This document shows, one piece after another, positions 1 to 64,000 of a stretch of 64,000 bases of DNA. The stretch spans positions 62,001 to 126,000 of IMG/VR virus record IMGVR_UViG_3300038301_000548; one strand, written 5' to 3'. The position numbers and the translations under genes are program-made. Below the pieces are notes generated by a model. The model was not told the DNA's origin, made no database searches, and saw only the letters and a program-made list of their open reading frames with translations. The stretch is from a virus. Every line of letters begins with the position of its first letter. Position 1 is the first letter of the stretch.

Positions 1-2906
1 ATGTTTCTATCGACAAGATCAGGTGTTGTCGTGGTCTCGTCTAGGACAACCTTGAAATCAGCTAGGCCCAATCTAGTTTGCACACTTTCAAGCATTGGGA
101 CAACCAAACTCTTAAACCTGTTCCATGTTGCTGGAAGGTTATTATCAAACAATAGAGAGTTAGAGATTCTTGAAACTTCCTTTTTGACGAAAATCAATAA
201 GCGTCTAACGTTTATTCGATCAAGAGCCGATTTGGTGCTTTGGAGCGTCTTTTGACCAAAAATTACAATCCCTTCCGATACGAACGAAGCGATTGGGTTA
301 ATATTCGCATCATACAAGACATCTCGGTCTCGAGAAAGAAGCTGTTCTGATACCTGCAGAACAGGCACACCAGCGTTGCCCTCATTCAGGCCTCCGCGGT
401 TGAATCCAGCTGGCGCAAACCAGACTTCATCTCGCTGCTCTGTGTAAGCCATAGCACCTAGGGCTACGACAGAAGGTGGTACCCAAACTGGACTTCCATC
501 TATTGTGTCTCTTATCTGCACCCATGGGTAGTATGCGCACCCATAAGAAGAGTTTATTCGTCTCTGTATAAGAGCCTTGGCAGACAGGCTTGGAGTGGTG
601 CCGTCGACGCGGGATTCGAAATTAGGGGCATAAGCTTCCGATTCTGGCTTATAAATGTTTGGAAGATCAACAATAGCTAGTGCGTCAGCTCGGGCTTCAC
701 AAGTTTGAATTAACTTTGCAGTAAGATTCTTGTTGGAGATACCGGGCATTGTAGCCAGCTTCATCTCTACCATTTCAGGACTCTTAACCATCTCAATTGC
801 CCTATCGATAGAGGCATAAGCGTAGCTATTAGCTGTGGTGGCATCTGGGCCCACACAATTAGACCGAATGGACATATTAAAAGGATCAGCTTCGGTTATA
901 TTAACTCCGTCGCTACCACCTGCGAGCGGCAGAGCGAAAGACCGGACAACATCGAGAAGACCGGCGGCTGTGTGGCCTGTTCGAGCAACGTTATGGGTGT
1001 AAGAGTGATTCGTCGACGGCGCCGGTGCGGTGCCCGCGGTCTGGGATGAGCCTGAAACCCATACAGCCCTATCTAGATCATAACTTGAAATGTCCGTTCC
1101 GGGATCTGTCGCACCAGTAATAACAACATCATCCAAAGAAAAGATGTATGCATGCTGAGTGCTGGCGCCGGCGAGGCCGGACTGCTGCTGTGCTGTCAAA
1201 GTCGAATAATCTGCAAGTATTCTATAATAATCTCTCAAGCCGTCGTTTACTGACTGGAAATTTTGCGCGTATTTATCTCCGTCGCGGCTGAGGTTGTAGG
1301 GTGTTGCGCCAAACACGTATTCGCCGTTTCCTTGGCTTGGGTTTGTAGAGCCCGTTTGAACAGTTGGTGGTGTTGGCCAGTTGAAAACCACCGTGTCGAG
1401 GCCGCCGTGGAAAAGAACGCCTTCAGCTTCTGCAGCGTCGCTGTCGATGGGCCAGGTGGGTGTGGCGCCGGCGGTGTTCTTAAACACCTTTCCGTTGTCA
1501 GCCGGCGAATAAGAAAGCTTCTTTGGTATAACGGGCCCGAGGTAACCAAAAGGGACAGCTGTTTTGTCACTGGGTCCTTTTCCTGCGAAAGAAGGATTCA
1601 TTTCTACTCTTATAAAACTAGATTTATTGGCATAATCTCCATAGATCCTATTTCTTTTCTGCTTTATGTCCCACTTAAAATACTGGTTACCTATTCTGTT
1701 TGCTATATAGTCTTCTGAATTGGGGTTTAAATTAAGGTTTTCAAAATTGTCTAGAACTATGATCGAGTCGTTTACTACCTGCTTTACAACAACATCAAAT
1801 CGGCCGTAAGGACTGATGGCTGCTGGGTCTGCAATTTTAATATTTTGAACCTCTATATACATGTCCAAGGATTGTTCTCCTTCCTGTATACTGTGTATTC
1901 TAAATAGCCTTTCTGCACCTGCAGCTAAATCAGTTGCTTTGGCGGCCCCGAAGGTGCCATTGTACTGTGGAATGACCCAAGGGGCGCTAGAGTGCTCAAG
2001 TTCATGCTGATCTGACTTTCTGTCAGCCATCGCGTCATCCATTCTAGTTATAAAGACGCAGGTTGATTCCATTGTGGCGGCGCCTGCGGTGGTTACTTTT
2101 GTTTTTACTAGATTTTCATATTCTTCTTCAAAAGTTTCGCCAAGCCAATAGTGGTTGTAATAATCCTGCAATCCGGTGGATGTGACGCCAGTGTTCGTAT
2201 TTACTGGATTAGTATTCAAGACGTTTCTAATATGTTTTTCGCCGGCACGGAATGAGACTTGTTTTTCAATCGTTTCGCCAGTATCAACTTTTATAAGAAT
2301 TTTAAATTTGCCCTCAGCATCGATCTTGACAGGAACATGCTCACCGTTGGCTTTGTTATAAAGATTATCTTTACCAGCCTCGGCGCTGGCGTCGGCGGCC
2401 TTTACGCCATTCACACCAGGCACGAATGCGGAGCCTGTGGAGTAAATTATCCCCAATAAAGAACAGTTAGCCGTTGAAGCGGCATCCGGGGTAACGGGAA
2501 TGTTTGTCCCCCAAATGCCGAAGGCTCGTCTTGCGGCCCAGCCTGCTTTGCCAGTCTCACTTGAGTCGTCGCCTGAGATTCCGGCTAATCTAATAAAAGT
2601 TACCGGTGAATCGATTTTAGCTTTAAGATATGCCTGTGCAGCATATGCACCATAAGTCGGTGCAATAAATCCATTCCCATCTCTCCAGACGTCACCGCGC
2701 GGAGATCTGCCACCTGGAATAGGTTCTCCAAATATTTCTGTGAATTCTTGGAATGAGTTGACCTTTACAGGTTTGAGGGCTGGGCCACGTTGTGACCGAC
2801 CAATTATTACTGGACCGACTCCGCCTGGTGTAGCTGGGATTTGACTTTTATCAATCTCACTAAGAAACACACCGGGTGAGACGAACTTAAATTTCTTTAC
2901 AGACAT
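1..2906 (-). CDS. gp18: Tail sheath protein, gp18-like (3' end beyond left edge)
   Basis: Contractile tail sheath subunit that would assemble around the tail tube. I translated this reading frame from the ATG at 2906 and it stays open to base 1, giving 968 residues without a stop. The N-terminus has the sheath pattern SPGVFLSEIDKS, then GPVIIGRSQRGPA. The C-terminal half carries family hallmarks: RADALAIVDLP, a YYPWVQIRDTIDG-type strand, VWVPPSVVALGAMA, LYDANINPIASF, GIVIFGQKTLQ and LDRINVRRLL, ending near DFKVVLDETTTTPDLVDRN, so only a short tail should be missing. T4 gp18 is about 659 aa, so roughly 300 residues are extra, mostly in the middle. AAGGAGATT precedes the start. A terminator and a CTATTTA motif lie between it and the fibre gene upstream. 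Confidence 0.93.
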   Translation of the reverse strand, partial: MSVKKFKFVSPGVFLSEIDKSQIPATPGGVGPVIIGRSQRGPALKPVKVNSFQEFTEIFGEPIPGGRSPRGDVWRDGNGFIAPTYGAYAAQAYLKAKIDSPVTFIRLAGISGDDSSETGKAGWAARRAFGIWGTNIPVTPDAASTANCSLLGIIYSTGSAFVPGVNGVKAADASAEAGKDNLYNKANGEHVPVKIDAEGKFKILIKVDTGETIEKQVSFRAGEKHIRNVLNTNPVNTNTGVTSTGLQDYYNHYWLGETFEEEYENLVKTKVTTAGAATMESTCVFITRMDDAMADRKSDQHELEHSSAPWVIPQYNGTFGAAKATDLAAGAERLFRIHSIQEGEQSLDMYIEVQNIKIADPAAISPYGRFDVVVKQVVNDSIIVLDNFENLNLNPNSEDYIANRIGNQYFKWDIKQKRNRIYGDYANKSSFIRVEMNPSFAGKGPSDKTAVPFGYLGPVIPKKLSYSPADNGKVFKNTAGATPTWPIDSDAAEAEGVLFHGGLDTVVFNWPTPPTVQTGSTNPSQGNGEYVFGATPYNLSRDGDKYAQNFQSVNDGLRDYYRILADYSTLTAQQQSGLAGASTQHAYIFSLDDVVITGATDPGTDISSYDLDRAVWVSGSSQTAGTAPAPSTNHSYTHNVARTGHTAAGLLDVVRSFALPLAGGSDGVNITEADPFNMSIRSNCVGPDATTANSYAYASIDRAIEMVKSPEMVEMKLATMPGISNKNLTAKLIQTCEARADALAIVDLPNIYKPESEAYAPNFESRVDGTTPSLSAKALIQRRINSSYGCAYYPWVQIRDTIDGSPVWVPPSVVALGAMAYTEQRDEVWFAPAGFNRGGLNEGNAGVPVLQVSEQLLSRDRDVLYDANINPIASFVSEGIVIFGQKTLQSTKSALDRINVRRLLIFVKKEVSRISNSLLFDNNLPATWNRFKSLVVPMLESVQTRLGLADFKVVLDETTTTPDLVDRN

Positions 2907-2962
2907 ACTAATGAATCTCCTTGAAAATCGAGCTTATCTAAAAAAGTAGTATTTTACTTTAG

Positions 2963-2969
2963 TAAATAG
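2963..2969 (-). promoter_or_regulatory. CTATTTA motif upstream of sheath gene
   Basis: The coding strand reads AAAACTATTTACT here, 57 bases before the sheath start and just after the fibre-gene terminator. A gene placed after a terminator needs its own promoter, so this is a candidate promoter element. It is one of nine intergenic copies in the window. Confidence 0.4.
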
Positions 2970-3003
2970 TTTTAGGATTTTGCAAAAGAATAAAAGAAAG
3001 GAA

Positions 3004-3031
3004 GAAGGCCCCGGAATGAACCGGGGCCTTC
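3004..3031 (-). terminator. Rho-independent terminator after fibre gene
   Basis: Perfect 11-bp GC-rich inverted repeat (GAAGGCCCCGG / CCGGGGCCTTC) with a 6-base loop, followed on the minus strand by a T-rich run (TTCCTTTCTTTT). It lies 28 bases after the stop of the 1379-aa gene. Confidence 0.9.
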
Positions 3032-3058
3032 GGAGAGGTAGGTATCTAGTAGAGTTTA

Positions 3059-6000
3059 TCAGGTCTTGATGAACCTGACGACCAACTCATCACCAGCTGC
3101 AAGAGCATTTGATGAAACTAGGGTAAGAGTGGTACCACTGATATTATAGTCTCGCTCTCCGTTGAAGCCGTTCGCAGTATAGGAACCGGAACGAGCTTGC
3201 AACAAACCGTTAATATAGACACTAACAGCATCAGCACTTGCTGGTGTTGCAGCCATAGTAAAGATACGGCCAGAATTGCCTGCTGTACCACCGCCAGAAA
3301 TAAACGTATCCTGATGGTGTGCGATGCTCAAAACACCACTCGAATTAGCTATGCCAGCACCTGCCATCTTTTCAGCAACGTGATCAAAAGTGATCTCTTT
3401 TGCAACACCGGAAGCGTCTGCGTCCTGAATAACAAATTTGTCACCCGAGGCAACACTGCTATTTGTTAGATCTGCAAGAGCAGAGAAAGTAACACTAGCG
3501 TTATCCAGAGATACGGCGCCGTCGATGTCAACAGAGCCATCAAACTCTGCAGTTCCGTCGAAGCGTGTATATCCGTCAAACTCAACATCTGGATCACCAG
3601 AGCTACCACCAGTCGATGCAAAAAGCACATCGCGGTTGGTATCGATAGTGATGACAGATGTGCCGCCTTCTTGGATGTCGACACCTTCAGCGCCATCGAT
3701 AGTGATCGCGCCAGCAGCGGTATCAATCTCCATTGCATCTTGTGCCTTGATGTCACCCTCTAAGTGAAGGTCCTGCCAAGCGGCAGATGTAGTACCTAGA
3801 TCATAGGTGTCATCCGCGGATGGGATAAGATCACCTGTAACTTTAACATCAGCACTAGAAACTAACAATAGGTCAGTTCCGTCACCACTGATGTAATCTC
3901 CGGCATCACCAAAAGCAAGCTTGTGGCCAGAGGAGACAGTTGCAGTATTGCTAGAGTTAGCATGAGTCAAGGTGAAAGGTTGATCAGAACCAACCTTAAA
4001 AATTGCGGAATTGGACAATAGATCAAGATCGTCGCCAATAACCACACTCTTCGCGACGCTCAGGCCACCGTCAGTTTGCATAGAACCATCAGTGGTTGAA
4101 GTAGCTTCAGTGGCATCATCCACAATAACTCGTCCAGCTGCCGTAATGGAACTTGAAGCATCGATAGCGCCGTTGATATCAACAGTAGTGGCATTGATTT
4201 CAATCTCTGTATCAGATACGAGGTCAAGAACACCATCAGCTGATTGATGAATATAAGTACCACTATCTCCGAACTGAAGCTGGCGACTAGAGTTCAAAAG
4301 AAGTCCAGTATCATGAACGTGAGTTAGATTAACATCTTGACCTGCGCCGAAATTCAATATTGCGCCGTCGGACAACAAATCTAGATCATCGCCGATAACA
4401 GCGCTCTTAGCGACGCTCAAGCCACCGTCAGTCTGTAAGGAGCCATCAGTGGTTGAAGTGGCTTCAGTGGCATCATCAGTTTTGAGGACTCCAGAGAAGG
4501 TACCTGTGCTAGCACCAACGGCAGTAGCAGTCAGGGCGCCCATGACCAATGGAGCAGCAGTGCCAGAAAATACTTCTGAACTGTTCGTAGCTGCACTAAG
4601 TATCGCAAAGCCTTCGGCGCTATCATCCCAACCCATGAAACCGACTCTAGCGCTGGATCCGTCGTGATAACGGAACTCGACGCCGCGGTCCTTGTTATCA
4701 TCGGAGCCAGGAGCACTATCACCGCCCAATGTTATAATTGGATCGTCGACAGTGACCGTCGTGCTGTTCACAGTTACTGTCGTTCCGTTTACAGTAAGAT
4801 TTCCCGTAACGGTATGATTACCTGTGACAGTAAGGTTATCATTAACAGTGGTCTCAGAAGTGCTATGGCCGATGGAAACCGCCACGCCACTGGTTGCAGT
4901 ACCAAGGCTCACACCTGCAGTACCATCGATAGCAACCGCTCCACCGTCGGCATCCATATCGATTGACGCGCCGCCGAGAGTTAAGGCTGCATCGGAATCC
5001 ACTGTAACTGCTGCAGCGCCATCAACAATAAAAGCGCCTGCGGATGCCAAAGTTGCGCCGGTGGAACCATCGTGAGTAATAGTCACATCGCTACCTGCGC
5101 CCAATGCAAGAACTGCAGAGTCAGAAAGTAGCTTCACATCATTCCCCGCGATGATGTCCTTGACAACACTCAGACCACCATCTGTCTGAAGGGATCCGTC
5201 TGTTGCACTAGTGGCATCAGTAGCGTTATTGACATTAAGAACACCGGTTGCCGAAACAGTGGCGCCAGTGGTGGCACCCAATGTTGAAATACCGTCAACA
5301 GTGATTGCGCCTGCGGCGCTGATGGTAACACCAGTTGAGCCGGCGCCACCGGCGATATCAAATGCACCATCGTCTTCAACGCGGAAAACTTCCGTGCCAT
5401 CATACTGCTGAAATACAAAGTCGTCACTATCAACCATGAGTTTCATAATGACAGCACCGGGTGTTCCATCAAGGTCAAGAGCAAGCTGGTCTGTGCCGCC
5501 GTCTTGGAACTTGACGTCACCAGTTGTGGAGTTCAAGTGTAACTCTCCAGTCGAATCAATCGAAATTGGAGATGCAGCGATTGTTAGACCTGTTGTGCCA
5601 TCGTGGGTAAGGGTGGCATCATCGCCGGCGCCCAAAGATAGTATTGCACTATCTGATGTCAGCTTGAGGTCGTTACCGACTGAAAGAGTATCGGATGTTT
5701 TGTTATAGGTAAGGCCGGCGTCGCCACCTAAGGACGAGCCGCCATCATTAAACTGAACTTGGGTATCACTACCCGCTGCAACAGAGCCAATAAGCTCTGC
5801 AACAGTAATCTTTTTAACCGAGCCGGCCGTGGTGATATCGTGAACTGGGATAAAGTCACCTGAAGCTGGTGAAGCACCCAGTGCTGCCAGTGCACTGATA
5901 TCCATCTTAAGCGATGGCTGATCTGATGAACCTGTATAAGCTGAAATGCCGCCAGAACTTGAAAGAGCTAGCTGTTTTGCTGAAATAGTAGTTCTCATTG

Positions 6001-7198
6001 CTGTTGATCCTCCTGACTCACTCGCTGCGTTACTCATACCAGTAACGGAGAATAGGGAGCCTTCATTTGTTGTTGTTATCGTAACGTTACCAACTGAACC
6101 ATCTGTGTCGTTTGTTAAACTAACTGTGCTGCTTGAGCGCGTCGCGGTGATACCGAGAATAGACGCATTGACCATATCTTTAATAGCCTCTGCAATATTT
6201 GCTGTGCTAAGTGAAGCATCAGATCCAGAGCCTGCAATAGTACCCTGTCTGAAATAGATTGGCGTGCCAAAATTTTTGCCCCAAAATTGGTCATTGGTCG
6301 GCGAAGTGCTGTGGTGGTTGTAGTAATTAATATTTGAATCAGATGCCAAATATTCATCATATCCCCATTTAAACGACTTCTTTCTTGCGTCAGTCGAAAG
6401 ACCGGTTGACGCAGTGCCATCAACAAAATTCATAGAACACGCGTTGCCGGCAAAGCCGGCTGTGGTAGCCATGAAAATTACCCAATTACTTTCCGATGAT
6501 GTATAAGTATCGTTAGCAATTGACGAAGGTTGCTGTAGGGTCCCAGCAGCCGTGGCGCCGTATGCCTCAATGTTGATGAGGCCAGCGTCCTCAGCATGGT
6601 TTACCGCCTGCATCAAAGCAGTGTGTAAACGCCAATCATTACCACTTGAATCAATAACTCTGATCCAGTATTCAGCCACGGAGGCCTTCTTATACAACCA
6701 ATACCTAGATGAGCTGGATCCGTATTTAGCTATCAATGACCAAGTGCCATTTGATGTTATATTGGACCCGCCGCCGGCACCGATGCCAACTTTCATCGTA
6801 GTGCCAGATGCATCGGTAAAGATGAAGTGAGGAATAGTGGTAATAGCGGCTAGGCCGGCGCCGTCGTTTAAGCTTGAGTTTATTGCCCAGGCATTAAAGT
6901 TCGACTGATCCGTCATCTCGAAAGCTAAAAGTGCTTTTTTAGCACCATCGGCTTCGTCAAATGTTGGAACCACTAGTCTCCCCTTTTGAGGGTCCTCTAG
7001 AGGAACAGTCGCATCACCGCCGGTGTAATCACCCGCTTTAGCATCGCTGCCTTCTGAATCCAAAAGGCCTCTTGCATTATTATCTATAACAAACGTTAAA
7101 TTATTAGTACCGTCTCCTAACACAAATCTCGGATAAGTAGCTGAGTCGAAACTACCCCCTGCTTGGGAAATTACTACTGTTCCTGTTGCTGCTGCCAT
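3059..7198 (-). CDS. Repeat-rich tail-fibre-like virion protein (1379 aa)
   Basis: Probable fibre or other surface virion protein. It is rich in Gly, Ser, Thr, Ala and Asp, with many short beta-type repeats. Units of the form ATSTTDGSLQTDGGLSVAK followed by DDLDLLSDGA and LGAG-D-TLTHDGTTG recur about four times between residues 500 and 1130, and a VTGNHTVTGNLTVNG stretch occurs near residue 810. Residues about 300-400 carry the LTND-GSVGNVTI signature of a domain that recurs in other virion proteins here. The last 55 residues form a cap-like domain (SVYINGLLQARSG ... VVRFIKT) that also ends the gp15-like protein at 8512. AGGAGGG sits 8 bases before the ATG. A strong terminator follows, so it is probably the end of a transcript. 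I see no host-range or enzymatic motif. Fibre assignment rests on repeat style and position. Confidence 0.75.
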   Translation of the reverse strand: MAAATGTVVISQAGGSFDSATYPRFVLGDGTNNLTFVIDNNARGLLDSEGSDAKAGDYTGGDATVPLEDPQKGRLVVPTFDEADGAKKALLAFEMTDQSNFNAWAINSSLNDGAGLAAITTIPHFIFTDASGTTMKVGIGAGGGSNITSNGTWSLIAKYGSSSSRYWLYKKASVAEYWIRVIDSSGNDWRLHTALMQAVNHAEDAGLINIEAYGATAAGTLQQPSSIANDTYTSSESNWVIFMATTAGFAGNACSMNFVDGTASTGLSTDARKKSFKWGYDEYLASDSNINYYNHHSTSPTNDQFWGKNFGTPIYFRQGTIAGSGSDASLSTANIAEAIKDMVNASILGITATRSSSTVSLTNDTDGSVGNVTITTTNEGSLFSVTGMSNAASESGGSTAMRTTISAKQLALSSSGGISAYTGSSDQPSLKMDISALAALGASPASGDFIPVHDITTAGSVKKITVAELIGSVAAGSDTQVQFNDGGSSLGGDAGLTYNKTSDTLSVGNDLKLTSDSAILSLGAGDDATLTHDGTTGLTIAASPISIDSTGELHLNSTTGDVKFQDGGTDQLALDLDGTPGAVIMKLMVDSDDFVFQQYDGTEVFRVEDDGAFDIAGGAGSTGVTISAAGAITVDGISTLGATTGATVSATGVLNVNNATDATSATDGSLQTDGGLSVVKDIIAGNDVKLLSDSAVLALGAGSDVTITHDGSTGATLASAGAFIVDGAAAVTVDSDAALTLGGASIDMDADGGAVAIDGTAGVSLGTATSGVAVSIGHSTSETTVNDNLTVTGNHTVTGNLTVNGTTVTVNSTTVTVDDPIITLGGDSAPGSDDNKDRGVEFRYHDGSSARVGFMGWDDSAEGFAILSAATNSSEVFSGTAAPLVMGALTATAVGASTGTFSGVLKTDDATEATSTTDGSLQTDGGLSVAKSAVIGDDLDLLSDGAILNFGAGQDVNLTHVHDTGLLLNSSRQLQFGDSGTYIHQSADGVLDLVSDTEIEINATTVDINGAIDASSSITAAGRVIVDDATEATSTTDGSMQTDGGLSVAKSVVIGDDLDLLSNSAIFKVGSDQPFTLTHANSSNTATVSSGHKLAFGDAGDYISGDGTDLLLVSSADVKVTGDLIPSADDTYDLGTTSAAWQDLHLEGDIKAQDAMEIDTAAGAITIDGAEGVDIQEGGTSVITIDTNRDVLFASTGGSSGDPDVEFDGYTRFDGTAEFDGSVDIDGAVSLDNASVTFSALADLTNSSVASGDKFVIQDADASGVAKEITFDHVAEKMAGAGIANSSGVLSIAHHQDTFISGGGTAGNSGRIFTMAATPASADAVSVYINGLLQARSGSYTANGFNGERDYNISGTTLTLVSSNALAAGDELVVRFIKT
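4002..4480 (-). repeat. Imperfect direct DNA repeat inside fibre-like gene
   Basis: About 120 bases starting at 4002 and at 4359 are closely similar (358 bases apart). Both encode DDATEATSTTDGS-QTDGGLSVAKS followed by VIGDDLDLLS. A more diverged third copy lies near 5105-5230. In-frame repeats of this kind can grow or shrink by recombination. Confidence 0.75.
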
Positions 7199-7290
7199 AT
7201 CAATCCCTCCTGTTTTTAAGGTTTTTAACAGGTATATACTCTATTATTAATAAACCTATACTTTTAATTAAAGATTATAAAAAGGAATTA

Positions 7291-7310
7291 AAATTTAGTT
7301 AACTAAATTT
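7291..7310. promoter_or_regulatory. 20-bp perfect palindrome upstream of fibre gene
   Basis: AAATTTAGTT followed by its exact reverse complement AACTAAATTT, in the 133-base gap before the fibre-like gene, 93 bases from its ATG. It could be an operator for a dimeric regulator or a weak AT-rich transcript-end hairpin for the 142-aa gene. No other exact copy was noticed. Confidence 0.4.
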
Positions 7311-7332
7311 ACACTGGACGGGAGAAAAAAAA

Positions 7333-7761
7333 TTAATCTTTCTTAAAGATAACTTTCTCACTTGAATTGGACGGTAACTGGACTGTGTATCCCTCTTCTG
7401 GGATACCGTATTCTAGCCTTAGAGATTCTAAATTGGCTAGGATTTCTTTGTTTTTTCTAGCGATGGAGACCATCAAGCTCGACTTACTTTTCTCATATTG
7501 AATCTGGACTTCAGCTATTTTATATTTTACGATTCTAGCTTCTTCCATCATGGCAACAATATTCTGTGATTCAGTCTCTGAGCATTCTAAATAGTCTGGG
7601 ATTTCTTCAACCTCCTCAGTTTCTGGCTCCAGGTCTGGCTCAGGCGCCTGGTCAGGAACGTCCGGTGGGTCATTATCGTCTTGGAAAGGTTGGTCTTTTT
7701 CTTTCGGTTCTTGGGTCTCTAATGCTGCGACTAAATCTTTTAATTTTTCTAAAATACTCAT
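7333..7761 (-). CDS. Small acidic coiled-coil protein, paralogue of the 8079 gene
   Basis: 142-aa protein of unknown function. I place the start at the ATG at 7761, preceded by GAGGAGAAG; the longer reading frame would overlap the previous gene. The first 60 residues are acidic and proline-rich (DDNDPPDVPDQ), the middle is a predicted coiled coil (residues 65-125), and it ends QLPSNSSEKVIFKKD. The 125-aa protein at 8079 shares the coiled coil with a YEKxK motif and the ending LPSSTGEKGYFLRKDD, so the two look like paralogues flanking a DUF5659-type gene. A chaperone or fibre-assembly role is possible from position but unproven. Confidence 0.75.
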   Translation of the reverse strand: MSILEKLKDLVAALETQEPKEKDQPFQDDNDPPDVPDQAPEPDLEPETEEVEEIPDYLECSETESQNIVAMMEEARIVKYKIAEVQIQYEKSKSSLMVSIARKNKEILANLESLRLEYGIPEEGYTVQLPSNSSEKVIFKKD

Positions 7762-7774
7762 AATATCTTCTCCT

Positions 7775-8011
7775 CTATGAAAAAAGAATTTTTTTAAGAT
7801 TTCTAACATTATTATCGAACTTGCAAAAATCAGAATCTAAAAATTGTATTGATTTAATTCTGCATGTGTCGTCTGTGTCTTCAAATTCAAAATAGAATTT
7901 TCCGCTATCTAGACGCGAGCACTTGAGAAGCTTTTTGCCTTGAAGTTGTAGGTAGGCAGCGATACCAATATCACTAGTGGTAAAGGTTTTCTCTGTGGAA
8001 CTATCTTCCAT
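7775..8011 (-). CDS. DUF5659-like small protein
   Basis: 78-aa protein. The pattern TSDIGIAAYLQLQGKKLL, then a short beta region ending in FYFEFED, a Cys, and a C-terminal helix (NNVRNLKKILFS) resembles the DUF5659 family of small phage proteins, whose function is unknown. It starts at an ATG with GGAGAG eight bases upstream and a CTATTTA motif 36 bases upstream. Its stop is 13 bases from the start of the next gene. Family assignment is from memory of the pattern. Confidence 0.7.
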   Translation of the reverse strand: MEDSSTEKTFTTSDIGIAAYLQLQGKKLLKCSRLDSGKFYFEFEDTDDTCRIKSIQFLDSDFCKFDNNVRNLKKILFS

Positions 8012-8046
8012 GTTTTAACTCTCCATTCTTTTACTGTTAGTGTATA

Positions 8047-8053
8047 TAAATAG
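8047..8053 (-). promoter_or_regulatory. CTATTTA motif upstream of DUF5659-like gene
   Basis: The coding strand reads CTCTATTTATATACA, 36 bases before the start of the 78-aa gene and in a 67-base gap. It belongs to the recurring intergenic motif. Confidence 0.35.
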
Positions 8054-8078
8054 AGATCTGGAGGCAGATTATCTAATA

Positions 8079-8456
8079 CTAGTCATCTTTTCTGAGAAAA
8101 TAACCCTTTTCTCCTGTTGAGCTAGGAAGTTTAAGTTCATATGTAAGACCTTCGTCAATGTTTTTTGACTTTTGTAGGGATTGTGCCATATTGTAAAGGT
8201 CGTTTTGACCATAAACAATCTGCGTCATGATATTCGCTTTATTCTTCTCATAGGTCAGGCACATATTGGAGAAATAGTTTTCTAGATCTACAATTTTGTT
8301 GCGAAATTCATGAATATGCTGTACTTCTTCCCATTCGACTTCAATTACTTCTTCGGCTGTTGTAGTCTGTGGTTCTGTGGTTGTAGCAGTCGTAACCTGC
8401 TCTGTGGTTGTGGTTGCAGAGGTTGTCTCTGTTTTCTTCTTAGCTGTCTTTGACAT
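8079..8456 (-). CDS. Small Thr-rich coiled-coil protein, paralogue of the 7333 gene
   Basis: 125-aa protein of unknown function. AAAAAAGGAG lies before the ATG at 8456, so I prefer that start to the ATG at 8486, which has no ribosome-binding site. Residues 1-40 are a low-complexity Thr/Ala/Lys stretch (TTTTEQVTTATTTE). Residues 50-105 look helical, and the ending LPSSTGEKGYFLRKDD matches that of the 142-aa protein encoded at 7333. It sits between the gp15-like gene and a DUF5659-like gene. Confidence 0.75.
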   Translation of the reverse strand: MSKTAKKKTETTSATTTTEQVTTATTTEPQTTTAEEVIEVEWEEVQHIHEFRNKIVDLENYFSNMCLTYEKNKANIMTQIVYGQNDLYNMAQSLQKSKNIDEGLTYELKLPSSTGEKGYFLRKDD

Positions 8457-8511
8457 GAATGTTAGCTCCTTTTTTTGTTTGTCCATGCTAATAACATAGT
8501 AACATAAAAAA

Positions 8512-9732
8512 TTAGCCTTTTATATAGGTAATTACAATTAAATCAGATTGCTCGACATTTTCGTTGAATTTTATAGTGTTTCCGCCGACAACTGTGTAGT
8601 CTTTTTGGGCCCCGTCGGCCTGGAGCACACCATTCACTAGCACCGACTCACTATTTGCCCGGATCGAATATAACGTTGCAAAGTCTGTAAAACTGGAAGG
8701 GGTTGTGTTAGTGGAGTCTTTTAAAGTTTCCCTTACTATCATGTTTTGACTTAAAACTTCTGAAAAATTATCTGTTGTGACCACGTTTGCGGAAGTCGAG
8801 GATCCGCCGCCTGTACCTGATGTGTTAAAAAAGCTAGCCGCCGGCACGTTGCTGAAATGGTAACCATCATTCAAGAAAGCTTCTTTAATATCTGCTGGAA
8901 CACCTTCTAGACCATAGTAGGAGCCGAATTCGTGCTCTGGTATTTCTGCCAAGGAGATTCTTTCTCTTGGGATCTTAACCTCTACTATATTTTCTCTTAG
9001 TGTGTAGCTTGGCCGGTCTCTGTTCTTGCCCTCTCCTACTATGTATCCAATAACTTTGAGTGATATTTTAGTTTCAAACTTTCGTTCATCAGATGAAAAG
9101 TCAGATAAGTTGTCACTTGATGCATAATTCTCCTGGATGAACCCTTCATACTTATGAGAAGCCTCTTTTAGTCTTACGAAGTTTACTGTGCCCGGTTTTG
9201 TGGCGAATGGAGTCACTAGGTCGTTCATTTGTTGTTGGTATTCAGTTCTAAGTGTTATCTCGTAAGTAACCTCAACATTAACCGGCATTGGAACACTTAT
9301 TGTTTTATATACTATTTTAGGATTTGGTGAAGGATAATTCTTTTGACCATACAGTCTTTGTGCATCGGAATTTGCAAAGCGCATGGTCTTCTTTTGGTAC
9401 AATACCCGGCTAATGTTTAAAGCGCCGCCGCGTGAATCAGCGACTTCTGGAATATTGCCCTGAAAAACACCCGAAGATGCTCTTGACTTATCGAAAGAAC
9501 TTCTTCTAATAGAAATGATAGGCAAAACTAGCATTCCTTGACTGTCTCTAATTTCTTTGTTATTTTTAGATTGGAACGCTCTTTCTGCCGAGCCCCATAT
9601 AACAGGAACTGGTTTAAACCCTTTGTTCGTCATTACTTGCAATTGGAGTCCTGAAACAAAGTTGTAAACGGAGCGATCGATGGTCTCTATGCTGGAGCCT
9701 TCAAAGTGGACTCTTAATGAATCATCTGACAT
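8512..9732 (-). CDS. Tail terminator / sheath stabiliser, gp15-like
   Basis: Probable gp15-type protein that caps the tail tube and sheath and joins them to the neck. Residues 25-250 follow the gp15 pattern: FKPVPVIWGSAERAF, LVLPIISIRRSSFDKSR, then YPSPNPKIVYKTISVPMPVNVEV, TYEITLRTEYQQQMNDLV and a strand with FVRLKEASHKYEGF. T4 gp15 is about 270 aa; here 406 aa, with a C-terminal addition ending SVLVNGVLQADG ... LIVITYIKG that matches the end of the fibre-like protein at 3059. I use the ATG at 9732 (GAGAGGG upstream); the preceding TTG adds one residue. It overlaps the gp14-like gene by 11 bases, and the gp13-14-15 order supports the call. Homology is from pattern, not from a search. Confidence 0.65.
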   Translation of the reverse strand: MSDDSLRVHFEGSSIETIDRSVYNFVSGLQLQVMTNKGFKPVPVIWGSAERAFQSKNNKEIRDSQGMLVLPIISIRRSSFDKSRASSGVFQGNIPEVADSRGGALNISRVLYQKKTMRFANSDAQRLYGQKNYPSPNPKIVYKTISVPMPVNVEVTYEITLRTEYQQQMNDLVTPFATKPGTVNFVRLKEASHKYEGFIQENYASSDNLSDFSSDERKFETKISLKVIGYIVGEGKNRDRPSYTLRENIVEVKIPRERISLAEIPEHEFGSYYGLEGVPADIKEAFLNDGYHFSNVPAASFFNTSGTGGGSSTSANVVTTDNFSEVLSQNMIVRETLKDSTNTTPSSFTDFATLYSIRANSESVLVNGVLQADGAQKDYTVVGGNTIKFNENVEQSDLIVITYIKG

Positions 9733-10213
9733 CAAATAGACCCTCTCTTGCTCTGATGCATGTAGCTGCTATTTCAAATCGCGATTCGACTTGGCCAAAG
9801 AGCCACTTGGGTTCTTCCAGCGTCACAATCTCATACATATATTCTCCGTATTGTATAAAATCACCTTCCCTAACAAAAAGATCTTGGTCTTCAGTGAGGC
9901 GCCTTTTGTGGAAACCGACTGATATTTTCTCTATACGGTCAATACCCAGAGGAGTCGTGGTCGTTGCTTGCGAATCATACTTGACCATTGCATAGACTCT
10001 AACAGGATTTAGAAAGTTCTTTTCAATTGCCTCGCCGTAGAGATCGTGAAAGTTTGTATGCTCCAAACTGACAGGGTAATACACTACCGTTTGGCCAACT
10101 ACTCTTTCAATGATCTCATCATTGACTTGCTTTACAAAATCTTTCTCTTTTTTCCCCGTAAACAAGGGAGGAGGAGGACTAGCTGGTTGAGACCACTTAT
10201 TATCATCGGACAT
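9722..10213 (-). CDS. Neck protein, gp14-like
   Basis: Probable head completion or neck protein of 163 aa, about 90 residues shorter than T4 gp14. The core VVYYPVSLEHTNFHDLYGEA, then the REGDFIQYGEYMYEIVTLEEP segment followed by LFGQVESRFEIAATCIRAREG, follows the gp14 layout (a YY-P strand, an EGDLIYF-type strand, then F-ITWVEP). The N-terminus is proline-rich (SPPPPLF). The ATG at 10213 is preceded by GGGG; a TTG one codon upstream is less likely. It lies between the gp13-like and gp15-like genes and overlaps the latter by 11 bases, as expected for a co-translated neck set. Confidence 0.65.
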   Translation of the reverse strand: MSDDNKWSQPASPPPPLFTGKKEKDFVKQVNDEIIERVVGQTVVYYPVSLEHTNFHDLYGEAIEKNFLNPVRVYAMVKYDSQATTTTPLGIDRIEKISVGFHKRRLTEDQDLFVREGDFIQYGEYMYEIVTLEEPKWLFGQVESRFEIAATCIRAREGLFDVR

Positions 10214-10219
10214 CAAACA

Positions 10220-11878
10220 TTACCCCACAAATATATAGTTTGGAACTCTCTCCAGCACTTTTGAGCTGTTCTCTAGCAATGCAGCATCCTGCTCTGCCAA
10301 TTTCATATAAGTCATCTCTGCCAGGGTTGTTTTAAGTTCTTCTCTCAGTTTTTCTTGTTCGTCTTTTCCTTCGGTGATAAGAGCAGTACCGTTCAAGGTT
10401 ACTGATTCACCTGGAATCGGAACTGAATTAAACTTAGACCTTACTTGTCCCAGCGTCTCCTTGCTTAGTGCCAGTGCAAAGCGTCTTATCCATTGCTTTC
10501 CAATTGAATTTATACTTGGAAAGGGTAAATTCCCGATGGGCAGGGTGTTCATGTTATTCACGCCGTCTATAGAAGAATCTTCGCCATCCCAAACATTTTC
10601 CGGAATAGAGAACTCAATCCACATCTTATCTGGGCCTCCACTGTATGGTCTTGGGTGGAGTCTTATCTTGTTATCTTTCAACTCATACGAATAGTGAGAC
10701 AACCTAGTATAGATTGCATCTTCGAAAGCCATAGCTTGGGCCTTGTTTTGCCAAGCGGGTACCAACTGAAATGTAGAGTCGTCTGAAAACTGCCCATAAT
10801 TGCTCAAGTTCCCTACAACGTTCAGGCCACCATAATACCCAAAGAACCTCCACATTGCGTGCGGGGTCTTGTAGAACACTTTTTTGACAAGGATTCTTTT
10901 ACCGTCAATTTTGCTTCCATATGGGTAAGTGTCCGAGCCGCCAGAAAAACTAACAATAGTAGCATCATTCATATGTGACGATGATTTTGTTATTGTTGTA
11001 TTTCCTCCCGAGCCGCCCTTGTCTTGTGTGAGTATAACCTTTTTCGCGTCGGATGGGTCTTCCTTCGCCGTAATTTTGAGATGAGTATCGCTGTTGACAG
11101 CTGTGACTATCAAGTCTACTACTCCTTCTGCCTTTGCCGCGGCTGCAGCTTCGTTATCAATAGTATCTATTCCTAATATCACTGGGCTAGTGTTGTATTT
11201 TGAGGTGCTGGTTGAACTATCAAATTGAAATTTTCTAGTATTTCCGTTTGTGTCAACCAGTGTAAAGGTGCCACCGTTGCCCGGTGAGTCTGAAAATGTC
11301 ATGGAGCCACCTGCACTTGGGTTTAGGCGCGATTCTAAAATTGCCTGAAGATCATAATCCTGCTTACCTGTAGTGATTCCAAAACTAGCAGAATATTGCA
11401 CTGAGGAATTCATACTGATTTCGGCGCCGATTCCGTTGGCGACTCGGCGGGTCATGCCATATTCAAATTTAGGATACTTCAGTGCCACATGGTCACCACC
11501 TAGAGAAGAACTTAACTCTCCAGACAGGATATTCCCTTTTGAATCAAAGCTGCCGGTTGTATTTCCTAGTGCATCGGACAGGATATTCGAGGCTTGGTGG
11601 ATGTTTATAAGATAGGAATATTCCAATACAGACTCTTCATATGCTGCATAGACATTCCCTTCCGTTAGTTCGATATCCAGCACATCGCCTCCCAGTTTCT
11701 TGTAAACATAAGAAACCTGATCGGCGGCGCCTGTTAAGAACTGCGTCGAGTATAGGGGCCCCGATGAATCGGAGTATATTTTATAAGGTAGAGTCTCGTT
11801 AACTTTAAGTGCTGAACCTGTCGAAGGCAGTACTATAGCCGATAACGTGCTCGCTGGCGTCAATGTAGGTAAAGACAT
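10220..11878 (-). CDS. Neck protein, gp13-like, with inserted recurrent domain
   Basis: 552-aa protein first in a gp13-14-15 type run. The C-terminal third is gp13-like: TPHAMWRFFGYYGGLN, a tryptophan-rich strand region, an ALALSKETLGQVRSKF helix and PIPGESVTLNGTALI, followed by a glutamate/leucine helix. T4 gp13 is 309 aa, so this protein is much longer. Residues about 190-315 (10930-11300) hold an inserted domain ending LTQDKGGSGGNTTI ... FSGGSD, the same module seen in the 503-aa, 745-aa and 3430-aa proteins. GCGAGGTCC lies before the ATG and a CTATTTA motif 54 bases upstream. Neck role is inferred from pattern and order. Confidence 0.6.
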   Translation of the reverse strand: MSLPTLTPASTLSAIVLPSTGSALKVNETLPYKIYSDSSGPLYSTQFLTGAADQVSYVYKKLGGDVLDIELTEGNVYAAYEESVLEYSYLINIHQASNILSDALGNTTGSFDSKGNILSGELSSSLGGDHVALKYPKFEYGMTRRVANGIGAEISMNSSVQYSASFGITTGKQDYDLQAILESRLNPSAGGSMTFSDSPGNGGTFTLVDTNGNTRKFQFDSSTSTSKYNTSPVILGIDTIDNEAAAAAKAEGVVDLIVTAVNSDTHLKITAKEDPSDAKKVILTQDKGGSGGNTTITKSSSHMNDATIVSFSGGSDTYPYGSKIDGKRILVKKVFYKTPHAMWRFFGYYGGLNVVGNLSNYGQFSDDSTFQLVPAWQNKAQAMAFEDAIYTRLSHYSYELKDNKIRLHPRPYSGGPDKMWIEFSIPENVWDGEDSSIDGVNNMNTLPIGNLPFPSINSIGKQWIRRFALALSKETLGQVRSKFNSVPIPGESVTLNGTALITEGKDEQEKLREELKTTLAEMTYMKLAEQDAALLENSSKVLERVPNYIFVG

Positions 11879-11931
11879 TCATAGGACCTCGCAAGTTAAT
11901 ATATATCAATATAACTAGTCTATGAGCCTAC

Positions 11932-11938
11932 TAAATAG
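11932..11938 (-). promoter_or_regulatory. CTATTTA motif upstream of gp13-like gene
   Basis: The coding strand reads GGCTATTTAGTAGG, two bases after the stop codon of the preceding gene and 54 bases before the gp13-like start. One copy of the recurring intergenic motif. Confidence 0.35.
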
Positions 11939-11939
11939 C

Positions 11940-12305
11940 CTAAGAGACTGCTTTTGTTTTTGTAGCCTTACGCTTACGCGTTGTTGCCGTCTTCTTAGTG
12001 GCAGGTTTCTTTATAATAGCCGGCGGCGTTTCACTCTTTACTGGCTGCTTCACTGTGTCTGTTGTGGTAGCTTGCTTTAGAGCGTTTGGCACAGTTTTCG
12101 CTATGACTGGCTCTGGTGTAGGCGCCTTGACAATACTTTCCTCTTTTGGCTCTTCGTTAGTGATAGCTATTGTGCTTTCTTCAGTTTCTTCTTCAATACC
12201 CATATCTATAACTTGGCGGCCGTTGAGCTTTGCTACGCTCTCTCTAAATGCCGCGGCTTTTGCCTTATACTTTGGACTTCTTAATTTTCTTGCTTTCTTA
12301 CCCAT
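11940..12305 (-). CDS. Basic, histone-H1-like-tailed small protein
   Basis: 121-aa protein of unknown function. I place the start at the ATG at 12305, which has AAAGGAGATATC directly before it; a longer frame begins inside the terminator region. The N-terminus is basic (GKKARKLRSPKYKAKAAAF), the middle acidic (GIEEETEEST) and proline-rich, and the last 30 residues are Lys/Ala/Thr repeats (KKPATKKTATTRKRKATK) resembling the tails of histone H1 and bacterial H1-like proteins. Its place among head genes, between the capsid region and the neck genes, would suit an internal DNA-binding head protein, but that is inference. Confidence 0.75.
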   Translation of the reverse strand: MGKKARKLRSPKYKAKAAAFRESVAKLNGRQVIDMGIEEETEESTIAITNEEPKEESIVKAPTPEPVIAKTVPNALKQATTTDTVKQPVKSETPPAIIKKPATKKTATTRKRKATKTKAVS

Positions 12306-12337
12306 GATATCTCCTTTGTTTTCAATGGTAGCATAAG

Positions 12338-12344
12338 TAAATAG
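12338..12344 (-). promoter_or_regulatory. CTATTTA motif after terminator, upstream of basic protein gene
   Basis: The coding strand reads CCAAACTATTTACTTATG, 33 bases before the start of the 121-aa basic protein and 10 bases past the terminator at 12354-12388. Position between a terminator and a gene start makes it one of the best promoter candidates of the motif set. Confidence 0.45.
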
Positions 12345-12353
12345 TTTGGACAT

Positions 12354-12388
12354 AAAAAAACCCCCAACCAGGATTGGAAGGGGGTTTT
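12354..12388 (-). terminator. Rho-independent terminator after 187-aa gene
   Basis: The coding strand reads AAAACCCCC, a loop region with a smaller inner pair, then GGGGGTTTTTTT. This is a classic GC stem with a run of T, 20 bases after the stop of the gene at 12409. Confidence 0.88.
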
Positions 12389-12408
12389 AGAAGATTTGTT
12401 AAATCTTA

Positions 12409-12972
12409 TTAGATGCCAGTTGCGCTGGATTCACTGTTACCTGTTAACGCCGGTGTGCCGCCGCTGGTGACACCTACACCAGAAAGGTGCACCAAATTTG
12501 CACCATAGTATGTAAAAGTATAATGCGAACCAACAGCTCCGCCGGCGTGTGCATTATCATCTGAGTCGATAACAATGCATTTTGCGTCAGCGACCAGTGC
12601 GGTTTGATCCGGTGTGGCGGTCGAATCGAAATCGCACAAAGAAACAGTTCCAATCATCTTTGTAGAACCGGCGTCTGCAAAGCCTAGCTTGAATTCAGTG
12701 TCAGATGCACTAGCACCAAATACAATCTTAATAACCATGCCGGCATTAGCTGCAGTGGCTTGTGGCAAGGTAATTGCACCAGCTTGGGCGCCTGTATATA
12801 CGATTGTAGCATCCGACGCGGTTGCTGTTAAATCGTGTGCAGTTGTAGCAGAACGAACTGTAACGTCTGCATTTCTAACTCCCTTAAGAGATGACCCGCC
12901 TAAATCAAGTTCCCTCTTCAAATTCTCCATTAGTGCCTCGACTCTCGCGAGACCTATTCTTTTAGTACCCAT
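12409..12972 (-). CDS. Head-associated structural protein, unknown (187 aa)
   Basis: I do not recognise a family. The N-terminal 35 residues are helical (RIGLARVEALMENLKRELDL), followed by a Gly/Ala/Thr-rich region of short strands (TIVYTGAQAGAITLPQA, FGASASDTEFKLGF) and the end GTPALTGNSESSATGI. This composition is typical of a small beta-sandwich virion protein such as a capsid decoration or head-vertex protein. It follows the major capsid gene directly and is bracketed by two terminators (13061-13094 upstream, 12354-12388 downstream), so it is likely its own transcript. GGAGGG precedes the ATG. Decoration role is inferred only from place and composition. Confidence 0.75.
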   Translation of the reverse strand: MGTKRIGLARVEALMENLKRELDLGGSSLKGVRNADVTVRSATTAHDLTATASDATIVYTGAQAGAITLPQATAANAGMVIKIVFGASASDTEFKLGFADAGSTKMIGTVSLCDFDSTATPDQTALVADAKCIVIDSDDNAHAGGAVGSHYTFTYYGANLVHLSGVGVTSGGTPALTGNSESSATGI

Positions 12973-13060
12973 ATTTATAACCCTCCATTGGTTTTACCAT
13001 TTATAATCATGTCATGAAACTGGGTAGTTCATTACAATCACTAATAATTAGTGCTTTAAA

Positions 13061-13094
13061 AAACGAAACCCCCGACCAAATTAATGATCGGGGG
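13061..13094 (-). terminator. Rho-independent terminator after major capsid gene
   Basis: The coding strand has CCCCCGATC, a short loop, then GGTCGGGGG (one mismatch) followed by TTTCGTTTTTT. It lies 33 bases after the capsid gene stop and would isolate the highly expressed capsid message. Confidence 0.85.
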
Positions 13095-13126
13095 CTAAGT
13101 TCATTTAATCGCTAATGAATTAAATA

Positions 13127-15160
13127 TTAGGCCTTTGCTCCTGCCTCACCGAGGAGGCCGCGAACAATGACAAGACCATACATATCTGGTCGAACCATCT
13201 TCTTGGCGTATCGGGTCATGACACCCTTACGTGGCACGAAGTCTTCCGTGCCGAAAATGGTTGGTGTCACCTGGAGTGGCACATATGGAGCGTAGACAAA
13301 TCCACTTTCGAGGAAGCTACTACCCTTACGACCAACAAGCAACACGTTACGCAAGAAGTAAGGGTCGACGTATACGTCAAACTTCTTACTCAAGCTACCA
13401 GACTTAACAGCACCGATGGTGCCGCGGTCTTGGTCAGCAGTTACGCTTGCGCGGAAGCCACTGGTGAATTCCAAGATGTTTGCAACTTCTGGGGAGCAAA
13501 CAACGAAGTTTGCGCCGCCGCGAAGTGTCTTTCTGTGGATCTGAGCACTAACATCGTTGATAGTCTCAATGAGTGTCTCATACCACTCACTGACCGTACC
13601 AGTGAAGTCAGGTGCTGCAGAACTTGCACCAATCTCTGCGCCAGAGCTGTCAACGAATAGACCTGGTGCGCGACTCCAATAACGAGTGCCGGCGGTGGCG
13701 CCAGAAACAAGCTCTCCAAGAAGTTCACGGTCAATTTCCAGAGCAATCTGCTCAGAAAGAATACCAGTAAGCTCAACCTCTGCGTCCAAGTTGTGATAAG
13801 CATTGAGGTCTTGACCCAATTCTGGGGACCACTTCGCCTTCAACTTCTTGGTCTGTGCGGTGACAGCGATACTGTCAACCTTGATGTCGATCTCAGCCAT
13901 AGTGTTCTTGCCAGTTCTTGAAGCGGAAGAACTGTTTCCAGCTGAAGCGGGGTTTGGCTCTTCAAGTGGCATTGCACCAGCCTGAAGGGCACCGAGGCCA
14001 ACTGCGTTGATATCGTCGCGGACAGGGAACTGAACCGACATGGTGGTGGCCTCAAAATCGGTTGCAAGAGCGTCAGTAACAGTTGAAGCCAAGTTTAGCT
14101 TCACTGCGGTTGAAAGCGCTACCAATTCACGAGCCTGAGCGGCCGTCTGTTCTCCAGCGGCCATAGTAATGCCAGCTGCGGTGACGTCGGCGGCTGGGAT
14201 TTGGTGCACAGAAACCAGCTTCCATACAACTCTCTCAATAGCAGTAACAATCTTCAAACCTTCGCTTCCGGTTTTGGTCTTAAGTTTTGTAAGTCTTCTT
14301 ACCTGGCGGACCTTGATAACAAGAGCGTTGTTATCAACGAGGGTATTTCCAGCAACAGCGTGAAGAGCCAAAGGATCCTTGGCTGCATCGGTCAGATCGT
14401 CCGAGTCTACTTGGCAAGTAACAACAATATCGCCAGAGCGATCGTCAACAATCAAGGAACCTTCGTCTGTAGCTGCGATGGTTGGGATTGCCTTTGGTCG
14501 AATGTCGATTGCGCCAACATTTCTTGGTGAGCACTGCAACAACTGTGCAGCGGTTGGGCTACCAGCGGTTACGGTACCAAGCATGACTTCTTCGCCCTTA
14601 AGATCAGCGTCGTAGTCGAGTGCTTGAGTGCTTTCAGGATCGGCCTGTCTCGCGACGCCAAGGTTTGCATTAGCAAGGTCATGCGTTGAATTGGCGTTAG
14701 CATATCCAGCGCCGAGGCCGTAGAAGCCTCCCTGCTCGATTTCCTGAACACCATCAACGATTTCCTTACCTACGATGCCGCCACCGTACAATGATGAGCC
14801 GGCGCCTTGGCCAGCTCTTGAAGACTCGTGCGTGAAATCCAAGAAGAAGATTAGTCCACTTGGTAGACTCATTGGCTGAACGCTAACGAGATCGTTTGCA
14901 ATCAATCCACCGAATACACGACGAACGATTGGGAATGCAACTGCTGCGAAGCCTTCGACATCGCCAGCTGCCATAGAAGAAGCTTCGCGAAGAAGTTCCT
15001 TGGCCTGATTTTCAAGTAGGACGGCCATGCCCTGTCTCTGCTGTCCTTCGTTAAGTCCCTGAAGAAGACCTGTAGCTTCCCACTTGTTAAGTAGTGCTTC
15101 ACCTTCTTTCTGAACGTTACGCTGGACAACACCTTCAGTTAGTTTTTGTAATACAGACAT
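13127..15160 (-). CDS. gp23: Major capsid protein, gp23-like
   Basis: Main head shell protein with the HK97 fold as in T4 gp23. The N-terminus has a helical region (LLNKWEATGLLQGL, LLENQAKELLREAS) typical of the cleaved gp23 leader. The family core follows: VAFPIVRRVFGGLIANDLVSVQPMSLPSGLIFFLDF. The C-terminus carries IDRELLGELVSG, NFVVCSPEVANILEF, DVYVDPYFLRNVLLVGRKG and YAPYVPLQVTPTIF. At 677 aa it is about 150 residues longer than T4 gp23, the extra length lying around residues 170-420 as an insertion region. GGAGGTATAATAC precedes the ATG. It follows the scaffold gene and ends at a strong terminator. The prohead protease encoded at 17974 would mature it. Confidence 0.95.
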   Translation of the reverse strand: MSVLQKLTEGVVQRNVQKEGEALLNKWEATGLLQGLNEGQQRQGMAVLLENQAKELLREASSMAAGDVEGFAAVAFPIVRRVFGGLIANDLVSVQPMSLPSGLIFFLDFTHESSRAGQGAGSSLYGGGIVGKEIVDGVQEIEQGGFYGLGAGYANANSTHDLANANLGVARQADPESTQALDYDADLKGEEVMLGTVTAGSPTAAQLLQCSPRNVGAIDIRPKAIPTIAATDEGSLIVDDRSGDIVVTCQVDSDDLTDAAKDPLALHAVAGNTLVDNNALVIKVRQVRRLTKLKTKTGSEGLKIVTAIERVVWKLVSVHQIPAADVTAAGITMAAGEQTAAQARELVALSTAVKLNLASTVTDALATDFEATTMSVQFPVRDDINAVGLGALQAGAMPLEEPNPASAGNSSSASRTGKNTMAEIDIKVDSIAVTAQTKKLKAKWSPELGQDLNAYHNLDAEVELTGILSEQIALEIDRELLGELVSGATAGTRYWSRAPGLFVDSSGAEIGASSAAPDFTGTVSEWYETLIETINDVSAQIHRKTLRGGANFVVCSPEVANILEFTSGFRASVTADQDRGTIGAVKSGSLSKKFDVYVDPYFLRNVLLVGRKGSSFLESGFVYAPYVPLQVTPTIFGTEDFVPRKGVMTRYAKKMVRPDMYGLVIVRGLLGEAGAKA

Positions 15161-15185
15161 TGTATTATACCTCCAAAAATATTGT

Positions 15186-16382
15186 TTATTGTTTAAGTCC
15201 TGCTAACTTTCGCAATCTTTCGAATGCTGGATTAGCTTCCGTTTGTTTTTGCTCTTCACGAGCGGCGACAAGTAGCGTTGATCGTCTTGATACTGCTTCA
15301 CTAAGGCTGTTCTTTCTCTTTTCTGCAGAAGAAGAGGAGACAGTTTCGTGGAGTGTATCAAACACTATCTTTGCTTCCTGTACTGTTGTGGCTTTGGAAA
15401 TGGATTCAACAATTTTTTGTTTTTGTCGCTCATTCAGGGAGGCATTCTCTAAAGCCCGGTTAATATACAGCAACTTCGCGTTAGAAACATTTGTGGTTTC
15501 CAACTTTTCTTGCAAAGTCTCGAATGCTGTTGTGTATTTATCGTTCTGTGCCTTTAATTTTTCGGCAGCAGATCCTAAAATCTTGTTTTCTTTTTGTAAA
15601 TTAGCAACTGTTTTGCGTAATTCTTCGTTTTCTTCCTTTACTTTGCTATCTTGCTCTCTAGCGAGTAGCATTGACTCATATTCTCTCATGAGTGGTTCGG
15701 GGGTGCCGGCCCAGCCGCTCTTTTGTGGTTCAAAGTCGACTCTGACAGCCTCTACCATCTCTTCTATATCGATTTCCTCGTCTATACCCATCTCACTTAG
15801 CACTTCTGCCACCATTTCAGGAGAAATGTTGATGTCAGGCGATTGTGATGGTGCAGTATCGATAGGATCAACTCTTGGGCTTAGGTCTAAGTCGACTTCG
15901 TTGTCGGCTAGTGAAGTATCGAAGTCATCTTCTATATCGATGCCAATACTATCGGCGCCAAGACCTAACTCTTCCTCTTCTGGGAACTCAGCTCTGAGGG
16001 AGTCTAGTTTTATCTCTATAATCTCGTCTTCAGGATCTCCCAGGTCTGGGTCGAACGCGTCTGGAATATCAGCGACAATGGAATCTTCATATGGGTTCTC
16101 TTCCATTCCAGGTTCTGTTGGGTCTTCCATGCCTAGGTCATCAACCATTGGGTCAGACTCGAGGCCAAGATCATCGGCCATTGGGTCAGCGCCAAGTCCT
16201 AAATCATCAGACATGGGATCATCTTCTGCAAATGGGTCATCGCCGGGAGCCTCAAGAAGAGTCTGCATCGCACTTTTGACTTCTTGGGAATATTTTTCAA
16301 TCACCAGATTTTCAGCGTTCTTTAGGGCCGCTTCTTTGAGTGCTGTTGCATCGATAATGGCTCTTTCTAATAGGCTTGACAT
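15186..16382 (-). CDS. Prohead core scaffolding protein, gp22-like
   Basis: 398-aa acidic protein immediately before the major capsid gene. Residues 50-75 contain tandem DPMxDDLGLxxD repeats, residues 75-200 remain acidic and low-complexity, residues 215-330 are a long coiled coil (KVKEENEELRKTVANLQKEN), and the C-terminus is basic (SRRSTLLVAAREEQKQ), suited to binding the shell protein. Composition and position match the T4-type scaffold (gp22), which fills the prohead and is degraded by the protease; sequence identity in this family is low, so the call rests on layout. AGGAG precedes the ATG. The plus-strand 434-aa open frame over it is a shadow. Confidence 0.8.
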   Translation of the reverse strand: MSSLLERAIIDATALKEAALKNAENLVIEKYSQEVKSAMQTLLEAPGDDPFAEDDPMSDDLGLGADPMADDLGLESDPMVDDLGMEDPTEPGMEENPYEDSIVADIPDAFDPDLGDPEDEIIEIKLDSLRAEFPEEEELGLGADSIGIDIEDDFDTSLADNEVDLDLSPRVDPIDTAPSQSPDINISPEMVAEVLSEMGIDEEIDIEEMVEAVRVDFEPQKSGWAGTPEPLMREYESMLLAREQDSKVKEENEELRKTVANLQKENKILGSAAEKLKAQNDKYTTAFETLQEKLETTNVSNAKLLYINRALENASLNERQKQKIVESISKATTVQEAKIVFDTLHETVSSSSAEKRKNSLSEAVSRRSTLLVAAREEQKQTEANPAFERLRKLAGLKQ

Positions 16383-16438
16383 GTTTTGTAACTCCTAAAA
16401 ATACGTATTTAAAACAAAATAATGGTAGTTTCTCTAAA

Positions 16439-16445
16439 TAAATAG
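16439..16445 (-). promoter_or_regulatory. CTATTTA motif upstream of scaffold gene
   Basis: The coding strand reads CCAAAACTATTTATTTAGAG, 57 bases before the scaffold start in a 106-base gap. It shares the preceding A-run with the copies at 2963 and 12338. Confidence 0.4.
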
Positions 16446-16488
16446 TTTTGGAACTTTTAAACGGAGAGAAAAAGTTTTGGTGGGTGTT

Positions 16489-16854
16489 TTAGAAGGTGGA
16501 ACAGGCTAGCCAAAGTTCAGTGAGATTTTGGGCCACAGCCTTGATTTTAACTTTATCGATTCCGGAAATTTCCTTTATTGTATGTTTGCGCGTGGACGAG
16601 GTTGCGATGCCAGCCTCCACTAGTGCCCAGACACCTGTTGCATGCATATATCCCCAAATTTCCAAAGTGCCATTGCCTGCGGCCGTAGCAGTAATGTGCA
16701 AAAACCTTTGATTTTCTGTAAGGCACTCACTAGATTCTGCCGCGGCGTTGACTGTGGCAGCGGCGCCGGAGCTATTAATCCCTGCTCGATTAGAGGATAA
16801 GATATTCTTAGGGCTTCTCGTTCTGCCCCAACTAGTATGTTTAAATTGTGCCAT
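16489..16854 (-). CDS. Small virion protein with SWGRTRSPK motif (copy 2)
   Basis: 121-aa protein of unknown family, paralogous to the gene just upstream (16864). Both begin with a short lead into SWGRTRSPK, contain TENQR-L, then a strand with W-Y-HATG-W, and end CSTF. The body is short beta strands (FLHITATAAGNGTLEIWGYMHATG). Place between the protease/bS21 genes and the scaffold, compact size and strong ribosome-binding site (TAGGAGATT) suggest an abundant small head protein such as a decoration protein. No catalytic motif is visible. Confidence 0.8.
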   Translation of the reverse strand: MAQFKHTSWGRTRSPKNILSSNRAGINSSGAAATVNAAAESSECLTENQRFLHITATAAGNGTLEIWGYMHATGVWALVEAGIATSSTRKHTIKEISGIDKVKIKAVAQNLTELWLACSTF

Positions 16855-16863
16855 TATAATCTC

Positions 16864-17283
16864 CTAAAAAGTGCTACACGAAGCGTAAACTGCAGTTGGT
16901 GCATCGGCCCAGGCCCCAGTGTCTCGAACAAAGGCCACCCTGTCTACACCAGCTATCTCTATTTTGTAAGTTGTATTCTGCGTTATTGCATCACAATTTA
17001 TCATTTGAAAAAATGACCAAATACCTGTTGCATGAAGATAGACCCAGACTTCAATATCTTGACCCGGGTCGTCTGTTCCGTCATTATCCACTGTTACAAA
17101 CAAGTATCTTTGATTTTCCGTGACATATCCGGCAGTTCCGTCAGTTGCAGTAACACCAGTAGGTGTGGCGCCATGAGCTAGAACAACCACTGGGCTGGTT
17201 CTTTGTCCTGCAATCAAACCTTTTGGGCTTCTCGTTCTGCCCCAGCTTTGGTGCGTATGAAAGGAATTTGGTAACTCGGACAT
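16864..17283 (-). CDS. Small virion protein with SWGRTRSPK motif (copy 1)
   Basis: 139-aa protein, tandem paralogue of the 121-aa protein at 16489: shared SWGRTRSPK (residues 14-22), TENQRYL, VWVYLHATGIWSFF and the terminal CSTF. The ten-base gap between them and separate ribosome-binding sites (GGAGAATC here) indicate a tandem duplication that has diverged. The fold is likely all-beta. A minor capsid or decoration role is inferred from position only. Confidence 0.8.
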   Translation of the reverse strand: MSELPNSFHTHQSWGRTRSPKGLIAGQRTSPVVVLAHGATPTGVTATDGTAGYVTENQRYLFVTVDNDGTDDPGQDIEVWVYLHATGIWSFFQMINCDAITQNTTYKIEIAGVDRVAFVRDTGAWADAPTAVYASCSTF

Positions 17284-17303
17284 TCTAGAGATTCTCCAAT
17301 ATT

Positions 17304-17543
17304 TTAATTATATTCATTTTCGAATTTCTTCTTATATTTTTCGGTTGCTTTTTTTGCTAACCTCTTTTTCTCTAATCTTTTGAGCCTACGCTTGACCGAA
17401 GGCTTTGTATAGTAACGACGCTCTCTTACTTCTTCTAGGATTCCAGACTTTTTAACTTTTCTAGAAAACTTTTTAATCATTTTTTCGATTTGCTCTTGAT
17501 CTCTAATGTACACCTCAACGTGCACTGGTGTTCTTCTGCCCAT
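17304..17543 (-). CDS. rpsU: Ribosomal protein bS21 homologue
   Basis: 79-aa homologue of the small-subunit protein bS21, which binds near the anti-Shine-Dalgarno end of 16S rRNA and takes part in initiation. It keeps the family pattern: VEVYIRDQEQIEKMIKKFSRKV, KKSGILEEVRERRYYTKPSVKRR, then a Lys/Arg-rich helix. E. coli bS21 has [26 protein letters not shown] at the matching place. Length is a little over the usual 70. AAAGGAAAT precedes the ATG. It sits among head genes. Phage bS21 genes are known; the idea that they exchange with host bS21 and favour phage messages is a hypothesis from the literature, not something shown here. Confidence 0.93.
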   Translation of the reverse strand: MGRRTPVHVEVYIRDQEQIEKMIKKFSRKVKKSGILEEVRERRYYTKPSVKRRLKRLEKKRLAKKATEKYKKKFENEYN

Positions 17544-17553
17544 TATATTTCCT

Positions 17554-17973
17554 TTACTTTAGAATATTCCATTTGTTTCCTGCTAAGTTAAACAGGCCGC
17601 TGATATCAACGCCGGCGTCGCTTGGGCTGATTCCGGTCATTGGGCTTGGTGCGCCTGATGTTTGGGGGTCTCCCCCTCCTCTTAAAGGTTCGGTCCCTTC
17701 AAACACCCCTTTCATGCTTTCAGAACCAATCGCGTCAAGCATTCTTTTTTTTGTTTCGAGTATCTTGTTGCGACGGGCACTGTCCCTTTCTTCGAGAAGC
17801 TTCTTTTCTGGTACCTGATTTGGTGCTGGGGTTTGGTTACCTTCTGCCATTATAGTCTGCGCTTTGGTTAAACCGAAAGCAACTTCCGCAATTATTTCTG
17901 ATAAGACACCCTCTTCAAAAAGGGCTTCCTTTACACACTCTTTAATAATCGCTTTTAGTTCTGATTTCTTCAT
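17554..17973 (-). CDS. Unknown head-region protein (139 aa)
   Basis: No family recognised. Residues 1-40 form a helix (KKSELKAIIKECVKEALFEEGVLSEIIAEV) that resembles the short N-terminal helix often found on phage scaffold and internal head proteins. Residues 55-90 are charged and helical (KKLLEERDSARRNKILETKK), and the C-terminal 50 residues are Gly/Pro-rich (GGGDPQTSGAPSP). It starts directly at the stop of the prohead protease gene and precedes bS21, so it is probably a small prohead core component, but this is inference. Confidence 0.7.
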   Translation of the reverse strand: MKKSELKAIIKECVKEALFEEGVLSEIIAEVAFGLTKAQTIMAEGNQTPAPNQVPEKKLLEERDSARRNKILETKKRMLDAIGSESMKGVFEGTEPLRGGGDPQTSGAPSPMTGISPSDAGVDISGLFNLAGNKWNILK

Positions 17974-18576
17974 TTACTTCTCGAATTTGTATAATATGCT
18001 GTTTAGGGCTCTGTCTATCTTGTCACCGCGGGTGAATATATTCGAAGGGTCTCTTGCTTCTGTCATCATAAAGGCTCCGGGAGTCGAAGGGTCAGAGACC
18101 ATGTCGAAACAAATTAACTGAAAGTCATCTTCGACAAGTGTGACACCATTGCTTTCTTTAACCGAGCCCATGCCTCGAGAAGAAATTCCCAATTGTACCC
18201 CGGATTCCACTAGAGTCCTAAGGGTCTTGCCGGCCGGCGTATCGAGCACTCTTATTGTTCCTTTACAGTCTTTACCTTCCATCCATATTTTCGTCACCAT
18301 GTGGGACGCGTTTGCTAGATTGATGACAGAGCTGTCAGGGTGGTCTAGCTCGCCGAGGGCACGATTGTTTTGCACTAGACGGGCGTAGTTTTCAACCTCT
18401 CTCTCAAGAATAGCCTGAGGGTATACGCGGCCGTTACCATTTTTGGTTTCAGCACATTGCATTAGTCCGGACAACATCATGCCACCTTCTGATACAAACT
18501 TTTTATCTGCTTCAGTTAAAAGGTCTTGGCATATGCCGCCATCACACAATTGGTAATATTCTCTTATAAGCTTCAT
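17974..18576 (-). CDS. gp21: Prohead maturation protease, gp21-like (S78-type serine protease)
   Basis: Protease that cleaves scaffold and capsid proteins inside the prohead. It has the hallmarks of the herpesvirus-like phage protease fold: NGNGRVYP near residue 47-53, the catalytic His in GELDHP (H79), and the serine in LGISSRG (S132 or S133). At 200 aa it is close to T4 gp21 (212 aa). GAGAGGAC precedes the ATG, with a GC hairpin just before it and a possible 21-aa leader frame upstream. Downstream genes follow without a gap. Confidence 0.93.
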   Translation of the reverse strand: MKLIREYYQLCDGGICQDLLTEADKKFVSEGGMMLSGLMQCAETKNGNGRVYPQAILEREVENYARLVQNNRALGELDHPDSSVINLANASHMVTKIWMEGKDCKGTIRVLDTPAGKTLRTLVESGVQLGISSRGMGSVKESNGVTLVEDDFQLICFDMVSDPSTPGAFMMTEARDPSNIFTRGDKIDRALNSILYKFEK

Positions 18577-18592
18577 TTTCGTCCTCTCTTCT

Positions 18593-18609
18593 CGCGGGGG
18601 CCACCCGCG
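18593..18609 (-). promoter_or_regulatory. GC hairpin before the protease ribosome-binding site
   Basis: Perfect CGCGGG/CCCGCG stem with a five-base loop, ending 17 bases before the protease ATG and touching its GAGAGGAC ribosome-binding site. No T-run follows, so it is not a standard terminator. It may control translation or mark RNA processing. Confidence 0.5.
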
Positions 18610-18613
18610 TCAT

Positions 18614-18679
18614 CTACGATCCTTTACAGCAGTTAGCAACGGGTCGAATCATCCATCTTATAGTTGCGAAAGATTGCAT
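18614..18679 (-). CDS. Possible 21-aa leader peptide
   Basis: Small open frame MQSFATIRWMIRPVANCCKGS with a fitting ribosome-binding site (GAGGAG) that overlaps the stop codon of the 98-aa gene. Its stop lies four bases before the GC hairpin and 38 bases before the protease start. It could be a leader peptide controlling the protease gene, or chance coding in a 112-base gap. Confidence 0.35.
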   Translation of the reverse strand: MQSFATIRWMIRPVANCCKGS

Positions 18680-18688
18680 AGTAACTCC

Positions 18689-18985
18689 TCAGTTATAATC
18701 AAATTTTATTCCGTGATCGTCAAAGCTAACTGAAAACACGTAACTTACTAGCGAACCAAGACAACCTAAAAATAATCCGGTGACCGGAGAATAATCAAAA
18801 GTAAATAGTTTAGTATAGTCGTTTAAGGCCCACAAAATAACTCCAGACCAAAAACCAGTGCACATAGGGCAAGATAAAAGTTGACCGAACCATCCGGATG
18901 TGGGCCTGATTTTATCAAAAATCTTTCCATATACTAGAATTTGTGTGAGACCTGCGCAAACAAGAGAGAAATATATTAGCTGCAT
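18689..18985 (-). CDS. Small membrane protein with CPMCxGFW motif
   Basis: 98-aa membrane protein. Hydrophobic segments at about residues 3-19, 46-56 and 68-85, with a Cys pair in LLSCPMCTGFWSG (C39, C42) between the first two. This CPxCxGFW pattern occurs in small phage and bacterial membrane proteins of the DUF1360 type, function unknown. The pair might bind metal or be redox active. AGAGGAAGA precedes the ATG, and the start overlaps the end of the 184-aa gene. Confidence 0.75.
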   Translation of the reverse strand: MQLIYFSLVCAGLTQILVYGKIFDKIRPTSGWFGQLLSCPMCTGFWSGVILWALNDYTKLFTFDYSPVTGLFLGCLGSLVSYVFSVSFDDHGIKFDYN

Positions 18986-19530
18986 TCTTCCTCTTGTTGC
19001 TTATTTTCTCTGACCAAAGAATAGTTGTACATGAACCCATATGGGCCGCGGGTTTGGCCGTGGGATCCCTTCTTATCTGATTGCGGCACATCGCCCAATT
19101 CAGTAGAATCTTGATCTCCTGGGTGGAGCAGGTGGTCTAGCCGGTCGTCATTGAATTCTTCAGCTGATCGGAAGAATGGTTTTTCAGTGCTAAGATACTC
19201 GCTTAACATATACAGGCAGGCTTGTAAAGAATCTATTCCCGGAGTCTTAGACTCAAGTAATTTAGCTTCTAGAGACCCATATACGTTTCCACCGCGGATA
19301 GATGAGTGTTCGACAATGCCTTTGCGAGCCAGGTAGCGAAACATTCTATCTTGAGCTTGGTACACTTTATCGCTCATCTGTTCTTTGGGGAAGGTCATGC
19401 ACTTGCTGCTATCAGGAGATAAAAGTATATCAATATCCTCGTGGTCAAATATCAATATGTTTCCATCTAAGGTTCTTCTAGCTTTTATCTCTATTCTTGG
19501 GTCTTTTTTTATGTCAACTGATAATGTCAT
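18976..19530 (-). CDS. Unknown conserved-type protein (184 aa)
   Basis: No family recognised. It starts with a beta-rich region (DPRIEIKARRTLDGNILIFDHEDIDILL), then a helical segment (DKVYQAQDRMFRYLARKGIVEHSSI) that resembles a small winged-helix, and ends in a charged tail. ATGA overlap with the 274-aa gene implies coupled translation. It lies between portal and protease genes, so a head-assembly accessory role is plausible but not shown. Confidence 0.7.
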   Translation of the reverse strand: MTLSVDIKKDPRIEIKARRTLDGNILIFDHEDIDILLSPDSSKCMTFPKEQMSDKVYQAQDRMFRYLARKGIVEHSSIRGGNVYGSLEAKLLESKTPGIDSLQACLYMLSEYLSTEKPFFRSAEEFNDDRLDHLLHPGDQDSTELGDVPQSDKKGSHGQTRGPYGFMYNYSLVRENKQQEEECS

Positions 19531-20351
19531 TTTTGTTCAATCTCATCTACCAACTCTTGAGTTTTGAGCACAACTTCGATTAGGTCTGTATCTACTTCTT
19601 TTTCTTTATACGAATCTAAAATAGAGTATACCTTATTTATCTTTTCCTTTAAAGAATTATCTTCTTTTACATCTTTGTCTTTTTTACACATTTCCAGCTT
19701 ACCTTTCAGCTCGCCTATCTCTTCACTTAGGTAATATTTGAGTTCGATACCATTGTCAGAAAAGGATGCAATATATTTATTTAATAGCCTTTTTTGATTC
19801 TCGTTTAGAGTGCCTGAGTATTCTTCATTAAACTTACTTACAAAAGTGTTATATACAATATTATCAACTGGCACCTGTTGTTCTACTGGTGCTTCGCAGG
19901 ACTGGGACATTTGCTGAATTATATTTTCCTCTAGCAGGACGCGGTCTTTGACCGGTAATGCATCTTGAAATATAGAGTAAACCGATGCAATACTCTTATA
20001 ATTTGGCACAAAATTTGTGAAAAGCTTCCTAGAAAGAGTCTTGTTGATCTTGCTGATTAAAGCAGATTGCTCCAAGAATACAGCTTTCTTGTTAAGTTCA
20101 GAGTACTTTTCTTTTACTTGAGTTACTATTTTTTCTGCTATGTTTTTTTCTATATCTTTCGTCTCATAGATACTTTTGTAAAGGTTCAGTTCCTTGTTAA
20201 GTTCTGTCCCTTCCTTGAAGTGTTCTTTCACTATTGAAACTATCTTAGTTTGCTTGTTCTTGTTGTTCTTAACAATTGAACTGGTTAGTTCTCTAATCAA
20301 AGCTTCATAAACAAATGCAGTATTTCTCTTCTTATTATGCTTCAGTCTCAT
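19527..20351 (-). CDS. Unknown helical protein after portal gene (274 aa)
   Basis: Highly charged, mostly helical protein. The N-terminus KHNKKRNTAFVYEALIREL is distinctive; the rest is Lys/Glu-rich with long coiled-coil stretches (ELNKELNLYKSIYETKDIEKN; residues 215-274). No catalytic motif seen. It overlaps the portal gene by 17 bases and the next gene by ATGA, so the three are co-translated. Position between portal and protease suggests a prohead initiation or core role, stated as inference. Confidence 0.75.
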   Translation of the reverse strand: MRLKHNKKRNTAFVYEALIRELTSSIVKNNKNKQTKIVSIVKEHFKEGTELNKELNLYKSIYETKDIEKNIAEKIVTQVKEKYSELNKKAVFLEQSALISKINKTLSRKLFTNFVPNYKSIASVYSIFQDALPVKDRVLLEENIIQQMSQSCEAPVEQQVPVDNIVYNTFVSKFNEEYSGTLNENQKRLLNKYIASFSDNGIELKYYLSEEIGELKGKLEMCKKDKDVKEDNSLKEKINKVYSILDSYKEKEVDTDLIEVVLKTQELVDEIEQK

Positions 20352-22374
20352 CTTTGTTTTTCCTCTTCTTTAAATCTAAATTTTCAAACAAAACTTTCAA
20401 CTCTTCTTGATTTTTCAAAAGGCGCTCTTCTTCTTCTCTAGAGTAATTAGTAAGACGATTCTCGTAAACGCCGGTGCCTCTGGCCAGTTGAGACAATTCA
20501 GAAGCTCCTGGTAAGGTTTTTCTCTTTGTTCCGGTTTCTGGGACCGCTGCTCTGTTCATGTTCTTTTTTCTGGGTCCGGAGGACTTTCTTCTATCGCCGG
20601 ATCCCCAATTCATACGAGGCTCATACCAACCGTGAGATTTTTCTGTTGTTGTCTTGGTCTTGCCACCTTCTCGTTTCGCAGTCTTGCCCCTTGCGTCGTC
20701 TCTCTTAGCTGGTGGTGCTGCCAAGAGATCTCCCTCTTCTGGGCCAGCTGGTGCATCACCGCCTAGGTCGCCTCCGCCTAGGTCATCACCTCCGCCCAAA
20801 TCCATGTCGTCTGTGGGGGCTCCCAGTTCAGGCTCTGCGCCGGCCATGCCCATGCCACCGGGTTCGCCCATATCTCCTGCCAGGTCGCCGCCAGGAGCAG
20901 TGGCTGCTGCTTGTTCTGCTTCTGCTGCTGTCTCTAGTGCTGCTTCGAATCTGCGATCGTAGAACATCTCTCGTCGGTTCCTGATAAACTCTTCATCGGA
21001 CATCCCAAACAGTTTCTTGGCTAGCCATTGTTTAGAGAAGAATCCTTCAGTTGCAGAAGACGCAATATCAAATTTTGTCTTCCAATGTTCCAGTTCCTGC
21101 ATCTCTGCAATCTTTGAAGGATTGTTGAGTGAGACTGTAAAACTTACCAAATCTTCATCGCGGTACCCTAAAGTATAGAGGTGAATGATTCCTACTTTTT
21201 CTAGTTCAGTTACAACAGATCTTTGCAGGCGCTGGACTGTCCTTGCAAATCGAATGTCCTTCTGAGCCAGTGTCGTCTTGTCTTCTTGCGCGGACTCTCC
21301 GTCAGAAGAAAGGTAGGCCGCTGGAATTTTAAGTGCTGAAAATAATTTATCCCTAAGGTATTTAACATCATCAATATCTCCTGTATATTTTCCGCCTGCG
21401 AGTGGTTCTATTTTCGTTCCGCTAGTGCCGCCGCGGACAGGGATAAAGTAATCTTCCTCTACCGAAAGTGGATTATATCTCAAATCAACCCGGCCTGTCT
21501 CAGTATCGACCACTTGGTTTCTCTTCATCTGGGTCATCGCTTTTTGCATATATTGTTCTACATCTTGTGGAGCAATCGAGCCAACATCGATATAGAACAC
21601 TCGGCGCTCTGGGGATCTTACAATTCGATAAGCCATCATTGCATCTTCTAACAAAGTAAGTTGGCGCCAGATGCGCCGGGCGGGCTCAAGAATCGAAGTC
21701 CCATAAGGGTTATATTTGTCGTTTCCTAGAATCCTAAAATGGGCCATTTGCCAATTTTCAAAGGTAAGACCCGCTGAGTTCCACTGATACTGGACATAGT
21801 TTGGGTTCTCTTTGTCTTCTCCTTCGAGGCGTTCGACTTCTGCTGTTGGTAGACCAATCGCGCTAGTGACTCCCAGTGTCTCATCGAGGTCTAGATACAA
21901 GAAAAAGTCTCCGAATTTACACATTGATCGGCACCACGAGAATAGGTTATACTCTATATTGAGAACATCATGATATAATGATTCGAGTAAAAGCTTTATT
22001 TCTTCATTGTCGCATTGGACTTTAAGCACTTTAGTCAGGCCGCTGTGGGTCGTCATTTCGTCTGCATAAATATCTATTGCAGATGCAATCTCCGGAGTAT
22101 ACTCCATCTGATCGAAATCTACGTACCTCTCCGTTCTTGCTTGGCTTGCCATGGCTTGAGCTTGTAGATTGTCATAAGGATTGTATGCAGTCTTCTTGAA
22201 GTCTCTGCCGCTAGCAGAAGTGAACTTTGATGCATATTTATCAAGGTCAATCCTTCTTAGACGATGATTAGTTTGAGTTCTATAATTTGTAAGGGGCCCG
22301 GAGAGAAGTTTTGTAAGCTTTCGAAAAAGTAAACTTTGAGGGTTCCGAGTGTTATTTTTGTTTTCTGATGCCAT
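20335..22374 (-). CDS. gp20: Portal protein, gp20-like
   Basis: Dodecameric portal vertex through which DNA enters and leaves the head. Family pattern: FDQMEYTPEIASAIDIYADE near residue 90, SWCRSMCKFGDFFLYLDLDE, WQMAHFRILGNDKYNPYGTSILEPARRIWRQL, RSPERRVFYIDVG, and a stem region with KYTGDIDDVKYLRDKLFSALKIPAAYL. The core ends near residue 490. Residues 490-679 are an added low-complexity tail: Gly/Asp-rich repeats (DDLGGGDLGGD) and then a basic, charged end. T4 gp20 is 524 aa. AAAGGATAG precedes the ATG, three bases after the terminase stop. Confidence 0.93.
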   Translation of the reverse strand: MASENKNNTRNPQSLLFRKLTKLLSGPLTNYRTQTNHRLRRIDLDKYASKFTSASGRDFKKTAYNPYDNLQAQAMASQARTERYVDFDQMEYTPEIASAIDIYADEMTTHSGLTKVLKVQCDNEEIKLLLESLYHDVLNIEYNLFSWCRSMCKFGDFFLYLDLDETLGVTSAIGLPTAEVERLEGEDKENPNYVQYQWNSAGLTFENWQMAHFRILGNDKYNPYGTSILEPARRIWRQLTLLEDAMMAYRIVRSPERRVFYIDVGSIAPQDVEQYMQKAMTQMKRNQVVDTETGRVDLRYNPLSVEEDYFIPVRGGTSGTKIEPLAGGKYTGDIDDVKYLRDKLFSALKIPAAYLSSDGESAQEDKTTLAQKDIRFARTVQRLQRSVVTELEKVGIIHLYTLGYRDEDLVSFTVSLNNPSKIAEMQELEHWKTKFDIASSATEGFFSKQWLAKKLFGMSDEEFIRNRREMFYDRRFEAALETAAEAEQAAATAPGGDLAGDMGEPGGMGMAGAEPELGAPTDDMDLGGGDDLGGGDLGGDAPAGPEEGDLLAAPPAKRDDARGKTAKREGGKTKTTTEKSHGWYEPRMNWGSGDRRKSSGPRKKNMNRAAVPETGTKRKTLPGASELSQLARGTGVYENRLTNYSREEEERLLKNQEELKVLFENLDLKKRKNKDETEA

Positions 22375-22377
22375 TTT

Positions 22378-23964
22378 CTATCCTTTAAAGAGCCACGGAA
22401 ACTGTTCTGCTGTGTTTGAATGTTTTCTTATTTTGTCATTTAATTTCATGTTTCTTGTCCCTATCATACCATTGATTCGTGTATCCATGTGGTTACTTGT
22501 TTTCGTTATTGACCCCAAGAACGCTTTGCTGTATTCTAAGTCTCTCTGATTTGAACTTAGGGCAGTATCCCTTATCCAGCAGCCGACTGCACATGCCATA
22601 ATCAAGTCATCATTATAAGACCTCATAGCCTCTGCGCGGCCGTGGTTCCAAACGAAGGTCTTCATTTCCGTTAAAAGGCGCGCCGAGTATATCTTAATTA
22701 GGTTGTTTCTTATAAATTCTTCCATCTTTGCAACGATCAAAGGGCGAGTCTTTGAAGTCATAGAAAAGCCTGCGACAGCGTTGCTCATGTTTTCTGCTTG
22801 ATACTCTTCTACAAACTCGTGAGTTGACTTAACCGAATAGTACAGATTAGGGTAGGATGCCTCTCTCAATTTGTCCAATACAGCAAAGCCGACGGAGTTG
22901 TTTTCTACCACTAAAAGAGCTTTCCTATATTCTATACCAGTATCATATAAAATTTTAGCAAAAAGATCTGGTGTTATCTTGCCTTTGTACTCTGCTACTA
23001 TCTCCATGGTAGTGGATTTAAAAACTAGCGCGGTTGAAAAGTCTTTGCCGTCGCCGCGGGCGACATCGGCTGATATAAAATAACTCTCTCCTTCTTCTGG
23101 AGATTGCCATATCCATAAGTTCCTATCGAGACCGGTTCTATATTTGGGTTCTTTACACATGTTCAAATATGTTTCCATGTCTTCCGCCGAAAAGACTGTT
23201 TCGCCGGACATATTAAAATTACACTCTAACTCTTGAGCTATTTCTCTTCTAGACATGTTTTTGGTTTCTTTCTCAAACCAAGTCTGGTCTCGATCTGGAT
23301 GTACTTGCCATGGCAACATAGTCGGGTGGAAATCGTTAGTATTGCTTTCGGCTTCAGTATAAACCTTGTGGAACCAGTTTCCTACGCCGTTTGGGGTAGA
23401 AAGAGCGATACAGCGGCCGCCGGTTGACAGTGTAGGATAAAGGCCCATCCACAACTCTTCCAGACCTTCGACATGTGCTGCTTCGTCTATTACGAGTAGT
23501 GACAGAGCCTCTGAACGACCTGCATCTCCTGACGTAGACGATGCTTTAATTTGGGAACCATTTGACAGGACAAAGCTGGTGCGATTATCAATGTCAACAT
23601 TTGAGATTCTAAGCCACTCTGGTAAATTTCTAATAATGGCCTTCACCTTCTTTACAAGGTTTGCCGCCGTGCTGAACTTTGTGGCGATTACTAATACGTT
23701 CTTCTCTCGATGAAACATCATGAGCCAGGCCACGTAAGCAGCAGATATAGTAGATATACCTAACTGGCGTGCTTTTAGGATTACGTTGAAGCGATAATCT
23801 TCGAAATCCTCTAAAAGGTCTTTTTGAAAGTCGTAAAGGTGAAAAGGTATTAAGCCTTTCTGGGGATGCGTTATCTTCGCATAGGTATTGATAAAATAAT
23901 CAGGTGTTTTGCCACACTTGACTATCTCTTTCATTATTTCTTTCTTAGAAAGAGAGAAAGCCAT
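22378..23964 (-). CDS. terL: Terminase large subunit, gp17-like
   Basis: DNA-packaging ATPase and nuclease that drives DNA into the prohead through the portal. ATPase domain: Walker-A-like KARQLGIST (residues 64-72), Walker B LLVIDE (156-161), coupling motif ALSTPNGVG. RNase H-like nuclease domain: FISADVARGDGKD (D300), LLVVENNSVG, and YNDDLIMA near the C-terminus supply the acidic residues. At 528 aa it is near the family norm (T4 gp17, 610 aa). It starts directly after the 166-aa gene and precedes the portal gene. No intein or intron is visible. Confidence 0.95.
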   Translation of the reverse strand: MAFSLSKKEIMKEIVKCGKTPDYFINTYAKITHPQKGLIPFHLYDFQKDLLEDFEDYRFNVILKARQLGISTISAAYVAWLMMFHREKNVLVIATKFSTAANLVKKVKAIIRNLPEWLRISNVDIDNRTSFVLSNGSQIKASSTSGDAGRSEALSLLVIDEAAHVEGLEELWMGLYPTLSTGGRCIALSTPNGVGNWFHKVYTEAESNTNDFHPTMLPWQVHPDRDQTWFEKETKNMSRREIAQELECNFNMSGETVFSAEDMETYLNMCKEPKYRTGLDRNLWIWQSPEEGESYFISADVARGDGKDFSTALVFKSTTMEIVAEYKGKITPDLFAKILYDTGIEYRKALLVVENNSVGFAVLDKLREASYPNLYYSVKSTHEFVEEYQAENMSNAVAGFSMTSKTRPLIVAKMEEFIRNNLIKIYSARLLTEMKTFVWNHGRAEAMRSYNDDLIMACAVGCWIRDTALSSNQRDLEYSKAFLGSITKTSNHMDTRINGMIGTRNMKLNDKIRKHSNTAEQFPWLFKG

Positions 23965-23968
23965 TCTA

Positions 23969-24469
23969 CTAACTCTTCAAGCCACCAAGTGCTAGCCACT
24001 TTTCAGTTGCAGAGTCTAGCTTCTCTTCACTCTCAGGCATGTTGTTTTCAGACTCTAGAGAAGCTATCTTGTAACATTTGTGAACTTTTACGCTGCATCG
24101 GATACGAGACACGTACTCTACGAGGACGTCGACTTCGCTGGGGTCGGATAGGCCTAGGGCCTGCTTCTTAATCTTCTTATATTCTTTCTGAATAAAGGAT
24201 TTGACGCTCTCAACCATTGATTCCATCTCACTCTCAAACCCATTCGAGTGCACTTCTTTGAGTGGTATTTCTGAGTGGTATTTGATGTGAAGCCTGTCTC
24301 CGGAGATGTGACAACCAAAACCATCCATCACTCGGCGGTCGACCATCGGATTGCCCTCTTCTCTGCGTAAGCCAATCTTAATTGGTTCTCCGCTTTCATC
24401 AAGGGCGCCATCGTATGTGTTTGCCATCACCTGGGATATACAGTTAATAATTTCTAAAGTTGTAGCCAT
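23969..24469 (-). CDS. Unknown protein preceding terminase, possible small terminase
   Basis: 166-aa protein that I do not recognise. The first 70 residues have mixed strands (EPIKIGLRREEGNPMVDRRVMDGFG), residues 75-110 are helical (ESMVESVKSFIQKEYKKIKKQ), followed by VDVLVEYVSRIRCSVKVHK and a charged tail. A small protein directly upstream of terL is the usual place for the DNA-recognising small terminase subunit, but I see no helix-turn-helix. Two CTATTTA motifs lie 20 and 36 bases before its ATG, with GAGGA as ribosome-binding site, so a transcript for the packaging genes probably starts here. Confidence 0.75.
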   Translation of the reverse strand: MATTLEIINCISQVMANTYDGALDESGEPIKIGLRREEGNPMVDRRVMDGFGCHISGDRLHIKYHSEIPLKEVHSNGFESEMESMVESVKSFIQKEYKKIKKQALGLSDPSEVDVLVEYVSRIRCSVKVHKCYKIASLESENNMPESEEKLDSATEKWLALGGLKS

Positions 24470-24488
24470 GTGTAAAATTCCTCTACTA

Positions 24489-24511
24489 TAAATAGTTTGT
24501 AATATAAATAG
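24489..24511 (-). promoter_or_regulatory. Two CTATTTA motifs before packaging operon
   Basis: Two copies, 24489-24495 and 24505-24511, 16 bases apart. Contexts are ACAAACTATTTATAGTAG and AGTAACTATTTATATTAC. They lie right after the stop of the zinc-ribbon gene and 20 and 36 bases before the 166-aa gene. Confidence 0.45.
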
Positions 24512-24880
24512 TTACTTGTTTGGTCTCCAGCCCGAATTCCATCTTTCTTCGCGGCCTTCGATGAATTGTATGTAACAGTCAAAACATGCTTGGAACTTCC
24601 TCATGTAAAGATCGTCGCGATTTTTATGAGAATATGAGTGACAAACTGGGCAGACTCTAGGTTCGCTCTTTGACTTCTTCTTGTTTATTACGTCGAAACC
24701 ATTACACGACGAGACCTTACCGGCATGTTTGCTATTCTTATAGAAATCCTTTAAGTGCTGTAAATATTTCTTTTCTTTCTCTTCTGTCCAGTTTTGTTTT
24801 GGATTTTGAATGGCTTCTTTGCCATACTTTTCTTTTATCGCTTTTTCGTATTTTGCTATTTCATTTAGATCTTTCTTCAT
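24512..24880 (-). CDS. Zinc-ribbon protein (122 aa)
   Basis: Basic protein with a four-cysteine zinc ribbon in its second half: CPVC at residues 77-80 and CFDC at 99-102. The first 70 residues are lysine-rich and helical (YEKAIKEKYGKEAI, EEKEKKYLQHLKDFYKNSK). It ends REERWNSGWRPNK. Such proteins commonly bind nucleic acid, but the specific role is unknown. AAGGAAG precedes the ATG, and it overlaps the DUF6356-type gene by 20 bases. Confidence 0.8.
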   Translation of the reverse strand: MKKDLNEIAKYEKAIKEKYGKEAIQNPKQNWTEEKEKKYLQHLKDFYKNSKHAGKVSSCNGFDVINKKKSKSEPRVCPVCHSYSHKNRDDLYMRKFQACFDCYIQFIEGREERWNSGWRPNK

Positions 24881-25067
24881 GTAACTTCCTTAAATATTCT
24901 ATCATAGCTTCCATGTTGTGCTCCTCAAATTGCACAGTTGGTATTGTGCCGTGGATCAAGAAGAACACTGAGCCTAGTAAAAGGCGCTTACTGACATTGA
25001 AAGCGAACATCATGTGTTCAAAATAACCTAGGCCTACTTTTTTAAGATGGTCTTTATCTATAATCAT
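24861..25067 (-). CDS. DUF6356-like small protein
   Basis: 68-aa protein with the pattern EHLKK-type start (KDHLKKVGLGYFEHMMFAFNVSKRLLLGS) then a hydrophobic segment (VFFLIHGTIP) and a C-terminal helix, resembling the DUF6356 family of small membrane-associated proteins from bacteria and phages. Function unknown. It follows the 150-aa membrane protein by one base and belongs to the same small-gene cluster. Confidence 0.7.
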   Translation of the reverse strand: MIIDKDHLKKVGLGYFEHMMFAFNVSKRLLLGSVFFLIHGTIPTVQFEEHNMEAMIEYLRKLHEERSK

Positions 25068-25068
25068 T

Positions 25069-25521
25069 TTATTTCACCAGAAAAACAAGAAGAACAGTCA
25101 AAGCACTACCTGTGGCAACGCCACCGAGGGCCCAGTAATGACTATAATCATTTGGTCGCTTCAAGGCTGCAGTCTCTAGTCTTTCAATTTCCTCATTCTT
25201 AATCGCTAAAATGTTTGCACTCTCTTCCTCTATCGTCAGTATCCTAAGATTTAGGTTTTTAATATCTAGTGAGTATTTAGCCCTTTCCCTCTCTAAAGCT
25301 TGGTCGACTTCTAGATCGCAACGGGCCCGAGCGAATTCAGATGTTGCTTGTATTTTGGCCGTCGCGACATCGTCGAAACACCAAGCATCAAAATGTGTCA
25401 CCTCACCCTTGAGGACTCTAGAAAATCTTCCATTTTCCGGGTTGGCAAGAACAGAACAGGGAAAGAAACTAATCAATAAAAGTAAAGCCAAAGCTCTTTT
25501 CAATTTCAGCGCGAATAACAT
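25069..25521 (-). CDS. Exported coiled-coil protein with C-terminal membrane anchor (spanin-like)
   Basis: 150-aa protein. The ATG at 25521 has AAGGAGAACCAG before it, so I reject the upstream TTG. Residues 5-27 form a signal sequence (RALALLLLISFFPCSVLA with a signal-peptidase-I-type VLA end). Residues 50-115 are charged coiled coil (LEVDQALERERAKYSLDIKN), and residues 128-150 a C-terminal transmembrane segment. It starts 53 bases inside the 134-aa gene in another frame. Exported coiled coil plus overlap with an inner-membrane coiled-coil gene resembles phage spanin pairs, but there is no lipobox, so the match is incomplete. Confidence 0.65.
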   Translation of the reverse strand: MLFALKLKRALALLLLISFFPCSVLANPENGRFSRVLKGEVTHFDAWCFDDVATAKIQATSEFARARCDLEVDQALERERAKYSLDIKNLNLRILTIEEESANILAIKNEEIERLETAALKRPNDYSHYWALGGVATGSALTVLLVFLVK

Positions 25522-25873
25522 CTGGTTCTCCTTTTGACTTTTTAACAATTTCTTTTATTCTCTTCTTCTCTTTTGTACTTAGCTTCTTCTCTTTTTCTTT
25601 GAATTTCTCTTCAATCATAATGACTGCTTCATGGTAATCTGCTATTAACTTATCTCTTTCTATGATCTCATTATTGTGTCTTTTTTTTAATTCTTTTATT
25701 TGTTTATCATAAGAATCTTTCTTGGCAGCCAAGACATCGACTAGGGCGTCTGAGTTTCTTTTTGCAAACAAGTAAACGACTACTGACCATATAAGTGCCA
25801 ATGGTACTTGCCAGTAAGTCTTCAGCCAAAGCCAAATCTTGCCGAAGGCCTCTTTCATAACTATCCATTGCAT
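25469..25873 (-). CDS. Membrane-anchored coiled-coil protein (inner spanin-like)
   Basis: 134-aa protein. I choose the ATG at 25873, preceded by GGGGAAT and six bases past the previous stop; the longer frame would run through the holin-like gene. Residues 10-36 include a transmembrane helix (VPLALIWSVVVYLFAKR), and residues 40-115 are a strong Lys/Glu coiled coil (KDSYDKQIKELKKRHNNEI). One N-terminal anchor and a long coiled coil is the layout of an inner-membrane spanin. It lies directly after a holin-like gene and overlaps the next membrane protein gene. Function is inferred from layout. Confidence 0.65.
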   Translation of the reverse strand: MQWIVMKEAFGKIWLWLKTYWQVPLALIWSVVVYLFAKRNSDALVDVLAAKKDSYDKQIKELKKRHNNEIIERDKLIADYHEAVIMIEEKFKEKEKKLSTKEKKRIKEIVKKSKGEPDVIRAEIEKSFGFTFID

Positions 25874-25878
25874 CGGTA

Positions 25879-26085
25879 TTATTCCCCGGTTGGGCCGTGC
25901 TTCCATTTGACTGCCATGTCGACCAAGGCTTGGGTACCAATGTAAGCTAAAGTTATCGCTGTCCAATTATCACTGGTAACTGTGCCATACGCACATAGGC
26001 CTGTGGCTGTCAACCATGCCAGGAACTTTCTAGATATAAACCTTTCTGTATATTTATCGGCAAACGCCTTAATTTGTGCCACCAT
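25879..26085 (-). CDS. Small two-segment membrane protein, holin-like
   Basis: 68-aa protein with a basic lead (KYTERFISRKF), two hydrophobic segments (about residues 20-35 and 40-57) and a short hydrophilic end. Size and layout fit a small holin, which would permeabilise the inner membrane to time lysis. AGGAGGACAAG gives a very strong ribosome-binding site. It begins a run with two coiled-coil membrane proteins. No endolysin is recognisable in the window, so the lysis role is tentative. Confidence 0.6.
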   Translation of the reverse strand: MVAQIKAFADKYTERFISRKFLAWLTATGLCAYGTVTSDNWTAITLAYIGTQALVDMAVKWKHGPTGE

Positions 26086-26094
26086 CTTGTCCTC

Positions 26095-29000
26095 CTAGAT
26101 GTTTACGTGAGCGAAGCCATCTTTTCGCTCAATGTTTATTTGCATATCGACGCAGTCCTTGAGTCCGTCTAAATGAGATATGAGTAAGACAGTTTTGAAG
26201 TATCCCTTAATCATATCAAGAATTCGGACAAAGCCTTCCATGTTCTCCTCATCCAATGCGGTACCAGGCTCGTCTAATATAAATAGGTCCGACTTTGGTA
26301 AACTGGACACAGTTAAAAAAGCTAGGCGGATGGCCATCGATGCAATTGTCTTCTCAGCTCCGGAGCCCATCTCTAGGGGTCGGGGCTCATGTTTTGCGTG
26401 TTTAATAAATATATCAAGCTTATCTTCATTGTTTGTAATAAACACTTCGAACTCTACAATATTTGTAAGTATCTTGGCGATCTCTTGATTAATATATGGA
26501 AGCCTCCTTTTGATGATCTCGTAGGAGACGCCGTTCGGATGACAACAAGTCATGAGTAGGTGATATGCCGCAAAGTCGTCTTTAAGACATTCATATTCTG
26601 ACTTTTGCTCTTCAATATGGCGGAGCTTTTGTTCTAGCGATCCCTGCTTCTTGTGCAGGTTTAGGATTTTACTCTCACAGGTTTCAAGCTCAGATTCAAA
26701 ATCTTTGATTTCTGCCTGGGTATTGTCTCTCAGAACTAGCAATTCTTTCAAATTCTCAATTGCATCCCGGTTTTGTTCATATTCTGTATTTTTAACTTGA
26801 AGCTGTTCTAGTTCTACTTGCTCCTTAAACAGCAAGCTATCAGCCTTCTCGATCGCTAACTTGCTAGTTGCAATCGATGTTGCAAGGGTGTTCCTCTTAT
26901 CGACTAAGAGGTTGTATTTTTCAATATGCTCTGATACCCTTTCAGGCTCAAGGCCACTGAGTTGAGCACCAAGCGCGTTGATGGATGACGCACAGTGGGA
27001 TACCTTGTCTTCTGTTATTTGAATAAGACTCCCCGCTGAGTGTGCATCTCTTATAAACTTACAAGACGGGTATTCTGAGCCACACGGAACTTCTGACAAG
27101 AGCCTCTGCTTTTGCATGTAATTTTCTTTTAAAGAAGATTCTGACTCCATCTCCTTGAGAAGAGACGATAGTTCTGTCTTCTTGGTGTCAATAGCTTCTT
27201 TCTTTTTCTCGTAAGAGGCAATATCGAACTGGGAAAGAAATGACGCAATCTTTTCGAACTTCTCTTCACTCAGTTTTAATTCCTTTATTGCTTCCGTCTT
27301 CCTGGAGGTTTCTCTTAGGATACTCTCTTTCTTTCCAGAAATCTTTCTTGACGTTAAAACTGGGTCTATAATTTCTGCTGGTACTGATTCTATCTTGAGA
27401 ATTATCTCATTAAGTCTAGTGTTACTTTCTTGTTTTTCTTGCTTAAGGGATAGGCAGTTAGCCTTGTTCGATTCTATTCCAAGCTCACTGTTTACAATAT
27501 CCTTCTTAAGAGATGTAATCTCTGTTTCGAAATCAATGCCTTCTAGGCGGCGCAAAGCTGCTTTGGTGACTGCTGATTCTTCTTTAGCTAATTTAAATTT
27601 CTTATCAAAAATCTCAAGATCTAAAAACTTAGCTAAGAATTCTTTTCTTTTGGTCGAACCTTCATTAACAAACGACAAAGAATCTAACTGGCTAGCCATC
27701 GATGTGGTCAAAAAGTCTTGAATGGTCCCAAAGTACTTTCTAACGTTCTTATCTGTGTCTTGCCTTGATGTTCCGTTTAAGCCCTCAGTATTGCCCGTCA
27801 AGTCTCTTTTAAAGAATTCCAGGTCAGTGCTAGCTTCTTTGGTCTCTACGCCCTTCAGGCGCTTGGTATACTTCTCTGAGACTCTTTCTACTATATAATC
27901 TGTATCATCTATCTTTATTGTCGCTGTGGCTTTACAATCAGACATATTCTGGTTGATGATATTGAGGTTCTTTCTGATCGATTTTGAAGTTGAATTGTAT
28001 AAAGAATATAACAAGGTATCAACAATTGAAGACTTACCTGAGTAGTTCTTGCCAAATATACCGACAATACCTTCCAGCTTTGTAAAGTCAATGCTATTCC
28101 CTTCTCCATAATTGAATAGGTTGTCCCACTCTAAAGACTGCAATGACCAGTGCACGTTTCGCATAACATCTTCGTTCTCTTCTACTTGGACGTTATACTT
28201 CTTATTTAGGTCGTACACCTTCTTCATTACCGTATCTGTCACTTCGAATTCTTTAAGATACTCCTCCATGAGGGATTCTTGCGTTTTAAGATCGCGAAGG
28301 TCCTCTTGTTTCATGCCTTCTGGTGCCTTCACTGTGATCTGTTTGCCGGCGGCCCGGTTGAGGTAAGTTACCGATTCTGGACTATATCGATATTTTGCAA
28401 CATCCACTGCCTTGCGGACCTTATCCAGTGTGACATTCTCATCCGAAACAATACGAAGCCGGGCGCCTTCGGGAGGCTTCTTTCTTGGGAGGTTTCCGTT
28501 CTTAGTTAGGGCAAGAGTAACGAAAGGCTTTGGATTGTCAAAGGTAATGAGCCTGTTGGTAAAATTATCTCTATCTTCAATATCCCATAGGAGATAACCT
28601 TTATCCAGTGACTCACCAAAATTTTGTTGAACGGTAGAACCAGCATACCAAACCCTCCCTTCTTTATCTAGTTGTTGGGTCTTGTGGATATCTCCAAGAA
28701 AACCAAAGTCAAAATCGTCAAAGATGCTAATATCATGATCACCCCCTAGTGTCCAGTTGCTATCTGTTTTTGATTTATCAATCGCTCCGTGATAAAGAGC
28801 GATATTTATTGCCGACTTGTCTGTTGGTGCTACCCAATTGTCCTCATCAAAAACAGAAAGAACGTTCAAACAGAAGTTGTCATCTATTTTGACTTCTCCT
28901 GCATTCTTAATTAGTGTAAGCCTTGGGGAATTAATCGCTCTAACAATTGGCGACAGTGCATCCTGCCTGCTTCCATTGCGTAAATTACCATCGTGGTTTC

Positions 29001-29232
29001 CCAATATAATATAAGTTGGGGCGATTGCAGACAGTTCCTCAAAGAACTCACGGCAAAGATCAACGAACTCTGGCGAGATCTGTGTCTTTGTGTGTGCGAT
29101 ATCTCCGCAGTGAATGATATAATCTACATTCTCTTCTTTTAGTGATTTGTATAATTGTTTAAATACCTCGCGATATTCAAAGTGATATTTTAGGTTTCGG
29201 ATATGGGTATCCGCGATATGAGCAAATCTCAT
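26095..29232 (-). CDS. Fused SbcD/Mre11 nuclease and SbcC/Rad50 ATPase (gp47-gp46 fusion)
   Basis: 1045-aa recombination nuclease joining two normally separate subunits. Residues 1-350 are a metallophosphoesterase: ADTH (D8, H10), HCGD (D44), GNHDG (N79-D81), YHGAID and FLGDIHK. Residues about 370-1045 are an SMC-type ATPase: Walker A FGKNYSGKSS near residue 395, long coiled coils, a zinc-hook-like apex CGSEYPSCKF near 715-722, signature GSGAEKT near 953, and Walker B LFILDEPGTALDEEN near 980-990, then LLISHLD. The Mre11-Rad50 pair (T4 gp47/gp46, 339 and 560 aa) resects DNA ends for recombination-dependent replication. No stop or frameshift separates the halves. GGAG precedes the ATG. Confidence 0.93.
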   Translation of the reverse strand: MRFAHIADTHIRNLKYHFEYREVFKQLYKSLKEENVDYIIHCGDIAHTKTQISPEFVDLCREFFEELSAIAPTYIILGNHDGNLRNGSRQDALSPIVRAINSPRLTLIKNAGEVKIDDNFCLNVLSVFDEDNWVAPTDKSAINIALYHGAIDKSKTDSNWTLGGDHDISIFDDFDFGFLGDIHKTQQLDKEGRVWYAGSTVQQNFGESLDKGYLLWDIEDRDNFTNRLITFDNPKPFVTLALTKNGNLPRKKPPEGARLRIVSDENVTLDKVRKAVDVAKYRYSPESVTYLNRAAGKQITVKAPEGMKQEDLRDLKTQESLMEEYLKEFEVTDTVMKKVYDLNKKYNVQVEENEDVMRNVHWSLQSLEWDNLFNYGEGNSIDFTKLEGIVGIFGKNYSGKSSIVDTLLYSLYNSTSKSIRKNLNIINQNMSDCKATATIKIDDTDYIVERVSEKYTKRLKGVETKEASTDLEFFKRDLTGNTEGLNGTSRQDTDKNVRKYFGTIQDFLTTSMASQLDSLSFVNEGSTKRKEFLAKFLDLEIFDKKFKLAKEESAVTKAALRRLEGIDFETEITSLKKDIVNSELGIESNKANCLSLKQEKQESNTRLNEIILKIESVPAEIIDPVLTSRKISGKKESILRETSRKTEAIKELKLSEEKFEKIASFLSQFDIASYEKKKEAIDTKKTELSSLLKEMESESSLKENYMQKQRLLSEVPCGSEYPSCKFIRDAHSAGSLIQITEDKVSHCASSINALGAQLSGLEPERVSEHIEKYNLLVDKRNTLATSIATSKLAIEKADSLLFKEQVELEQLQVKNTEYEQNRDAIENLKELLVLRDNTQAEIKDFESELETCESKILNLHKKQGSLEQKLRHIEEQKSEYECLKDDFAAYHLLMTCCHPNGVSYEIIKRRLPYINQEIAKILTNIVEFEVFITNNEDKLDIFIKHAKHEPRPLEMGSGAEKTIASMAIRLAFLTVSSLPKSDLFILDEPGTALDEENMEGFVRILDMIKGYFKTVLLISHLDGLKDCVDMQINIERKDGFAHVNI

Positions 29233-29281
29233 TTATTCTCCAGTGCTATTTTATAAAGTATATAATACTAGGAGGGATTTG

Positions 29282-29455
29282 TCAAGAAGTTTTTTTAAGG
29301 CCGAAGTCTTGTAGCTGCTTTGGGGTGAGCTTTTCGAGTATGATCTCAAACACCATCTTTTCAGACTCAGTCAAGGCTGTGATGTCACCGGTGGATGCGA
29401 GGTGGTTCATCTCTTCTGAGATAAGTTGTTTTAATCTTCTTTTTGTAATTTCCAT
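29282..29455 (-). CDS. Small helical protein (57 aa), unknown
   Basis: Open frame beginning MEITKRRLKQLISEEMNHL and ending LTPKQLQDFGLKKTS. It starts at 29455 with GAGG eight bases upstream, nine bases after the primase stop, and stops 49 bases before the SbcD-SbcC start. It has two helical segments and coding-like composition. Function unknown. Position suggests a small partner of the primase or nuclease. Confidence 0.65.
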   Translation of the reverse strand: MEITKRRLKQLISEEMNHLASTGDITALTESEKMVFEIILEKLTPKQLQDFGLKKTS

Positions 29456-29464
29456 TTTATAGCC

Positions 29465-30382
29465 TCAAAAGTTAAGTTTATATCTTAAATAGTCAATTTC
29501 TGCAATAAGCTCCGCATTTATTTTCCTGTCGAGAAACTCGATCTTAGGAATTTCGGCAGCGTCTGTATATGGCGAAATTTTAATTGTCTTGCTAAGTATG
29601 CCGTATTCCTTGAACCTCTTCGAGATAACCAATTCCTTGTCTTTCGCATCATCGTCGAGGGCTAAGTATATCTCTGACTTGTTCCTACAAATTTTCTGAA
29701 ACAGCTTGTGGTCTTCTCTTAGAGTCGAACCTAGAAGGGGTATTGCATTTTTATGCCTTATAGCATCGAACACCCCCTCAACAATTACTATATCAGCTTC
29801 CCAATCTATGTTTAAGTCGTTAAAGATAATGTTTTTGCTGACTTTGGGATTCTTATATTTCATCCAGTCTTCTCTATATGTCCTAGAGACAAAGTAATTG
29901 ACTCGGCCGTGGAGGTTAAATGAGGGAACAATAATCCTGCCTTCATACTCTCCATAATCGCAAAAGCCAATCTTCCATTTTAGAATGTCGATATCGGTGA
30001 TGCCTCTAGAGTAAAGGTACTCTAAAGCTTTCTTTTTTTCTTTTCCCTTTTCTCCGGTAAGAGTTTTAAATTCTTCCGGCAGGTTAATCGCGATGTCGGG
30101 CGCTTCGTCAGGTTCTTCAAAAATAAACTCGTATTGAGACAAGTCAACTTCATCTGCAATATTAGACCACTCGCTATAGTACTCAGGCGCGAATTTGCTG
30201 ATTAAATACGAGATCTTGTTTCCTGAAAAATCACAAACCCAACACTTGAAAGCATTTTTGTCAATGTTTACAGACATCTTAAGTTTATCATGAGTGCACT
30301 TTGGGCACTGAAATAGTAGCTCTTCTCCAGAGACCCAATGGGGCCCGAGGGCTTTCTTAAGTATTTGTGCCTTGTCTGACAA
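29465..30382 (-). CDS. DNA primase, DnaG-type (gp61-like)
   Basis: Primase that lays RNA primers for lagging-strand synthesis. N-terminal zinc ribbon: CPKC (C26, C29) and CWVC (C47, C50). TOPRIM domain: IVIVEGVFDAIRHKNAIPLLGS (E202) and LALDDDAK (D243-D245). At 305 aa it is close to T4 gp61 (342 aa) and lacks the C-terminal helicase-binding domain of bacterial DnaG. The start is TTG at 30382: AGCGGGAGAAGAGA precedes it, the next Met lies after the zinc ribbon, and the gene overlaps the end of the resolvase gene. No replicative helicase is in the window. Confidence 0.9.
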   Translation of the reverse strand: MSDKAQILKKALGPHWVSGEELLFQCPKCTHDKLKMSVNIDKNAFKCWVCDFSGNKISYLISKFAPEYYSEWSNIADEVDLSQYEFIFEEPDEAPDIAINLPEEFKTLTGEKGKEKKKALEYLYSRGITDIDILKWKIGFCDYGEYEGRIIVPSFNLHGRVNYFVSRTYREDWMKYKNPKVSKNIIFNDLNIDWEADIVIVEGVFDAIRHKNAIPLLGSTLREDHKLFQKICRNKSEIYLALDDDAKDKELVISKRFKEYGILSKTIKISPYTDAAEIPKIEFLDRKINAELIAEIDYLRYKLNF

Positions 30383-30890
30383 TCTCTTCTCCCGCTAGTG
30401 CTATTATAATACTGTCGCACAGATCATACATCCCGGGCTTGGGATTTCCATGCTTTGTATATAATATCTCAATATTGGGGTATTTGTCAAGTACAAATTG
30501 AAGAACTTTTTCTTTGGCATTATCGCCTCGCTTTATACCTACTCCAGCTTTCTTGCGCGCTGTTGTGGCTGCGACCATCTCAGGTTGGATTTCAAAATTT
30601 TCATAGCAAAGCCACGACACGATACCGTTGAAGCGGGACAGAGTAGATAGAGTCTGCGCAGACGAGAATCCTGATCGAAATGATTGCAGGGATTGTTCTA
30701 CGAATATATTAGTTATATCATAGTTTGTCTTAATAGTCAATAAGTTTTTTCTTAATAAGTCGGCTTTATCGTATAGGGTCGGGAAATGCTTTTTGTTTCT
30801 GGTGTCCCAATATACACTCTCTAATACTTTTCCATCTTCGATCACTGTAGCACCAGTGATAGATGTTGAGATATCAAGTCCGAGAATCAT
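30357..30890 (-). CDS. RuvC-like Holliday junction resolvase
   Basis: 177-aa RNase H-fold nuclease. Acidic active-site residues visible: D6 in MILGLDIS, E65 in IFVEQS, and D156 and D159 in MYDLCDSIIIAL. The basic segment TTARKKAGVGIKRGDNAKEK (110-128) fits DNA binding. RuvC-type enzymes cut four-way junctions; in phages they resolve branched DNA before packaging. AAGGAAAAAT precedes the ATG. It overlaps both the J-domain gene (17 bases) and the primase gene (26 bases), so it is translated with them. Confidence 0.9.
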   Translation of the reverse strand: MILGLDISTSITGATVIEDGKVLESVYWDTRNKKHFPTLYDKADLLRKNLLTIKTNYDITNIFVEQSLQSFRSGFSSAQTLSTLSRFNGIVSWLCYENFEIQPEMVAATTARKKAGVGIKRGDNAKEKVLQFVLDKYPNIEILYTKHGNPKPGMYDLCDSIIIALAGEEIVRQGTNT

Positions 30891-31473
30891 TATTTTTCCT
30901 TATTGCTTCGATATACTTTCCTAATAATAAACTTCTTGCGTCGTCATTGCCGTGGTACCAGTTCCATACAATCGAGCTTTTTATTGTATTTATTTCTTTT
31001 TCCATGTGGTTGTTCGTAGCCTTCATCATTTCAACTTGCTGTTGAGTTGGGGGTGGTGGCTTGATTCCCAACTCTTCTGCTACCTCGACTATACCATGAT
31101 AATCGTTTGTTTCAAAGGATAAACGAGCTTTTTCAAATAAAATATTCTTATACTCTTTTTCAAATTCAGATTTATTTGACAACTTGTCCGGGTGGACCTG
31201 TGTTGCAATCTTCCGGAAAACTGTTTTTAAATTATTATCTTTTTGTTCTTTTTCAATCGGAAGGATATCATCTTCTGAATTCTGAGATCCATGGTATACT
31301 TTTTCTGGTTGGCTTTCTGGTGGTGGTGGCGGACTCTCTACTATTGTCCGACTAGAGACTTCTGCCATGAATTCTGATGTCGCTAGATCAAATATCTCGT
31401 TTGTAACCTCGAGAGATTGTTTCAAAAACTTTGCGCGGATGACGAGAAGTTTATACTTTTTTTGTATTTCCAT
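30874..31473 (-). CDS. J-domain (DnaJ-like) protein
   Basis: 199-aa protein with a J-domain-like segment at residues 80-130: VFRKIATQVHPDKLSNKSEFEKEY, with HPD at 94-96 and a following helix (NILFEKARLSFETNDY). J-domains stimulate Hsp70 (DnaK) ATPase. It lacks the DnaJ zinc and substrate domains. The N-terminus is helical, followed by a proline run (SPPPPPE, residues 47-53) and an acidic linker; after the J segment comes GIKPPPPTQQQ and a further helix. It is the first gene of the resolvase-primase set and overlaps ruvC-like by 17 bases. Recruiting host DnaK for replication or assembly is inference. Confidence 0.8.
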   Translation of the reverse strand: MEIQKKYKLLVIRAKFLKQSLEVTNEIFDLATSEFMAEVSSRTIVESPPPPPESQPEKVYHGSQNSEDDILPIEKEQKDNNLKTVFRKIATQVHPDKLSNKSEFEKEYKNILFEKARLSFETNDYHGIVEVAEELGIKPPPPTQQQVEMMKATNNHMEKEINTIKSSIVWNWYHGNDDARSLLLGKYIEAIRKNNDSRT

Positions 31474-31474
31474 C

Positions 31475-32674
31475 TCAAAAGTCTAGACGCATTTTTATCA
31501 TATAATCTCGACTTCTGGTTTTTTTGATAGGGTTTGCAAGCGATGCAATTGCAATCAGATTCTTGTTCTCATCGTATATTCCAACCTTAGAAATGTAAGT
31601 AATGTTGTCAAACGACGCACTATGGTTTTCCAAGTTAGAGTTGACGATATTTTTGATTTTGCGCTCAGGTTCAAGATAACGAGAGTTGCTTGCAGCTGCT
31701 TGTTTTGTGGTTTCCTCTAAGAATGTTGGGTTATTTGAGTAACTATAACGACCTTTTTCTGCGGTGGCCAACATTGTTAATGTAGGTATTTTATTAGTAC
31801 CTTTAAATTTGATGGAATAAGATGAGGATAAGACGGTTTGATGTGCTAATGCTGTTCCGACTTGGGCAAGGCCGGTGCCAAACGATAGCCAGTTTGGAGA
31901 AGTATTGGCCGCGGAAAGAAACTTGTCTTGATAGCTGTGATGCTGTGACCAAGACCCTGTTAGTAAAAATATCCCTTGCTCATATAGGGCAATGCCAGCA
32001 GTAGACCCAACGGATGAACCGGTTGTTTCAACTAGAATACCATCTTTATTGACATCTTTTAGCTGAGAGTTTAAAGTGCCACTAATATAGTAGTTTAATT
32101 CTACTGAGCCTTTATCTATTGTTGAACCGTAGAATATTGCTGGGACACAAACCATGTTTACTGCCTTTGTTCCCATTGAACCATATGTAAAATTCTGACC
32201 TAGAGTTTCTCGAGACTCTATTACATTCTGGAGGGCCCTAATATATTTCTTATTATTATCTGATATTGTTGGGCTGTCTAAGTTTTTGAAATTCTGTTCG
32301 TTATATTCCACGCCGGCTGGGACAAAAATTCTAGAAAGGCCTGCTTTTAGCGGGTAGCTTTGCGTTAGTATGTTACCATATTGAAATTGACTGGCGTCAT
32401 CGAATACTTTAGTACTTATAGTCCTATACGCATAGCGAGTAGTATCTTTTTCGATAAACCCTTTTACTAGTGAGTTTGCAGGTCTGTTTATATTTATTTC
32501 ATGGAGACTAACTTGCCCGTCAGAGATGTGTTTTTCTTTGTTGGAGAAGTCGCCTGTAGGTAGGATCTCATCATTTTTATAAACGGATCCGTTTTGAATA
32601 GAGAAATAATACTCAGGTTTGGCGACCAGAGTGCTGTAGACTAAGTCTTCAGGGCCAAACCTTTTGTATCCCAT
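31475..32674 (-). CDS. Virion structural protein (399 aa), paralogue of the 503-aa protein
   Basis: Unknown tail or fibre component. Ser/Gly/Thr-rich beta composition. Its last 90 residues, with YSNNPTFL, VGIYDENKNLIAIASLANP and a final RLDF, match the end of the 503-aa protein encoded next to it (YSSNPTYL, VGLYSADNELLAVAKLSEP, RLDY). The N-termini differ, so the two share a C-terminal module on different bodies. It starts three bases after the 503-aa gene. No enzymatic motif. Confidence 0.75.
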   Translation of the reverse strand: MGYKRFGPEDLVYSTLVAKPEYYFSIQNGSVYKNDEILPTGDFSNKEKHISDGQVSLHEININRPANSLVKGFIEKDTTRYAYRTISTKVFDDASQFQYGNILTQSYPLKAGLSRIFVPAGVEYNEQNFKNLDSPTISDNNKKYIRALQNVIESRETLGQNFTYGSMGTKAVNMVCVPAIFYGSTIDKGSVELNYYISGTLNSQLKDVNKDGILVETTGSSVGSTAGIALYEQGIFLLTGSWSQHHSYQDKFLSAANTSPNWLSFGTGLAQVGTALAHQTVLSSSYSIKFKGTNKIPTLTMLATAEKGRYSYSNNPTFLEETTKQAAASNSRYLEPERKIKNIVNSNLENHSASFDNITYISKVGIYDENKNLIAIASLANPIKKTRSRDYMIKMRLDF

Positions 32675-32676
32675 TT

Positions 32677-34188
32677 TTAGTAATCCAGTCTGACTCTCAA
32701 GGTCAACTCATTAGTTGGATCTTTTCTGAGAGGTTCAGATAGTTTCGCTACGGCCAGAAGCTCATTGTCCGCGGAATAAAGACCTACAGTTGTTGCATAT
32801 GATCGCGGTGGGTTCATAATATTATTGGATTTTACAACTACTTTGCTACCGCTTAAATATGTTGGATTAGAACTATAATTAAACTCGTTGTGATTAGCTC
32901 TGCAAAAATAAATTGTAGAGTTCAACTCAGTAGTATTATTGAATGATAGGTTCTTTATCCTGTGGGCAAAACCATCTGCTAGGACATCCACTGTTGAGCC
33001 GGTAACAACTTTAGGTGTTTTGTCTTGTAGTGAGTTAAGTTGGGTTGTTGCTTCGGCGCCCAAGACAGAGCTTGTTAAAACTGCAATGCCTGCCTGATAA
33101 TATAAGAGCCCAACGTTAGTTGATCCATGCTTGAGCAAGCCAAACTCCCCTGCTGGAGAATTCACGTTGTAGTTTGTGGCTGCAGCAGCATCAGTGATTG
33201 TGCTTGTTGCGTTGTGAGAGGTCGCCCAGGCAGAGCCTGTCCCTAGGGACATAGTAAAGCTTCCTTTCTTTATTTCGTCTTTCACTAAAAGTCTAGAAAA
33301 ATTCATGAAGAAAACTTCGTTATGTTTATCTGTTGTAGTGCTGTAATTGCCATCAGCATCAAAGCGCCTAACTTTACCATCGGTGTCAAAGCCCGCAAGA
33401 ATCTGAGCCATCTGCGTGTACATATTGGTCTTCTTATCTTTCTGGTTTATTTTATCCATTCCACTATGGAACCCCACCACTGTGGCAGTTGCTAAATCCT
33501 CAGTAATTGTAACGTTGCCTGCGGCGCCGCCGGCCTGTTGGGTCAGGGTCATTGTCTGGTTGCCGTCTGCTGCGACTGGAGCTGCTCCAACAATTATCTT
33601 GCCGGCATGACCGTCGGCATGGTTGATAGCGCCAGATAAGAGCCCTAAAAATTCTGCCTGGTCTGTTCCGGCTGAGAGGCCTGTGGCCATGGCAAACCCA
33701 ACTGCTATGCCTTTTGTTGAGCCAACAGTGCGCGAAGCAGTAACCCCACCACTATCCAAAGTTGCACCGTTTGCAACGGTCGCCAAGTGTGCGAGTCCGT
33801 CGGCGGTATCTGAAACGAAATAGTCCACAACTGTTCCATCAGTGCTTGTTATTGTTATTTTTTGTCCTGCTGTCAGTCCATGGAGCGCGTCGCCATCAGT
33901 GACTGTTATGACTGCGGATGCACTAGGAGCGATTTGAGCCCAACTGTTTGCAGAAATGCCATAGGAAACATCAAAGATTTGATTTGCAGAAGAACTTAAA
34001 TAAGGGTAATCATAAACTGACTTAAACATCCCATGAGTGAAAGCTTTCACGTTTAACTGTGCTGTTCGGGCTGTATTAGTGTAAGCACCCGAAACGATCG
34101 TTCCTGTTATTGGTATCGCTTCGTGCAGCAAAGTTCTACTGCTAGTTCTATCTGACTCTGCGAAGCTTTTAAAAAATGTATTAGCCAT
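32677..34188 (-). CDS. Virion structural protein (503 aa) with recurrent LTQ-GN domain
   Basis: Unknown tail or fibre component, start ATG preceded by AGGAGAACAT. The body (residues about 95-245) holds the recurrent module: TITSTDGTVVDYFVSD, LLSGAINHADG, TMTLTQQAGGAAGNVTI and VVGFHSG. The C-terminal 90 residues match those of the adjacent 399-aa protein. The beta-rich composition suits an exterior tail protein. The N-terminal segment (AESDRTSSRTLLHEAIPITG) shows no similarity that I recognise. Confidence 0.75.
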   Translation of the reverse strand: MANTFFKSFAESDRTSSRTLLHEAIPITGTIVSGAYTNTARTAQLNVKAFTHGMFKSVYDYPYLSSSANQIFDVSYGISANSWAQIAPSASAVITVTDGDALHGLTAGQKITITSTDGTVVDYFVSDTADGLAHLATVANGATLDSGGVTASRTVGSTKGIAVGFAMATGLSAGTDQAEFLGLLSGAINHADGHAGKIIVGAAPVAADGNQTMTLTQQAGGAAGNVTITEDLATATVVGFHSGMDKINQKDKKTNMYTQMAQILAGFDTDGKVRRFDADGNYSTTTDKHNEVFFMNFSRLLVKDEIKKGSFTMSLGTGSAWATSHNATSTITDAAAATNYNVNSPAGEFGLLKHGSTNVGLLYYQAGIAVLTSSVLGAEATTQLNSLQDKTPKVVTGSTVDVLADGFAHRIKNLSFNNTTELNSTIYFCRANHNEFNYSSNPTYLSGSKVVVKSNNIMNPPRSYATTVGLYSADNELLAVAKLSEPLRKDPTNELTLRVRLDY

Positions 34189-34205
34189 TATGTTCTCCTA
34201 AACTT

Positions 34206-35261
34206 TTAAACTTTCTTTATTATTCTTATTGGGACATCTATTGAATAACCAGTAGTGATGCCCACAACATTAATAAGAGTATCAATATAACGATAGTGAG
34301 TTATCAAATCATCTTCTGCTCCAGCTGACGTAAGATTAATACTCGTCCCTGCTGACCCTATCTCTTTAAATAGTTGGTCACTCGCCTGAACATGCATCGA
34401 AGTCCTAGGGTAAAATCTCAAAATAGAACCTAGTGGTCCTTCAAATTTTTCATTTATTTGAACTCGGGTTCTGTTATCGTCTGATCCAATTAGACCTGAG
34501 CGGCGGCGTGAATCAGTAATCATGCTAATATGCTCGCCAGCTCGAGGAGCTGATTCTACACAGGTTGTTCCATCTCCTTGAGTTAGATAATATATTGCTA
34601 TGCCGTCATCATCAATGAATTGGTTTGGTAGTCCTGTAGTTGTGGCTGGTACTCCGCCCTGAGGGCCTACTTGGTGCAGAGACAAAAGCCGGTGATCGCA
34701 TCGAACTAGAAAAGCTGTTTCGACTAAATCATCTGGTAGTTGTGTTTTGAACGATATACCTCCGTCGTTTGAGTCTATGCCTTGGTCAATAGCTATGTGA
34801 GAGTTTCCATCTCCGTTAATATTTGCGCCTTGGCCGCGGTAGACACCTTCCGCCAATGCCGGAAGGTTCTGATCTATTCCGTTCTTTTCGGTGTTTAAAT
34901 CTGCTGATACCAAATAGCCATCAAAGTTAAAAGCATTAGCCTGCTTAGTTTTGTTCTCGCTGTCATAAGCGACTTTGAATATTGGCATATAAAGAATATT
35001 ATTTCTAGTCATGCTAATGAGTTTGCTTTTCATCATTGACGTATTATTTGTAAAAGCTTCCAATATCGGAGTTTGCATAATCTCAAGATCATAGAAAGCT
35101 GAGCCACTTGGGTGTGACCCGTTAAATATCTTATAATTAACCTCTTCATCACCTAGGGCGAATTTAACTATCTTAAAGTTACCTCTTGCTAACCTTTGAC
35201 GGCCGGCGTCAGTAAGGACAGCGTCTAATATAATATCGCCCGAATTATCTAAAAATGCCAT
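34206..35261 (-). CDS. Virion protein (351 aa) with MAFLDN-type N-terminal module
   Basis: Structural protein of unknown function. Residues 1-45 (MAFLDNSGDIILDAVLTDAG, then RQRLARGNFKIVKFALGDEEV) match the start of the 279-aa protein at 41765, and similar starts occur in proteins annotated as structural in large phages. The remainder is beta-rich with no motif I recognise and ends GITTGYSIDVPIRIIKKV. AAGGGAG precedes the ATG. A CTATTTA motif lies 42 bases upstream, in a 103-base gap, so this may begin a transcript. Confidence 0.8.
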   Translation of the reverse strand: MAFLDNSGDIILDAVLTDAGRQRLARGNFKIVKFALGDEEVNYKIFNGSHPSGSAFYDLEIMQTPILEAFTNNTSMMKSKLISMTRNNILYMPIFKVAYDSENKTKQANAFNFDGYLVSADLNTEKNGIDQNLPALAEGVYRGQGANINGDGNSHIAIDQGIDSNDGGISFKTQLPDDLVETAFLVRCDHRLLSLHQVGPQGGVPATTTGLPNQFIDDDGIAIYYLTQGDGTTCVESAPRAGEHISMITDSRRRSGLIGSDDNRTRVQINEKFEGPLGSILRFYPRTSMHVQASDQLFKEIGSAGTSINLTSAGAEDDLITHYRYIDTLINVVGITTGYSIDVPIRIIKKV

Positions 35262-35302
35262 TTAACTACTCCCTTAAGAAAAATCTTCACTAAAATCAAT
35301 AA

Positions 35303-35309
35303 TAAATAG
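35303..35309 (-). promoter_or_regulatory. CTATTTA motif upstream of 351-aa gene
   Basis: The coding strand reads AAAAAAACACTATTTATTATTG, 42 bases before the ATG, in one of the longest gaps of the structural block. Another copy of the recurring intergenic motif. Confidence 0.4.
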
Positions 35310-35364
35310 TGTTTTTTTAATAAATAAACCTTTTATATTTTAAAATAAACGCATGTACATTTGG

Positions 35365-38300
35365 TCAAGCGCTTTCATTATTGGGCAATTTCTTTGAGGT
35401 AAAACTTATATTAAAATCCACTGCTTTGCCAGTAGCTTTAGACTTAACTCTAATTTTAAACTTTTTGCCCCATATTAAATTTTCAGCGTCGGGGGTGTTA
35501 CCTAGTGACACCCTCTCTATATCCGGAGCTGATCTCTGAAATTCTATAGAATTTATTTTATCTTCTCTGAGGCCTAATTGTTCACGAACACGGTTGGGAA
35601 AGTTATCAGCTTCAATAGATTCTAAAACTTGTGAAAAATTAACAGTTGATTGTGAAAAATTTGGCTTAATGTGGATAAACCTTTCGAACTGTATGTTAGC
35701 TTTTCTTGGCTCTTGATACATTTCGTATGTATCCATTTCCATGAATATTCCGTTTTGGTAACTCACCATCCTGACGCGGTAGACTTCTGTTGGGTTTGAC
35801 ATACCCCCTGAATCGTGCGCGCGGAATGTGTAGTAGTAAAACTTATTTGGTTCAACTTCTAGTTTAAAAAGCCCGGTCTTTCCAGTCGCTGGTATTTTAT
35901 AGTTTAGGCCAAATTCAAAATCTCTGTAACTCTTTGGCTCGAAATCAATTTGAAATATCTCAAAGTGCTCAGGCAGGGAATCACTTCTGTATAAGAGGTT
36001 CTTGCCTTGGGATAGGGTTTCAGCTTTGTGCATTCTAGATATTTCTCTTCTGTCATCTCGCTTTATGATTATAGGCCGTTCTAATCTTTCTCCATAGTTT
36101 GTATCCATCAATATATTATATCGATCTTCGATTCCATTGAAGGGGAGAAAATTAACCTGTGGGGTGATAGGCGGCCTATCTTTGGTCGATACTTTTTTCT
36201 CGAAAAATGGGGCGCAGTTCAATAAGATCATTCTGTCCGATGTCACAGAGAGGTCAAAACAATTCCTAAAGGGGTTGATAGCGCTTTGAAATCGAGGGTT
36301 AGAAAAATAAAATTCAGATTCCTCTTCACTGTAGTTGTACTTGTTTCCTATCACCAGGTTCATAGTGAAAATTTTATAAACGTATTCTTGATTTGGAAGA
36401 ATCTGAGAGTCTATAAAATTAATTCTGTCAATAGAGTTGTTGTCCATCAACAAGAAAGTTTGTATTAACATTTCATTTTCTGTTGTCTGTGTTTCGCCGC
36501 TTTCTTGACTTTGGGTTACCCTCTTAGATATCCTATATTTCTCTATCTTATAGCCAATCGTTTCGGAGTATGCTTTTCTTCCATAAAGTATGTCTGCAAA
36601 AGATCTTTGCAACTCATGTTCGCGGCAGGCTAAATTTAATTGAGTTAAGAAGATTTGTGAGCTTATAGCTTCTTCTATTCTTAGTATCTCTGTGTTGTCC
36701 CAACCCGCGTAGTGCAGCGGGTAGTCTTCTATGTTTCTAGACTGAGGAGAGACATCAGCCTCTTCAGCTAACGTGTGGATTAGTTTGTCGAAGTTTTTGT
36801 ATATGGTAGTCGGAACATTGTTTCTAACTTTATCATTCCTAGTAAGGCTGACTGTGGGGTTATCATTAGTGCCAATAAATTCATCATCTAGAATTCGCGT
36901 TACGCGTTGGCCGTCGTCGATGGCATATGGAACTTGCGGATCTGGCAAGTCGTCTACTGGTGCTGGAGCTGGAGCTGGGCTCGGCTGTAACCTTTCGCCG
37001 CGAGCGTATCCTGGTGCAGGGACAGGGCCTGCAAAAGCGGCCCGGACTTCTGGGCTTAGGCGCGGATCGGCTGAAGTGCTATTAATCCTGAGATATTCTG
37101 CTAGGAAAGTACCGGGTGTAGGCGCTAGATACTCTAAAGCAATAATATCCATTCTATTGGACTGCAATATGCTACTAAGGTGGCCACCTTGGCGTGATTT
37201 AATTTTAATTTCTACATAATTTTCAGCCAATTTTCTAATATCTTTATTTACTTCTTCTAGGCGCGCTACTCGGTCGGAAGGAAACTTGTGAAACTGGCTT
37301 GAGCTGAATCCTAAATTGTTATTTTCCAAGTTCATATCTATGGCGTTTCGATATTCAGACATGACAGAATTAATCCAATTTTCTATGTTAGCTAATTCAT
37401 TAGGAATATCTGCAGGTCCATCAATATTGGGAATTCGCCTCTTGGTTATCGCTGCTTGATAAAACTCATACGCGCTTGGTATATTTAATTCATAGTCTAA
37501 ACCAGTGATAGGTTCAACATTTTGTATTTTTACTTCCAAGTCTGCGCTGTGGGATGGGGAAACAAGCACCCCGTCTAGTTCTTTTTCAAAAAAAGCCGCA
37601 GGTGTGATATAGGTGTAATCCAAAAACTCTTTATCAAAATCTATAGATCCTTGCGAGTAAAGCTCTGAAGACCTATCATTGAACTTCTGCTTAAAGTCTT
37701 CGTAATTTTCTGACCTCTTACCATGCATATAAACATCTAAAAATTGAAGCCTCGTTATATCAGAATTCGGAGGGATAAATTTAATTGGCGTCGCAGGAAT
37801 AGCCGGGTTCGATGATATTAAGTTTTCTGGAAAAATAAATCTGAATTTTTCTTTTATCTCTGATGAATTTCTAACTGGCGTCTTGCTGTAGAACGCTTCA
37901 TTTAGACGACCGTCGAGACGGATTATCCTAGTGTATGGCTCTACATTTGCGTTTCCTTCTCCTGGTATGTTATTGTCGCGATTTTGCTCAGGGCTGAAAA
38001 ACGCGTGGCGGTTTCGCGGGTCGCCAACTATTGAGTTTAATAGGTGCGGTGCTAGAGGGTTATCGGGCAGCCTGTGCCACATATTCGAGATGGCCATTCT
38101 AAATTTGTCAACTGTGTGCTTAATGCTTTCTGGCTGATAACTCAGCCAGTTGGATGCGTGATTCGGAGTATCATACCTATCACTGAGCGCTGTGATAGAG
38201 TCAAAGTTGGCAAAAGAACCGTTGAAAACTGTTGTGTAGTCTCTTGTGGCTGTAGAGAATTCTGGATTAACATCCCTAGACGGGGCATTTTCTTCTGAGT

Positions 38301-38511
38301 TCGCGGCGTTACGATATTCAGATCTCTGATGCGCTTCAGGAAACTCTTCTTCTTGTTGTCGTGGTTCAGCGGGGGTTTCCAAAGGCTGTGAACCTACTCC
38401 GTTGGCGTCGACGCAGCCGCCGTCGGCGCCCGGAACAAGTCCGTCTGGGCAGCCATTTTCTGCTTGTGGTTCCGGTAAATCTTCACACGGGTTTCTATCT
38501 ATGTTTGACAT
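35365..38511 (-). CDS. Large virion protein (1048 aa) with Cys-rich start and fn3-like segment
   Basis: Unknown tail or baseplate protein. The first 45 residues are unusual: three Cys (NPCEDLPEPQAENGCPDG, GGCVDANG) with Pro/Gly. Residues about 500-520 are a proline/alanine linker (SPAPAPAPVDDLPDP). The C-terminal half has fibronectin-III-like strands (VEPNKFYYYTFRAHDSGGMSNPTEV, residues 865-890), often seen in tail proteins. It begins 18 bases after the 1078-aa gene, with AAAGG before the ATG. No enzyme motif seen. Confidence 0.8.
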   Translation of the reverse strand: MSNIDRNPCEDLPEPQAENGCPDGLVPGADGGCVDANGVGSQPLETPAEPRQQEEEFPEAHQRSEYRNAANSEENAPSRDVNPEFSTATRDYTTVFNGSFANFDSITALSDRYDTPNHASNWLSYQPESIKHTVDKFRMAISNMWHRLPDNPLAPHLLNSIVGDPRNRHAFFSPEQNRDNNIPGEGNANVEPYTRIIRLDGRLNEAFYSKTPVRNSSEIKEKFRFIFPENLISSNPAIPATPIKFIPPNSDITRLQFLDVYMHGKRSENYEDFKQKFNDRSSELYSQGSIDFDKEFLDYTYITPAAFFEKELDGVLVSPSHSADLEVKIQNVEPITGLDYELNIPSAYEFYQAAITKRRIPNIDGPADIPNELANIENWINSVMSEYRNAIDMNLENNNLGFSSSQFHKFPSDRVARLEEVNKDIRKLAENYVEIKIKSRQGGHLSSILQSNRMDIIALEYLAPTPGTFLAEYLRINSTSADPRLSPEVRAAFAGPVPAPGYARGERLQPSPAPAPAPVDDLPDPQVPYAIDDGQRVTRILDDEFIGTNDNPTVSLTRNDKVRNNVPTTIYKNFDKLIHTLAEEADVSPQSRNIEDYPLHYAGWDNTEILRIEEAISSQIFLTQLNLACREHELQRSFADILYGRKAYSETIGYKIEKYRISKRVTQSQESGETQTTENEMLIQTFLLMDNNSIDRINFIDSQILPNQEYVYKIFTMNLVIGNKYNYSEEESEFYFSNPRFQSAINPFRNCFDLSVTSDRMILLNCAPFFEKKVSTKDRPPITPQVNFLPFNGIEDRYNILMDTNYGERLERPIIIKRDDRREISRMHKAETLSQGKNLLYRSDSLPEHFEIFQIDFEPKSYRDFEFGLNYKIPATGKTGLFKLEVEPNKFYYYTFRAHDSGGMSNPTEVYRVRMVSYQNGIFMEMDTYEMYQEPRKANIQFERFIHIKPNFSQSTVNFSQVLESIEADNFPNRVREQLGLREDKINSIEFQRSAPDIERVSLGNTPDAENLIWGKKFKIRVKSKATGKAVDFNISFTSKKLPNNESA

Positions 38512-38528
38512 TTCTTTTTAATACCTTT

Positions 38529-41500
38529 CTACCTTGTGTATCCGCCGAGTCGTGAGCCGATACTAGATTTAATTTGCCCTAGGCGCCCGGACACTTCAGC
38601 GTGATCATTGTCGGCTTGTTTGTCTATTACGATGCTGTTTACCAGCTGCGCGCCGCCAGTAGAGTCGGTTGTCACTTTTTTAATGATTATGCTAGTTGAA
38701 GAATCAGAACGCTTTGAGGTACCATCCAACCCACTAGTGCCGTCATACCTATGTTCGGTAACAACTGTTCCGACTCCAGCATGATTACTTTTGTAATTCC
38801 TAGTATTCTTAGCGCTTTTCTCCTGTGAGCTGTTCGAAGACGTGACCCTATCCCTGTATGTGGTTTTGTTCCTGGCTCGGGAATTAAGCTTGCCTGATGT
38901 CATTGTGAACATGACTGCCTTATACAAGGATCCCATTGCCTTCTTGGTTAGGAACATATCTTTGAATTTCTCTTCCATTTGATTCTCAAATTCCTTCCCG
39001 TCTTTTGCAGTGATTATTGAGTTGAAAACAGAAGTTTGCAAATCAGCATCCAATACTTCTCCTTTGAGTTTGGACTCGGCTGCATCGCTCTGTGAGATAT
39101 TCGTTACCTTTGAGAGAACAGAGCCAAAAGTGGCGCCGGAGTTGTAAAGTAACTCATCAAACTCTCTTAAGGAGATTTCTCCGGGGCGAGACTGGTAATG
39201 TCCAGTGCCCGTCTTAACTGCCTCAACAGCAGCAGCAACCTTTGAAGCCGCCACAGCGCTTCCGGCTGGGTCGTTCAAGTCTATGCCAGCGATGTGCCTC
39301 CTATTGAATGTGGGAGGAGGAAGTGGCGCGCCTGGAAAAAGATCTATGAGCCCGGGTTCGGAAACAATCTGGTCTGCAGAGAGAATAAAAAATTCACTTG
39401 GGATCCTAACAGTAGAATCTGGTAGAAGCTGTATTGAGCCGCGGCCAATATTATTTAAGATATCCGGATTTAGTGGAGGTGAAGCTTCAAATAAAACTTT
39501 AAATTTTGACGACGCGTCCACGCGTGAATTTGTTCTTGACTTGATTCGAATATAGCGATTTGGATATTCTGAGTTTTTTGATACATTCTTTTTTGCGCTA
39601 CCCAGGCTTAAGCTTCGGTGTCGTGCAAGAGTTGTTTCCCCAAAAATACCAGTCATGTTTTCATCTGCATCTTTTTCAAAAATCATTTCGCGGAAGCGCT
39701 CCTGTAGTCGCAGGCACAAGTTTAGAAAAAATGTCATATTATCTAGTGTTCCTGTTGCTGGCATGAGTGCGTGAGTAAAATCCTCTATTGGTCTCGAAGC
39801 CCCTTTCTTTGTGAGAGTGTACACTACCATGTTGTATAGTTCTGATAAATATCGAACTACATTGAAAAACTCGATGCGCCGGCCTCCGGGTGATGTGGCT
39901 GCTTTATATTCTGGAGTAAAATCATTTAAATGAAAGTTATAATTACCTTGAGCTTCTACTTCTGTATTTGGATCCGAAAATTGGTTTCCTATAAAGTACC
40001 CCGAGTGAGCAGGGTCTAAATAAGGTTGCGAAGCTTGTTTTATAAGATTTGAGAATTTGTCTATGTGTGCGCGGAAATCATCATGTAGCATTATTAAATA
40101 TAGTCTAATTCCATCTTCGGTTTCTATTTCCATACTATATTCAAATTTTCCAAAAGAATGGCTGCTGAATAAGTCGTAGTCTTTTAAACTGAAAGATTTC
40201 TTAACGCCATGGGGAGAATTTATTCTATCATCTATGATCTCTAAAGAAGCTACATCGTCAATTTGGTAAAGCTGTGACTCACCTGTATATTGGTTGTCTA
40301 AGTTAAGAGATGTTAGATATTTCTCTACCTGGTCTGTATCATAATTTTCGAAAGCACTAGTTGTAGCTCTGTTATTGCCGACTGCGTCGTTAGTGATTCT
40401 TTTTCTGTGAGCTTTCATTTGCCAGATAAAAGAGTAACCTAGAACTTGGTCAATAAATTGCTGGGATAAAGCCTGATTGGCAACGCCCGTCGGATTGTTT
40501 ACTTCCTCTCTATGGAAATCGAGTAGATACCCAAACTTAGAATTTGATCTTATTAGTTGCTCAAAGTTTAACAGAAACACACTAAGATAGTGGCCGCGGC
40601 CGGCGTCCCCACCAGGAACAATTGAGAATAAGTCTTCCGGGTCTACTGAGCAATCAAAGAGATTGGGGTTTTGGTTTTTTTGAGAATTTATTACTAACTC
40701 TTTAAGCACTCTATTATCTAATTTTGATATTTTTGCATACCTGGCTCGAGGATCAGCAAGCAGAGAGATGCCAGTGTCAGACAAGAGATTACTTAGCAGA
40801 TCTGGGCCTAATGTCAGGTTCCCATATGGTGATGCCGACCTACTCTCGTTTCCAAAGAATCCGGATTGCGATGAAGTGTATCCATCAAACTCGAAACTGA
40901 TGCTCCTTTCTATGAAAAAGTTTGATGAAACTTTCGTATTTCGAACAGTTCTCATTGTTAATTGTGACCGGTCGCTCATATCATGCCCGAAAGGACCTGT
41001 CATCCAACCTATGTAGCCGGATGGTCCGGGGGAGGCTGGGGAATGATAGTGTGTTGGGCCCGAATAGTACTCGCCTGATGACAGAGTGAATACTGATCTT
41101 GTTTTTGGGGCAACCAACCTGTTACCTTCTTTGACTAGGACCTGCTCATAAACTAGGGGCCCACCGATCTTGGTTAAGCTGCCAACAAATTCATGCATCA
41201 TAAAATCTTCACTTAAAGACTTTATATCAAGTTGACAGAACGCGAAGGCGTGTAAAGGAGCGTTAGAAGCTTCTGGTCGCTCCGGGTCAAAAACATCCTG
41301 TCGGCAGTCAACAGTTACATCAAAAGACATGTTATGCGATAAGTGGTTATCAGTTCCTATAATGTGAGGGATTTCGCCGGCAGTTAAAGGGTCTCGCGTG
41401 GCAGAGTCACTCTGGAGCAGCTCGAGCATATTGATTTTAGTGTGACCGTTTAGGCCATAACTTGGCCCCTTAAGAGTCATCTCCCAGTCGACTAGGCACC

Positions 41501-41765
41501 GGCGGTTTTGGGTTAAAAAATTAACCCTGTTCTGTGCATAGTATATATTTCTAGAAAAAATACCCGGGTCGCCTTGTAACAGAACTATATGAAAATCTAA
41601 ATATTTTATTAAATTTATGCCGGCTATGCCATTCCAAGAAGAAAAATCAAAACTTGCTGGGCGTTTTAATGAGCACTTGAAGCTTACTTTTCTGTTATCT
41701 ACAAAAATCTTATTTATTGTAAACTTAGGTATAACCTCCTGAAGGTAAGACTCTCGGACGGGCAT
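38529..41765 (-). CDS. Large virion protein (1078 aa), unknown
   Basis: Large structural protein between the 279-aa and 1048-aa genes. No family recognised. The N-terminal 400 residues are beta-rich with many aromatics, the middle contains short helices, and the last 150 residues are Ser/Thr/Lys-rich, ending in GRLGQIKSSIGSRLGGYTR. Its start overlaps the 279-aa stop as TAATG, indicating coupled translation. Baseplate or fibre membership is inferred from location. Confidence 0.8.
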   Translation of the reverse strand: MPVRESYLQEVIPKFTINKIFVDNRKVSFKCSLKRPASFDFSSWNGIAGINLIKYLDFHIVLLQGDPGIFSRNIYYAQNRVNFLTQNRRCLVDWEMTLKGPSYGLNGHTKINMLELLQSDSATRDPLTAGEIPHIIGTDNHLSHNMSFDVTVDCRQDVFDPERPEASNAPLHAFAFCQLDIKSLSEDFMMHEFVGSLTKIGGPLVYEQVLVKEGNRLVAPKTRSVFTLSSGEYYSGPTHYHSPASPGPSGYIGWMTGPFGHDMSDRSQLTMRTVRNTKVSSNFFIERSISFEFDGYTSSQSGFFGNESRSASPYGNLTLGPDLLSNLLSDTGISLLADPRARYAKISKLDNRVLKELVINSQKNQNPNLFDCSVDPEDLFSIVPGGDAGRGHYLSVFLLNFEQLIRSNSKFGYLLDFHREEVNNPTGVANQALSQQFIDQVLGYSFIWQMKAHRKRITNDAVGNNRATTSAFENYDTDQVEKYLTSLNLDNQYTGESQLYQIDDVASLEIIDDRINSPHGVKKSFSLKDYDLFSSHSFGKFEYSMEIETEDGIRLYLIMLHDDFRAHIDKFSNLIKQASQPYLDPAHSGYFIGNQFSDPNTEVEAQGNYNFHLNDFTPEYKAATSPGGRRIEFFNVVRYLSELYNMVVYTLTKKGASRPIEDFTHALMPATGTLDNMTFFLNLCLRLQERFREMIFEKDADENMTGIFGETTLARHRSLSLGSAKKNVSKNSEYPNRYIRIKSRTNSRVDASSKFKVLFEASPPLNPDILNNIGRGSIQLLPDSTVRIPSEFFILSADQIVSEPGLIDLFPGAPLPPPTFNRRHIAGIDLNDPAGSAVAASKVAAAVEAVKTGTGHYQSRPGEISLREFDELLYNSGATFGSVLSKVTNISQSDAAESKLKGEVLDADLQTSVFNSIITAKDGKEFENQMEEKFKDMFLTKKAMGSLYKAVMFTMTSGKLNSRARNKTTYRDRVTSSNSSQEKSAKNTRNYKSNHAGVGTVVTEHRYDGTSGLDGTSKRSDSSTSIIIKKVTTDSTGGAQLVNSIVIDKQADNDHAEVSGRLGQIKSSIGSRLGGYTR

Positions 41766-42604
41766 TACTCAGTCCTCCTTCTTTCGGTGGTGCGGCGGTT
41801 TTCTGATGATTCTCTTATGCCTCTGTTAATCTCTCCATCGACGAGTATATCAAAATATTTAAATATCTTCTCTTCTGTGTCAAGGTTTACTAGGTGTTTG
41901 TCAGTACCTGATTCTACAATCTCAAAAACCTCCACTTCAAATTGGTTCACTGCATGGGATGAATTTAGTTCTGTCACATCTAAAATTATATCTTCGCGCT
42001 CGACGGTGATTTTTGAATCGTTCAAGAACCGTATTTCGTCAGAAGTAAGATCTATATAATATTCAGAATCAACTGCAAAAAACTCTATGTCATTTTCTTG
42101 AGAGTCATCCCTCTTTAAGGTATAACTAGCTGAAAAATTTAACTGTGGTATACTTTTAGTTATGCCTTTCGATGTTGTGGAATTTGATGAGCTTGTTATT
42201 TTACACTGTAACGCGTCGATTTGCAACTGAGGAGCCAACTGAGAAGAGAGAATGGTATTCTGCAGTTGGTATTTGAGCATTTTTTCAGAGTTTTCTATGT
42301 CTTGTGTTCTTTTTATCTCATTAAATACCACGGCTTCGCCGGTTTCAATCATTTCCGTTAGTTGATCATAGGTCTCTTCTAGGGACGTGACTGAATACTG
42401 AGTGCGAGGCCTTTGAGCTTCTTTCAGTCTTTCTTGTGACCTGTTTTGTTTTTCTAAAATATTTGCAGCTGATGCATTGTAAGTAATATCATCGTCGAAG
42501 AAACAATAATAGACTGGTTTGAAGCTCCCTCTGGACAAAAGATTCTTACCAAATTGCGTTAGTTGTATGTCTATAACTTCTTGTTTTTTATCAAAAAAAG
42601 CCAT
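41765..42604 (-). CDS. Virion protein (279 aa) with MAFFDK-type N-terminal module
   Basis: Structural protein of unknown function. The first 45 residues (MAFFDKKQEVIDIQLTQFGKNLLSRGSFKPVYYCFFDDDI) follow the same template as the 351-aa protein at 34206: MAF-D, LT--G---L-RG-FK, then D-D/E. The following 60 residues are helical (AANILEKQNRSQERLKEAQ), and the rest beta-rich. AGAGGAAAT precedes the ATG. It sits between the 3430-aa and 1078-aa genes, so it is perhaps an adaptor between large tail proteins. Confidence 0.8.
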   Translation of the reverse strand: MAFFDKKQEVIDIQLTQFGKNLLSRGSFKPVYYCFFDDDITYNASAANILEKQNRSQERLKEAQRPRTQYSVTSLEETYDQLTEMIETGEAVVFNEIKRTQDIENSEKMLKYQLQNTILSSQLAPQLQIDALQCKITSSSNSTTSKGITKSIPQLNFSASYTLKRDDSQENDIEFFAVDSEYYIDLTSDEIRFLNDSKITVEREDIILDVTELNSSHAVNQFEVEVFEIVESGTDKHLVNLDTEEKIFKYFDILVDGEINRGIRESSENRRTTERRRTE

Positions 42605-42623
42605 TAGATTTCCTCTTTTTTTA

Positions 42624-45600
42624 TCATTCTATGTAATTGTATAGGTCTATTTTAGCGTCTAACTTAACTAGTTCTACGAAGGAAAAGTAATCATATGGCC
42701 AGTTAAACTGCAGTTTAGAGTGCGCAAGATCATTCAGCCCGGGTAAATCCTTAGGAATTCCTGCAGGATTCCTAGAGTTTTTACTTTCTCTTAAGTATTC
42801 AATCGGGCTTCTGAAATTAGACTCTCGAGGATCAATTGAACGCTGTCGTATTTTCTCTAAGTTAGCTATGCCCCGTTGCTTAACTTTGAAAACTAACCAC
42901 CTAGTCTTATTTTTATCACCGATTGGGGAGAACAAGTTGTCAGTATTGTGTACAGGGCTCAAAGTTCTGCCATTTAGTTTTTCTGTGTTGAGATAGTGAC
43001 TAACATAGGATACATCATTGTGCGGCGTTATTCTTCCTTCAAATTCTTTATTCGGATAAGAGTACCTGGGCTTTGCTGTGCTACTGCTTGACGACGGGTA
43101 GAGATTTTGCCAAACATTAGCTAAGTCACTAGAATCCATTGAGGCTTTAAACTGGAAGAAATACATCATATATGGGTCAGTGCCTGATACAAGAAAATCC
43201 AGTTGAGGTGGTAGTATATACTCATCCATCATAAACAACTGATATTCTATAGCGTTAACAGGGGAGTCAGACATATAAGTTTGAGATTTTACTTCGTATC
43301 TTCTTAGCAGTTCTCTGTATTCTTCTAAGGTGCTGATGTGACTTGATATTGTCATCAAATCAAGTTCTCTTTTTATTTTATCAACATTGTCTCTCGCTTG
43401 CACATAGTAAGATCCCGGTGTTCTAGCAAAGTTAACAAATCTAACCTCGTTTTCAGACTCCTCATCTATAACATAAGGTATCGCTACAATTGCTTCCTTG
43501 AGAAGTTTCTTGTCTTCTAGAGCACCAAGCTTTCTTCTGTATTCATTGACTTTTGGAATAGCTTTTGTGCGAGATACAGTGTCTTCAGAATTGAACCCTA
43601 AAAGCTCTGCAAGACCGGGTTGGCCGTCTGCAGAAGGGACATCCTCTACTTTCAGGTAGTACCCCTTGGCTGAAGCAGGGCCGACGCTTGGAATCTTAGC
43701 ACCCTTTTGATGCCAGATCCCAGTGGAGGAAGTCAAGTACGGAGTGGTAGTTTTGCCTAGGCTTTGGGTATAGTAAGAATCCCAATACCGAGTCTTCCAT
43801 GGTGAGCCGGTTACAAAGTTGACAGAATTTGTTGACAGGTCCAAAGCAGAAGACGTCACGTTGGTAAAGTCTAATACCGGTGTTTCCCACTTTGTTTGTA
43901 TTACCCATCTTGAGAATCGATTATTCGCGTCGACCTGTTGAGTTGACTCAACATTTATATGCTCTGGATCTTCTACATTTGAAAGTAAGCCATCTCCAGA
44001 AAGGACCAGATTCATATTGTCAGTTTCTAATTCCACGCACATACCTAGGTTCAATGAGGCTGAAAGAGCCATGGCGTGCTTATAGTTTGTATTAGTTGTC
44101 GCATTATTTGGAACTGTGTGAAAATTATAATACTCAAAAGAGCAGCTAGATATTATCTCTTTTGCAAGATAGTCTCTGCTTTCGGTTGGAGTAAATGTTA
44201 TTTCCACATACGGGTCAGAATCCGGATCTAGAAAAGGAGGCACGTAAGGTGCATAGCCGTGGCTATGTAGGTTGCTCACCGTCGACTTGGTATAAGACTC
44301 TGATCCTACAGTGGCGGCGCCGCCGAATTGAGCTTCTTCTTCTACAATCAAATTCTCTAATGCATTATTCCCATATTCTATTGAGGTTCCCGAGTCTGCT
44401 CCCGGGGCGTCGTTGGTTTGAATCCTTATCTTGGCGCCGGTCCGGGTAACATCAAATGTTGTGGGCAGAAAAGTACCACCGTGAGCTGCAAGAAAAGCCG
44501 CCGCAAGATTATCTGCAGAAACACCATTCACGTTTATATACCTTTGGCTGTCACTTTGATGGCCTCCGGGGCTGAATGAAGCTGCACTACTATAAAAAAC
44601 ATAATCAACAACCTCATAGGGAGCGCCCAAACCAGCATCTTTTAGAGTAATGACCGGCATACTACCTGAGGCTGTTACACTGTCTAGATTAAAATTGGCA
44701 TTGGCGCCCGGGTTTTTAAAAGTTATTTCTACAAAATCACTTGTTGCTGATGAATTTGGTGTATACTTAACAAAATTAACTCCTGTGCCAGTATCATCAA
44801 CGGGTGGACCAAAAGCAGAATGGCGGTCATACATTACCGTATCTACATTTGTCAATCTTACTTTCATTTTGTTGACTGTTTCTTTTTGGAAAAATTGTTT
44901 TATTGGCTTAGATATAGCCGTTGATAGGTGCCCATCTTTCAAAAAGAAGTTGACGGTTTCTGCGGCAAAATTTTGCATGGCTAAAGTATAAGGCAGCATC
45001 TGCCTAGAAAAGTTCTCTGCGGTATTGTTCACATCTAAGCCCAGGTTTCTTGCCATGGCGTTGCGGTTTAAGGCGCCAAAAACAGCTGGGCGTTCTATTA
45101 CTCTATTCCAAAAAGAGTTGCCATATAATAAACTAGCACTCGGATGAGCTTCATTATCATAAATTGCAACCCTATGTATATTGACTGGGTTGAGTAAATC
45201 TTCAAATTCAATTCTATGGTGGATACTGCCTGAAAGTCTAGGGAGACCTCGGTCGGTGGTAGAATTTATCAAAGATCCAGTAACTGACGTAGTGCTTGGA
45301 ATCCCAAAAGTCACATGCTTTCTAACGATGTAGTTTGAAGGCGTGTTCTCCTGTGCTTGACTGAAGTCTGTTGCAAAAATTGGATAGTCTACAGCTGTGC
45401 CGGCCTTGATCGAGTTGAATAGTATGCCTGGGCCTGTGAAACATTTTTCTGCGCTATATCTCGCTGCTTTCGTTCTAAGGTTCAAGTACTTGTCAGCTTC
45501 ATCTCTCGAAATAGGGCCGTTGGGCAAGTACCTTATTGATAGGTCTTCCACATCTAGATAGTTTCTATTAAACATCTCTGCCAATTCCAAAGAGCGCTCA

Positions 45601-48600
45601 GCTGGGTAGAAGCCTCTGTATGGTAAGAATTTCATCGCTGCCTTGCATTTAAGAGTCAGACGCGTGGCCGTCAAGTCGTTCTCGTCAATTACTTCCTCTT
45701 GAACTAGTGAAAAATACTTTAGAAAATCACTATTCGAATAGGTCTTAAAGAATTGGCCATCGACGGAAATCTCTGCTGGAGAAGTATGGTTGACTGCCCC
45801 CGTTAAACTTAGGAAATCGTTTCCAAGGCTTGGGTACTCTCGGGCGCCAGATAGAACGTCTTCTACAAACTGGCTGATTCTAAACTCAGGAATTATTGAG
45901 TGGTCCTGTGCTATCAGCCTTATTGAATCAAAAGCATAATCTTTATAAGAATCGTAAAAAGGGCCTATCGTATTATCAGCTGCTTCCCACTTTGCCTCTC
46001 CAGCTAAATAAGTGTGCACACCATGAATTTGAGGTATTCTCCTGTTATATACTGTTGCGAAAGGAGGCGTCCCATATAGACCATTATAGCCCATAGCAAA
46101 AGTGCTAAAGTCATTTTGCAATATACCTTCGCCGCGGGTACCCTGGTCTCTACTGGCTAAGGCTGCAGAACCAGAAATAAAATAAGAGTTATTAACATTT
46201 GTTGGTTTTGCAGCAAAGTCCTTTCGAGAATCTAGTGGCCAAGTGCTAGCAGTTATATAGGCCGTAACGTCCAGTGTGCTATCATTGTCTGACTCTACAT
46301 CAACTGCATCGTATAACCCATAAAAAGACTTTTTATAATCGAGTTTGTTGTGGGATATAAAAGCTGGGAACGCAGTAACCTTTGTTGCAGTCAGCAGATT
46401 GTCGTTTCCAGACTTTTTATGCACAATATTTCCAGATAGTATTATGTTTCTACTATCCCTATTTGAGTTCCAAGACCAAAAATTGAAATTCTGCCTCTCT
46501 CGTGCGTCTTTCGTATAAGTGTTAACTTCTCTAGGGTATATCTTCTCTATATAATTAACCTCTATCAACTTTCGTTCTAAATTAGAGTTCTCTTCTATTA
46601 AAGTATTTAGAAAGTCCAAACTCTTGTGATCCACTCTTTCTTTAAACTTTATATCTCTTACCAGTTCCTCATTCGCAAAACAGCTAATATCGTTTTGGAA
46701 ACTTTCTTTGTAGCTGACGTGTCCAAAATAAATAAAAGGATTATTAATTTGGCCGGGTTGCATTTCGCGCTCACTGAGGTGTCCAGGGTGAGATATTGAT
46801 TCGTAATAGTAAGAATCTAAATTCCAAGAATTTTCTCTTAAAGTTTGCGTTAACTTCTTGGTTGCTTCCCGAATTTTAAAAAACTCTGGCATGCGTGGAT
46901 CGATGCCGCGGCCGAACTCAAAATCCTTAGAATCTCCCACGTTTCCGCGAGGAGCTTCGTGGCCGTGGATTGTTACTGTTATGGGTCGGAAGCGGTTTGT
47001 AACCATAATTTCTTTATAATTTTTTGTGATTCTGCTTTTCTGTACTTGACCAACAGAGTCTAGGCGGCGCGCCCGGTGATAAGCATCCTCAAAAGAGGTT
47101 CCTAATTTGTTCCATGAATATCCCTTGTTCATGCTTGGAGTCTCTGATGACTTTATTATAGAGCTTTCGCCGATGCCGGAATTCCCAACAAAAACTCTTG
47201 AAATTGTATTGGATTTTCGATGGGCTCTAGTGATTGGATGTTCATACCCTCTTATCTGTTTCCAGGAGGGCCAACCATAAGGACCCTGACGATGATGTAT
47301 CAGTGCGTTGAGAACAGCTGCAACACCGTAAGGGTTTACAGTATCTTCAGTGGCGTCGCCATGGGAATTGTTTATCGTTTCATTAACGTAGTTTGTTTCC
47401 ACTAATCCTAGGCCTGTGGTGGGTTTGTTGTACCATGTTAGTGAGTTATAACCTGCAGAATTTGAATTTAGGTCTATTGGTTCGTAAATAATTGTATTCA
47501 AGCCAACAAAATCTACCGGGATGAAATTCCCTAGAGTATGAAAACTTGAATGTAGTGCTGCGCCAAAGCTATGCCCAAAGGAAGAACCACCAACAACAGA
47601 GGTGTGGCTCCCAAGTGTACTTGCCGTGGCAAACAATATTGCCTCTTTTGACTTTAAGTAGCTACTAGCATCTGGTGCTGGCACTGAAAAGTTATGCTGG
47701 TGGCCTAGGCCTGAATTCTTGTTGACAAAATCAAATTTATCATTCGTTGCGCTAGATATAATCCAAGAATATCCAAAATCATTTTGTGGTATAGGGTGCT
47801 GAATAAAAGTGTTATCCGGTCTGGACATCTCTCCGGATGATCCAGTATAATAGAAGTAGTTCCGGTTAGTCATGTGAACAGAAGCCTGAGTAGAGGACCC
47901 GGATCTTATCCCGAACTGCTTAGAATGTTCTTTTTCCAACAAAGCTAATGGTTGCCGGACAGATAAGTTTCGATAATTGATTGAATTGTATATTGAGTAC
48001 TCTTCTGATTCCTTATCTCTTCCGTAAGCTGCTTGGGTTTCTGGTGCGCCAGGAGAAGAGAATCGATTTACAATAATATGCTCGGACCTAGGTCGCGTGG
48101 GTACCTTGTAATCTACTATATCCAAAAGCTGATTTGCGGTCTTTGGTGTTATAACCAGGCTACCTGTGTCTGCAATCATGCGGTTGTTTAAATTTCTTCC
48201 GCTTGTTAGAACTATCTCATAATTCTTATCATAATTTCCCAAAGATTTTCTGTTTATATCAGTTTTAATATTTCTTATGTTATAAAAAGCGTTCGGACCT
48301 CGAGTGAAGACCGACTTTACACCAGTATGCTGTTTAAGGGTGAATTTAGTATTTGAAGCAGTAAGTATGAAAGCTTCGGGGCGTTCTTTATCTATAGTGC
48401 CTAGCTTGACATTCCGATGGGGCATGCCTCCGACGTTTTCTCTTATAAACGGACTTTGTAAAGATGGAGAGTGATCATCATGCAAATTAGTGATTGATAA
48501 ATTATCTTTAAAATTTGAGAAATCCGTGCCGGCTGATGAGCTGTAAAAAGTGAAGGGCATCATGAGATCGGAATCCATATCTAAGTATCCGTCTGTGCCT

Positions 48601-51600
48601 TCTGTATTCACTTTCGCTGTATATATCTTTTCTTGCTGTGGGTCTAATACATCATCACACTTTTTAAATTCATAGATATCTTCCTTATTTAAGGTTATTT
48701 CTTTTCCAGAGTTTATTATTTTGTATAAATCTCTATTTTTATTAGAATTTCTGTTTGATCCCTGATCCAACACCCTGTTTCGATCGACAGTCAGTCGATA
48801 AGGCCTTGTAAGCTTTCTTATTGCATAGGTAGATCCACTAACTACGGTGTTCATGCGAGTTCTTAAGGTTTCCCTAACTGGGTCCGTAGTTGCTGAGACC
48901 TTAATCTCTTTGTCTCTCTCCGCCCTGTCAGACCACCAAAGGCAATTATTTTCTTGCTGGTGTGTGGTTGACGTTGTTCCTGTGCCACCAGAGAATCCAA
49001 CAAGAGCCAACAGCCCGGAGTTAATTGTACTGGAGATTGTTACATTTCCTGCAGACCCTAGGGTTGCTTGAGTTAGTGATAAGGCGCCGGCTCCACCGGT
49101 TGGACCAGCGATAGAGATAGATCCGTTATGGCCGGCAGCGCTGAGGATTGCCGTCTTAAGCTCCGTTGCGTATGCGTCCTTATTGAACCCGGTGATTTGC
49201 ACTCTTATTCTACCAGAGCCGTCGACTGTTGCAGTAGCTCCGTCCGAGTCGTCATCAAAAATGTAGATCTTCTCTAAGCCGGCTGCGTCTGTGATGGTAA
49301 CAGTTCCTGCATCATAATTAGAAGTAGAAGACCCAATACAAGTTATTGTGGCGGTCGCGGCGGCAAGGGTACCAGTTGTTGTCGTCTCTTTTAGTGGAGC
49401 ATGGCCATGTTCCCAGTCATAAAGGAGTTCGTTTATTGCGAGTATATTACCTTCAATCTTTGGGTCCTTAAACTCAAACACAGGAGACTTGTGTTGATAC
49501 TTGCTTCTTTCAAAAGCATGACTCTCAACCACATCTTCAAGCCCCAACTTCATCGCGGATGTTGCGGGTTGGAGTTTCTCTAGCATCTTGCCCAATGAAG
49601 AGTCTATCCATTTGTAGTACTCTACAAACTTATCTAAATCTATATCGTTTTCCACCTGGGAAAAGAACCGATCTCGAAGCTTTTCCAGGCTCTTATACTG
49701 TTGCCGATATTTATAGACTGGTTCACCTACAAGATTGTTAAACTCTTTTACGCCGGCTAGCATTTTAATCATCTCTCTAGATATGACCTGATACATGCTC
49801 TTTTCATAAGTGAACAGATAGGTTATTGGCCTAGAATCAAGCTGAAACACTTCTATTTCGTGGTCTTTAATTTCTATCTTAGACCTGGAGTGCATATTAT
49901 CAATCGGTAGGTATCTTACAGATGTTAGATGTTCTTGATCTATATTTGGTAACCCTGTAGAAATCGTGGAGGTTATTGCAGGGTATTTATAACCTACGAT
50001 GGATCCAAGACTCTCCACAGAAGAGGCTGATCCTGATGAAGCATCGATAATCGATACCTTATTTGATGAGAAAGTGCTATCCTCAAACTGCCAATTTAAG
50101 ATTAAAGTATCTTTTCTATCTCTATTGGCTCCTCTGTTGTCTCTTTTGCCGTAAAAGCTATATAGACGGCCGGTCGATTGAACTCCCTTTGCATGCTCCC
50201 TTAGCTCTTCAGTCTCCAAATAGTCATCCCACGCAGTGAGGTTTACAACTTTTGCATCTGAAATATTTAATAGTGACCCTGTAATATTAGTTCTTCGTGC
50301 GCCGGCATATAAACTTTTCTTGCCCTGCATGAAACTATCATATTGTGCTTTGGTTAATGATTCAGAAAGTTCAAAATTTGAAGTCAAGACATCCAGATCA
50401 TATCGATAGCCTGCAAATTCTATTTTATACGTGTTGGAAATATTGTTATCAAAGTCACTTAATGGCATTCCAGAGTTTTCTGATAATCTTACTGATAGGT
50501 GCCACGGTGTATCGTCATACACTCCCCTAAAATAGGGAGTCTTAATTTCAGTAAACAACCCTGCAGATGAAGATAGACTAAAATAACTGCCTTCTCGATC
50601 AGTTCCTGATTTAATCGTCTTAACCGAGAGGCCCGAATTGTTGGGCGAAGATAAGAAAAGCTCTTGGTCACTAACTTGATTGGTACCGAAAATGGAAGAT
50701 GTCAAGGCTGTATTTTCTACTTTTGTGACTTTCGGGAAAATAAAATTTCCTTCTAGGGTGAAAGACGTAGAATCATTCTTTCCTTCTATGTAATTTTTTT
50801 CCTCAGAAGTTGTTGCTGTTTGATGCAGAGTCACTCCAGTGTTTGAGCCTGTGAAAGAGAGAGACTTCACTTTAATAGCTGAGTATACTGGTTCGTTTTT
50901 TATCTCTTTTTCTATGTTGTTGATATATGTGTTTGGCGATATTAAGTCTTCATCAACCCCAAAACACCTAATAAGGTTTCTAAAAGCCGCGCGGGTGCCC
51001 TTTGTTGTGTATATATTGCTAAGATTATTATAGACTGAACTCAATATTTGTTCTTTTACTATTTCTGCTTTTGAATATATTAATTTTGGAAGACCAGTGG
51101 CGTATTCATCGTGTGTATTAGTTCCTAAATTGTTAAAATATTCGGAAGTGTTTACCTTATCGATGATTGGCAGCTCACCAACATCCCAGCCCCGGGCTGC
51201 TAGATTTTGAAATGAAAATTTTCGTTGAGATAAACCATCATAATTGTTCGTGAAATCTTGGGGGGCACCAAGAATGGAAGAAAAATTTGATTTATAATTA
51301 TCAGATGAAGTCTCATAGGGCTGTGGAAGATAAGTTGTTAGTCCTATTTGAGATACTCCCTTAATTAAGAGCCTTATATCATCAAACTTTGACGCGATGG
51401 CCTGTAGTAATATGGAGAAATTACTATCTAAATTACTACTGCCTTCTGGAATGTCAAAGGCCCATTGTGGAACAGTATGAAATAGCGAAGAATTATTATA
51501 TTTATCATGTGTTTTTGCGATCTTTTTAAGTTCTAATAATCTACTCTTCACTAGAGGAGAATTGCCATTGATAATGGGGTCTCCTACTTCCCTGTTATGG

Positions 51601-52916
51601 GTTATTGAAGGTGATGCCTTTGTTATCGCGGATTCGGTAGATCTAGAAGTGTCCCTATATCCTATGAATTCACCGTTGTTCAGGCGGCCTGAATAGTCAA
51701 CTACTACTGAATCAGTATTTGATAGGCCAGTAACTGACTCGTTAAACTTATAGTAAAGCCCTAGGACACTGTCAATTGACTCACTGTCGGTCGCGCCGAC
51801 TGTCGGCCGGTCGAAATAGTCGTTTATTTGTTTGGATGTGCGCTTTTGTTTCCAAATTCGAACATCATCCAGAGACCCGCTGAACTGGCCATACCCTTCA
51901 GTAGCACCGACGGAGCCGAAGTCCATACCTAGAGCACCGATTGCTCCTCTAAAATGACTGTCGACGGCGCCGAATGTTCCGAAAGTTTCTGTCGAAAAGC
52001 CTTTGGTGTCAGAGTGAAGGCCATCAATATATAATTCGCATTTCAAGACGTCGGCTTCTACCCCGAAAGAGAATGCATAATGATGCCAAGTGTTGTCTAG
52101 GACAGCTGCGCGGGCTTCATCGGAGATACCGATTAGTTTTCTAGCTATACCCCCTGAACCGGACAGATAAGTCACACTAAAAGCGCCGTCCTGTTCCGAA
52201 TCTAAAGAGACTTGCATTCTGCCATATGAGTTTGATGATTCGCCTGCTGTATCAGTAAATACATCGACAACAACTTCCCTCTTTGTCTTGTCCGTTGGAT
52301 AGTCATCTTTCTTCATCCAAAACTCTATTGTGTTTCCGGTCGATGGATCTATCTTTAGGCTGCTTTCCCGGTTCGAGTGGGAGTCAATCACTGTTCCGAC
52401 ATAAGGGCCACCTGAAAATTTAATATATTCTGGTGTTGAACTCTTCGCGTATTTCCCTTTTGTATCACTGACAATGCCCCAGCCGTTGCTACTAAATGCT
52501 GCAGAGCCGGTGGCCATGGGGTATTGCCTTTGAAGTATTGCCAGGTCGATAGCGGAAGCTGACAAGGCCCATTGCACTCTTTCATAGTTTGAGCCGTCAT
52601 ACGGATAGGAATTATAAATATAAGAAAATGAATTTTCATAATATTTTTCAGCGCTTCCGTAAACCGCGAAAGACGCAGGGTTATGAATATCAATCGGTGG
52701 AATTGCTCTTCTTAAGAACTGAGCATATGATTCCGCGTGCTGGGATGATTCTATATCATTCGCCTGTCCTGGCGTGTCGGACGATATCAGTTGATATCCT
52801 TCCTGGAAAGGCTCTTGTCCGACTACTACAAACTCTTGTAATTGCTCCTTGAGCAGTGAGACTTTTGAATTCTCTGGCTGCCTAGGGAGGTAAGGGTACT
52901 TATTGTTATCTGTCAT
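42624..52916 (-). CDS. Giant virion protein (3430 aa) with LamG-like lectin domains
   Basis: A single uninterrupted frame of 10.3 kb. Residues about 165-375 form a LamG/concanavalin-like domain: TIEFWMKKDDYP, NTWHHYAFSFG, LYIDGL, then FSGSLDDVRIWKQ. A second weaker one spans about 690-930 (DDTPWHLSVRL, KVVNLTAWDDYLE). These domains often bind carbohydrate, suggesting host-surface contact. The LTQ-GN recurrent module occurs at 48970-49385 and a weaker version at 44290-44690. Long stretches between have no motif I recognise. It starts in an ATGA overlap with the 745-aa gene. It is likely a baseplate-to-fibre component by position; no protease or lysozyme motif was found. Confidence 0.85.
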   Translation of the reverse strand: MTDNNKYPYLPRQPENSKVSLLKEQLQEFVVVGQEPFQEGYQLISSDTPGQANDIESSQHAESYAQFLRRAIPPIDIHNPASFAVYGSAEKYYENSFSYIYNSYPYDGSNYERVQWALSASAIDLAILQRQYPMATGSAAFSSNGWGIVSDTKGKYAKSSTPEYIKFSGGPYVGTVIDSHSNRESSLKIDPSTGNTIEFWMKKDDYPTDKTKREVVVDVFTDTAGESSNSYGRMQVSLDSEQDGAFSVTYLSGSGGIARKLIGISDEARAAVLDNTWHHYAFSFGVEADVLKCELYIDGLHSDTKGFSTETFGTFGAVDSHFRGAIGALGMDFGSVGATEGYGQFSGSLDDVRIWKQKRTSKQINDYFDRPTVGATDSESIDSVLGLYYKFNESVTGLSNTDSVVVDYSGRLNNGEFIGYRDTSRSTESAITKASPSITHNREVGDPIINGNSPLVKSRLLELKKIAKTHDKYNNSSLFHTVPQWAFDIPEGSSNLDSNFSILLQAIASKFDDIRLLIKGVSQIGLTTYLPQPYETSSDNYKSNFSSILGAPQDFTNNYDGLSQRKFSFQNLAARGWDVGELPIIDKVNTSEYFNNLGTNTHDEYATGLPKLIYSKAEIVKEQILSSVYNNLSNIYTTKGTRAAFRNLIRCFGVDEDLISPNTYINNIEKEIKNEPVYSAIKVKSLSFTGSNTGVTLHQTATTSEEKNYIEGKNDSTSFTLEGNFIFPKVTKVENTALTSSIFGTNQVSDQELFLSSPNNSGLSVKTIKSGTDREGSYFSLSSSAGLFTEIKTPYFRGVYDDTPWHLSVRLSENSGMPLSDFDNNISNTYKIEFAGYRYDLDVLTSNFELSESLTKAQYDSFMQGKKSLYAGARRTNITGSLLNISDAKVVNLTAWDDYLETEELREHAKGVQSTGRLYSFYGKRDNRGANRDRKDTLILNWQFEDSTFSSNKVSIIDASSGSASSVESLGSIVGYKYPAITSTISTGLPNIDQEHLTSVRYLPIDNMHSRSKIEIKDHEIEVFQLDSRPITYLFTYEKSMYQVISREMIKMLAGVKEFNNLVGEPVYKYRQQYKSLEKLRDRFFSQVENDIDLDKFVEYYKWIDSSLGKMLEKLQPATSAMKLGLEDVVESHAFERSKYQHKSPVFEFKDPKIEGNILAINELLYDWEHGHAPLKETTTTGTLAAATATITCIGSSTSNYDAGTVTITDAAGLEKIYIFDDDSDGATATVDGSGRIRVQITGFNKDAYATELKTAILSAAGHNGSISIAGPTGGAGALSLTQATLGSAGNVTISSTINSGLLALVGFSGGTGTTSTTHQQENNCLWWSDRAERDKEIKVSATTDPVRETLRTRMNTVVSGSTYAIRKLTRPYRLTVDRNRVLDQGSNRNSNKNRDLYKIINSGKEITLNKEDIYEFKKCDDVLDPQQEKIYTAKVNTEGTDGYLDMDSDLMMPFTFYSSSAGTDFSNFKDNLSITNLHDDHSPSLQSPFIRENVGGMPHRNVKLGTIDKERPEAFILTASNTKFTLKQHTGVKSVFTRGPNAFYNIRNIKTDINRKSLGNYDKNYEIVLTSGRNLNNRMIADTGSLVITPKTANQLLDIVDYKVPTRPRSEHIIVNRFSSPGAPETQAAYGRDKESEEYSIYNSINYRNLSVRQPLALLEKEHSKQFGIRSGSSTQASVHMTNRNYFYYTGSSGEMSRPDNTFIQHPIPQNDFGYSWIISSATNDKFDFVNKNSGLGHQHNFSVPAPDASSYLKSKEAILFATASTLGSHTSVVGGSSFGHSFGAALHSSFHTLGNFIPVDFVGLNTIIYEPIDLNSNSAGYNSLTWYNKPTTGLGLVETNYVNETINNSHGDATEDTVNPYGVAAVLNALIHHRQGPYGWPSWKQIRGYEHPITRAHRKSNTISRVFVGNSGIGESSIIKSSETPSMNKGYSWNKLGTSFEDAYHRARRLDSVGQVQKSRITKNYKEIMVTNRFRPITVTIHGHEAPRGNVGDSKDFEFGRGIDPRMPEFFKIREATKKLTQTLRENSWNLDSYYYESISHPGHLSEREMQPGQINNPFIYFGHVSYKESFQNDISCFANEELVRDIKFKERVDHKSLDFLNTLIEENSNLERKLIEVNYIEKIYPREVNTYTKDARERQNFNFWSWNSNRDSRNIILSGNIVHKKSGNDNLLTATKVTAFPAFISHNKLDYKKSFYGLYDAVDVESDNDSTLDVTAYITASTWPLDSRKDFAAKPTNVNNSYFISGSAALASRDQGTRGEGILQNDFSTFAMGYNGLYGTPPFATVYNRRIPQIHGVHTYLAGEAKWEAADNTIGPFYDSYKDYAFDSIRLIAQDHSIIPEFRISQFVEDVLSGAREYPSLGNDFLSLTGAVNHTSPAEISVDGQFFKTYSNSDFLKYFSLVQEEVIDENDLTATRLTLKCKAAMKFLPYRGFYPAERSLELAEMFNRNYLDVEDLSIRYLPNGPISRDEADKYLNLRTKAARYSAEKCFTGPGILFNSIKAGTAVDYPIFATDFSQAQENTPSNYIVRKHVTFGIPSTTSVTGSLINSTTDRGLPRLSGSIHHRIEFEDLLNPVNIHRVAIYDNEAHPSASLLYGNSFWNRVIERPAVFGALNRNAMARNLGLDVNNTAENFSRQMLPYTLAMQNFAAETVNFFLKDGHLSTAISKPIKQFFQKETVNKMKVRLTNVDTVMYDRHSAFGPPVDDTGTGVNFVKYTPNSSATSDFVEITFKNPGANANFNLDSVTASGSMPVITLKDAGLGAPYEVVDYVFYSSAASFSPGGHQSDSQRYINVNGVSADNLAAAFLAAHGGTFLPTTFDVTRTGAKIRIQTNDAPGADSGTSIEYGNNALENLIVEEEAQFGGAATVGSESYTKSTVSNLHSHGYAPYVPPFLDPDSDPYVEITFTPTESRDYLAKEIISSCSFEYYNFHTVPNNATTNTNYKHAMALSASLNLGMCVELETDNMNLVLSGDGLLSNVEDPEHINVESTQQVDANNRFSRWVIQTKWETPVLDFTNVTSSALDLSTNSVNFVTGSPWKTRYWDSYYTQSLGKTTTPYLTSSTGIWHQKGAKIPSVGPASAKGYYLKVEDVPSADGQPGLAELLGFNSEDTVSRTKAIPKVNEYRRKLGALEDKKLLKEAIVAIPYVIDEESENEVRFVNFARTPGSYYVQARDNVDKIKRELDLMTISSHISTLEEYRELLRRYEVKSQTYMSDSPVNAIEYQLFMMDEYILPPQLDFLVSGTDPYMMYFFQFKASMDSSDLANVWQNLYPSSSSSTAKPRYSYPNKEFEGRITPHNDVSYVSHYLNTEKLNGRTLSPVHNTDNLFSPIGDKNKTRWLVFKVKQRGIANLEKIRQRSIDPRESNFRSPIEYLRESKNSRNPAGIPKDLPGLNDLAHSKLQFNWPYDYFSFVELVKLDAKIDLYNYIE

Positions 52917-55150
52917 GGGCTAACTCTAAATCTAAATTTCTCTGGTTGTTCTATATAATCTGATCCGTCTTTTAGCAGGAATGAGATTTCATATGCGTTA
53001 TTTGGCTCAAGTAATGTCATATCCAAATCGAAGAAAGAACCCTGGTTATCGTATGAGACTGAAGAATAACTAGGTGTTGAGCCGGTTGAGTATGATACTA
53101 CCTCATAATTGTCATAAACTTTAGTTATTTTATAGAATAAGTCTCTTATGTTGTTGATTGGAGCAGACTTTGAAGCTTTAGTGTAGATGTTTGGCTGCCA
53201 ATTCTTGTCTCTCGTGTAAATCCTAAAAGTTGTCCTCTCGTCTTTCAGATAAGAATCTTTCAAATTTGTTATATTAAGATTATAAGACGGCATCTCGTAA
53301 GAATTGTCATGAGACTCATTATAAATAGTGAAACCAGAACCGGTGGTCAAGGTAGTCGCGACGCCGGCAATCGACTTAGCCCAGACGTCGTAAACAAATG
53401 TCTGTGAACCGGTGTATGCAAATGAGGCTTTATACACTCCTGTTGCGTGCTTACTGGCTGTGATGTGTCGGACGCTTGCTGGCAAGACACCTCCCGCATT
53501 AGGTACCAACTTTTCCCCGGCGCTAGTTGGTGATGGCACGGTATGAAGAGAGACGACCAAATTTGACCCAATATTTGGCAAGTCGTAAAATGAACCTCTT
53601 CTTTTGTTATACAGAAATATTGTATTTAAATTTTCTGCAGCAGGAGCGAGTGAGCTAGACTTTGCTATATAGTTCCTATCGTCTTTTATAGAATCATCCC
53701 ACTGAGCTTCGAGTGCTGGTCTACGAAGGTATTCGTGAGACCCTCTTGCTAAAAACTTTTTTGTATAATATGAACTTTGTTTCGATCCGTTTTCATATTC
53801 TTCTGCTAGTTTGACCACCATTCCATAATTAGGCATTCCAGTACCAGAAGTAAAGTTGACTATAGTTGCTCCGTCGTCGCCGGTGGGAATATTTGATGAA
53901 ATATTAGTATTTCCATGAAGCCCAGTGGCGGATTGTGTCATATTAAGGACTGTTGTATTAGTGCTAGTCACTATCTTTAATTTAAAATCTAAATCAACCC
54001 TGTCTTTTAAGATTGTAGCTGTGGCCGTAGAGTTGGCACCTATACCTAAGTACCAGGTGTTGCCTAGTGAATATGCAGAAGTCCCATTTGTCTTAAAAAC
54101 ATACTTAAACTCCTGACCTTCATGGGAGCGTATGGTCAGAGTAGGATCATCTAACCCACCTGCAAAAGCAGATAAGGTATTTGAATTTCCAAGCGATTCT
54201 GTGTTTGCTTGGCCGTTTCCTTTTATTCCAGAGACGGCATGTGTAAATGTTACAGTTGCGCTGCTTGCATCTATAGGCGCCGCAGTGATCTTATCTTTAG
54301 TTGTTGAGTTAGCCGCATTAACAGAGATAGCAATTGCTTGCCCCAGCTTCGCCACGGTATTAGCATCACTTATTCCGATGATATTGTTCCCCGATGAAGC
54401 AATATTTGTTCCGTTATTAGTAGTAAAAGTATGCGAAACGCCATCGGCATCCTTTAAGATGAGCTTAGCATCATTAGCCAGGTTTGTGGTGTTGTTGACC
54501 AAAATCGTCGCAGTCGGGGCTTTCTTAAGCGAGTTTTCAAATCCAGAACCGAAAGTCACACTGCCGGCAGCTGCAACGATTGAATCTCCGCCCTTATAAT
54601 ATTTGATCCATTCTTCTACTAGGCCAGTGACATCGATGTTCAGATCTTCTGTTCCCTCGGATAAAAACTGAGTGTGCTCCATCGGAATACTAGAAGTTAT
54701 ATATGTAGATTTCCCGTAGTCTGAACCTGTGCTGTGCCATACATTTCCTGTAGATGCTGTCAACCAATTGCTAGGTTCTGTGTTCAGGTAGCTCTCCATG
54801 TCTAGGCCGTCACCTTCAGTCCAGCTACGTAATACAGGGTGGGCTACGATTTGATAATCTTCAGGAGTTGTTTGGCCGTGTTCGGAATTGAAAAACCTTA
54901 ACTTAAAACTCACAGAACCACTTTCGGGTAAAATGGAACTATCTCTGTCTTTCGAGATAGATTCTACTGGAAATTCAGATAAAATCCGAGTCATCTCGAG
55001 TGAAGAACTGCTGGCCTGGCCGTATATCGAAAACAATTCTAAGATGTCCGAGGCGCCCATATTTGAATTAAAGGACCTAGATGTCAAGTTTTCTCTAAAA
55101 GCTGCAGAAATTGTATTATCTTTTGTTGCAATATATCTTTTTATACTCAT
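52913..55150 (-). CDS. Baseplate-region virion protein (745 aa) with two recurrent domains
   Basis: Follows the gp6-like gene by one base and overlaps the 3430-aa gene. Residues 1-200 contain YIATKDNTISAAFRENLTSR, then a pattern like the DNRLRE beta domain (FKLRFFNSE, LNIDVTGLVEEWIKYY). Residues about 220-435 hold two copies of the module found in other virion proteins: LILKDADGVSHTFTT with SGIKGNGQANTES and FAGG; TIRSHEGQEFKYVFKT with LNMTQSATGLHGNTNISS. The C-terminal third is beta-rich with EPNNAYEISFLLKDGSDYI. It may correspond in place to T4 gp7/gp8 wedge proteins, but similarity is not visible. Confidence 0.8.
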   Translation of the reverse strand: MSIKRYIATKDNTISAAFRENLTSRSFNSNMGASDILELFSIYGQASSSSLEMTRILSEFPVESISKDRDSSILPESGSVSFKLRFFNSEHGQTTPEDYQIVAHPVLRSWTEGDGLDMESYLNTEPSNWLTASTGNVWHSTGSDYGKSTYITSSIPMEHTQFLSEGTEDLNIDVTGLVEEWIKYYKGGDSIVAAAGSVTFGSGFENSLKKAPTATILVNNTTNLANDAKLILKDADGVSHTFTTNNGTNIASSGNNIIGISDANTVAKLGQAIAISVNAANSTTKDKITAAPIDASSATVTFTHAVSGIKGNGQANTESLGNSNTLSAFAGGLDDPTLTIRSHEGQEFKYVFKTNGTSAYSLGNTWYLGIGANSTATATILKDRVDLDFKLKIVTSTNTTVLNMTQSATGLHGNTNISSNIPTGDDGATIVNFTSGTGMPNYGMVVKLAEEYENGSKQSSYYTKKFLARGSHEYLRRPALEAQWDDSIKDDRNYIAKSSSLAPAAENLNTIFLYNKRRGSFYDLPNIGSNLVVSLHTVPSPTSAGEKLVPNAGGVLPASVRHITASKHATGVYKASFAYTGSQTFVYDVWAKSIAGVATTLTTGSGFTIYNESHDNSYEMPSYNLNITNLKDSYLKDERTTFRIYTRDKNWQPNIYTKASKSAPINNIRDLFYKITKVYDNYEVVSYSTGSTPSYSSVSYDNQGSFFDLDMTLLEPNNAYEISFLLKDGSDYIEQPEKFRFRVSP

Positions 55151-55151
55151 T

Positions 55152-56984
55152 TTAAGCTATCCCTACTGTCCCCGATATATCATCTAGGTATTTTATTTCC
55201 CATATGGAATTTTTTGGTATATAAATGTAACTATCATTTGGGTGTTGGTTTCCCAATACATCGTATGAATAGCTGCTATAGTTTCCGGATGATAGATTCT
55301 TAACCTTAACTCCGTTGCGTGGTGGGACTCTGACTATCTCTGGCATTGCATTCAATATCCTTTGCACCTCAGAAATGTAAAAGTACTCTCCAATGTCAGG
55401 GGGTATAACCATAAGTTCCTCATACACTCTCCTCTTAAGAGTGGAGAGAAAGGTTTGCGGGTTTACGTTGGGCTTTATAACTACATTAATTTCTAGACCA
55501 AGATTAATTATATTTGCGTCGAAAAGGTCGATGCTATCTGATATCATCCTCACTGCGTTTAACCATGTTTTCACGTTTTGCTTAATCAGGGAAGAGCAAG
55601 GTTCGAAGTCACCCCTTGCAGACTCTCCTATCAAATATATATTCAAGTTTCTTCTTAGGTCATTTGTGTCTGTTACCACCGAAGCCCTTCTGACTGCACC
55701 ATAAGATTTGGGCATTGCATATATAGAAGATACATAGTCCTGTTTAGTAACAGCGCGACCTTGACTAGAGTACCTACCTAGGTGTCTCTTTTTCAGTTCT
55801 TCCGTAGTCGGGACGCTAATTCTGCCATTTATGGGTTTTTCATTAACTACTTGCAGATTGTCTCTTACAAACTTCATATCTGCTGCAGACATTAGATGTT
55901 CATTTTTAAACTTCAAGTTTGCTTCTAACATTTCGTTGACAGTGCCGACTGCAGCATTAGAATTCGATGTTGTATTGCTTTTATATGTTATAGTTAATAC
56001 AGTGTTACTGGGTGCTACACCCAGAGAATCTGATGATATCAGACTTAACGCGTCTTGTTTTGGACTCGCAACATAAGGTAGTCCTGGTCTACTAAGTATA
56101 ACGCTGCTGGGATCTGCGATCGAATTAGTTGTGAGGTTTGCTTCGGATCCATGTCCAAAAGAAATATAAGACCTTTCTAGTTCACGTTCGACGATAAACC
56201 TCCTTGGGACAGGTTTGGGCTTCATTATGGAAGGTGAAGTCGAATCTTGGTTTTCTGGGTCTATTATTGGAGAATATACAACATCTTGTGTCAAGTGATC
56301 AACTTTTGTCCACTCTCTTCCTTTATCGTCAACACAACTGACCACAGACAAGACTGAAGAGTCAGGAATCACCAGCTTTCGAAATCTAACGTGGTCGCCG
56401 ATTTCGATAGTGAACTTTTTTTCCACACCAGATTCGACATCTACTAAAGTCTTTAATAGAAACCAATCTATTTTGGAACCGTCTGCAGATAATATATGGC
56501 CTACAACTTTAGAGTTGTTCTCGCTTAGCACAGTATCTGTAATTGTGGTATATTCATTGCCCCCCGATGATCCACATCTAGATTTGGCTCGGAGCGTGAC
56601 TTCTCCCAGTGGATCTAGTCCAGTACCATGTGTATTTGCTCTTCTGTAAGACAGAATTGTACATTCGCCAAAAGTCGGAGTCTCAGGTTGGACACTGTCT
56701 GAATTTGGAGCAAGAGTTTGGTAGTGGCTTACGAAAGAGGCCGGTTCGATACAAGAGGCTGCATTAGATTCATTTGCGGCATGATCTATATAGTGATGAA
56801 GCTGGTCACCCACCATGCTGACTAGGTCTAACATCAAGGCCCCAAAGGATGATTGATTAAAGTCTTGATATGTATTTGGGTAATATCTTTTTATATAAGT
56901 CTTCAGCTCGTCTTTGATTTCTCTAAAGCTTCTAGTCGTATAGTCAATTTCTACTTGGTCGCGAGAAGGTCTGTTTCCTGACAT
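55152..56984 (-). CDS. gp6: Baseplate wedge protein, gp6-like
   Basis: 610-aa wedge subunit of the T4 gp6 / baseplate-J family, which forms the inner baseplate ring. The N-terminus matches: YTTRSFREIKDELKTYIKRY, then FNQSSFGALMLDLVSMVGDQLHHYIDHAANES. The middle region has HLGRYSSQGRAVTKQDYVSSIYAMP, a baseplate-J segment, and the C-terminus has INVVIKPNVNPQTFL, LKRRVYEELMVIPPDIGEYFYISEVQRIL. T4 gp6 is 660 aa. It follows gp25-like in the same direction, the usual neighbour. Confidence 0.85.
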   Translation of the reverse strand: MSGNRPSRDQVEIDYTTRSFREIKDELKTYIKRYYPNTYQDFNQSSFGALMLDLVSMVGDQLHHYIDHAANESNAASCIEPASFVSHYQTLAPNSDSVQPETPTFGECTILSYRRANTHGTGLDPLGEVTLRAKSRCGSSGGNEYTTITDTVLSENNSKVVGHILSADGSKIDWFLLKTLVDVESGVEKKFTIEIGDHVRFRKLVIPDSSVLSVVSCVDDKGREWTKVDHLTQDVVYSPIIDPENQDSTSPSIMKPKPVPRRFIVERELERSYISFGHGSEANLTTNSIADPSSVILSRPGLPYVASPKQDALSLISSDSLGVAPSNTVLTITYKSNTTSNSNAAVGTVNEMLEANLKFKNEHLMSAADMKFVRDNLQVVNEKPINGRISVPTTEELKKRHLGRYSSQGRAVTKQDYVSSIYAMPKSYGAVRRASVVTDTNDLRRNLNIYLIGESARGDFEPCSSLIKQNVKTWLNAVRMISDSIDLFDANIINLGLEINVVIKPNVNPQTFLSTLKRRVYEELMVIPPDIGEYFYISEVQRILNAMPEIVRVPPRNGVKVKNLSSGNYSSYSYDVLGNQHPNDSYIYIPKNSIWEIKYLDDISGTVGIA

Positions 56985-57071
56985 ATTTTGTACACTCTCT
57001 TGTTTTATTATTCGGATTTAATTATTTCTAATACAATAACTATATCTTTATTGTTAAAAAAATAATTTTTA

Positions 57072-57575
57072 CTACGTCGCAAAGGGAAAATGCCTTAAAG
57101 AGTTGCTTAATTTTGTGATGTTTTGAATATCTCGAGCTGATCGATCTGTTAGAACATCCTTTATAGTTTTCATGAGTTTGTCTACTACAAACAACACAGA
57201 AATCATTCTAGGAAAAAAGTTTATACTAAAATTTATATTCAACACAGCTATATTCTCGTCCATATTTTCTTCATCTGATATAAATTGAGCTTCATTAATT
57301 ACAATATCTGGTAAATACTTTCTCACTTGTTTTTCTAACCTGGTTCTAAATTCCCCTAATTCTGGGGAGTTATAAGTCTCGAACAAATACCTATCTAGAC
57401 CTACTCCTAAGTCTGGATTCATTGGCCATTCGCCTGGGTTAGTTCTTAAAAGAAATATAAAATCTTGTATTATTGATTCTCTCAAATCTTTCACTGGCTG
57501 GTACGGGCCATGGTTTGGCGAAATTGTTAATGGCCATCGTGGCTGTATTTGTGGTTCACCTATGTTAGTCGACAT
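57072..57575 (-). CDS. gp25: Baseplate wedge protein, gp25-like
   Basis: 167-aa member of the GPW/gp25 family, which joins the baseplate wedge to the sheath end. Pattern: LTISPNHGPYQPVKDLRESIIQDFIFLLRTNPGEWPMNPDLGVGLDRYLFE, followed by a helix (LEKQVRKYLPDIVINEAQF) and strands (NIAVLNINFSINF). T4 gp25 is 132 aa; the extra length is at the C-terminus (LMKTIKDVLTDRSARD). GAGGGAGA and a CTATTTA motif lie within 20 bases before the ATG. The older lysozyme-like label of this family does not mean it has lytic activity. Confidence 0.88.
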   Translation of the reverse strand: MSTNIGEPQIQPRWPLTISPNHGPYQPVKDLRESIIQDFIFLLRTNPGEWPMNPDLGVGLDRYLFETYNSPELGEFRTRLEKQVRKYLPDIVINEAQFISDEENMDENIAVLNINFSINFFPRMISVLFVVDKLMKTIKDVLTDRSARDIQNITKLSNSLRHFPFAT

Positions 57576-57594
57576 TAGTCTTTATCTCCCTCTC

Positions 57595-57601
57595 TAAATA
57601 G
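57595..57601 (-). promoter_or_regulatory. CTATTTA motif upstream of gp25-like gene
   Basis: The coding strand reads CACCACTATTTAGAGAGGG, 20 bases before the gp25-like ATG in a 53-base gap. The motif runs into the ribosome-binding site, which argues for an RNA-level role here or a very short leader. Confidence 0.35.
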
Positions 57602-57628
57602 TGGTGCACCAATATATTTGAAAAGAGA

Positions 57629-60600
57629 TTATTCAAAATCTTCAGGATTAGGCATTTGACCGAAAGGAGAGGGGAGAGGAGAACGGCAAACCCTCTCCTC
57701 CATATGCTCTGGAGTGTATAATGCTGGGGCTTCATCGTCGCAGGCGCCGGATCGTTGGCGCATCTTCTTTTCGCCGGGCAATTGGTATGTTGATAATGCC
57801 AAAATAGTAAAAGGAGACAGTGGGTGTCCGTAGCGGTCAGCGTTCCATGGTTTCAAGCCTTCGTCAGGCCATTGTGACTCATGGTCCATACAAGGCACGC
57901 CGAATGCAAACACGCCGTCCATCAAAGCGACAGGGCCTTTATACAAATAGCCTACTGCCCTCTCCAGGGTCCTCTTCATGGGCTTTGTGTCGCCATCGAA
58001 GAGTGAGTCGACTGAATACCATATGTCTCGACCGGTGGAGACGATCACTGTTGAATATTTGCCTTTCTCACCCTCGGCGTTCCTTTGGAGGCCGGCGCTC
58101 ATGAGTGACTTATCAGCTGAGACTGTTCTGATACCATCCCAAGAAAGGTTCTCTATGTTACAGTTTTCCCAATGAGTCTTCATTTCTTTGTAAGCTGGGT
58201 CTATAGTGCTGGCAATGCCTCGGAAAAGCGCCGAAGGGAAATACTTTATGAGATCTTTCAACATATCTTTAAAGTTATCAAAGAATTCCCTAGGAATAGC
58301 CAGGTCAAAACAATCTAGGTTTTCTGGATTTGATATTGGATTATCTGTTAGAGACTTCATAGCTTCCGCTTGGCTGTGATTATTCAAGAATTCATTTCTT
58401 TCTTTGGCATTCAGTCCGGACATCTTAGTCAAGAATGCTAAATTATGTTTTGGGGTTTGTAAAATACTAGGCATAGTGCTGTATCCAGACAACAAAGAAG
58501 TTGCGTACACTGTGCTTATAGCTTGAAATCTTTTTACAGGCAAAACATACTGTAGAAGCGCTTTTGTTTCTGGTTTTCTAAGGAGCCTTTCTGATATTCC
58601 TCTCTGCCTTAGATGGTACTTCTCCTTGAACGAACTCAATGGCCAGCAATTGATCATCACTTCCCCTAGGGGAGAAATGTCTAAACGCTCTTCGCCTAAT
58701 GGAACTGAAAGAAAGTTGTCCATTCTTCCGGTTCGCAACTCCTCTGAGGGTTTTCTGAGGATTGTTGATCTAGACAGATCTGTTATCTCCGAAGCCGCGG
58801 CGCCGGGGCTATGGTTGTTTATTGGGATATTGGATACAAACCTGCAGATCTGCTCAACTGTTGAGGTTCTCATCAAGCCCTGCTTAACTCCCAACAAAGC
58901 TTTATCAAACACAGCTGATGAGATAGCTTGATCAATGCCAGTGGAGCCGTTGAGTGCGGCCATGTATGTGTCTTTAATATTGATCACAGTGCCTGCAGAT
59001 ATTGGCAGGCTGTGAATAGTGTTAGCAGGCAAGCCTGGTATAGCTACGGGGGATGTATACAGCAGCTTTAGTATAGCTTTATTATACTGTTCTTTTAGCT
59101 GTAGCGGACTCATAGCTGTGTCAAGATCAGTGTCAGTAATTTGTTTATCTAGTAAGTACTTGTTAAAAGACTTCGTCAGCGGAGTATAGTCAGTGTTGCC
59201 AGGGGTAAAAACAAATTTATACATCTCGTAATCCATCTTAAGTAGGATATCTTCTGGGCGGCCGGCGAAAACGGAAGTCATCTCCTCTTCTTCATAAAGC
59301 ACCATGTTGCGCATGTGAGCAGCTCGGACATTCTCCGCGAAACTATCAAGGTTGTCCTCTGCTTGGCCGTCAAAAGAATTATTATACCCTTCCAGCGCTG
59401 CTTGCCAGGTGTTATGCGGATTTGGATTGCGGGGATCGTGAAGCCTAGACTCGGCGGTCACAAAGTCCAAAGGATCGAATTGTCGAGGCGCAAATTCGCG
59501 TTGATTCAGAAAAGCTAGAATACCGATAGGGCCAGTTCCGAAATTGCCATTAAAATTAAGCCCTAGGGCGCCAAAACGGTCGTTGCACACTTCGTTGTGA
59601 AATAGGATAGTTGTTCTTATGAGCCACTCAATGCCGCCGCGGTTTCCGAGTAGATTCGAAAAGCGTCCGTTTTCTCGGACATTGTAACCTAGATCGGACC
59701 ATGGGATCCACTCCTCCATATCTCTTGGCTTTATCGCCATTTGAGCTGCTTCTACGTGGCTGTCCGATCCGGCTAAACGATGGACAACACGGCCGTTGCC
59801 GTCGCCATGCATAATACTTATTTCTCTCTTGTTTGCGCGGTCTTTCCAGTCACCATTGAATGAATTAGTATCATTATAGCCGGGTATTTGGGTCACTCTG
59901 AAGCGAAACATTTGCGAATTCTGGCGATCGCTGGGATTGCCCCAGAAGTCTGTACCGGTACTGTGGCTCATATTAATGCATAACATAAAAAAGAGCTTTC
60001 TAAATTCGTCACTATGGGGGCCTAGGCCTTGATCGCCGGGGTCCTTAACCTTTGAGAAGGTCTGGCTCGTGTCAATCCAGCACAGCATAATATGCATATA
60101 ATACAAACAGGCCAGGGCCCAAGGAACTTTCTGGCGGACGACAGCCAGACCTGCACCATCCTCTTGTTGGTTGGCCGGCACACGGTTCCAAAATTTTTGA
60201 TTGGCGCCTTGGTCGCGATTGACATTTTGCACCAAAAGATCTGCTGAAATATCATATTGAGCCATGGCGGCAAAAGCAGCTATAGTATCCTCTGGGGATA
60301 GGTTTGAATCTTTTATCTTTTGGTATACCTTTATCATAAGGTTTAATGCATATGGTGCCACTGGGTTTGTAAACTTTGTTTCTCCATATAAGATATTGCA
60401 CTCTGACCTTATTGAGTACATATATCTTCTTGCTACCATCACCCCTATTCCTGTGAGGAACTGCATTATCAAGTCGAATGCCTCATCCACCTGCACTTGC
60501 TTTATAATCTTTGAGTTTTGAGCTTTAATTCTGTAAACTGCTGTGTATATGTTATCTATTGGCGCGTCCTCTGATGTAGGTACTATAAAATCTTCGACTT

Positions 60601-63600
60601 CGTCTGCTGCTTCTGCTGCTTGGCCCATTTGTATCAGCCGCCTTATGACTTCAGCATTCTTTTTATTACGAAAAAAAGCAGGATAACTGTATAGGCTATC
60701 GAGGTTTTCGCTACCGAAATGAGTATTTTCGGCGCCGGGTCGAGAGGTCTTATTCAGTGTGTGCTTAATTACCGACCTAATAAAAATCGATACGTCTGCC
60801 ATACTGAGGCGACCATCGGAATAGTACAAAGTATTGTTGTTTTTATTGTGAAACGGCATCTTAATAGTCGGGATTCTATTATAATTTACTAGATATTCGC
60901 CGGCGCCGTCGTTCAATAATCCAGATACAGGGCCCTGAGGAGGTTGAATTAGTTTCCCGTCGTCGGCATACCCCTCCAAGCCGGGGATGTCACTAGGTTT
61001 GAAATCACCAGTTGCGTAGCGAGGTATAAGAGTTTGGTTTTCACCTCGAAAATAATAGTCTATGGTGTTTATGCTTTCCGCCATGGCGCGCCGGGTGTCG
61101 ACCAGGTTACCTGGTGAGAGGTCTGGGGTGAGTCTGTATTTTTTGTCCACCCGGGAAAAACTAAAAAAGTTATGATTGCGCGCAATAGAATATGGCATAG
61201 ACATGCCGGCAGGAGCCGAGAGCGGGCATATTAAAGAATTAACGTTATTAAAGCCACAAACGTCCGGATTGATGAGTTTGCGCCTTGGTGTGGTCTGAGC
61301 GTCTAAATGTTCGATGTTGCCGGGGAGTCCGCTTTCAAGGGCGACAGTAGGAAGCAAGGCCTGAGACCAGGATGGTAAAAACCCTGTTGTAAACATATCG
61401 GTAGCAGCCATGCTATTGGGCGAGACGATTGTTACATCAAGGGCGATGTCATCTCTGCTCCTAGTGGCGAGGGTGAGCCCAAGTGGTGCAGTTTGAGTGA
61501 ATGCCAAATCTGGTAAATTAGCGTTTCCTTCAAACATCATATTTATCGCCTCTTGAGACGTGGCTTTTAATGTTCTATCTTCTATGTTGGTTGGAATAAT
61601 ATTTGTTGTAAGATTTCCTGGTAAATTTAGATTTTCACCTTGCTCTTGGGTTAATGGCGATACAGTCTGTGCTGTCAAGTACCCCCAAAGGGAGTCTGGT
61701 CTCTTCTCTCTAAGGAAGGAGTTTAAGACCCCCTTGATCGCCGTGAGAGATTGGAAAAAGGTGCCTGTTGAGGTTCTGGGGTTACTGAGATTATAATCTT
61801 TCTCAAGCAAATAGAACCCAGTTGGATTTATCCCACTTCGGCGTATCAGGTTTCCTCGCGATGAAAATAGCCGATCTAACTCTGCTTTAGAGTTATAGTT
61901 TGGATTGTTTGCGGCCGAAGGGTCCGTATCATTTTCAAAAACCTTAGAGTATATCCTTTCGATAGAGCAGAACTGTACTCGACTGGTTGGGTTTAGTGCA
62001 GAGCTTCTATAAATTTTTTGCATGCCTTGCTGTGTTCTATCAAAAAAGTCTAAAGAGAAGTCGGGAAATCGCCCTGTCCACTCTCTCTGTCTGTCAGCTC
62101 CTGGAGCAGCAGCAGCAGCAAGGATCTTGTTATCGAGAGAAGTTATTCTGTGCGGGTTATCATCATCATCTGCAGATAAGGCCTGAACGAAGCCGTTGTG
62201 AAGGTTGGTAAAGTCAGTCATGATATCCCTTATAGCTACATTAAGTTTGCCTATGTTTGACTGTATCGCGCCTATGCGGGAAAGTCCTTGTGTAGTTATG
62301 GATGTTGACTTCTTAAGGTCTTCTAAGTATTCTGGAAGGACCACTTTGCAATAGACTTCTGAAGGTCTTGATTGGCCAGAGATATACACTCGTGTCACCA
62401 ATATTCTTAGGGGTATAGGATATATGTTTGGAGGTAATAATTTATGTTTTTTAGCTCTGAGATCCAGGCGGCCGTTGGCCCGGGCTTCAAAGAACTCGGG
62501 TACCTCATGCAGAATCTTACATGTTTCACCCCGGGGGTCTTCTGAATCTAGGCGCGCGGCGCCTAGATTCATGGGGTCCCCACCGCCGATTGGTTGAAAA
62601 CTCCAAGATTCATTCTGGGCTCTCCTGAGCCAGTGGAGCATACTAGCTTCGACGTTAGTACGCTGAAAAGGACAATCTTCTTCTCTATAGTTCTCATTAG
62701 CTGTCTCTGTTCCGCGGGCGTTTGAGTTCGCTGACGGGTTCGCTATAAGCCATGGCGCGGTAAGAGCTATATTCGACAATTTATCGATGCCCATGGGCCG
62801 TATAATGTACGGACCCAAGGGCAAGCCGTCTATGTCTAGACGATTGTCGGGGACCGGGCGCTGGTCGGATCTTCTCATAAAGAATGTGCGGCTGTTCTGA
62901 ACCAGGGCCGGGTCGAGCATTGTGTTGTTATCATTCTCACCTGTTCCGATTAGATGGCCATCGGAGTCATACCCGTCTACCTCGTCATACAGTAGCTGCA
63001 ATGTGTTTTCGTGGAAATCCCCAAAAAGATTAGAAGTCTCTTGTTCCGGGATAAAATGCAACACTGCTGGGTCAAATGTATCCCCTATTGTGAATGAGCC
63101 ATGGAGGCCTGCCAAGATAGACGCGTCACCAGAGAATTCGTAAACCGTCTCGACCCAATGTTCTTCTCTTGTTGCTTGATCCCGGGGACTCATCAAGGGC
63201 GTCTCAAAGGCCGCGCGGGCGGTGTCAAAACTTTGCTCGTCTTCAAACTCTCCTAGCTTGTTTTCAAAAATTCTTTGCCGGTGGGGCGCGGCGGGATGGC
63301 GCATATGAACAAGCTGGTCTCGTGTTAAGTCAAAAATGTTATTATCATCGACAGGGAGTGTTCTTCCGAGAAGATCTCTTTGGACCCCTAAGGTCGCAGC
63401 TTGACTATCTTTGCCAATTGGAAAAGTCAAACCGTGCGGGATCCCATAAGCTCTCAGCATTGAGCCGTTAATTTGGTCGACGCGGGCTTGCCCGTTAGCA
63501 AACTTAATGTTCAACTCGTCTATGTTGGTGAATTCAATATTCTCATAATGCTGAGTCGAGGGTCCGGATTGAAAATCATGTTTAAGGTTTTCAGATATAT

Positions 63601-64000
63601 ACTCAAGATATTCTTTTGAATTCTCAGAGGCTTCTAGCAGAATATCAGACATTTTGGAAGATTGTTCAAGCGTTGTAAATGCGCCCGGGTCGCCGATATA
63701 CCTTAATCCTAATTCATGGTACATCTTCATAAGATCTTTGCCATCTTGAGCTATTATATAATAAGAGTCTTCAGAGTCGCCGTGAGTTATTGAGTTGGAG
63801 CATGCGCTTCGCAAGGCCGCGGCTGGCTGGTCGCCTGGAAAGCTTATGCTGCCATTCAACATCTCATGGAATTCAGAAAGAGAAGTATCACCCAGTGCGC
63901 CTTCAAAGAAGCTGCCAAAGCCGTGGCTTATAAAATCTTTGTTAAATTTTACGATTCTTCTAGTCTTCTTGATAAATCTGGTAGGGGTTCTATCTATTGC
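57629..64000 (-). CDS. Giant virion protein (at least 2123 aa; 5' end beyond right edge)
   Basis: A large protein of unknown family. An ATG at 63862 gives 2077 residues, but the same frame continues open for 46 more codons to the window edge with coding-like sequence (including FISHGFGSFFEGALGD), so the true start lies outside. No LamG domain, enzyme motif or membrane segment is obvious. It has long Asn/Pro/Arg-rich loops and mixed strands and helices, with a stop just before the gp25-like gene. Size and place next to baseplate wedge genes suggest a baseplate or virion-internal protein. Confidence 0.85.
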   Translation of the reverse strand, partial: AIDRTPTRFIKKTRRIVKFNKDFISHGFGSFFEGALGDTSLSEFHEMLNGSISFPGDQPAAALRSACSNSITHGDSEDSYYIIAQDGKDLMKMYHELGLRYIGDPGAFTTLEQSSKMSDILLEASENSKEYLEYISENLKHDFQSGPSTQHYENIEFTNIDELNIKFANGQARVDQINGSMLRAYGIPHGLTFPIGKDSQAATLGVQRDLLGRTLPVDDNNIFDLTRDQLVHMRHPAAPHRQRIFENKLGEFEDEQSFDTARAAFETPLMSPRDQATREEHWVETVYEFSGDASILAGLHGSFTIGDTFDPAVLHFIPEQETSNLFGDFHENTLQLLYDEVDGYDSDGHLIGTGENDNNTMLDPALVQNSRTFFMRRSDQRPVPDNRLDIDGLPLGPYIIRPMGIDKLSNIALTAPWLIANPSANSNARGTETANENYREEDCPFQRTNVEASMLHWLRRAQNESWSFQPIGGGDPMNLGAARLDSEDPRGETCKILHEVPEFFEARANGRLDLRAKKHKLLPPNIYPIPLRILVTRVYISGQSRPSEVYCKVVLPEYLEDLKKSTSITTQGLSRIGAIQSNIGKLNVAIRDIMTDFTNLHNGFVQALSADDDDNPHRITSLDNKILAAAAAPGADRQREWTGRFPDFSLDFFDRTQQGMQKIYRSSALNPTSRVQFCSIERIYSKVFENDTDPSAANNPNYNSKAELDRLFSSRGNLIRRSGINPTGFYLLEKDYNLSNPRTSTGTFFQSLTAIKGVLNSFLREKRPDSLWGYLTAQTVSPLTQEQGENLNLPGNLTTNIIPTNIEDRTLKATSQEAINMMFEGNANLPDLAFTQTAPLGLTLATRSRDDIALDVTIVSPNSMAATDMFTTGFLPSWSQALLPTVALESGLPGNIEHLDAQTTPRRKLINPDVCGFNNVNSLICPLSAPAGMSMPYSIARNHNFFSFSRVDKKYRLTPDLSPGNLVDTRRAMAESINTIDYYFRGENQTLIPRYATGDFKPSDIPGLEGYADDGKLIQPPQGPVSGLLNDGAGEYLVNYNRIPTIKMPFHNKNNNTLYYSDGRLSMADVSIFIRSVIKHTLNKTSRPGAENTHFGSENLDSLYSYPAFFRNKKNAEVIRRLIQMGQAAEAADEVEDFIVPTSEDAPIDNIYTAVYRIKAQNSKIIKQVQVDEAFDLIMQFLTGIGVMVARRYMYSIRSECNILYGETKFTNPVAPYALNLMIKVYQKIKDSNLSPEDTIAAFAAMAQYDISADLLVQNVNRDQGANQKFWNRVPANQQEDGAGLAVVRQKVPWALACLYYMHIMLCWIDTSQTFSKVKDPGDQGLGPHSDEFRKLFFMLCINMSHSTGTDFWGNPSDRQNSQMFRFRVTQIPGYNDTNSFNGDWKDRANKREISIMHGDGNGRVVHRLAGSDSHVEAAQMAIKPRDMEEWIPWSDLGYNVRENGRFSNLLGNRGGIEWLIRTTILFHNEVCNDRFGALGLNFNGNFGTGPIGILAFLNQREFAPRQFDPLDFVTAESRLHDPRNPNPHNTWQAALEGYNNSFDGQAEDNLDSFAENVRAAHMRNMVLYEEEEMTSVFAGRPEDILLKMDYEMYKFVFTPGNTDYTPLTKSFNKYLLDKQITDTDLDTAMSPLQLKEQYNKAILKLLYTSPVAIPGLPANTIHSLPISAGTVINIKDTYMAALNGSTGIDQAISSAVFDKALLGVKQGLMRTSTVEQICRFVSNIPINNHSPGAAASEITDLSRSTILRKPSEELRTGRMDNFLSVPLGEERLDISPLGEVMINCWPLSSFKEKYHLRQRGISERLLRKPETKALLQYVLPVKRFQAISTVYATSLLSGYSTMPSILQTPKHNLAFLTKMSGLNAKERNEFLNNHSQAEAMKSLTDNPISNPENLDCFDLAIPREFFDNFKDMLKDLIKYFPSALFRGIASTIDPAYKEMKTHWENCNIENLSWDGIRTVSADKSLMSAGLQRNAEGEKGKYSTVIVSTGRDIWYSVDSLFDGDTKPMKRTLERAVGYLYKGPVALMDGVFAFGVPCMDHESQWPDEGLKPWNADRYGHPLSPFTILALSTYQLPGEKKMRQRSGACDDEAPALYTPEHMEERVCRSPLPSPFGQMPNPEDFE

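Follow-up and report, generated by a model that had tools for sequence, protein, structure and literature searches.

The question raised by this locus is whether a single reading frame carrying the motifs of both the SbcD/Mre11 nuclease and the SbcC/Rad50 ATPase encodes a genuine single-chain enzyme and, if so, how such an enzyme would work. The window, i.e. the whole stretch of 64,000 nucleotides analysed in the current work, is part of a virus record of 190,698 bases (≈190 kb). The reading favoured here, with a probability of roughly 0.85, is that of a single-chain Mre11-Rad50 (SbcDC) of the Mimivirus R555/marine phage type in a T4-like marine phage, which would form an M2R2 particle with a C-x6-C metal hook and would act as an ATP-gated Mn nuclease in the tethering and resection of DNA ends.

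The original prediction of one 1045-aa SbcD-SbcC frame without a stop was borne out, with the addition that the gene is located on the minus strand, which had not been stated. The frame begins with an ATG immediately preceded 5' by a Shine-Dalgarno-like GGAG motif and contains zero internal stops, and all of the motifs previously quoted were located in it, being ADTH (residues 7-10), HCGD (41-44) and GNHDG (78-82) on the nuclease side, and GKNYSGKSS (394-402), GSGAEKT (956-962) and LFILDEP (983-989) on the ATPase side. Pfam assigned Metallophos to residues 1-176 (E 3.5e-14), AAA_23 to 367-611, and SMC_N, while the PHROGs matches were SbcD-like phrog_100 (1-340) and SbcC-like phrog_77 (303-1043). 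The features of the gene are as follows:

26095..29232, minus: fused SbcD/Mre11-SbcC/Rad50 gene, 1045 aa plus stop
28543..29232, minus: Mre11 metallophosphoesterase core, residues 1-230
28357..28524, minus: Mre11 capping-domain region, residues 237-292 (by AlphaFold2 model position and homology)
28177..28290, minus: helix-loop-helix candidate, helices 315-329 and 333-352 (AlphaFold2 model, assigned by homology)
28153..28176, minus: junction, residues 353-360, with invariant R358-N359, followed by invariant W362
27616..28152, minus: Rad50 N-terminal ATPase lobe, residues 361-539, Walker A GKNYSGKSS
27091..27615, minus: ascending coiled-coil arm, residues 540-714 (model)
27061..27084, minus: hook apex C717-x6-C724 (CGSEYPSC, residues 717-724)
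26542..27060, minus: descending coiled-coil arm, residues 725-897 (model)
26098..26541, minus: Rad50 C-terminal ATPase lobe, residues 898-1045, signature GSGAEKT, Walker B LFILDEP, H-switch SH

The nuclease half has the metallophosphoesterase core expected of Mre11/SbcD with its conserved ligands (D8, H10, D44, N79, H80, H148 and H183, invariant in 72 distinct homologue sequences), save the first His of GHxH, and the ATPase half has the split ABC ATPase of Rad50/SbcC arranged around a long antiparallel coiled coil. In the AlphaFold2 single-chain model (mean pLDDT 81.9, pTM 0.46, the latter value leaving the relative placement of the two halves uncertain) the capping-like region 237-292 is modelled as strands plus a helix, and the coiled-coil arms extend for ≈175 residues in each direction. 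The helix-loop-helix of Mre11 is the part that binds Rad50; here the first Rad50 strand, at residue 361, directly follows helices 315-352, so that the linker amounts to ≈8 residues (353-360). Foldseek searches of the BFVD returned, as leading near-full-length matches, giant-virus fusions (Tupanvirus, Harvfovirus and Catovirus), which came first, together with Tenacibaculum phages, and those of the PDB returned Mre11 and Rad50/SbcC chains.

Relatives are numerous, far more so than chance would allow: a scan of IMG/VR found at least 598 candidate stretches encoding relatives, 80 of which, being 51-84% identical, were retained. A search with the family alignment was positive in 16 of 17 phage or virus records, and each of the ten marine records (10/10) contained one full-length fused copy. 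No second copy of either half was found in the 190,698-base record, the ends of which are perhaps incomplete; it contains one Metallophos and one Rad50-type ATPase.

In place of the CxxC zinc hook that characterises the Rad50/SbcC apex, the fusion carries C-x6-C, as had been pointed out originally, and this spacing is common in close homologues, albeit not universal: of the 72 homologues, 61 show C-x6-C or, in L071 and L075, C-x7-C, and the other 11 show CxxC. It could be argued from this spacing, characterised Rad50 hooks having CxxC (PMC9569753), that the apex is not a metal hook, its cysteines being incidental and the arms meeting otherwise. Such an explanation is unlikely, considering that a Cys pair is present at the apex in 72/72 homologues despite a variable surrounding coil (window means of ≈0.25-0.55 identity to the query), and that CxxC substitutes for C-x6-C several times at the same site. 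Non-CxxC Rad50 hooks did not surface in the literature among open-access titles and abstracts.

The variation of the apex was followed on a tree from which the hook columns had been omitted (a quick search, with support by SH-aLRT only), and at least six switches of hook type are needed on it. The L016-L024 group, ≈72% identical overall to the query, has CxxC in a shortened apex (CTSC in L016). All of the fused relatives examined beyond the marine clade (Microcystis phage Mel-JY01, L107, LR756508, LR756501, L097, L100, L102, pT24, PTm1 and MA9V-1) have CxxC, as do 11 of the 12 unfused phage SbcC/Rad50 proteins examined, Moorella MTATph1 being of neither type. Since CxxC is found outside the marine clade, the C-x6-C spacing, which is real, is derived inside that clade. 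L057, L059 and L061 share an HEYDPxCxxCC-like apex resembling the HEYDPKCKHCC of Mel-JY01, and since they are not sisters of one another this suggests that the apex has been exchanged. We propose, tentatively and as a possibility that is rather doubtful, that the marine clade has a new metal-ligand spacing, C-x6/7-C, which would be swapped with CxxC as a small cassette; in view of the Mel-JY01-like apex of these three non-sisters, the hook type may be a self-recognition element.

Motif V of the nuclease half reads GDIH, with D181 replacing the usual first His of GHxH in 72/72 homologues. This invariance, together with the same His-to-Asp change reported in motif V of Mimivirus R555 (PMC3175470), could be taken to mean that the Mre11 half has lost its nuclease function and has a purely structural or DNA-binding role. 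That is a decidedly improbable explanation, as the remaining metal ligands are all invariant, dN is far below dS across the nuclease half, and GDxH is also present in T5-like D12 proteins and Rhizobium phage SbcD. An Asp, moreover, can act as a Mn ligand. The invariant Asp could alter or weaken nuclease activity, although the T5-like D12 proteins have it too; our literature search found no biochemistry of any phage Mre11-Rad50 fusion.

The junction between the halves was considered with regard to whether one or two polypeptides are produced. In-frame ATG/GTG/TTG codons at residues 331-364 would permit an internal start that gives free Rad50 as well, the enzyme then being a mixture of fused and free subunits; this is very improbable, given that M357 is a Met in just 13 of the 72 homologues and that a start-like codon with a Shine-Dalgarno-like motif occurs within residues 336-375 in 9/72, as compared to 50/72 at the true start, with no conserved internal start codon or ribosome site at the junction among these homologues. 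The fusion chain may be split post-translationally by proteolysis. R358, N359 and W362 are invariant in the 72 sequences, and for the pair L004/L008 dN and dS are 0.023 and 0.775 for the whole gene, and 0.008 and 1.137 for residues 330-380, the statement that dN is far below dS applying to close pairs, as dS is saturated in more distant ones. Judging by these rates, the junction is under purifying selection.

An assembly or sequencing artefact joining two neighbouring genes, for which the Listeria LMTA-57 'fusion' (set apart from the split LP-039 genes by one base within an A homopolymer) offers a public precedent, has practically no likelihood here, since all 80 retained IMG/VR relatives, which come from many samples, are 51-84% identical and have the junction residues invariant, show one open frame across all matched residues, contig ends aside, with neither a stop nor a frameshift between the halves, and cultured phage Mel-JY01 has the full fusion frame as well. 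The fusion is real, functional-looking and of a known type. LMTA-57 itself, annotated as a 'recombination exonuclease' fusion (L082:2908-5937, versus L085:1501-4531 for the split LP-039 genes), was set aside as a cultured fusion carrier, its fusion likely reflecting either a recent frameshift or an error in sequencing.

The supposed novelty of the fused architecture was, on the other hand, overstated: viral fusions of this kind have been on record since 2011, and they are common among marine phages. Yoshida, Claverie and Ogata reported Mre11 fused to Rad50 in Mimivirus and a Bacillus phage as well as in plasmids, bacteria and eukaryotes, named the domain order and the retained helix-loop-helix, proposed recurrent fusion events, inferred that phage-borne homologues abound in marine metagenomes, and attributed the marine homologues mostly to phages on the grounds of neighbouring phage primases and viral-fraction reads (PMC3175470). 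A 2021 survey of jumbo phages reports SbcC/SbcD as near universal, with the fusion unremarked in the part of that survey consulted (PMC7824862). The refuting evidence named originally, i.e. cultured phages with this fusion, exists in part, fused genes being found in cultured Microcystis phage Mel-JY01, Tenacibaculum phages pT24 and PTm1 and Chryseobacterium phage MA9V-1; the uncultured 735-kb phage LR756501 encodes a 1202-aa fusion. New in the current work are the full-length evidence on long contigs, the congruent trees of the two halves, and the hook variation.

In trees of the individual halves, a check that had been proposed originally, a branch supported at 97/92 (nuclease) and 99/95 (ATPase) separates 22/22 sampled phage fusions from the other rows. 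The fused rows had been collected by their similarity to queries that were themselves fused; a number of branches are long, and rooting relied on five divergent cellular rows. Both trees have an identical main split inside the fused clade, and the halves are co-inherited; this congruence is consistent with a single fusion event in the ancestor of the sampled phages. This points to one old phage fusion, versus the recurrent fusions proposed in 2011 (PMC3175470), the trees being composed without giant-virus, plasmid, eukaryotic and other cellular fusions and the earlier multiple-fusion inference concerning all life.

A cellular origin was also considered and rejected, the full-length fused matches in bacterial genome records being virus-like contigs binned in MAGs (L111, apparently the same contig as L066, and L112). 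Partial fusion frames occur in bacterial genome records (L113, L114 and L115), the remaining cellular matches being separate frames, and a plasmid search gave one weak partial match. In CP070664, a WOR-3 MAG labelled as a single chromosome, front residues 2-627 (55% identical) and back residues 542-1047 (43%) of the marine fusion lie ≈1.4 Mb apart (L113/L114), possibly as viral sequence wrongly joined into the MAG. In the uncultured 484-kb phage LR756508 (L083:3944-8166) a frame of 305 aa interrupts the fused gene just past motif V, much as a homing element would; it has zinc-ribbon-like cysteines and a TnsA-like endonuclease domain (PF08722), and Rfam gave no support for a group I intron there. 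The Mel-JY01 fusion (L170:5174-8374) is publicly annotated as 'AAA domain containing protein' only, and would therefore be missed by searches for SbcD/SbcC annotations.

As to the genomic context, the two genes upstream of the fusion are:

29465..30382, minus: DNA primase (phrog_47), the gene preceding the fusion
30357..30890, minus: RuvC-like Holliday junction resolvase (phrog_159), of the same conserved block

In Mel-JY01, in L107 and in all marine loci whose flanks are long enough, the primase is upstream of the fusion; these marine loci also share the block RuvC-primase-fusion-(small genes)-terminase, extra genes being inserted in some. The portal, major head and terminase proteins match T4-type families, the terminase being closest to those of Flavobacterium immuto phages and Mel-JY01 (44-45%). 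The record contains one RecA-like and one DnaB-like gene, and no B-family DNA polymerase was found in it. Downstream of the fusion (25069-26085) are three small genes of 68, 165 and 159 aa, conserved in most marine loci and giving no Pfam match above the cut-off; one has a membrane segment and a charged coil, the next overlaps it and has a signal-like start, and by these traits they look like a membrane/spanin-type lysis set.

With respect to known systems, the fusion shares with the Mimivirus R555 type (PMC3175470) the domain order, the single open frame, the retained capping and helix-loop-helix regions, the short linker and the motif V change, and the R555-type marine metagenomic homologues have phage primase neighbours on their scaffolds, as here. 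R555, compared by description, has 1351 aa as opposed to 1045 aa and C-x6-C in the phage fusion, and belongs to Mimivirus rather than to a T4-like phage of ≈190 kb. Mel-JY01 (PP395634) likewise encodes a full-length fusion (1066 aa) with the primase upstream in a 190-kb genome, and its terminase is 43.5% identical to that of the window; it differs in its CxxC hook (CKHC) and in its position on a separate sister branch. The fusions of pT24, PTm1, MA9V-1 and LR756501 are alike in the single frame, the motif V Asp and membership of the same clade in both half trees, and unlike in their size (≈1200-1330 aa), longer Rad50 half and CxxC hook, all of them being distant relatives (21-24% identity in the LR756501 group). 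T4 gp47/gp46, T5 D12/D13 and the Herelleviridae and cyanophage SbcD/SbcC pairs have the same domains in the gene order D before C, and presumably serve the same pathway, but they are encoded by two genes, have CxxC in 11 of 12 examined and fall outside the fused clade in both trees; the two separate genes of the T4 type are replaced here by one frame with a single copy of each domain in the record. Bacillus phage 0305phi8-36 also encodes a single chain, reported without the capping and helix-loop-helix regions and without one P-loop segment (PMC3175470).

In the proposed single-chain Mre11-Rad50, the N-terminal nuclease would lead through the capping and helix-loop-helix regions straight into the Rad50 N lobe, and a pair of such chains would assemble into the usual M2R2 particle, the arms of which would be closed at the apex by the metal-binding C-x6-C hook in place of CxxC. 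Through its ATP cycle, Rad50 would gate the Mn-dependent nuclease, and DNA ends would be tethered and resected for a RecA/UvsX-type recombinase in recombination-dependent replication and repair. By analogy with T4 gp46/gp47, end resection and tethering for recombination-dependent replication is the most likely role. The earlier suggestion that fusion fixes a one-to-one stoichiometry changes little, because Mre11 and Rad50 make a 2:2 complex even when unfused; the plainer consequences are obligate coupling and co-inheritance.

The window represents a long-contig case that fits the 2011 inference of marine phage fusions (PMC3175470), and, to judge by how abundant the fusion is among marine phages, the ATP-gated cycle seems to tolerate a covalent link. 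A compact one-gene Mre11-Rad50 with all domains offers a handy model of a complex that is hard to handle. The hook variation is the less expected and most interesting part: the alternation of CxxC and C-x6/7-C in close relatives (≈72% identical) provides ready-made variants for probing what a Rad50 hook requires and, if the self-recognition proposal were true, the hook type would keep the Rad50 of a co-infecting phage or of the host out of mixed dimers.
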